From: Actinomycetes bacterium
GTDB taxonomy: Bacteria > Actinomycetota > Thermoleophilia > Solirubrobacterales > Solirubrobacteraceae
DNA: 35,582 nucleotides
NCBI GenBank assembly: GCA_021846845.1
Contig: JAJZWB010000026.1
Coordinates: 1 to 35,582, forward strand
Direction of reading: 5' to 3'
A program made the translations under genes and the position numbers. Shown here piece by piece: positions 1 to 35,582 of the stretch. Positions within the stretch are counted from its first letter, which is position 1; each line of letters opens with the position of its first letter. The notes beneath the pieces are model-generated. The model made no database searches. It was not told where the DNA came from and worked only from the letters and a program-made list of their open reading frames with translations.

Positions 1-166
1 ACAGCTCACGCGCGGCGTCCAGGATCCGCTGCCGGTTGCGCTGCGCGTCGCGGCGCAGAGGCCGGACCCCCGGTTCGGCTCCGGGATCCAGAGGCCGGAC
101 CCCCGGTCGGGCTCCGGGATCGACTCGGTCGGAGGCCTCCTGCTCGACTGCGACCGAGCGCTGCAT
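1..166 (-). CDS. TetR-family transcriptional regulator, N-terminal part (truncated by window start)
   Basis: Reverse strand from ATG at 166 reads MQRSVAVEQEASDRVDPGARPGVRPLDPGAEPGVRPLRRDAQRNRQRILDAAREL..., a TetR N-terminal helix after an 11-aa x2 repeat. Not in the ORF track because it runs off the window. Confidence 0.75.
   Translation of the reverse strand, partial: MQRSVAVEQEASDRVDPGARPGVRPLDPGAEPGVRPLRRDAQRNRQRILDAAREL
56..121. repeat. 33-bp tandem repeat, 2 copies, in frame inside the TetR N-terminus
   Basis: cagaggccggacccccggt(t/c)(c/g)ggctccgggatc at 56-88 and 89-121; encodes DPGA[R/E]PGVRPL on the - strand. Confidence 0.9.
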
Positions 167-243
167 CTCTGACGTCGATCTTAGACCGCCGAGACGAAGA
201 CCGGATGAAGAAGCTCCGGTTCGCAGCGCAGGCGAGTGGGTGC

Positions 244-2883
<2,640 letters not shown>

Positions 2884-2889
2884 GTCGGG

Positions 2890-2895
2890 ATCCTA
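2890..2895 (-). promoter_or_regulatory. Candidate -10 (TAGGAT) for leaderless ppdK
   Basis: TAGGAT, then 6 nt, then GTG start at 2883 (- strand). Confidence 0.5.
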
Positions 2896-2923
2896 TCCGG
2901 ATCGCCGGTCGCGGGGAGATCGG

Positions 2924-3985
2924 TCAGCCGCGCGCCGCGAGCGCCCGGTCAGCCGGCGGCCGGCCGGAGCGGAGCGTGCGCCGCGGCAGATCGAACGCAT
3001 CGGCGATCAGCTCGTAGGAGCGCCGCCGCAGCGCGTGGTCGTGGGTGATCGTGACGACGATCGCCTCGTCTGCGCCGTAGTCCGATACGACCTGCTCGAT
3101 CCCCGCCCGCACCTTCTCCGGCGAGCCGACGACGCCCCGGCGCCCGGGGATGTCGCCGGACGCGCTCAGGCGGGCCTCGCGCGCGAGGAAGTCGACGGCG
3201 ACCTCGGGCGGGGGCACCGGGATCAGCCGCCCGCGCCGCAGCAGCGTGAACGTCATCCGGCTGCTCGAGGCCAGGAACTCGGCCTCCTCCTCGGTCGGTG
3301 CCGCCAGCGCCCAGACCGCGACCGCGGTGCGCGGGGCGCGAAGGTCCCGTACGGGCGCGAACCGCTCCCTGTAGAGCGCCGCGATCTCGGCCCCGTGGGG
3401 GTTGATGAAGTCGGCGAACGCGTACCTGAGCCCAAGCTCGCCCGCCCAGATCGCGCTCTGCTGCGACGAGCCGAGGAGCCAGGGGACCGGCAGCGCCGGG
3501 CGGCCCGGCAGAGTCGCCGCCAGATGGCCGAAGGGGTGGTCCTCGGGGAGGTCGTCCTCCAGGTAGGCGAGCAGCTCCGCGAGCTGCTGGGGAAAGTCGT
3601 CCGGGGCGGCCTGCCGGCGGTCGCGCTGCAGCGCGAAGGTGGTCAGCGGATCCGTGCCGGCTGCGCGTCCGAGCCCGAGGTCGATCCGATCCTCGAACAG
3701 CGCAGCCAGGACCGTGAAGGACTCCGCCACCTTCAGCGGGCTGTAGTGGGGCAGCATCACCCCCCCGGAGCCGACCCGGATCGACTCGGTGGCCGCGGCG
3801 ACCGGGCCGATCAGCACCTCGGGGGAGGGGCCGGCGAGCATCGGACCGCCATGATGCTCGGCGAGCCAGTAGCGGTGAAAGCCGAGTTCGTCGGCGAGCC
3901 TCGCCAGGCCGATCGTGTCGTGCAGCGCCCTGGCGCCGGTGGAGCCCTCGGGGATCGGGGACTGGTCCAGGACCGACAGCAGCAT
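2924..3985 (-). CDS. LLM-class (luciferase-like) flavin-dependent oxidoreductase
   Basis: MLLSVLDQSPIPEGSTGARALHDTIGLARLADELGFHRYWLAEHHGG...; the track ORF starts too far upstream (4825). Confidence 0.92.
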   Translation of the reverse strand: MLLSVLDQSPIPEGSTGARALHDTIGLARLADELGFHRYWLAEHHGGPMLAGPSPEVLIGPVAAATESIRVGSGGVMLPHYSPLKVAESFTVLAALFEDRIDLGLGRAAGTDPLTTFALQRDRRQAAPDDFPQQLAELLAYLEDDLPEDHPFGHLAATLPGRPALPVPWLLGSSQQSAIWAGELGLRYAFADFINPHGAEIAALYRERFAPVRDLRAPRTAVAVWALAAPTEEEAEFLASSSRMTFTLLRRGRLIPVPPPEVAVDFLAREARLSASGDIPGRRGVVGSPEKVRAGIEQVVSDYGADEAIVVTITHDHALRRRSYELIADAFDLPRRTLRSGRPPADRALAARG

Positions 3986-3992
3986 CCTCAAG

Positions 3993-3998
3993 ATCCTA
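3993..3998 (-). promoter_or_regulatory. Candidate -10 (TAGGAT) for leaderless LLM oxidoreductase
   Basis: TAGGAT, 7 nt, ATG at 3985 (- strand). Confidence 0.5.
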
Positions 3999-4112
3999 GA
4001 GGCGCGCGCGCCGGCCGTCCGGCGCGCGCCGTGGGCTCGAACCCCCCGAGTGTCTGGTTCTGCGTCCCTGCCGCTCGCATCCGCCTCCGCGATCGCGCAG
4101 CTTTCCGGCTTC

Positions 4113-5117
4113 ATGACGGCGTTCGTGTCCCTCGAGCCGGAGCTGAAGGCTCGTCTGCAGGCGCCGCCCCGCGCGGGCGCGGCGATCGCGGCGGTCGCGA
4201 CCAGCGTTCCGGAGCGGGTCGTCTCCAGCGTCTCGATCGGCGCTCGGCTTGGCGTCGGCGAGGATTGGATCGAGCGCCGGACCGGGATTCGCAACCGGCG
4301 CGTGGCCGACGATTCCGAGCGGCTCGAGACCCACGCGGCGCAGGCGGCGCGGCTCGCGCTCGCCAGGGCCGGCATGAAGGCGACCGACGTCGACCTCGTG
4401 ATCGTCGCGACCACCACCTCGGACGAGCTGATGCCCGGCGCCGCGCCGCTGGTCGCGCATGCGCTCGGCGCGACGGCGGCGGGGGCGTTCGACGTCGGCT
4501 CGGCCTGCACCGGCTTCCTGTCCGCGCTGGCCGTCGGCGCCGGCCAGGTTGAGGCCGGACGGTCGCGGTGCGCGGTCGTGATCGGGGCGGACTTCATGTC
4601 GCGCGTCACCGACCCGTTGGATCGCGGCACGGCGGCCGTGTTCGCCGACGGCGCGGGAGCCGCAGTGCTCGTCAGGGCGCCGGGACCGGCCCGGATCGGC
4701 CCGGTCGTGCTCGGCGCCGACGGCGCCGGGGCCGACCACATCCGTGTCGAGCGCAGCGACCAGACGATTCGGATGCGCGGCCACGAGACGTTCCGGGAGG
4801 CGGTGGCCCGGCTCACCCTCTGCACCCACCAGGCGGTGCGCGCGGCGGGGGTGACGCTCGACGAGGTCGACCTGTTCGTCTACCACCAGGCCAACGGCCG
4901 GATCCTCTCCGCGGTCGGCGAACGGCTGGCTGTCGACCCGGCGCGGGTCGCTGACTGCATCGGCGAGTACGGCAACACCGGCGCGGCGACGCTGCCGCTG
5001 GCGCTCGCCGAGAGCGAGCTCGCCGGCCGTCTGGAGCCGGGTCACAAGGTCCTGCTGGGCGCGTTCGGCGCGGGCTTCACCTGGGGCGCCGGGGTCGTCG
5101 AGTGGGGATGCCCGTGA
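4113..5117 (+). CDS. fabH: Beta-ketoacyl-ACP synthase III (FabH-like)
   Basis: Cys (GSACTGFLSAL), His (FVYHQANGRIL) and Asn (GEYGNTGAATLPLAL) motifs. Start codon choice uncertain. Confidence 0.9.
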   Translation: MTAFVSLEPELKARLQAPPRAGAAIAAVATSVPERVVSSVSIGARLGVGEDWIERRTGIRNRRVADDSERLETHAAQAARLALARAGMKATDVDLVIVATTTSDELMPGAAPLVAHALGATAAGAFDVGSACTGFLSALAVGAGQVEAGRSRCAVVIGADFMSRVTDPLDRGTAAVFADGAGAAVLVRAPGPARIGPVVLGADGAGADHIRVERSDQTIRMRGHETFREAVARLTLCTHQAVRAAGVTLDEVDLFVYHQANGRILSAVGERLAVDPARVADCIGEYGNTGAATLPLALAESELAGRLEPGHKVLLGAFGAGFTWGAGVVEWGCP

Positions 5118-5151
5118 GCGCGCGCCGGCCGGCCGTGAAGCCGTCGAAGGG

Positions 5152-6573
5152 GTGCCGGTGACCGCGCTCGCCGAACCGGTCGCCCCGCCACTGTCGCCGC
5201 TGGAGCGCCTCGAGGCGCTCTGCGACCGCGACTCGCTGCACCTGATCCGCACCGAGGTCGTGTCCGGCGCGATGGGCGACCGCGCCCGGCTCGGCGACGG
5301 CGTGCTCGGCGGCGCGGGGACGATCGACGGCCGGCCGGTCTTCTGCTACGCGCAGGACCCGGGCTACGCGGGCGGCTCGCTGGGCGAGGCGCACGCCGAC
5401 ACGATCGTGCGAGTCCTGGAGCTGGCGGGGCGCTCGCGCGCGCCCGTGGTCGGCTTCGTGTCCTCGGGTGGAGCGCGGATGCAGGAGGGCATCGATGCGC
5501 TCGCCGGCTACGCGCGCGTCTTCCGCCACACGGTCTCGCTGTCGGGCCGGGTGCCGCAGGTCTCGGTCGTCACCGGCGTCTCCGCCGGGGGCGGCGCGTA
5601 CTCGCCCGCGCTGACCGACTGGATCGTGATGACCGAGGCCTCCAGCATGTTCCTGACCGGCCCCGGGGTCGTGCGCGAGGTGCTGGGCGAGGACGTCGAC
5701 GCGGCCACGCTCGGCGGTGCCCGCGTGCACCGGCGCAACGGGGTCTGCCAGTTCGTGGCCCGCGACGACCACGACGCCGGCCGGCTGGTGCGCGACCTGC
5801 TCTCCCACCTCCCGTCGCACAGCGGCGGTCCGATCCCGGTGATCGAGCGCGAGCCGCCGGCGGGGCACGACCCGGGCGCGATCGTGCCCGCCGACCAGCG
5901 CAGCGTCTACGACGTGCGGGAGGTGATCGCAGCGCTGGTCGACGGCGGCCGGCTGCTGGAGAGCTCCGCCGGCTGGGCCCGCAACCTGGTCACCGGCTTC
6001 GCGCGGATCGACGGCGCGACGGTCGGCGTCATCGCCAACCAGCCCCGCCATCTGGGCGGGGTGCTGGATGCGGCTAGCTCCGAGAAGGGAGCCCGGTTCG
6101 TCTCCAAGTGCGACGCCTTCGGCATCCCGATGGTGGTGCTGGTCGACACGCCCGGGTACATGCCCGGAACCCGGCAGGAGTCCGCCGGCGTGATCCGGCT
6201 CGGCGCGACGTTCGTGCACGCCTTCGCCGGCGCGACCGTGCCGCGCTTCACCGTGGTGCTGCGCAAGGCGTTCGGCGGCGCGTTCATCACGATGAACTCC
6301 AGGGACCTGGGGGCCGACTGCGTGTTCGCCTGGCCGCAGGCGCAGATCGGCGTGATGGGCGCGCGACCGGCGGTCGGCGTGATCCACCGCCGCGAGCTCG
6401 CGGCGGCCGCGGACCCGGAGGCCGAGCGCGACCGGCTGTCGGATCACTACGCCAGGACGTGGCTGCGTCCGGAGGTCGCGGCCGCGCGGGGCCACGTCGA
6501 CGAGGTGATCGAGCCGCGCGACACCCGCGCGAGGCTGGTCTGGGCGCTGCGGTCGCTGGGGTCGAGGCGATGA
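5152..6573 (+). CDS. Acyl-CoA carboxylase carboxyltransferase subunit (AccD/PccB-like)
   Basis: Crotonase-fold carboxyltransferase signatures GFVSSGGARMQEG, GVSAGGGAYSPALTDW, VDTPGYMPGTRQE, RKAFGGAFITMNS. Confidence 0.9.
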   Translation: MPVTALAEPVAPPLSPLERLEALCDRDSLHLIRTEVVSGAMGDRARLGDGVLGGAGTIDGRPVFCYAQDPGYAGGSLGEAHADTIVRVLELAGRSRAPVVGFVSSGGARMQEGIDALAGYARVFRHTVSLSGRVPQVSVVTGVSAGGGAYSPALTDWIVMTEASSMFLTGPGVVREVLGEDVDAATLGGARVHRRNGVCQFVARDDHDAGRLVRDLLSHLPSHSGGPIPVIEREPPAGHDPGAIVPADQRSVYDVREVIAALVDGGRLLESSAGWARNLVTGFARIDGATVGVIANQPRHLGGVLDAASSEKGARFVSKCDAFGIPMVVLVDTPGYMPGTRQESAGVIRLGATFVHAFAGATVPRFTVVLRKAFGGAFITMNSRDLGADCVFAWPQAQIGVMGARPAVGVIHRRELAAAADPEAERDRLSDHYARTWLRPEVAAARGHVDEVIEPRDTRARLVWALRSLGSRR

Positions 6574-7739
6574 GCGCCGACCGCGTGACCGGACTCGACG
6601 GCGCGGTGCTGCTGACCGGCGTTACCGGGTTCGTCGGGATGGCGCTGCTCGAGCGCTGGCTGGAGCGGACCGACCGCGACGTGGTCGTCCTCGTCCGCGC
6701 CGCCTGCCCGCGAGCCGCGGGATCGAGGGTCGACGCGGTGCTGGAGGACCTGTTCGGCGATCGCGCGGTCGAGTACGCGCCGCGCGTGCGGGCGTTCGCC
6801 GCCGACATGACCGCTCCGGGGCTCGGGCTGGACCGGCGTGAGCGGGACGAGATCGCCGAGCGCGTGACGACGATCGTCCACAGCGCCGCGTCGGTGTCGT
6901 TCTCGCTCGGGCTCGACGAGTCACGCGCGATCAACCTGGAGGGCACCCGCCGGATGCTGGAGCTCGCCGGCGCCGCCCAGTCGCGCGGCGGACTGGACCA
7001 CTACGGGCAGGTCTCCACCGCCTACGTCGCGGGCGACCACCCGGGCAGCTTCTCCGAAGCCGACCACGACGTCGGGCAGGAGTTCCACAACCACTACGAG
7101 CGCTCGAAGTTCGAGTCCGAGCTGCTGGTGCGCTCGCAGGAGGGCCTGCCGTTCACGATCCTGCGGCCCAGCATCGTCGTCGGCGACCGCCTGACCGGAT
7201 GGACGGCCTCGTTCAACGTGCTCTACTGGCCGCTGCGGGCGCTCTCACGGGGACTGTTCACGGCGATCCCGGCCGTTCTCTCATCGCCGGTCGACGCGGT
7301 CTCGATCGACTACGTCGCGGACGCCATCCACGAGCTCGTGGAGGCCGGGCCCGGCGTGGGGGAGACCTACCACCTGACCGCCGGCCCGCACTGCTCCTCG
7401 ATCGCCGAGCTCGCCGTGCTCGCGAGCCGCTACTTCGGCGTGCCGGAGCCGCGCGTGGTCTCGCCTGAGGAGTTCGGCCGGCTGACGCTCCCTCACGCCC
7501 AGCGCGAGGCGCTGGCGGCGGGCGCCGAGTACTTCCCGTACTTCTGCATGGAGGGTTCGTTCGACGACCGCGCGACGCGCGCGCGCCTGGAGCCGCTCGG
7601 GATCACGACCCTGCCGCTGCGCGACTACATCGACACGCTGCTTGACTTCGCCACCCTGAGCCGCTGGGGCAAGCGGCCGGTCGCCAGGGCGCAGACGCTC
7701 GCCGAGGCGCGCTCGTTCCCGCTGAGGGCCGCGTCGTGA
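6570..7739 (+). CDS. Extended SDR, thioester-reductase / fatty acyl reductase-like (male-sterility NAD-binding)
   Basis: VLLTGVTGFVGMALLERWLE Rossmann motif; HYGQVSTAYVAG; HNHYERSKFESELLV catalytic YxxxK. ATGA overlap with the upstream CDS. Confidence 0.85.
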   Translation: MSADRVTGLDGAVLLTGVTGFVGMALLERWLERTDRDVVVLVRAACPRAAGSRVDAVLEDLFGDRAVEYAPRVRAFAADMTAPGLGLDRRERDEIAERVTTIVHSAASVSFSLGLDESRAINLEGTRRMLELAGAAQSRGGLDHYGQVSTAYVAGDHPGSFSEADHDVGQEFHNHYERSKFESELLVRSQEGLPFTILRPSIVVGDRLTGWTASFNVLYWPLRALSRGLFTAIPAVLSSPVDAVSIDYVADAIHELVEAGPGVGETYHLTAGPHCSSIAELAVLASRYFGVPEPRVVSPEEFGRLTLPHAQREALAAGAEYFPYFCMEGSFDDRATRARLEPLGITTLPLRDYIDTLLDFATLSRWGKRPVARAQTLAEARSFPLRAAS

Positions 7740-7975
7740 CCGCCCTGCCGGCCGACGTGGCGCGGTTTCGCCCCGACGATCCGGAGCCGCTGGTCGTCGC
7801 CGCGCTCGCCTGCCCGGTGTGCCTGCGCTGTGAGGGCGTGCGGTGCGTCGATAGCCTGGACGGCTACGATCCGTCGGTCCGATGCCTGTGCACCTCATGT
7901 CAGGCGCGGTGGCGCGTCTACCTGACGCCCGAGCAGGCGCTGAGGCTGTCCCTGACGCACGCTCACGCCGCCTGA
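7736..7975 (+). CDS. Small zinc-ribbon-like protein (79 aa)
   Basis: CPVCLRCEGVRC...CLCTSC cysteine pattern; GTGA overlap with upstream stop. Confidence 0.7.
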   Translation: MTALPADVARFRPDDPEPLVVAALACPVCLRCEGVRCVDSLDGYDPSVRCLCTSCQARWRVYLTPEQALRLSLTHAHAA

Positions 7976-8003
7976 GGGCCACACGCTCCGCCGGAGCGGA
8001 CCG

Positions 8004-9134
8004 GTGACCGTCGGCGTGCCGGCCGACCCCGGCGCCGGCCTGGGTATCGACGCTCTGGAGCTGTTCGTGGAGGTGCTCTCGCAGTCCGACCCGGGCGCGG
8101 CCGTCGACGGCTTCTACGACCACCTCTGCGAGGCAGTCTGCCGGCTCGCGCGGATGCGCCGCGCCGTGATCTTCCGCTACGACGCCGCCAGCCGCCGCGT
8201 GCGCGCGGCGGGTGCGCACGGGATGGCGATCGAGCGCTTCGCGGGCGCGTACGTGACCGTCGATTCGGCCCCGATCGCGGCGCAGGCGATCCGCGCCGAC
8301 AGCGTCATCGAGGTGGTGGGCGACCTCTCCGGCCAGGTGCCCGACGAGTTCGCGGCGCTGGTCGCCGAGCCGGCCCGCCTGGTGTGCGCGCCGATGGCCG
8401 CGGCCGGCCGCGCCTTCGGCGTGATCCTCGCAGACCGGCCGATGAGCGACCCGCCGCTGCACGACGCCGACCGGCGGCTGCTGTGGACGCTGGGCAAGGC
8501 CGCGGCGCTGGCCTCCGTCGCCCGGATCGTCTCGACCCAGTTCGAGAAGGCCGGCCAGCTTGAGCAGCGGATCGACCTCGCCCGGGAGATCCACGAGGGC
8601 GTCATCCAGCGCCTCTTCGGCGTCTCGATGGCGCTGGACGGAGACGGCGAGCTGGGGGAGCACGCGCGGCGGCGGTGCGCCGAGGAGACCCAGTCGGCCC
8701 TCAGCGAGCTGCGTGCGGCGCTCCAGCGGCCGCTGGGCCGCGTCCCGCGCGCGACCGGCACGACCCTGGTGAACGAGGTGCGGCGGCTGGCTGTGGCGCA
8801 CCCAGACCTGGGGTTGCGGCTCGACCGGGGCTCCGCCGAGGACGTGCCGCCCTCGCTTGAGCCGCTGGCGCAGTCGGTGCTGATCGAGGCGGTGCGCAAC
8901 GCGGCCAAGCACGCCCGCCCGGCCGTCGTCTCGGTGAGGATCGGCCGCCGCGAGGGCGCGTTCTGGATGGAGGTCGCCAACGACGGCGTGCAGGCGGCCC
9001 GCAGGCGCGCCGGGATGGGTCTCAGGCTGGCCTCGCTGGAGGCGCTGCAGTCGGGCGGGGTCCTCGAGTTCGGCGAGCGCGAGCCCGGAACCTGGCAGGT
9101 CCGTCTCGTCGTGCCCGTCGACGGCGATGAGTGA
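8004..9134 (+). CDS. GAF-domain sensor histidine kinase (HisKA_3/HATPase type)
   Basis: DLAREIHEGVIQRLFGVSMAL phospho-His region, EAVRNAAKHARP N-box, GMGLRLASLEAL. Confidence 0.9.
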   Translation: MTVGVPADPGAGLGIDALELFVEVLSQSDPGAAVDGFYDHLCEAVCRLARMRRAVIFRYDAASRRVRAAGAHGMAIERFAGAYVTVDSAPIAAQAIRADSVIEVVGDLSGQVPDEFAALVAEPARLVCAPMAAAGRAFGVILADRPMSDPPLHDADRRLLWTLGKAAALASVARIVSTQFEKAGQLEQRIDLAREIHEGVIQRLFGVSMALDGDGELGEHARRRCAEETQSALSELRAALQRPLGRVPRATGTTLVNEVRRLAVAHPDLGLRLDRGSAEDVPPSLEPLAQSVLIEAVRNAAKHARPAVVSVRIGRREGAFWMEVANDGVQAARRRAGMGLRLASLEALQSGGVLEFGEREPGTWQVRLVVPVDGDE

Positions 9135-9807
9135 CCCGCGCACAACGTCCGCCGACGCCACCGGCGCGGACTCGCCGGCCGCCGTCGAGGGAGCCGCGCG
9201 CAGCGCGGACCGCCTCCGGGTGCTGGTGGTCGACGACCACGACGTCGTGCACTGGGGCTTTCGCCTGATGCTCAGCCAGCAGCCGTGGGTGCAGCGATGC
9301 ATCAGCGCCCGCACGGGGGACGAGGCGGTCGCGCTCGCCAGCCGCTACCGCCCCCACGTCGCGCTCGTCGACCTGTTCATCGGCGAGGAATCGGGGGCCG
9401 AGGTCTGCGAGCGGCTGAGATCCGCAGAGCCGGGCACCCGCGTGCTGCTGTTCTCCGGCGCCGGCGAGATCTCCGCTCAGGCCGCCCGCGCGGCCGGGGC
9501 CTCGGGCTTCGCCTACAAGGACTGGCCGGCGCGACGGATCGCCGCCGCGGTGCGGCTCGTGGGACTGGGCGGCACCGTGTTCGATCAGCCGGCCGGCGGG
9601 CGCACGGGCGCGCTCGGCCTGTCGGAGCGCGAGCGGGCGGTCCTGGAGCTGATCGCCTCCGGCGCCACCAACCCGGAGATCGGGGAGGCCCTGCACATCT
9701 CACGCCACACGGTCAAGGAGCACTCCAGCTCGCTGTACCGCAAGCTCGGCGTGCGCAACCGCACCGAGGCGGTCCAGCGCGCACAGCGACTGGGACTGCT
9801 GCCCTGA
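9127..9807 (+). CDS. NarL/LuxR-family response regulator
   Basis: VLVVDDHDVVHWGFRLML, VALVDLFIG, and C-terminal LSERERAVLELIASGATNPEIGEALHISRHTVKEHSSSLYRKLGV. Confidence 0.93.
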   Translation: MSDPRTTSADATGADSPAAVEGAARSADRLRVLVVDDHDVVHWGFRLMLSQQPWVQRCISARTGDEAVALASRYRPHVALVDLFIGEESGAEVCERLRSAEPGTRVLLFSGAGEISAQAARAAGASGFAYKDWPARRIAAAVRLVGLGGTVFDQPAGGRTGALGLSERERAVLELIASGATNPEIGEALHISRHTVKEHSSSLYRKLGVRNRTEAVQRAQRLGLLP

Positions 9808-9863
9808 CCCGGTGCCGGTAGGTTGCAGGGGGAGATGACCGTTCGCCGTCAGAGGAGCCGGAG

Positions 9864-11576
9864 CTGGACGCGGGGCTGACCGAGATCGCCCGCCTTCTGG
9901 CGCAGCGCCCGCCGTTCGACGCGCTCGCGTCCGACGAGCTGGCCGAGGTCGCGGCGCAGGCGGCGATCGAGTTCCACGCGCGCGGCGACGTGATCTTCTC
10001 AGAGGACGGGGGCCCGGTCACGTTCCTGCGCGTGATCCACTCCGGCGCGGTCGATATCGCGTCCGACGGCCGGCTGCTCGACATGCTGGGGCCCGGGGAC
10101 GCGTTCGGCCACGCGGCCATGCTGTCCGGGCTGCCGCCGGGCTTCGAGGCGCGCGCCGCCGAGGACACGCTCTGCTATCGCATCCCGGTGGCGGTGGCGC
10201 GCCCGCTGCTGGACCGGGCCCGCCGCCGCGAGCTGCGCGCCGGCAGCGACGACGCCCGCCGGCCGGTGGGCACGCTGATCCGTGCGCCGACGGTCACCTG
10301 CAGGCCGTCCGAGAGCATCGGCTCGGTCGCGCAGCGGATGACCGATGCGGGCGCCAGCGCCGCCGTGGTGGAGCTTGACGGCGGCGGGCTCGGGATCCTC
10401 ACGGACCGCGACCTGCGCGCCCGCGTGCTCGCCGCCGGGCGCTCGGGCGCGGTGCGCGTCGACGCGGCCATGACCGCCCCCGCGTTCGTCGTCTCGCCCG
10501 ACCGTCTGGCCGGCGAGGTCCACTACGAGATGCTCCAGCGGGGCGTGCGCCACGCGCCGGTCGTCTCCGACCAGGGCCGGCTGGTCGGCGTCGTCGAGGA
10601 CGCCGACCTGTTCGCCGCCCAGCCGCGGTCGTGGCTGCACACGCGCCGGGCGATCGACCGCGCGCGCACGCTCGACGCGCTCTCTGAGGTGGCCGGCCAG
10701 CTCCCCTCCCTGATGCTCGACCTGCACCACTCGTCCGTGCCCGCTCTGGAGCTGGCGCCGGTGCTCTCGGCGCTGGTCGACGCCCTCACGCGCCGGGCGC
10801 TCGAGCTGACCATCACCCTGGGAGAGCCGGCCCCCCCGGGCGCGGTGTGGGTGGCGGTCGGCAGCCAGGCACGGCGCGAGCTGACTCCCGCCTCGACGCG
10901 CCGCGGCGCGATCGTCTGCACCGGCCCGGAGCGCCCCTCCCAGCGGTGGCTCGTCGCCGCGCGGGTGGCGCTCGAGCAGTGCGGGATCTCCGGTCCCGTG
11001 GTCGCCCGGCCCGCCGAGGATTGGGTCGGCCTGGTGGCCGACGACGAGCTGGCGCAGTCGGTGCTCGCCGATCGGAGGGTGCTCTGGGGGACGCCGGAGC
11101 GGTCGCTGCCGGTCGCCACGGGCGAGGACCGCGACGCGCTGCTGAACGCGCTCGCTCGAAGCGCGTTCGAGCGCACCCTCCCGACCGGGTTTGACGCGGG
11201 GGCCGTGCTCACCCGGGAGGGGCGCCGCTCGCGGCTGGACGTGCGGGAGGCCGCGATCGTCCCGATCGCGGCGATCGCCCGCTGGGCGGCGGCGCGGGCC
11301 GGTGTCGGCGAGGGCTCGACGCCCGAGCGCCTGCGCGCCGCGGCGCACGCGGGCGTGATCACGGCCGACCAGGCGGGCACGCTCGCGGAGGCGTTCGAGC
11401 TGGCGCTGGAGCTGAGGATCTTCCATCAGCTGGAGCAGATCGCGGCCGGCGAGCGGGCCGACGACCTGCTTGACGCGGCCGAGCTGAGCACGCTGACCCG
11501 GGCGCGCCTGCGGGACGTGTTCCGCGCCGTCGGATCGGTTGCGCGCAGGCTGAGCCCGTACCGGGCGCGGTCGTGA
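9864..11576 (+). CDS. cNMP-binding-like/CBS/DUF294-type protein, degenerate nucleotidyltransferase; probable CTG start (track ORF begins at GTG 9990)
   Basis: Frame is open upstream of 9990 and aligns to the paralog at 18086 (RPPFDALASDELAEV vs HPPFGAIAPELLREL). AGAGGAG at 9851-9857 sits 6 nt before CTG 9864. Confidence 0.7.
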   Translation: MDAGLTEIARLLAQRPPFDALASDELAEVAAQAAIEFHARGDVIFSEDGGPVTFLRVIHSGAVDIASDGRLLDMLGPGDAFGHAAMLSGLPPGFEARAAEDTLCYRIPVAVARPLLDRARRRELRAGSDDARRPVGTLIRAPTVTCRPSESIGSVAQRMTDAGASAAVVELDGGGLGILTDRDLRARVLAAGRSGAVRVDAAMTAPAFVVSPDRLAGEVHYEMLQRGVRHAPVVSDQGRLVGVVEDADLFAAQPRSWLHTRRAIDRARTLDALSEVAGQLPSLMLDLHHSSVPALELAPVLSALVDALTRRALELTITLGEPAPPGAVWVAVGSQARRELTPASTRRGAIVCTGPERPSQRWLVAARVALEQCGISGPVVARPAEDWVGLVADDELAQSVLADRRVLWGTPERSLPVATGEDRDALLNALARSAFERTLPTGFDAGAVLTREGRRSRLDVREAAIVPIAAIARWAAARAGVGEGSTPERLRAAAHAGVITADQAGTLAEAFELALELRIFHQLEQIAAGERADDLLDAAELSTLTRARLRDVFRAVGSVARRLSPYRARS

Positions 11577-12238
11577 GGCTGATCCGGCGCCGCGCCCGGA
11601 CGCCGGCCGCCGAGCGGTTCGCCGCGGCTCGCTGGCCGCCGGCGAACCTGCCGTGGCGCCGGGCGCAGTGGTGCGTGATCGACCTGGAGCTGACGGGACT
11701 GCACGCGGACGGCGAGATCATCGCGATCGGCGCCGTGCCGATCCGCGACGGCGCGCTGATCCTCGGTGAGGCGCTCTACGCGCTCGCGCGCCCGGAGCGC
11801 CCGCCGATGCGGGAGGCGGTCCTGGTCCACAAGCTGCGCCTGGCGGACCTCAGCGAGGCGCCGCCGCTGGATGACGCGATCGAGGCGCTGCTGGATCTGC
11901 TCGCGAGCCGGGTGCCGGTGTTCCACACCTCGATGGTCGAACGGGCCTTCCTGGGGCGCGAGCTCCGCGAGCGCGGGCTGCGCCTCCCGGCCGACGCCGA
12001 CACCGAGGAGCTCGGACGGCGGTGGCTGCGCGAGCGCGACGGACGGGCTCCCAACGGGCTGCCGCTGGCGCGGCTGGCGTCCCTGCTTGGGCAGCCGGCT
12101 GAGGACCCGCACCACGCGCTCGGGGATGCGCTCACGACCGCGAAGGCGTTCATCGCCCTGGCGAGCCTGCTCGACGCGCGCTCGCCGCAGACGGTCGGCT
12201 CGCTGCGCTCGGTCGAGGGTCTTCCGCGGTCCCGGTGA
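11573..12238 (+). CDS. DnaQ-like DEDDh 3'-5' exonuclease
   Basis: CVIDLELTGLHADGEIIAIGAV (DxE), HTSMVERAFL, HHALGDALTTAKAF. Overlaps upstream stop (GTGA). Confidence 0.88.
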   Translation: MRLIRRRARTPAAERFAAARWPPANLPWRRAQWCVIDLELTGLHADGEIIAIGAVPIRDGALILGEALYALARPERPPMREAVLVHKLRLADLSEAPPLDDAIEALLDLLASRVPVFHTSMVERAFLGRELRERGLRLPADADTEELGRRWLRERDGRAPNGLPLARLASLLGQPAEDPHHALGDALTTAKAFIALASLLDARSPQTVGSLRSVEGLPRSR

Positions 12239-12259
12239 CGGGAGGCGCCGGGGACCGGC

Positions 12260-12434
12260 GAGAGGCCGGCTACACGGCGCGCCGGGCCCGTGAGAGGCCT
12301 GCGACCCAGCGGGCCGGACCCGCGAGAGGCCGGCCAGAGGCCGGCCAGAGGCCGGCCAGAGGCCGGCGAGAGGCCGGCGAGAGGCCGGCGAGAGGCCGGC
12401 GAGAGGCCGGCGAGAGGCCGGCGAGAGGGCCGGC
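12260..12434. repeat. Intergenic nested tandem repeat: two 32-bp units, then ten 11-bp units [C/G]AGAGGCCGGC
   Basis: 32-bp units at 12260-12291 and 12292-12323 both begin GAGAGGCC[G/T]GC; 11-bp units every 11 bp from 12324 to 12434 (last has one extra G). Confidence 0.9.
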
Positions 12435-12568
12435 GACACAGCGCGCCGGCGGGCACCTGCGCGAACGCGGGTGCGGAGGGTAGGGCTGTGAAGGAGGGGC
12501 GGGCGGCGCGCGCCAGTGGCGCCCCGGCCAGAGGACGGGCGGCGCGCGCCGATGCCGCTCCCGACGAC

Positions 12569-12605
12569 GAGCGGGCGGCCGCGCCTGTGGCGCGGCCGCC
12601 CGCTC
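12569..12605. terminator. Perfect 17-bp hairpin between convergent exonuclease and glutamine synthetase
   Basis: GAGCGGGCGGCCGCGCC-TGT-GGCGCGGCCGCCCGCTC; no clear U-tract on either strand. Confidence 0.65.
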
Positions 12606-12622
12606 TCAGCCCCGGTCGCCGA

Positions 12623-13990
12623 TCAGTACAGCTGCAGGTAGCGGTCGAGCTCCCACTGCGTGATCTGCTCGTGGGCGGCCTGCCACTCGCGCCGCTTGAC
12701 CTTGATGAAGTAGTCGACGTAGTCGACGCCGCCAGCCTTGCCGAACGCCTCGCGCATCACGTCGTCGGCCTCCAGCTCGCGAGTCGCGTCAAGCAGGTTC
12801 GCCGGCAGCGTCTCGATCCCCTGCGCCTCCCGATCGGAGACGTCCAGTGTGTAGAGGTTGGACGAGTTCGGCTCGCCCGCGTCCAGACCGCGCGCGACCC
12901 CGTCCAGCCCGGCGCACAGCATCGCCGTCGCCGCCAGGTACGGGTTGCAGGAACCGTCGACGGTGCGGTCCTCGATCCGCCCCGGCCCCGGGATCCGCAG
13001 CATCTGCGTGCGGTTGTTGTAGCCGTAGCTGATGTAGGCCGGGGCCCACGTCGCGCCGCTCGTCGGCGCACCGACGACCAGACGCTTGTAGGAGTTGACG
13101 GTCGGGGCGCTGACGGCGATGTACGCCTTCGCGTGCGCCTTGAGGCCGCCGACGAAGCTGTAGCCCAGGTCGCTGAGCCCCAGCCCCCGCGGGTCATCCG
13201 CCGGATCGCGGTCGAACACGTTGACGCCGTCCTTCCACAGGCTGATGTGGAAGTGACACCCGTTGCCCGTCTTGTCGGCGAAGGGCTTGGGCATGAACGT
13301 CGCGATCAGGCCCCGCTGCTGCGCCAGGGTCTCGACCATGTAGCGGAAGAAGATCGCCCGATCGCAGGTCGTCAGCGCGTCCGCGAACTGGAAGTTCTGC
13401 TCGAACTGGCCGTTCGCGTCCTCGTGGTCGGTGGCGTAGTTGTCCCATCCGAGGCCCGTCACCGCCTTGGATACCTCCGCCACGAAGTCCAGGTTGCGCG
13501 TCAGGGCGCGCATGTCGTAGCAGGGCTGGTCAAGCGTGTCCAGCGGGTCGGCGAGCTCCAGCGAGCCGTCGGCGGCGCGTCGCAGGAGGAAGTACTCCAG
13601 CTCGGCTCCGATCTTCAGCTCGTAGCCCTGCTCGGCCGCCCGAGCGAGCGCCCGGCGCAGGATCGTGCGCGGGCAGAAGGGCCACTCCTCGCCCTCCACC
13701 GTGACGTTGCACGCGAACCGTGCCACGTTCGGCTGCCAGGGCAGGATCGTCAGCGATGTGGGGTCGGGCATCGCGATCATGTCGGGATCGTCGGGGCCCT
13801 GACCGATGTCACCGGCGGCGAACCCGGCGAACCCGGCGCCGTCGCTGAGCAGGTCGTCAAGGTGATGGGCCGGAACCAGCTTTGCGCTCGGCTTGCCGTG
13901 CATGTCGACGAACTGGGCGAACAGGAACTCGATTCCCTTGTCCCTGACGATCCGCCGGACGTCGTCCTCGTTTTGTGGGGCGTTGCTCAT
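12623..13990 (-). CDS. glnT: Type III glutamine synthetase family (GlnT / GmaS-like)
   Basis: MSNAPQNEDDVRRIVRDKGIEFLFAQFVDMHGKPSAKLVP; GAELEYFLL; NGQFEQNF; NGCHFHISLW; PGPGRIEDRTVDGSCNPYLA. Exact substrate not determinable here. Confidence 0.88.
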   Translation of the reverse strand: MSNAPQNEDDVRRIVRDKGIEFLFAQFVDMHGKPSAKLVPAHHLDDLLSDGAGFAGFAAGDIGQGPDDPDMIAMPDPTSLTILPWQPNVARFACNVTVEGEEWPFCPRTILRRALARAAEQGYELKIGAELEYFLLRRAADGSLELADPLDTLDQPCYDMRALTRNLDFVAEVSKAVTGLGWDNYATDHEDANGQFEQNFQFADALTTCDRAIFFRYMVETLAQQRGLIATFMPKPFADKTGNGCHFHISLWKDGVNVFDRDPADDPRGLGLSDLGYSFVGGLKAHAKAYIAVSAPTVNSYKRLVVGAPTSGATWAPAYISYGYNNRTQMLRIPGPGRIEDRTVDGSCNPYLAATAMLCAGLDGVARGLDAGEPNSSNLYTLDVSDREAQGIETLPANLLDATRELEADDVMREAFGKAGGVDYVDYFIKVKRREWQAAHEQITQWELDRYLQLY

Positions 13991-13998
13991 GGGTGAGA

Positions 13999-14028
13999 GG
14001 TATATCCGCGGCCGGTCGTGCTGCACAA
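13999..14028 (-). promoter_or_regulatory. Candidate leaderless glnT promoter (TTGTGC-N18-TATACC-N8-ATG) with palindrome GTGCTGCAC over the -35
   Basis: - strand TTGTGC at 14028-14023, TATACC at 14004-13999, ATG at 13990; GTGC-T-GCAC at 14018-14026. Confidence 0.45.
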
Positions 14029-14059
14029 TGGGCTTGGGCACCGCTAAGTGGGCGCTGCC

Positions 14060-14076
14060 ATGTGCGCCCTGCACAT
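14060..14076. promoter_or_regulatory. Inverted repeat ATGTGC-GCCCT-GCACAT, candidate operator in the glnT/PucR divergent region
   Basis: Perfect 6-bp arms with 5-bp spacer, 18 bp before the PucR-type start. Confidence 0.4.
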
Positions 14077-14094
14077 ACCTTTGGAAAGCAGACC

Positions 14095-15873
14095 GTGACC
14101 CTCAGCGCCGAACCCCAGCCGCAGCCCGCCGCCGAGCTGCAGGCCCTGCGTGAGGAGAACCGGACCCTGTACGCGGTCATCCGCCTGGTCTCGTCTTCGC
14201 TGGAGCTTGAGCCGATGCTCCAGGCCGTCGTCGACCTCGCCACCGAGGCGACCGACTGCCACGCCTGCTTCATCTACCTGCTGGAGGGCGAGACGCTCAC
14301 GATCCGCGCCGCCTCGCCGGTCTTCGCCCAGGTCGTCGGACGCGTCAGCTTCCCGATCTCGGAGGGGCTGGCGGGCTGGGTCGCCCGCAGCCGGCGCCCT
14401 GAGTTCATCCGCGATCGCGCGATGGACGACCCGAGGATGAAGTATGTGCCGGCCCTGCGCGAGGAGGACTTCCAGTCGATGGCGGCGGTGCCGATCCTGT
14501 CGCGCGCGGGCTCCACGATCGGCGTGATCGTTCTCCACACGCGGGCTCCGCGAGAGTTCGGAGAGGACACCCTCAAGCTGCTGATGCACATCGCGTCGCT
14601 GGTCTCAGGCGCGATCGAGAACGCGCAGCTCTACGGCCGCGGCCGGCGCCGCGTCGAGGCGCTGACGGGCCTGGCCGAGCTCGGGCAGGACGTGGCCGCC
14701 GCGGCCGCCACGGGCGAGCTGGAGGAGCTGCTGGTCCGCCGCACGGCCACGCTGCTGCGCGCGGACGCCTGCCAGCTGCTGGCGGTCGACTCGGAGCGGC
14801 TCACGGTGCGGGCATCGTTCCCGGACCGGCTGCCGGCGCCGGCGACCGCGGCCGAGGTGCTGCTGGCTGGGCTGGAGCACCGCGCCGGCTCGGCCGCTCC
14901 CGCGCGGGCGCTGTGGCCGTCGGAGGCGCTGAGCGACCTGCTCGTCGTGCCGCTGACGGCCGGCACCGAGCTGATCGGGCTGCTGTGCGTGGCCGCGGCC
15001 CGCGCCGCGGCGTTCGGGGAGGAGGACGCGGAGATCGCGCGCTCGGTGGCGACCCTCGCGGCGGTCGCGATCCGCCGGGTGCAGCTGATCGAGGGGCTCA
15101 CGGAGGCCAACGCCGTCAAGGAGCTGTTCGAGGCGCTCGAGGCCGGGGCGGGCGCGTTCGCGGCCGCCAAGGCGGCCCAGCTGCGCTGCAACCTGGAGGC
15201 TCCGTACCTGATCGTGCGCGCCCAGCCCGCCGGGTCGCGCACCCAGGCGACCGGCGAGTGGCGCGCGGCCGCCGAGCAGCTCGGCCGTGAGCTGTCGCAG
15301 CTGGCGCCCCGCGGCGCGGTCGAGGCGGGTCCCGGGCCGGTGCGCGCGCTGCTCGCGTTCGGGCACCGGCGTCGCGCCTCCGGCGAGGAGCTGCTCGGCC
15401 TGCTTCGAGACCTCGGACGCCGGACGGGGGCGGTGATCGGAGTGAGCGAGGCGCGCTCCGCGCCCGCCGACGCCGCCGGGGCCCACCGTGAGGCGACGGA
15501 CGCCGCCACGATCGCGGCCGCGCTGCTGCCCGACGGCGGCGCGATCGCCTACTCGGAGGTCGGCGCCTACCGCTACCTGGTTCAGATCGCGGCTGCCGAC
15601 GCACCGCGTGACGGGATGCGGGCGGCGGTCGACCGGCTGATCGAGTACGACCGCCGCCGCCACGCCTCGCTGCTGGACACGCTTGAGCGCTACCTGTCCG
15701 AGCGCCGCAGCGTGATCGAGTCCGCGCGCGCGCTGTTCATCCATCCCAACACGCTGCGCCAGCGGCTGGGGCGCATCGAGGAGCTGACCGGGCTCGACCT
15801 GGACCGCGACGACCTGCTGTCGCTGGAGCTGGCGATCAAGCTGGCGCGGCTGCACGGCCGCCCCGGGGGGTGA
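14095..15873 (+). CDS. GAF-domain PucR-family transcriptional regulator
   Basis: GTG start with GGAAAG upstream; GAF domain (LEPMLQAVVDLATEATDCHACFIYLLEGE); PucR C-terminal HTH (LFIHPNTLRQRLGRIEELTGLDLDRDDLLSLELAIKL). Confidence 0.88.
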   Translation: MTLSAEPQPQPAAELQALREENRTLYAVIRLVSSSLELEPMLQAVVDLATEATDCHACFIYLLEGETLTIRAASPVFAQVVGRVSFPISEGLAGWVARSRRPEFIRDRAMDDPRMKYVPALREEDFQSMAAVPILSRAGSTIGVIVLHTRAPREFGEDTLKLLMHIASLVSGAIENAQLYGRGRRRVEALTGLAELGQDVAAAAATGELEELLVRRTATLLRADACQLLAVDSERLTVRASFPDRLPAPATAAEVLLAGLEHRAGSAAPARALWPSEALSDLLVVPLTAGTELIGLLCVAAARAAAFGEEDAEIARSVATLAAVAIRRVQLIEGLTEANAVKELFEALEAGAGAFAAAKAAQLRCNLEAPYLIVRAQPAGSRTQATGEWRAAAEQLGRELSQLAPRGAVEAGPGPVRALLAFGHRRRASGEELLGLLRDLGRRTGAVIGVSEARSAPADAAGAHREATDAATIAAALLPDGGAIAYSEVGAYRYLVQIAAADAPRDGMRAAVDRLIEYDRRRHASLLDTLERYLSERRSVIESARALFIHPNTLRQRLGRIEELTGLDLDRDDLLSLELAIKLARLHGRPGG

Positions 15874-15947
15874 CGCTCCCGGGGCCGGGCTAGGACCCCG
15901 GAACGGGCCTGGGCGGCGCCCGGCGCCCGGGGGAGGCTGAGTTCGCG

Positions 15948-16436
15948 TCAGCCCTCGTCGCGGACCAGGACCACCGGTATCCGCGCCCGTCGGCGGACCC
16001 GCTGCGGCTCCTGGCTCCAGATCGCGTCGCCGATCAGCCGTGGCCGGTCCGGGTCGGCGGCCATCACGATCGCGTCGCAGCCCTCGCTGGAGGCCCGGCC
16101 GATGATCCGCTTGGTCGCGCTGCGGGTGCCCATGACGTGGCCGTCGACGTCGATCCCCTTGCGGCGCAGCCGTGAGACCGCCCTGCGGACGATCTCACGC
16201 TGCTCGTCCCACTCACGCTTGGTCGGCAGCAGCCCGGGGTTGGGGAGCCCGAACGCCACGCCGTGCACGCGCGCGATCGAGAGCACGTGCACGCTAGCGC
16301 CGGATTCACGGGCGAGCTCCAGCGTCCGCTCTATCACCGCGTCCGAGAACGGCCGGCCCTCGGAGGCGAGAAGGATTCGCCTCCAGGGGCCGGCCTGAAC
16401 CGGAGATTCGTCTCGGCTGCGGCGGTCGGTCACCAT
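15948..16436 (-). CDS. Universal stress protein (UspA-like)
   Basis: ILLASEGRPFSDAVIERTLELARESGASVHVLSIARV and CDAIVMAADPD. Track ORF starts too far upstream. Confidence 0.85.
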   Translation of the reverse strand: MVTDRRSRDESPVQAGPWRRILLASEGRPFSDAVIERTLELARESGASVHVLSIARVHGVAFGLPNPGLLPTKREWDEQREIVRRAVSRLRRKGIDVDGHVMGTRSATKRIIGRASSEGCDAIVMAADPDRPRLIGDAIWSQEPQRVRRRARIPVVLVRDEG

Positions 16437-16438
16437 GC

Positions 16439-17992
16439 TCACGGCCCGGTGCCCGTGGCGGCGGGCGCGGGTGAACGCTCGGCGACCTGGGCGTCGGGCC
16501 TGCGGTCCTCGACCTTCTTGCGGTACCAGTACAGCGGCAGGTAGGTCAGCAGGGTGCCGAGACCGATGAAGTAGTACGGCAGCGTGGTCGTGCCGGCCGC
16601 GTTGCACGAGCAGCTGGCGTACACCGGGCCGCCCCACACGTAGATGATCGCGTACAGCGCCGCCATTGCGAGCGCCACGTACTTCATGAACTCGGGCAGG
16701 CGGAACGGACGGCGCACGTTGGGCCGATGCTGGCGCAGCAGGTAGTAGCCGACGAGCACCGGCAGGAACGAGAACAGGTATCCGACGTTGGAGAACGTGT
16801 AGATCTGCACGGCTCCGCCCATGAACACCACGATCAGGGAGGCGGTGACGTTGAACGCCATCGCGTGGCCGGGCACGCCGTGGGAGTTGGTCCGCGTGAA
16901 CCACTTGGGGAAGTGGCCGTCGGTCGCCATCTGGTGCAGCGAGCGAGAGGAGCCGGTGATCGCGTTGAGCGCCGACAGGACCAGCGCGACGATCAGCATC
17001 AGGGCGATCGCCCACTTGAGCGCCGTCGACCCCGCCCCGGTCCCGAACACCTTCGAGGTGAACTCGATGAAGATCGTCTTCGGGTCCACCAGCGCCGCGT
17101 TGCCGAGCGCGTGCACGCCGAGCACGATCACGAACGCGATCGGGATCATCGTGTAGATGAACACCCCGTAGCCGCCCTCGAGGTTCATCGCGATCTTCGC
17201 GTCGCGGTCTGGGTTGCGGCACTCGCCGATGTAGCAGGCGGCGGCCTCCATCGCGATCACGTTCCAGGTCAGCAGGAAGCCGAACGCGACCGACAGCGTC
17301 AGCCACCCGTGGTGGAACTCCGACGTGAAGAAGCCCGTGCCGTCAGGGTGCTGGAAGTGGAACAGCTGGCCGAAGTGGACGGCCCCGAGGTTGAAGATCC
17401 ACGAGATCGCCAGGAAGGTCAGCGGGATCATCGAGAGCATCGCGAGCACGGTCGCGAACACGGTCCCGAACCGCAGGCCGCGGTAGGAGGGGACCCACAG
17501 CGCCAGGATGCCGACGACCGCGATGCCGATCGTCCACCAGGCGATCGGGGTGCCCAGCAGCGAGATGCCGCTGGTCGTGTTGAGGTGCAGGAGGTCGGCG
17601 ATGTAGAACGACGCCAGGATCATGTTCAGCGGCGCGACCGGGAACCAGCCGATCCAGTAGGCCCACGCCGTGAGCCCGTTGACGTGTTCGGCGAACCGCG
17701 GCCAGCGGTCCTTGAACGCGACGTATGCGTAGCTGGGCGAGCCGCCGGAGCGGTCCGGCATCATCGCCGCCAGCTCGGCGAGGAAAAGGCAAAGCAGATA
17801 GCCGGTGATCGTGATCAGGAACGTGATCGGGATCGCCGCGGCTCCCAGCGAGACGACCATCACCGGGGCGATGCCGGTCACGAGGATCGTGCCGGCCAAC
17901 CCGATGACGAACGCGCTCCACCAGTTGCCAGTCTTCGGCAGCCCGCTCCCCTCGTAGCTGAGTTCGTCGTGCTCTGCCGCGAAGTCCGCCAT
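16439..17992 (-). CDS. APC-superfamily amino acid/amine permease
   Basis: MADFAAEHDELSYEGSGLPKTGNWWSAFVIGLAGT... multiple hydrophobic segments, RSGGSPSYAYVAFKDRW; SD AGGGAGG before ATG at 17992. Confidence 0.9.
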   Translation of the reverse strand: MADFAAEHDELSYEGSGLPKTGNWWSAFVIGLAGTILVTGIAPVMVVSLGAAAIPITFLITITGYLLCLFLAELAAMMPDRSGGSPSYAYVAFKDRWPRFAEHVNGLTAWAYWIGWFPVAPLNMILASFYIADLLHLNTTSGISLLGTPIAWWTIGIAVVGILALWVPSYRGLRFGTVFATVLAMLSMIPLTFLAISWIFNLGAVHFGQLFHFQHPDGTGFFTSEFHHGWLTLSVAFGFLLTWNVIAMEAAACYIGECRNPDRDAKIAMNLEGGYGVFIYTMIPIAFVIVLGVHALGNAALVDPKTIFIEFTSKVFGTGAGSTALKWAIALMLIVALVLSALNAITGSSRSLHQMATDGHFPKWFTRTNSHGVPGHAMAFNVTASLIVVFMGGAVQIYTFSNVGYLFSFLPVLVGYYLLRQHRPNVRRPFRLPEFMKYVALAMAALYAIIYVWGGPVYASCSCNAAGTTTLPYYFIGLGTLLTYLPLYWYRKKVEDRRPDAQVAERSPAPAATGTGP

Positions 17993-18085
17993 TCGTCCTC
18001 CCTGTAGACGTAAACGAGGTGGCTTAGCCTGACACGTCGGTGGTGTCCTGCAATACGCTGCGCCAACACAATTATCGCGCCTGAC

Positions 18086-19891
18086 ATGGACAACCTGGAT
18101 ACATTCCTCGCAGGCCACCCGCCGTTCGGCGCGATCGCTCCGGAGCTGCTGCGCGAGCTGGTCGACGGGGCCCTCGTCTCCGAGCACGAGCCGGGCTCGG
18201 TGGTCGTGCTGGAGGACGGTCGTCCGGCGACCGGCATGTGGGTCGTGCTGGAAGGCTCGATGGACGTGGTGCACGACGGAGAGGTGATGCAGGTGCTCGC
18301 GCCGGGGGAGTGCTTCGGCCACATGTCGCTGCTCTCCGGGATGTCGCCGGCGTTCACGGTCCGCGCGCGGGAGCACTCCCGCTGTGCGCTGCTCCCGGGG
18401 CCGGTCGCGCGCCGGGTGCTTGCGACCGAGGCCGGCATCTCCTACCTCGCGCGCTCCATGCGAAAGCGCCTGACCCGGGCCGCCGACACAGTGCACGGAC
18501 TGCAGGACGTGGCCACCACGCCGGTGGTCCAGATCATGCGCCCGCCCGTGTTCGTCGACGGCGACGAGCCGGCCGGTGCGGCGCTGGCGCGGCTCGGCGA
18601 CGCCGGCGCGCGCGCGCTGCTGGTCGCGATGGGCGACGGCTCGCTCGGGATCGTCACGGACGCCGAGGTCCGGGCGCGCGTGCTCGCCGGCCCGCTGACG
18701 CCCGACACCCCCGTGCGCGAGCTCGCGCGCGCGCCGGCTCCGACGGTGCCGGTCGGCCAGCTGGCCGTCGAGGCGACCGTCGACATGCTGTCGGAGGGCG
18801 TCGAGCACGTTGCCGTCGTCGACCGCGGCGAGGTCCGCGGGATGCTGAGCGCCGCCGACCTTCTGGGGCTCGAGGCGACCAGCCCGATCGCCCTGCGCCA
18901 CTCGATCCTGACGGCCGTCGACGTCGACGCGCTGGATCAGGCGACGGCCCGGCTGCCGCTGCTCTTCTCCGCGCTGGTGCGGGCCGGCGTGCCGTCGCGG
19001 CAGCTGGGGCGCGTGCTCACGCTCGCGCACGACGCGGTGGTGGCGAGGCTGACCGAGCTGTCGATCGCCCGGCGCGGTCCCGCTCCGGCGCCCTGGGCGT
19101 GGATCGACCTCGGCAGCGCCGCGCGCCGCGAGTTCACGCTCGCCTCCGACCAGGACAACGCGCTCGCCTACGCCCCAACGCCCGGCGGCGACGGGTCCGG
19201 GATCGACGCCTGGTTCGAGCAGCTCGGCGCGGATGTCAACGCCGGCCTGGAGCGCGCCGGGATCGGAGTGGACAACAACGGCGTGCTGGCCCGCGATCGG
19301 CGCTGGCGGATGACCAAGGACGCCTGGATCCAGACCTTCGACAGCTGCCTGACCACGCCAGACGAGTCGCATCTGATCCGCGCCACCGTCGCGTTCGACT
19401 TCCGCTCGGTCGCGGGCGGCCTCAGCGTCACCCCAGAGCTGACCGCCAGGATCAGGGCCGCCCGCCGGCACCCGCAGCTGATGGCCCTGATCGCGCGCGG
19501 CGCGGCCGGGTTCCCGGTGGCGATCGGCTTCCGCGGTCAGCTGCAGACCGACCGAGAGGGGCGCGTCGACGTCAAGCGCGGCGCGATCCTGCCGCTCGTC
19601 AACGTGGTCCGCTGGCACGCGCTCGCCGCGGGCATCACGATCTCGTCGACCGTCGACCGCCTCGAGGCGGTGGCGGCCGTCGGCGGTCTCCCGCGGGGTG
19701 AGGCCGACGCGCTGCTGGAGGCCTTCGAGGTGATCGCGCGGCACCGGTTCGAGCATCATGCGCGGCTGATCGCCGAGGGGCGCGCCCCCGACAACCGGAT
19801 CGACCCCGGCGAGCTGCCGCCGATCGCGCGCACCGACCTGCGGGAGGCGCTGCAGGCCGTCCGCCGCGCGCAGAAGCGGCTGCCGGCGTAG
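18086..19891 (+). CDS. cNMP-binding-like/CBS/DUF294 nucleotidyltransferase-like protein (intact SDxD)
   Basis: cNMP-like domain, CBS pair (MRPPVFVDGDEPAGAAL), NT motif GSAARREFTLASDQDNALAY, DUF294 C-terminal FDFRSVAGG. Confidence 0.9.
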   Translation: MDNLDTFLAGHPPFGAIAPELLRELVDGALVSEHEPGSVVVLEDGRPATGMWVVLEGSMDVVHDGEVMQVLAPGECFGHMSLLSGMSPAFTVRAREHSRCALLPGPVARRVLATEAGISYLARSMRKRLTRAADTVHGLQDVATTPVVQIMRPPVFVDGDEPAGAALARLGDAGARALLVAMGDGSLGIVTDAEVRARVLAGPLTPDTPVRELARAPAPTVPVGQLAVEATVDMLSEGVEHVAVVDRGEVRGMLSAADLLGLEATSPIALRHSILTAVDVDALDQATARLPLLFSALVRAGVPSRQLGRVLTLAHDAVVARLTELSIARRGPAPAPWAWIDLGSAARREFTLASDQDNALAYAPTPGGDGSGIDAWFEQLGADVNAGLERAGIGVDNNGVLARDRRWRMTKDAWIQTFDSCLTTPDESHLIRATVAFDFRSVAGGLSVTPELTARIRAARRHPQLMALIARGAAGFPVAIGFRGQLQTDREGRVDVKRGAILPLVNVVRWHALAAGITISSTVDRLEAVAAVGGLPRGEADALLEAFEVIARHRFEHHARLIAEGRAPDNRIDPGELPPIARTDLREALQAVRRAQKRLPA

Positions 19892-20029
19892 CCGCCGCGC
19901 ATCGATCTGCGGGAGGCGCTGCAGGCCGTCCGCCGCGCCCGGAAGCGGCTGCCGGCGTAGCCGCCGCGCATCGATCTGCGGGAGGCGCTGCAGGCCGTCC
20001 GCCGCGCCCGGAAGCGGCCGCCGGCGTAG
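19823..20029 (+). repeat. 69-bp tandem repeat x3; first copy is the CDS 3' end including its TAG
   Basis: TAG at 19889-19891, 19958-19960 and 20027-20029 (period 69). Copies 2 and 3 read PPRIDLREALQAVRRARKR[L/P]PA*. Confidence 0.93.
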
Positions 20030-20119
20030 CCGCCCCGGCGGCGCGGCTGTGGCGCCGGGCGCCACATCGCAATCGGAAACTGTGCCCGGAGTCGCCATTG
20101 ACCGCGAACCAGCACGGTC

Positions 20120-20125
20120 TAGGCT
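20120..20125 (+). promoter_or_regulatory. Candidate -10 (TAGGCT) for leaderless glxB
   Basis: TAGGCT, 8 nt, ATG at 20134. Confidence 0.45.
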
Positions 20126-20133
20126 GCCCGACC

Positions 20134-21039
20134 ATGTGCGGTATTGCTGGCATCTACACCAAGACCGAGGCGCTTCGCTCCCAGCTCGGGGACTGCCTGG
20201 CGCGCATGCTCGGCGAACTATCATCGCGCGGCCCCGATAGCGCTGGCGCCGCCTTCTATCGAGACCCGGCCCCCGAGGGCTGGTGCAAGGTCTCGCTCTA
20301 CAGCCCACAGGTCGATGCGTGGCCGTGGATCGCGGACGCGCTCGGCGCGCGCTTCGAGCAGGCGCGCCTGGCCGGAGTCCGTGCGACGCACGCGATCGTC
20401 GACGTCGCGGCCGAGGCCGAGGAGGTCTCCGCCTGGCTGCTGGAGGCCCATCCGGAGCTCACGCTGATGAGCGCCGGTCGGACGATCGAGATCTACAAGC
20501 AGGCGGGGCTGCCGTCGCAGTTCGTCCGCGACTTCGACCTGGCCGGGATCGAGGGCAGCCACGCGCTCGGTCACACGCGGATGGCCACCGAGAGCCGGGT
20601 GACGACGGAGCACTCGCATCCGTTCTCCACCGGACTGGACCTGTGCCTCGTCCACAACGGCTCGCTCTCCAACCACAACCGGCTGCGCAGGACGCTGACC
20701 CGCGAGGGGATCCGCATCCAGACCGACAATGACACCGAGGTGGCCGCCGGCTACCTGACCTGGCGGATGCGCGAGGGCGCCTCCCTGGAGCAGGCGCTCG
20801 AGGGTTGCCTGGAGGACCTGGACGGCTTCTACACGTTCGCCGTCGGGACGGCGGAGGGCTTCGCGGTCCTGCGTGACCCGATCGCCTGCAAGCCGGCCGT
20901 GATGGCCGAGACCGACGAGTGGGTCGCGATGGCTTCGGAGTACCGCGCGATCGCGGTCCTGCCGGGCGCCGAGGACGCGGTCACCTGGGAGCCGGAGCCG
21001 GGTCGCGTCTACAGCTGGGGAACCGCGGTGGTCGCGTGA
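20134..21039 (+). CDS. glxB: Class II glutamine amidotransferase, glutamate synthase GATase subunit (GlxB/MgsA-like)
   Basis: MCGIAGIYTK (Cys2 nucleophile), SSRGPDSAGAA, GHTRMATES, LVHNGSLSNHN, TDNDTEVAA. Confidence 0.9.
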   Translation: MCGIAGIYTKTEALRSQLGDCLARMLGELSSRGPDSAGAAFYRDPAPEGWCKVSLYSPQVDAWPWIADALGARFEQARLAGVRATHAIVDVAAEAEEVSAWLLEAHPELTLMSAGRTIEIYKQAGLPSQFVRDFDLAGIEGSHALGHTRMATESRVTTEHSHPFSTGLDLCLVHNGSLSNHNRLRRTLTREGIRIQTDNDTEVAAGYLTWRMREGASLEQALEGCLEDLDGFYTFAVGTAEGFAVLRDPIACKPAVMAETDEWVAMASEYRAIAVLPGAEDAVTWEPEPGRVYSWGTAVVA

Positions 21040-21740
21040 TGTCCGCTTCTCAGACCGCGGCCCCGCCGCTGCACTTCGATCTGCGCACCGACACGGTGCG
21101 CGCGCTCAACAGCCGCCTGCACGATCCCGATGGGGCCGGGCGGGTGCAGGTCTCCAACCCGGACGGCCGCCACGCGATCGCGGTCGGCATCGACGCTCCC
21201 TACGAGGTCGAGATCGACGGTCACGTCGGCTACTACTGCGCCGGCATGAACAAGCAGGCGACCGTGCGCGTGCACGGCAACTGCGGGGTCGGCGTGGCCG
21301 AGAACATGATGTCGGGCCGTGTGATCGTCGAGGGCTCGGCGAGCCAGGCGGCCGGCGCGACCGCGCGCGGGGGCCTGCTGGTGGTCGGAGGCGACGCCTC
21401 CGCCCGCTGCGGGATCTCGCTCAAGGGCGCCAACATCGTCGTTCGCGGCTCGGTCGGGCACATGAGCGCGTTCATGGCGCAGCGTGGCTGCCTGGTGGTG
21501 TGCGGGGACGCCGGCGAGGCGCTCGGCGACTCGCTCTACGAGGCGCGGCTCTACGTGAGGGGCGAGGTCGCCTCGCTCGGGGCCGACTGCATCGCCAAGG
21601 AGATGCGCGACGAGCATCTGGAGCAGCTGCGCGCGCTGCTCGAGGCCGCCGAGGTCGATGCCGACCCCGCGGACTTCCGTCGCTACGGCTCGGCGCGTCA
21701 GCTCTACAACTTCAAGATCGACAACGTCGGGGTGTACTGA
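21039..21740 (+). CDS. glxC: Glutamate synthase GXGXG domain subunit (GlxC/MgsB-like)
   Basis: Beta-helix Gly repeats (NCGVGVAENMMSGRVIVEGSASQAAGATARGGLLVVGGDA); ATGA coupling at both ends. Confidence 0.88.
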   Translation: MSASQTAAPPLHFDLRTDTVRALNSRLHDPDGAGRVQVSNPDGRHAIAVGIDAPYEVEIDGHVGYYCAGMNKQATVRVHGNCGVGVAENMMSGRVIVEGSASQAAGATARGGLLVVGGDASARCGISLKGANIVVRGSVGHMSAFMAQRGCLVVCGDAGEALGDSLYEARLYVRGEVASLGADCIAKEMRDEHLEQLRALLEAAEVDADPADFRRYGSARQLYNFKIDNVGVY

Positions 21741-23101
21741 TGGCCACAACCGAGAGCGGCGGGACCGTGCTTGCCACGGGCCGGCAGGTCGCGCCGAGCC
21801 TGCGGGAGTCGGCGACGTTCGACCGCAACGTGATCGCGGAGATCCAGCGGGCCGCGCGCGAGGGGATGTATGACATCCGCGGGTTCGGCGCCAAGCGTCG
21901 CGTGCCGAACTTCGACGACCTGCTGTTCCTGGGCGCGAGCGTCTCCCGCTACCCGCTGGAGGGCTATCGCGAGCGGTGTGCGACCGACGTGACGATCGGG
22001 ACCAGGTTCGCGTCGGAGCCGATCCACCTGGACATCCCGATCACGATCGCCGGTATGAGCTTCGGGGCGCTGTCGGGCAACGCCAAGGAGGCGCTCGGAC
22101 GCGGTGCCAGCGAGGTCGGCACCTCGACGACCACCGGCGACGGCGGCATGACGCCGGAGGAGCGCGAGCACTCCAACAAGCTGATCTACCAGCTGCTCCC
22201 GTCCCGTTACGGGATGAACCCCGACGATCTGCGGCGCGCCGACGCGATCGAGGTCGTGATCGGCCAGGGCGCCAAGCCGGGCGGCGGCGGGATGCTGCTC
22301 GGCCACAAGATCTCCGACCGGGTGGCCGCGATGCGCGACCTGCCGAAGGGGATCGACCAGCGCTCTGCCTGCCGCCACCCCGACTGGACCGGTCCCGACG
22401 ACCTTGAGATCAAGATCGAGGAGCTGCGCGAGATCACCGACTGGCGGATCCCGATCTACATCAAGGTGGGCGCGACGCGGACCTACTACGACGTGGCGCT
22501 GGCGGTCAAGGCCGGCGCGGACGCGATCGTGCTGGACGGCATGCAGGGAGGCACCGCGGCCACGCAGGAGGTGTTCATCGAGCACGTCGGGATCCCGATC
22601 CTGGCCGCGATCCCCCAGGCGGTGGAGTCGCTGATGGAGCTGGACATGCACCGCAAGGTCCAGCTGATCGTCTCCGGCGGGATCCGCACCGGCGCTGACG
22701 TCGCCAAGGCGCTGGCGCTCGGCGCCGACGCGGTCGCGATCGGCGTCGGCGCTCTGATCGCGCTCGGCGACAACGCGCCCGAGCACGAGGCGGAGTACGA
22801 GCGGATCGGGTCGTCGTCGGGCTTCTACGACGACTGGCAGGCCGGGCTGGATCCGGCCGGCATCTCGACCCAGGAGCCCGAGCTGGAGGCCCGGCTCGAT
22901 CCGGTGCTCGGCGGGCGGCGGCTGGCCAACTACCTGCGCACGCTGACGCTCGAGTGCCAGACGCTGGCCCGCGCGTGCGGCAAGTCGCACGTGCACAACC
23001 TCGAGCCTGAGGATCTGTGCGCGCTGACCATCGAGGCGGCCGCGATGGCGCGCGTGCCGCTCGCCGGGACCTCCTGGATCCCCGGGGTCAACGGCATCTG
23101 A
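21740..23101 (+). CDS. glxD: FMN-dependent glutamate synthase catalytic subunit (GlxD/MgsC-like)
   Basis: ITIAGMSFGALSGNAKEALGRGASEVGTSTTTGDGGM; GQGAKPGGGGMLLGHKI; ADAIVLDGMQGGTAA; VSGGIRTGADVAKALALGADAVAIG. Confidence 0.92.
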   Translation: MATTESGGTVLATGRQVAPSLRESATFDRNVIAEIQRAAREGMYDIRGFGAKRRVPNFDDLLFLGASVSRYPLEGYRERCATDVTIGTRFASEPIHLDIPITIAGMSFGALSGNAKEALGRGASEVGTSTTTGDGGMTPEEREHSNKLIYQLLPSRYGMNPDDLRRADAIEVVIGQGAKPGGGGMLLGHKISDRVAAMRDLPKGIDQRSACRHPDWTGPDDLEIKIEELREITDWRIPIYIKVGATRTYYDVALAVKAGADAIVLDGMQGGTAATQEVFIEHVGIPILAAIPQAVESLMELDMHRKVQLIVSGGIRTGADVAKALALGADAVAIGVGALIALGDNAPEHEAEYERIGSSSGFYDDWQAGLDPAGISTQEPELEARLDPVLGGRRLANYLRTLTLECQTLARACGKSHVHNLEPEDLCALTIEAAAMARVPLAGTSWIPGVNGI

Positions 23102-23113
23102 TCGTCGGGCCAC

Positions 23114-23186
23114 GGCCGGCGCCGCCCTCCGAGGCGCCGGCCCGGCCCGCGCGGCGACGGCGGGCGTCCGTTCTCGGGCGCCCGCC
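23114..23186 (+). terminator. Two adjacent GC-rich hairpins after glxD
   Basis: GGCCGGCGCC/GGCGCCGGCC (23114-23142) and GGCGGGCGTCCG/CGGGCGCCCGCC (23159-23186, one G-U). Confidence 0.45.
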
Positions 23187-23274
23187 TGTCCGCCTTCGCA
23201 GACTCTTCACCTCCTCCTACGGTCCGCCGACGCTCGGCGTCGAGGCTGTCGCAGACCCCACGAAGGGAGGTGAC

Positions 23275-23520
23275 ATGTCCCGCAGAATCACGACCGCCCT
23301 GTCCACGATCGCCGTGACCGCGGCGCTCGCCGGCGGCGGTGCGGCGCTCGCGAGCGCCGCCACGTCGAGCTCCGGTTCCGGCTCGGCCGCATCGCCGCCG
23401 ACGGTGTCCAGCTCGAGCTCCAGCCCGAGCAGGAGTACCACCCCGGCCCCGGCCCCGGGGAGCACCGGTGCCACGCACCACTGCCCAGCAGACGGCGCCG
23501 GCTCCGGCCCGTCGGCGTGA
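23275..23520 (+). CDS. Small secreted Ser/Pro/Thr-rich protein (81 aa)
   Basis: Strong SD GGGAGGTGA before ATG; signal-peptide-like MSRRITTALSTIAVTAALAGGGAALASAA, low-complexity linker, C-terminal THHCPADG. Confidence 0.7.
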   Translation: MSRRITTALSTIAVTAALAGGGAALASAATSSSGSGSAASPPTVSSSSSSPSRSTTPAPAPGSTGATHHCPADGAGSGPSA

Positions 23521-23531
23521 GCAGCCCGGGT

Positions 23532-23556
23532 GGCCGGCTCCTCCGAGGGGCCGGCC
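23532..23556. terminator. Hairpin between convergent small secreted protein and ADH genes
   Basis: GGCCGGCTCC-TCCGA-GGGGCCGGCC, 10-bp stem with one G-U. Confidence 0.5.
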
Positions 23557-23571
23557 GCCCGGCGGCTCGCG

Positions 23572-24675
23572 CTACAGCTCGATCACGCTCCGGATGCCGT
23601 CCTGGTTCTCCATCAGCTCGAAGCCCCGGTTGACGTCGTCGAGGCCGATCCGGTGCGAGATGAATGCGTCGACGTCGAGCCTGCCGTCCAGGTAGAGCCC
23701 GACGAGCTCGGGCACCTGGTCGCGGCCCTTGACGCCGCCGAAGGAGGAGCCGCAGATCCGGCGGCCGGTGATCAGCCAGCGCGGGATCACGTCGAGCGTC
23801 TCTCCGCGTCCCGCCACGCCCGCGATCGTGCACAGCCCCCAGCCCATCCGCGCCGCCTCGACCGCCTGGCGCATCACCGCGACCAGCCCGGTGGCCTCGA
23901 ACGTGTAGTCGGCGCCGAAGCCGCCGGTCTCCTCGATCACGCGCGCGACAGTGTGCTCGTCGGCGATCCAGGTCTCGGTCGCGCCCTGTCCACGCGCCAG
24001 CTCGAGCCGGTCGGGCGAGAGGTCGACGCAGATCACGCGCTCGGCGCCGCTGAGCCGGCAGCCGGCGACCGCGCCGAGGCCGACCATCCCGGCGCCGAAC
24101 ACGACGCAGGTGCTTCCCGGCCTGACCCTGGCCGTGTTGAGCGCCGCGCCCAGGCCGGTCGACAGGCCGCAGGCGAACAGGCAGGCGCGGTCCGGCGGCG
24201 TCTCACGCGGGACCTTGGCGAGCGCGATCTCCGGCATCACCGTGTACTCCGCGAACGTGCTGCACCCCATGAAGTGGCGGATCGGCTCGCCGTCTCGTGA
24301 CAGGCGCGCGGTCCCGTCGGGCAGGTAGCCCAGGTTCTGCTGCTCGCGGATCGCCAGGCAGAGGTTGGTCTCGGTGCTCTGGCAGTGGATGCACTCCCGG
24401 CACTGGGGCGAGAACAGCGTCACCACCAGGTCGCCTGGCGCCACGCTCGTCACGCCCTCGCCGACGCGCTCCACGAACCCGGCTCCCTCGTGCCCGAGGA
24501 CGGTCGGCGCGTAGCCGGTGGGATCCGCGCCCGAGGCCGTGTACATGTCGGTGTGGCAGACCCCGCACGCGGCCAGGCGCACCAGCACCTCGCCGGCCCG
24601 CGGCTCGGCGAGATCCAGCTCGGTCACGTTCAGCGGCTTGCCGAACTCCTCCAGCACTGCGGCGCGGATCTTCAA
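23572..24675 (-). CDS. Zn-dependent alcohol dehydrogenase, class III / formaldehyde-dehydrogenase-like
   Basis: TTG start with AAAGGAG 6 nt upstream; LKIRAAVLEEFGKPLNVTELDL, GVCHTDMYTASGADPTGYAPTVLGHEGAG, SPQCRECIHCQSTETNLCLAIR. Track ORF start (25308) is spurious. Confidence 0.88.
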   Translation of the reverse strand: MKIRAAVLEEFGKPLNVTELDLAEPRAGEVLVRLAACGVCHTDMYTASGADPTGYAPTVLGHEGAGFVERVGEGVTSVAPGDLVVTLFSPQCRECIHCQSTETNLCLAIREQQNLGYLPDGTARLSRDGEPIRHFMGCSTFAEYTVMPEIALAKVPRETPPDRACLFACGLSTGLGAALNTARVRPGSTCVVFGAGMVGLGAVAGCRLSGAERVICVDLSPDRLELARGQGATETWIADEHTVARVIEETGGFGADYTFEATGLVAVMRQAVEAARMGWGLCTIAGVAGRGETLDVIPRWLITGRRICGSSFGGVKGRDQVPELVGLYLDGRLDVDAFISHRIGLDDVNRGFELMENQDGIRSVIEL

Positions 24676-24746
24676 CGGCTGCTCCTTTCCTCGCTTGTCC
24701 GTGGGCAAGCTAGCGATCGGGCGGCTGCGGTGACCCGTTCCCGGCG

Positions 24747-25340
24747 TCAGCCGCCGGGCGCGCCGCCGCGTCGGCGATCGAGCGCGTCGATCATCAGCGC
24801 CAGCATCCGCCGCCAGTGGTCGGGCTCGGCCCGGCGCGCGGCGCGGGTCGCGATCAGCAGCAGGCGAAGGTCGACGGCCGTCGCATCGGGACGCAGCCGG
24901 CCCTCGTCCCTGGCGGCCGCCACGAGCCGCTCGAGCGCGTCGGCCATGCGCGCTCGAGCCTCGATCACGTCCGGATGGTCGGCTACCTGGTGCTTGGCCT
25001 CCCCCAGGAAGTCGGTCGCCGACTGCTGCTCGGCGAGCGTCTCCAGCATTCCCCGCAGAGCCGTCCAGCGGTCGCCCGCGTGCTCCAGCGCACTCTCCGC
25101 GGCCGCCGCGATCTGGTCGCGGCGCTGCGCCAGGAGCGCCGCCAGAAGCTCCTCCTTGGAGGCGAACACCCGGTACACGCTCGCCACGCCCGCGCCCGCC
25201 GCCTGCGCGACCTCGGCCATCGTCGCCTCCAGGCCATCGCGGGTGAACACCTCCGCTGCGACCGCCAGCAGGCGCTCGCGTTTGGCGGCCCGGTCCAGCG
25301 AGGTCCACGAGAGGTCCTCCGTCTCAGGCGGAATCTTCAT
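24747..25340 (-). CDS. TetR-family regulator
   Basis: MKIPPETEDLSWTSLDRAAKRERLLAVAAEVFTRDGLEATMAEVAQAAGAGVASVYRVFASKEELLAALL. Confidence 0.93.
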   Translation of the reverse strand: MKIPPETEDLSWTSLDRAAKRERLLAVAAEVFTRDGLEATMAEVAQAAGAGVASVYRVFASKEELLAALLAQRRDQIAAAAESALEHAGDRWTALRGMLETLAEQQSATDFLGEAKHQVADHPDVIEARARMADALERLVAAARDEGRLRPDATAVDLRLLLIATRAARRAEPDHWRRMLALMIDALDRRRGGAPGG

Positions 25341-25345
25341 TCCGC
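25328..25345. promoter_or_regulatory. Perfect palindromic candidate TetR operator GCGGAAT-CTTC-ATTCCGC
   Basis: 7-bp perfect arms, 4-bp spacer; covers the tetR start codon (25338-25340). Confidence 0.65.
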
Positions 25346-25352
25346 TAGAGTA
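25346..25352. promoter_or_regulatory. Overlapping opposed -10 elements (TAGAGT on +, TACTCT on -)
   Basis: + TAGAGT 25346-25351, 7 nt, GTG 25359; - TACTCT 25352-25347, 6 nt, ATG 25340. Confidence 0.55.
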
Positions 25353-25358
25353 GCCGAG

Positions 25359-27407
25359 GTGTCCTCGGACGTCGCCAGGATCAGCGTGTCCAGCGCGGAC
25401 CGCGGTCCGCGCTACAAGTGGATAGCTCTCTCCAACTGCACGCTCGGCGTGCTGCTGGCGACGCTCGACGCGTCGATCACGCTGATCGCGATGCCGGACA
25501 TCTTCCGCGGCATCCACCTGGACCCGCTGATCCCCTCCAACAGCTTCTACCTGCTGTGGATGATCCTCGGCTTCCTGGTCGTCTCCAGCGTGCTGATCGT
25601 GTCGCTCGGCAGGCTCGGCGACATGTACGGGCGGGTGCGGATCTACAACCTCGGCTTCGTGATCTACACGGCGGCCTCGCTGCTGCTCACGGTCGACTGG
25701 CTGACCGGCCGGGAGGGAGCGATGTACCTGATCGTCCTGCGGGTCGTGCAGGGGATCGGCGCCGCCTGCCTGCTGGCCAACTCGGCCGCGATCATCACCG
25801 ACGCCTTCCCGGCCCATCAGCGCGGGATGGCGCTCGGCATCAACAACATCGTCGGGGTCAGCGGGATGTTCGTCGGGCTCGTGCTGGGCGGCGTGCTGGC
25901 GCCGGTCAGCTGGCGGCTCGTGTTCCTGATCTCCGTGCCCGTCGGCCTGTTCGGCACGGTCTGGGCCTACCTGAAGCTTAAGGAGATCTCGACGCCGCAC
26001 CGGGCTCGTATCGACTGGGCGGGCAACCTCACGTTCGCGCTCGGCCTGATCCTGATCATGGTCGCGGTCACCTACGGGATCCGCCCCTATGGCTCCTCGG
26101 CCACAGGTTGGGGCAGCCCGATCGCGCTCGGCCTGATCGCCGGCGGCGTCGCGTCGCTGGTCGCCTTCGCCCTGATCGAGCGCCGGGTCGAGGACCCGAT
26201 GTTCCGCCTGTCGCTGTTCCGGATCCGCGCCTTCACGTTCGGGACACTGTCGACGTTCCTGTCCGCCATCGCGCGCGGCGGGCTGATGTTCATGCTGATC
26301 ATCTGGTTGCAGGGGATCTGGCTGCCCCAGCACGGGTTCGACTTCACCCAGACGCCGCTCTGGGCAGGCATCTACATGCTGCCGCTCACGGTCGGGATGC
26401 TGGTCGCGGGGCCGACCTCGGGCTACCTCTCCGACCACTTCGGCTCGCGCCCGTTCGCGACAGGGGGGATGATCGGCGCCGCCGTCAGCTTCGTGCTGCT
26501 GTCGCTGCTGCCCACCAACTTCTCCTACCCGCTGTTCGCGCTCGCGCTGCTGCTGAGCGGGATCTCGATGGGCCTGTTCGCCTCGCCCAACCGCGCCGGC
26601 GTGATGAACAGCCTGCCAGCCAGCCACCGCGGCGCCGGCGGGGGGATGAACCAGACCTTCCAGAACTCCGCCCAGGTCCTCTCGATCGGCGTCTTCTTCA
26701 CGCTGATGATCCTCGGCCTCTCCGCCTCCCTGCCGCAGGCCATGTACGCGGGCCTGACGTCGCACGGCGTGCCGGGCGCGCTCGCCACTCGGGTCGCGCA
26801 CCTGCCGCCCGTCTCGATCCTGTTCGCCGCGTTCCTGGGCTACAACCCGATCGCGCACCTGGTCGGCGCTCACACGCTGGCCACCCTGACCTCCGGACAG
26901 CGCACGGCGCTCGTCGGCCGCGCGTTCTTCCCGCACCTGATCTCGGCCCCGTTCCGCAGCGGCCTGCACGAGGCGTTCGCGTTCGCGGTCGGAGCCTGCC
27001 TGGTGGCCGCGCTCGCGTCCTGGTCCCGCGGCGGCCGGGCCGCGGGCGTGCCGGCGACCGGCGGGGGAGCGCAGCCTGCGACCGGAGGGGGAGCGCAGCC
27101 GGCGACCGGCGGGGGAGCGCAGCCTGCGACCGGCGGGGGAGCGCAGCCTGCGACCGGAGGGGGAGCGCGTCCTGCGACCGGAGGGGGAGCGCGTCCTGCG
27201 ACCGGAGGGGGAGCCGCGGTTCCCGCGCCCGCAGCTCCCGGGCCGGTCGCGGGACCGGGGGTGGCTGCGCCCGACATGGTGCAGAGCGTCCGTGGGCCGG
27301 TCTCAGGGACGGGCGTACCCGTGCCCGACGGCGCTCCCGGCGCGCAGGACGGATGGCGGACGGATGGCGCGCAGGAGCGCACGGCGCGCGCGCGCAAAGC
27401 CCGGTGA
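25359..27407 (+). CDS. MFS drug-efflux transporter (DHA2/EmrB-QacA-like) with repetitive C-terminal tail
   Basis: KWIALSNCTLGVLLATLDASITLIAMPDIFRGI; LGRLGDMYGRVRIYNLGF; many TM segments; low-complexity C-tail. Confidence 0.9.
   Translation: MSSDVARISVSSADRGPRYKWIALSNCTLGVLLATLDASITLIAMPDIFRGIHLDPLIPSNSFYLLWMILGFLVVSSVLIVSLGRLGDMYGRVRIYNLGFVIYTAASLLLTVDWLTGREGAMYLIVLRVVQGIGAACLLANSAAIITDAFPAHQRGMALGINNIVGVSGMFVGLVLGGVLAPVSWRLVFLISVPVGLFGTVWAYLKLKEISTPHRARIDWAGNLTFALGLILIMVAVTYGIRPYGSSATGWGSPIALGLIAGGVASLVAFALIERRVEDPMFRLSLFRIRAFTFGTLSTFLSAIARGGLMFMLIIWLQGIWLPQHGFDFTQTPLWAGIYMLPLTVGMLVAGPTSGYLSDHFGSRPFATGGMIGAAVSFVLLSLLPTNFSYPLFALALLLSGISMGLFASPNRAGVMNSLPASHRGAGGGMNQTFQNSAQVLSIGVFFTLMILGLSASLPQAMYAGLTSHGVPGALATRVAHLPPVSILFAAFLGYNPIAHLVGAHTLATLTSGQRTALVGRAFFPHLISAPFRSGLHEAFAFAVGACLVAALASWSRGGRAAGVPATGGGAQPATGGGAQPATGGGAQPATGGGAQPATGGGARPATGGGARPATGGGAAVPAPAAPGPVAGPGVAAPDMVQSVRGPVSGTGVPVPDGAPGAQDGWRTDGAQERTARARKAR
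27051..27218 (+). repeat. 24-bp tandem repeat x7 encoding PATGGGA[Q/R]
   Basis: c(c/t)(g)gcgaccgg(c/a)gggggagcgc(ag/gt) at exact 24-bp period; last copy degenerate. Confidence 0.92.
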
Positions 27408-27500
27408 GCGTGCGCGCCGGATTCGCGCGGCCGGTGGGCGTGAGCGCACGCGCCGGCCGTTCCCGCGGGCGACGACGTCCCGCCCGGACGCCGGCGGCCG

Positions 27501-27959
27501 ATGGCCGGTAGGGAGACCCCCGCCACCCGTGCGGCCGTGCGTGCGGGCGTGCGCTTCACGCTGCACGAGTACGAGCACGACCCGGCGGCGCCGTCCTACG
27601 GGCTGGAGGCCGCGAGCGCCCTCGGGTTGGACCCGGCGCGCGTGTTCAAGACACTGGTCGTCGAGGCGGACGGCCTGGTCGTCTGCCTTGTCGCATCGCG
27701 CTCGACCCTCGACCTGCGCTCGCTGGGCAAGCGCGCATCGCTGGCCCCGGTCGAGCGCGCCGAGCGCGTCACCGGCTACGTGGCCGGAGGCATCAGCCCG
27801 CTGGGGCAGCGCCGCGCCCTGCCGACCCTGGTCGACGAGAGCGCGCTCGCGTTCGAGACGATCTTCGTCAGCGCCGGTCGTCGCGGGCTCGAGCTGGAGC
27901 TCGCGCCGGGTGACCTGATCGCCCTGACCGGCGCCCGGGTCCGCCGGCTTGTCGCCTGA
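27501..27959 (+). CDS. Aminoacyl-tRNA deacylase, YbaK/EbsC family
   Basis: VRFTLHEYEHDPAAPSYGLEAASALGLDPARVFKTLVVEADG...YVAGGISPLGQRRALPTLVDE. Confidence 0.9.
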   Translation: MAGRETPATRAAVRAGVRFTLHEYEHDPAAPSYGLEAASALGLDPARVFKTLVVEADGLVVCLVASRSTLDLRSLGKRASLAPVERAERVTGYVAGGISPLGQRRALPTLVDESALAFETIFVSAGRRGLELELAPGDLIALTGARVRRLVA

Positions 27960-28004
27960 GCCGCGCCGAGGGTGAGCCGGTGCGATCGCCGCGTCGCTTC
28001 ACGC

Positions 28005-29918
<1,914 letters not shown>

Positions 29919-29946
29919 GAGCTCCTTTCCTCACTCGGTTTGCGAT

Positions 29947-30597
29947 TCATCGTCCGGCGAGCGGCCACAGCGGCAGGACCGTCCGGCCATAGGAAGCCTC
30001 GCACACCTCCGCGCAGGCGAGATACCCCGCGAGCGCCGCGGTGACCAGCCCGAGGTATCCACCCCAGTGCACGATCGTCACATGCCCCCCGTAGTTGCCG
30101 ATGCCCAGCAGCAGGAACGTGACCAGCAGGGCCGAGAGCGCCATCACCACGACCGCATTGGTACGCAGCGACGCGACCAGCATCACGAACGTGAAGATCC
30201 CGAACGCGTACATGAACAGTCCGAGTGCGTGGCCGACCTGCGCAGGGGGGATGTCCTTCAGGAAGTACTGGACGATCACGAACAGCGACATCCAGAAGGC
30301 CCCGAAGCTGGTGAACAGCATTCCGCCGAAGGTGTTGCCGGTGCGCAGCTGGATGATCCCGGCGATCAGCTGCGCGAGGCCGCCGAACATCAGCGCCACG
30401 CCGAAGACCACGGGCTGGACGCCCGGGTTGATCAGATTGGCGTTGACCATGCTGAGCATGAACGTCGTGACCGCGAACGCGGCGAGCGCCAGAGGCGCCG
30501 AATTGCCCCAGGCGGGCGCCTGCGGCGTCTGGACAGACACCTCGCCATCCGCTGAGCGCAGGTTGGCGTAGGTCGGCTCCTTGGCGATGCTGGACAT
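29947..30597 (-). CDS. satP: GPR1/FUN34/YaaH-family acetate/succinate transporter
   Basis: MSSIAKEPTYANLRSADGEVSVQ...NPGVQPVVFGVALMFGGLAQLIAGIIQLRTGNTFGGMLFTSFGAFWMSLF. Confidence 0.92.
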   Translation of the reverse strand: MSSIAKEPTYANLRSADGEVSVQTPQAPAWGNSAPLALAAFAVTTFMLSMVNANLINPGVQPVVFGVALMFGGLAQLIAGIIQLRTGNTFGGMLFTSFGAFWMSLFVIVQYFLKDIPPAQVGHALGLFMYAFGIFTFVMLVASLRTNAVVVMALSALLVTFLLLGIGNYGGHVTIVHWGGYLGLVTAALAGYLACAEVCEASYGRTVLPLWPLAGR

Positions 30598-30716
30598 GTG
30601 GGAAACCCTCCTCGGCTCGAGCCGGTAGTGCAGATCGGGTCGAGGATCCGTCACGGGCCTCGGGCGCGCCAGCCGTCGAAAGGATGGTCCGCGACCCGTC
30701 CGAAGGAGGGGTCGCC

Positions 30717-30724
30717 CTAAGTAG
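30717..30724. promoter_or_regulatory. CTAAGTAG (CTA-N2-TAG) candidate site in satP / GAF-HK divergent region
   Basis: Dyad CTA/TAG next to an inverted repeat GCGACCC...GGGTCGC (about 30691-30715). Confidence 0.3.
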
Positions 30725-30803
30725 TTTTCCGCGATCGTCGCGGGCCGGCTGCGGATGGTCGGCGGCTCGCCCCGCCCTTACGCTGCCGGCACCGGTCCCT
30801 GCC

Positions 30804-31949
30804 ATGCAGCTACAGCACTCTGATGATCTCCTCGCGAGCTCGGTGGGCCTTCAGTCGACGCCCGCCGCGATCGTGCGCGCGGCCGTGGACGTGAGTCGGG
30901 AGATCCTCTCGGCCGACAGCACCTTCGCCGCGGTCGGGGACGGCGGCGGCGGCTATCCGATCACGATCATGAGCGGGATCCGGGACCCCAAGTTCAGCGC
31001 GATTCACGTGCGGCCGGGCGCGGGTCTGGGCGGCCAGGTGCTGCTGCGCGGCCGCTCGCTGAGCATCGCCGACTATGCGCACGATCCTACGATCAGCAGG
31101 GATTTCGTCCATCTCGTGTCCGAGGTCGAGGGCATCGGGGGGATGGCATGCGTCCCGCTCGTCGGTCCCGCGGGCCTCGAGGCGCTGCTGTACGTCGCCT
31201 CCAGGATCAGGGAATCGCCCGGCGACGTCGCGATCGGCACCCTGGAGCGGGTCTCGACCTACGCCCGGCTCGGCCTGCAGCACCTTGCGGCCCGCGAGCG
31301 TGAGCTCGAGCTCGAGCGCCTGCGCGAGCGCCAGCGGCTCGCGGTCGAGCTGCACGACTCGGTCGCGCAGATGCTGTTCTCGATCGGGGTGGCCGCTCAC
31401 TACTCGCGCTGCCAGGGCGATCCGGAGACCCTTCTGGCTGCGATGCATGACATCGAGGCGACCGCGGCGAGCGCCCGCCGCGAGCTGCGGGAGACGCTCG
31501 AGCACCTCAGCCAGTGCGAGGACGGGATCGGCTTCGAAGCGCGCATCGAGGGCGAGGTGCGCCTCTTCCAGCGCAGCACGGGGTGCACGGTCAGGATCAC
31601 CCGCCACGGCGACCCGCGCGCGCTGCCCGAACCGGTCGAGAGCCTGATCCTCGACGCTCTGATCGAGGGGCTTCGCAACGCCGTCAAGCACGTCGCCGCG
31701 AAGCTGGCGGTGGCGCATCTCGGATACGGGTCCGGCCACGTCACGCTGACCCTGCAGGCGCAGCCCGCCGCGCCGTCGGCGGCGGACGCTCAGAGCAGCT
31801 GGCCGGGATCGGGCGCCGGGTCCGGGATCGGCCTGCTCAAGCGGCGGGCGCGCCAGCTGCGGGGCAGCCTGGAGCTGGAGACCCACACCGGTTCGATCAA
31901 GGTGCTGAAGCTGGAGCTGCCCACGATCGGCTGCCCGGAGGAGCCGTGA
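30804..31949 (+). CDS. GAF-domain sensor histidine kinase (HisKA_3/HATPase type)
   Basis: LAVELHDSVAQMLFSIGVAAHYS; EGLRNAVKHVAAKLA; GSGIGLLKRRARQL. Confidence 0.9.
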   Translation: MQLQHSDDLLASSVGLQSTPAAIVRAAVDVSREILSADSTFAAVGDGGGGYPITIMSGIRDPKFSAIHVRPGAGLGGQVLLRGRSLSIADYAHDPTISRDFVHLVSEVEGIGGMACVPLVGPAGLEALLYVASRIRESPGDVAIGTLERVSTYARLGLQHLAARERELELERLRERQRLAVELHDSVAQMLFSIGVAAHYSRCQGDPETLLAAMHDIEATAASARRELRETLEHLSQCEDGIGFEARIEGEVRLFQRSTGCTVRITRHGDPRALPEPVESLILDALIEGLRNAVKHVAAKLAVAHLGYGSGHVTLTLQAQPAAPSAADAQSSWPGSGAGSGIGLLKRRARQLRGSLELETHTGSIKVLKLELPTIGCPEEP

Positions 31950-32575
31950 ACGCGCTGATCGTCGACGACCACACGGTCGCCAGGCGCGGGCTGCGGACGA
32001 TCCTCAACGAGAGCTTCGTCCTGGACTGCTGCAATGAGGTCGACAACTGCGAGGACGCGCTCCGGCTCGCCGCCAGGCAGCGGCCCGACCTGGTGCTGGT
32101 CGACATGCACATCCCCAACTCGATGCCGGCCCATGAGTTCTGCAGGCAGCTTCGGGCCCTGCTGCCGGCGGCCCGGATCGTGATCGTCACCGCGTTCGAC
32201 CGCCTCCCGGAGATCCGCGACTGCCTCGCCGCGGGCGCGGACGGATGCCTGCTCAAGGACACCTCTGAGGTCGACTTCACCGCCGCGCTGCGGGCCGTCC
32301 GCGCCGGCCAGGCCGTCCTGGATCCGCGGATCGCCCAGCGGCTGGCGGGCGAGCTGGTCGGACACCAGTCACGGGGCGGGGAGCTGCGCCTGACCACTCG
32401 CGAGCGCGACGTCCTGCACCTGATTGCGGAGGGCTGCTCCAACCGGGCGATCTCCACGCGTCTGCAGCTGTCGGAGGCGACCGTCAAGGGGTACGTCAGC
32501 AGCCTGCTTGACAAGCTGGGGGTCTCCTCAAGGCTTGAGGCGCTGGTCCGCGCATCCGACGCCGGCCTCATCTGA
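31946..32575 (+). CDS. NarL/LuxR-family response regulator
   Basis: VNALIVDDHTVARRGLRTIL; DLVLVDMHIP; LTTRERDVLHLIAEGCSNRAISTRLQLSEATVKGYVSSLLDKLGV; GTGA coupling. Confidence 0.93.
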   Translation: MNALIVDDHTVARRGLRTILNESFVLDCCNEVDNCEDALRLAARQRPDLVLVDMHIPNSMPAHEFCRQLRALLPAARIVIVTAFDRLPEIRDCLAAGADGCLLKDTSEVDFTAALRAVRAGQAVLDPRIAQRLAGELVGHQSRGGELRLTTRERDVLHLIAEGCSNRAISTRLQLSEATVKGYVSSLLDKLGVSSRLEALVRASDAGLI

Positions 32576-32698
32576 CGCGCGGCGCTGTGCGGTGGGGGGC
32601 GGTCGGCGGGGGTCCGAGCGCGCCTGGTCGCGGGCGGTTGGGTGCGCGCGCTCGTGGCGTGTCAGGGCCGGCGGCGGCCCCGACCATCGAACGGACCC

Positions 32699-34117
32699 CT
32701 ACGCGGTCGCAGGCGCGGTCAGGGCCTTGACGAAATCCTCCAGCTGGTCTGTCCGCCAGCATTCGAACGCGGTGCAGTGGCGCTCGTATGAGGAGATCAC
32801 CGAGTCGCCGTAGTCCCAGTACAGGCGCGGCTCGGGGTTGAGCCAGAAGGTTCTTCCCGCCCGGGCGCAGATCGCGCCGAACACGTCCTCTCGTGGCGGG
32901 CGGCCGTTCGTGCGCGCGTCGCCCAGCACGATCACCGTTGCCCGTGGATGCAGCTCGTCCTCGATCAGCTCCAGCAGCTCGGTCCAGACGCGACCGTAGT
33001 CGGTGTACCCGGAGACGTCGGCGACCCCGGCGTCACGTGAGATCGCCTCGCTGGCGGCACGAAAGTCGCGCTCGCGCTCGAACACCTCGGTCACCTCGGA
33101 GATCCGCTCTATGAACACGAACGAGCGCAGCTTGCGGAACGAGTCGTGCAGCGCGTGCAGCACGCTCAGGAAGAAGGTGCTCGCGCTGGTGACGCTGGTC
33201 GAGACGTCGCAGACCACGAAGATCTCCGGCCGGCGCGGACGTCGCGGCCGGTAGCGCAGGTCGATCGGGACGCCGCCGGTCTGCAGCGAGGCGCGCATCG
33301 TGCGGCGCACGTCGACGTGCGCGTGTCGCCGCCGCCCCCTGCGCTCGTGGCCCTGCGTGGCCAGCCGGCGCCGCAGCTGCGCGACCACCCGGTGCACGGC
33401 CGCCAGGTCCTGGATCGGGCCGCTCGGCAGAGCCCGGTCCAGCTCGGTCAGCGGCCTCTTCGGGGGCAGGCTCGCGGTCCGCTGGATCATCGCTCGCTCC
33501 AGCTCGCGCCGCAGGTGCTGCTCGAACCGGCGCACGCGCTCCCGAGGGAGTCCCGGGCGGCGCGGGTCGTCGGCGGGCAGGCCCGGCTGTGGCTCGGACC
33601 TCAGCCCGAGCGCTCGCCTGATCCGCTGCACGTCGACGCCCAGGACCCCGGATCCCTCACCCTGCGCGAAGGCCGCGATCGCCAGGCGCGCCAGATCGCG
33701 CATCGCGGACTCCGAGCCGTCGCGGACGGCGGCGGCGATCTGCCGCCGCAGCTCCTCGAGGTCGAGCGACAGCATCTGACCGGCCTCGCCCGCCACCGAC
33801 TCGCCGACTCCCTGGCGAACGGCCTCCGCCTCGACGGCGCGGAAGAAGAAGCGCTCGAACACGAGCTCGAAGGTGTGGCGCGCCTCCGGTGACTTCGCCA
33901 GCGTGGCCGCCAGGGCCTCCTTGAACTGCGACTGCTCGGTCCAGCCGATCTCGCCCAGCGCCGCGAACGCGTCGAGCAGCTCCGAGGTCCCGACGGCCAG
34001 TCCCTCGCCGCGAAGCTCCTCCGTCAGCTCCAGCAGCCGCCCGTCGAATCCTCCCGGTCCGCGGGCGGGTACCGGGGCGTACGACCTGCCCTCGGGCCCG
34101 CCGGCGGAGGTCATCAC
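32699..34117 (-). CDS. VWA-domain CoxE-like protein
   Basis: PEIFVVCDVSTSVTSASTFFLSVLHALHDSFRKLRSFVFIERI; ATVIVLGDARTNGRPP. Confidence 0.9.
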   Translation of the reverse strand: MMTSAGGPEGRSYAPVPARGPGGFDGRLLELTEELRGEGLAVGTSELLDAFAALGEIGWTEQSQFKEALAATLAKSPEARHTFELVFERFFFRAVEAEAVRQGVGESVAGEAGQMLSLDLEELRRQIAAAVRDGSESAMRDLARLAIAAFAQGEGSGVLGVDVQRIRRALGLRSEPQPGLPADDPRRPGLPRERVRRFEQHLRRELERAMIQRTASLPPKRPLTELDRALPSGPIQDLAAVHRVVAQLRRRLATQGHERRGRRRHAHVDVRRTMRASLQTGGVPIDLRYRPRRPRRPEIFVVCDVSTSVTSASTFFLSVLHALHDSFRKLRSFVFIERISEVTEVFERERDFRAASEAISRDAGVADVSGYTDYGRVWTELLELIEDELHPRATVIVLGDARTNGRPPREDVFGAICARAGRTFWLNPEPRLYWDYGDSVISSYERHCTAFECWRTDQLEDFVKALTAPATA

Positions 34118-34128
34118 GATCGCTGGCG

Positions 34129-35058
<930 letters not shown>

Positions 35059-35066
35059 CGAGTCCA

Positions 35067-35076
35067 AATATAGGGT
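35067..35076. promoter_or_regulatory. Overlapping opposed -10 elements for moxR (-, TATATT) and small membrane protein (+, TAGGGT)
   Basis: - TATATT 35072-35067, 8 nt, ATG 35058; + TAGGGT 35071-35076, 8 nt, GTG 35085. Confidence 0.5.
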
Positions 35077-35193
35077 TCGCCTCGGTGGGGCGGCAGGGTT
35101 CGGTTCCGGAGGCGGCAGGGTTCGGTGCGGTGGGGCGGCAGGGTTCGGTGCGGTGGGGCGGCAGGGTTCGGGCCGGTCTCGCTATAGGGTTCG
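35073..35193 (+). repeat. Iteron-like GGGTTCG repeated 6 times at 22-23 bp intervals
   Basis: GGGTTCG starts at 35073, 35096, 35118, 35141, 35164, 35187. Confidence 0.9.
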
Positions 35194-35198
35194 CTTCG

Positions 35199-35378
35199 GT
35201 GGCGCTCCTGCTCGCCTTCGGCCAGTCGCAACTGCACGCGGTTGTCGCCGCGCTCGCGATCGGCATGCTGATCGGGATATTCGGCCATGTGGTGCGCTCG
35301 AGGCCGCTGGTCCTCGCCGGGATCCTGGTCGTCGGAGGCGTCAGCGTCTGGTTCTCCTTCATCGCCCAGCCGCGCTGA
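35199..35378 (+). CDS. Small hydrophobic membrane protein (59 aa; in-frame 97-aa alternative from GTG 35085)
   Basis: TAGGGT-N8-GTG at 35199; VALLLAFGQSQLHAVVAALAIGMLIGIFGHVVRSRPLVLAGILVVGGVSVWFSFIAQPR, about 2-3 TM helices. Confidence 0.55.
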   Translation: MALLLAFGQSQLHAVVAALAIGMLIGIFGHVVRSRPLVLAGILVVGGVSVWFSFIAQPR

Positions 35379-35433
35379 CTCGCCGGCGGTCGCCGTCCAG
35401 TTGGAACGGTTGCCGAGCGTAGGGACAGAAGGC

Positions 35434-35573
35434 GAGCGGGTGAGAGGGACCCCGAGCGGGTGAGGGGGACCCCGGCCAGGTGAGAGGGACCCCGGCCAGG
35501 TGAGAGGGACCCCGAGCGGGTGAGAGGGACCCCGAGCGGGTGAGAGGGACCCCGGCCGGGTGAGAGGGAAGCA
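35434..35573. repeat. 20-bp tandem repeat x7, [GAGCGGG/GGCCAGG/GGCCGGG]TGAGAGGGACCCC
   Basis: Exact 20-bp period from 35434; array ends just before the window end. Confidence 0.92.
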
Positions 35574-35582
35574 GGGCGACCG

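What the first reader, a model, noticed from the sequence alone, without database searches (positions are those of the whole stretch)
25328..25360. Ultra-compact divergent tetR/MFS switch: 18-bp intergenic region, overlapping opposed -10s, operator palindrome over the tetR start codon
Seen directly: tetR ATG (-, 25340) and MFS GTG (+, 25359) are 18 bp apart. TAGAGT (+) and TACTCT (-) overlap at 25346-25352, each 6-7 nt from its start codon, so both genes look leaderless. GCGGAAT-CTTC-ATTCCGC (25328-25345) is a perfect palindrome containing the tetR ATG. Established knowledge: TetR repressors bind such palindromes and often autoregulate, and symmetric -10 sequences can fire both ways. Inference: one operator could block both transcripts by covering their 5' ends, with operator sequence doubling as the first TetR codons (MKIP).
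Basis: partly seen in the sequence, partly recalled or inferred. Interest (0 to 1): 0.72.

Follow-up and report, generated by a model that had tools for sequence, protein, structure and literature searches.

The report
TetR operator built into start codon
In a group of soil actinobacteria, the presumed DNA switch that silences a repressor gene and its divergent neighbour is written into the repressor's own first four codons, next to one shared promoter box; it is conserved over many genomes while the neighbouring gene has been exchanged (drug-type exporters, an amino-acid synthesis enzyme, a stress protein).

Summary
The palindrome alone is at chance level in this 72% GC window (15 such 7-4-7 palindromes; 6-15 in shuffles), so the verdict rests on comparison. 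CGGAATnnnnATTCCG-n-TAnnnTA occurs in 30 of 232 genomes of the order, once in each, with no reversed-motif control hits. In 30 of 30 it sits on the ATG of a TetR gene starting M-x-I-P. In TetR relatives found by protein search alone, Ile-3 is always ATT (14/14), although ATT is 3% of their other Ile codons; 11 of 40 have a second copy upstream. The -10 is symmetric (TAnnnTA) and both genes look leaderless. The partner differs between genomes: another MFS, ilvD, Usp, or the window's MFS. A relative with tetR-mfsB-mfsA suggests that the window arose by loss of mfsB; 27/27 bases of operator and promoter are identical. Binding, start sites and repression are not shown. Closest known case: E. coli PacrA/acrR. 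New are the operator-in-start-codon layout, its conservation in a TetR clade and the partner exchange.

The parts
24747..25340 (-). tetR: TetR-family regulator, 197 aa, starts MKIP
   Evidence: PF00440 45.2 bits and PF21597 (SbtR-like C-terminal) 34.6 bits, both above cut-off; closest solved relative 5OVY = MAB_4384, E 1e-25
25359..27407 (+). mfsA: MFS exporter (DHA2-like), GTG start, predicted leaderless
   Evidence: PF07690 129.7 bits; EmrB/DHA2 model TIGR00711 E 7e-45 but below its curated cut-off; TANNNT 7 nt before GTG as in orthologues
25328..25345 (.). operator palindrome GCGGAAT-CTTC-ATTCCGC covering tetR codons 1-4
   Evidence: one copy in the genome, other 2-mismatch sites are weak
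25346..25352 (.). symmetric -10 element TAGAGTA: TAGAGT (+) for mfsA, TACTCT (-) for tetR
   Evidence: TAnnnTA in 17 of 22 relatives found without using the pattern
25338..25340 (-). tetR ATG, inside the operator; predicted transcription start at its A (25340)
   Evidence: TACTCT then lies at -12 to -7
25359..25361 (+). mfsA GTG; predicted transcription start at 25358 or 25359
25364..25377 (+). CTCGGACGTCGCCA: 14-nt match to the 3' end of mfsB of a relative, in the same reading frame (SDVA), probable deletion scar
   Evidence: matches L035 2914-2927 at the mfsB 3' end; E 0.012 in that comparison
23572..24675 (-). zinc-type alcohol dehydrogenase gene, conserved neighbour (TTG start)
   Evidence: PF08240 and PF00107; 93% identical next to tetR in L173, 83% next to mfsA in L038

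Best explanation
A self-contained divergent switch. One symmetric -10 (TAGAGTA) fires both ways and starts tetR at the A of its ATG and mfsA at or next to its GTG, so both mRNAs are leaderless. The TetR dimer binds GCGGAAT-CTTC-ATTCCGC, which spans about -5 to +13 of the tetR transcript and -31 to -14 of the mfsA transcript. One bound dimer therefore covers the tetR start site and the spacer of the mfsA promoter and shuts both genes; a ligand, probably a substrate of the exporter, releases it. Because the operator lies in codons 1-4, TetR is held to M-x-I/V-P with rare ATT/GTT codons. The operator + promoter module is inherited with TetR while the driven gene changes. In the window, mfsA came under it when the original partner mfsB was deleted. 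Shown: sequence, conservation, codon bias, partner change, synteny. Inferred: binding, start sites, repression, ligand, the deletion event.
For: Pattern operator + TAnnnTA in 30/232 genomes of the order, one each, 0 controls; 30/30 on a TetR ATG with MxIP; with the arms relaxed, 41 of 42 hits still read CATTCCG. 22 TetRs found by protein search alone: most arm bases 86-91% conserved, Ile-3 ATT 14/14 against 7/229 elsewhere, Val-3 GTT 5/6 against 13/516; in five window genes 120 ATC and 0 ATT. Second copies in 11/40, mostly 34-37 bp away, 0 control. The related TetR clade of 7 rows lacks the motif. TANNNT peaks 6-8 nt before mfsA starts (38 of about 79 matches). Most ilvD partners start 17-18 bp from the tetR start. 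ADH-tetR-mfsB-mfsA in L173/L035, 27/27 identical operator + promoter, mfsB scar. Tree: window TetR (mfsA) is sister to L006 (mfsB) at 100/100. E. coli AcrR represses both directions of its shared -10 promoter (PMC12825309).
Against: No binding, start-site or expression data. No -35 match on either strand. Alternative mfsA start GTG 25386 with AGGA upstream. L007, the only other tetR-mfsA pair, starts mfsA 72 bp or more away, so leaderless mfsA is not universal in this clade. The deletion scar is only 14 nt. Three clade members (L012, L021, L028) lack the operator at the start codon, although L012 has a copy 65 bp upstream.
Confidence: 0.85

Rival explanations
1. The palindrome only autoregulates tetR; mfsA is transcribed from its own promoter and is not controlled by TetR.
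For: mfsA orthologues elsewhere are leaderless without this TetR, and some lie next to a MarR gene; the mfsA partnership is recent and rare.
Against: The operator fills -31 to -14 of the only mfsA promoter visible, the -10 is shared, and 27/27 bases are kept from the mfsB-bearing relative.
Confidence: 0.09
2. CGGAATG...CATTCCG is an RNA hairpin or a translation-start signal of tetR mRNA, not an operator.
For: It covers the start codon and is fixed in position relative to it.
Against: In a leaderless transcript the upstream arm is not transcribed; arms are conserved by sequence rather than by compensating changes; second copies lie away from the tetR start codon.
Confidence: 0.03
3. A chance palindrome next to ordinary leaderless promoters.
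For: Alone it is at chance level in this GC-rich window.
Against: Conservation in 30 genomes with 0 control hits, codon bias at synonymous sites, second copies.
Confidence: 0.01

Closest known systems
E. coli PacrA/acrR bidirectional promoter with AcrR (PMC12825309)
   Same: TetR-family autorepressor divergent to an efflux gene; shared -10 hexamer read on both strands; the repressor shuts both RNAs
   Different: That promoter has -35 elements that matter in both directions, whereas no -35 match is seen here; here both genes are predicted leaderless and the operator contains the regulator's start codon and codons 1-4
Bidirectional promoters with start sites about 18 bp apart (Warman et al. 2021, described in PMC10268837)
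   Same: Near-symmetric -10; predicted start sites 18-19 bp apart here
   Different: Here both transcripts would be mRNAs beginning at start codons; start sites are predicted, not mapped
TA-led leaderless genes of Actinobacteria (PMC3160421)
   Same: TANNNT about 12 bp before the start codon (12 and 13 bp to the first T)
   Different: Two such genes share one TANNNTA in opposite directions
MAB_4384 / mmpS5-mmpL5 of Mycobacterium abscessus (5OVY, PMC5895659)
   Same: Closest solved TetR relative of this protein; represses a divergent efflux pump through a palindrome
   Different: Palindrome is 27 bp within a 208-bp intergenic region; the efflux pump is of another family

Membership tests
TetR family of regulators | N-terminal TetR helix-turn-helix domain | tested here: met
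   PF00440 45.2 bits, cut-off 24
TetR family of regulators | C-terminal ligand/dimer domain of a known TetR type | tested here: met
   PF21597 SbtR-like C-terminal, 34.6 bits, cut-off 27
TetR family of regulators | Binds a palindromic operator at its own gene | not testable with these tools
   Conserved palindrome at the start codon; binding needs EMSA or footprint
Bidirectional promoter (shared -10) | -10 sequences overlapping on opposite strands | tested here: met
   TAGAGTA 25346-25352; TAnnnTA in 17/22
Bidirectional promoter (shared -10) | Divergent transcription start sites 7-25 bp apart | not testable with these tools
   Predicted 18-19 bp from spacing; no RNA data
TA-led leaderless gene | TANNNT about 12 bp before the start codon | tested here: met
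   Both genes; peak at 6-8 nt spacing in mfsA orthologues
EmrB/DHA2 efflux MFS (TIGR00711) | Score above the curated cut-off | tested here: not met
   153.7 bits against 230.2; MFS_1 itself is met
Known named TetR equivalogs (NCBIfam) | Score above the cut-off of any named regulator | tested here: not met
   Best 41.2 bits against 330 for FasR

The most novel reading that the evidence does not exclude
A TetR clade so far found in one order (Solirubrobacterales) uses a portable operator/start-codon/-10 module of about 25 bp in which the palindrome supplies an ATG on each strand. The repressor's start, and in some genomes possibly the partner's start too (MSIP..., MPIP..., MTIP... in L162, L152, L148), lie inside operator copies, so DNA recognition dictates the N-termini of the proteins it controls. 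The module is re-used for unrelated genes (exporters, ilvD, Usp) by partner exchange.
Probability: 0.4. Interest if true: 0.65.

Novelty: new variant of a known kind. Interest (0 to 1): 0.52.

Why it matters
It is a minimal complete genetic switch: about 25 bp hold the operator, a two-way promoter, one start codon and four codons. Conservation across partner exchange gives a natural set of comparisons for testing how one repressor controls two leaderless genes through one -10, and shows an operator constraining a protein's N-terminus at synonymous sites. It also gives a predicted operator for an uncharacterised TetR clade, including members next to ilvD (branched-chain amino acid synthesis).

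Tried and rejected
Chance palindrome: at chance level alone but rejected by conservation. RNA hairpin or start-context signal: rejected, see rivals. Wider regulon: rejected for this genome, one exact site and only weak 2-mismatch sites. Spread beyond the order: no hit outside it in 396 genomes of the phylum or 299 of the class. Motif general to TetR/MFS pairs: the related TetR clade of 7 rows lacks it. Alternative mfsA start GTG 25386: less likely, no TANNNT at 6-8 nt. In-frame partner ATG in second operators: seen in L162, L152, L148, not in L155 or L170, so not claimed as a rule. Literature searches for TetR operators over start codons or TetR/ilvD pairs gave nothing relevant in the open-licence library. 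Structure prediction was not used.

Full report
What is there. tetR (24747-25340, minus) and an MFS exporter gene, here mfsA (25359-27407, plus), face away from each other with 18 bp between their start codons. GCGGAAT-CTTC-ATTCCGC (25328-25345) covers tetR codons 1-4. TAGAGTA (25346-25352) reads as TAGAGT on the plus strand and TACTCT on the minus strand. The TetR protein has both a TetR helix-turn-helix domain and an SbtR-like C-terminal domain; the exporter matches MFS_1.

Is it more than chance? The palindrome alone is not: the window holds 15 perfect 7-4-7 palindromes, shuffles 6-15. The decision comes from relatives. The pattern CGGAATNNNNATTCCGNTANNNTA occurs in 30 of 232 genomes of the order, exactly once in each, with no hit for the reversed control; base composition predicts 0.01 hits in all 232 together. 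Nothing in the pattern demands a gene, yet all 30 lie with CAT in the same place as the ATG of a TetR-family gene starting M-x-I-P. When the inner bases are freed, 41 of 42 hits still read CATTCCG. The motif was not found outside the order in 396 genomes of the phylum or 299 of the class.

A sample not chosen by the pattern. TetR relatives were found by protein search and their start regions read. In 22 non-redundant members of the clade most palindrome arm bases are 86-91% conserved and TAnnnTA is present in 17. Codon 3 is ATT in 14 and GTT in 5; elsewhere in the genes of the clade ATT is 7 of 229 Ile codons and GTT 13 of 516 Val codons. Five genes of the window use 120 ATC, 1 ATA and 0 ATT outside the operator. 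The DNA, not only the protein, is therefore under selection. In 11 of 40 clade members a second copy lies upstream, mostly 34-37 bp away, with 0 control hits; L012, which lacks the copy at the start codon, has one 65 bp upstream. A related TetR clade of 7 rows lacks the motif.

Both genes leaderless. TANNNT about 12 bp before the start codon marks leaderless genes in Actinobacteria (PMC3160421). tetR has it at 12 bp and mfsA at 13 bp, to the first T. Over 66 mfsA loci TANNNT peaks 6-8 nt before an in-frame start (38 of about 79 matches), which favours GTG 25359 over GTG 25386. Most ilvD partners of the same module start 17-18 bp from the tetR start. Two start sites 18 bp apart are the commonest geometry of bidirectional promoters with a shared -10 (PMC10268837, PMC12825309). 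The 18-bp gap is thus simply the distance at which two leaderless genes share one -10 (inference).

The partner changes. The same TetR clade stands next to another MFS (mfsB), ilvD (15 rows, one clade), Usp, or mfsA. In L173/L035 the order is ADH-tetR-mfsB-mfsA; the window has ADH-tetR-mfsA; L038 has ADH-mfsA with TAGAGTAGCCGGAATG at the exporter start. The window and L035 share 27 of 27 bases over operator and promoter although the TetR proteins are 72% identical, and 14 bases of the mfsB 3' end are found in frame just after the mfsA start of the window. The simplest reading is that mfsB was deleted and mfsA became the partner (inference; the scar is short). Elsewhere mfsA lies next to MarR-family genes (L040, L043), so the exporter also changes its regulator.

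How it most likely works. The operator spans about -5 to +13 of the tetR transcript and -31 to -14 of the mfsA transcript. A TetR dimer there would cover the tetR start site and the spacer of the mfsA promoter and stop both. This is the logic shown for AcrR at PacrA/acrR in E. coli, where AcrR represses both RNAs of a shared -10 promoter (PMC12825309). Not shown here: binding, start sites, repression, ligand. No -35 match was found.

Place among known things. The parts are known kinds: TetR repressor, leaderless genes, bidirectional promoter. The combination, in which the operator is the start region of the repressor gene, is held by selection at synonymous sites and is kept while the partner is exchanged, was not found described in the open-licence library, which does not hold most subscription papers. 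I rate it a new variant of a known kind.

Noticed in passing
25392-25413: Perfect 22-bp palindrome AGCGCGGACCGCGGTCCGCGCT inside the mfsA coding region (codons 12-19), not present at that place in the mfsA orthologues examined.
   Followed up: partly
27050-27214: 24-bp unit repeated 6.9 times (94% matches) in the 3' part of the mfsA ORF (repeats of ATGGGAQP).
   Followed up: no
L138:1501-3023 and 14 further loci: The same operator/TetR module faces ilvD (dihydroxy-acid dehydratase), usually with 17-18 bp between the start codons; an uncharacterised TetR-ilvD pairing.
   Followed up: partly
L040:2506-2990, L043:2544-3020: mfsA orthologues are divergent to MarR-family genes, with an AACAGTTTACCTGT-like sequence just before the leaderless -10: possibly a second compact switch for the same exporter.
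   Followed up: partly
L127 (start region of mfsA): In the other tetR-mfsA pair, a GTG shortly after TAGAGT opens a short ORF whose TGA overlaps the mfsA ATG (TGATG): possible leader peptide with coupled translation.
   Followed up: no
L150:1501-1516, L159:1501-1516, L160:1501-1516: CGGAATGnnCATTCCG without TAnnnTA and not over a TetR start; about 3 such hits are expected by chance in 232 genomes.
   Followed up: partly
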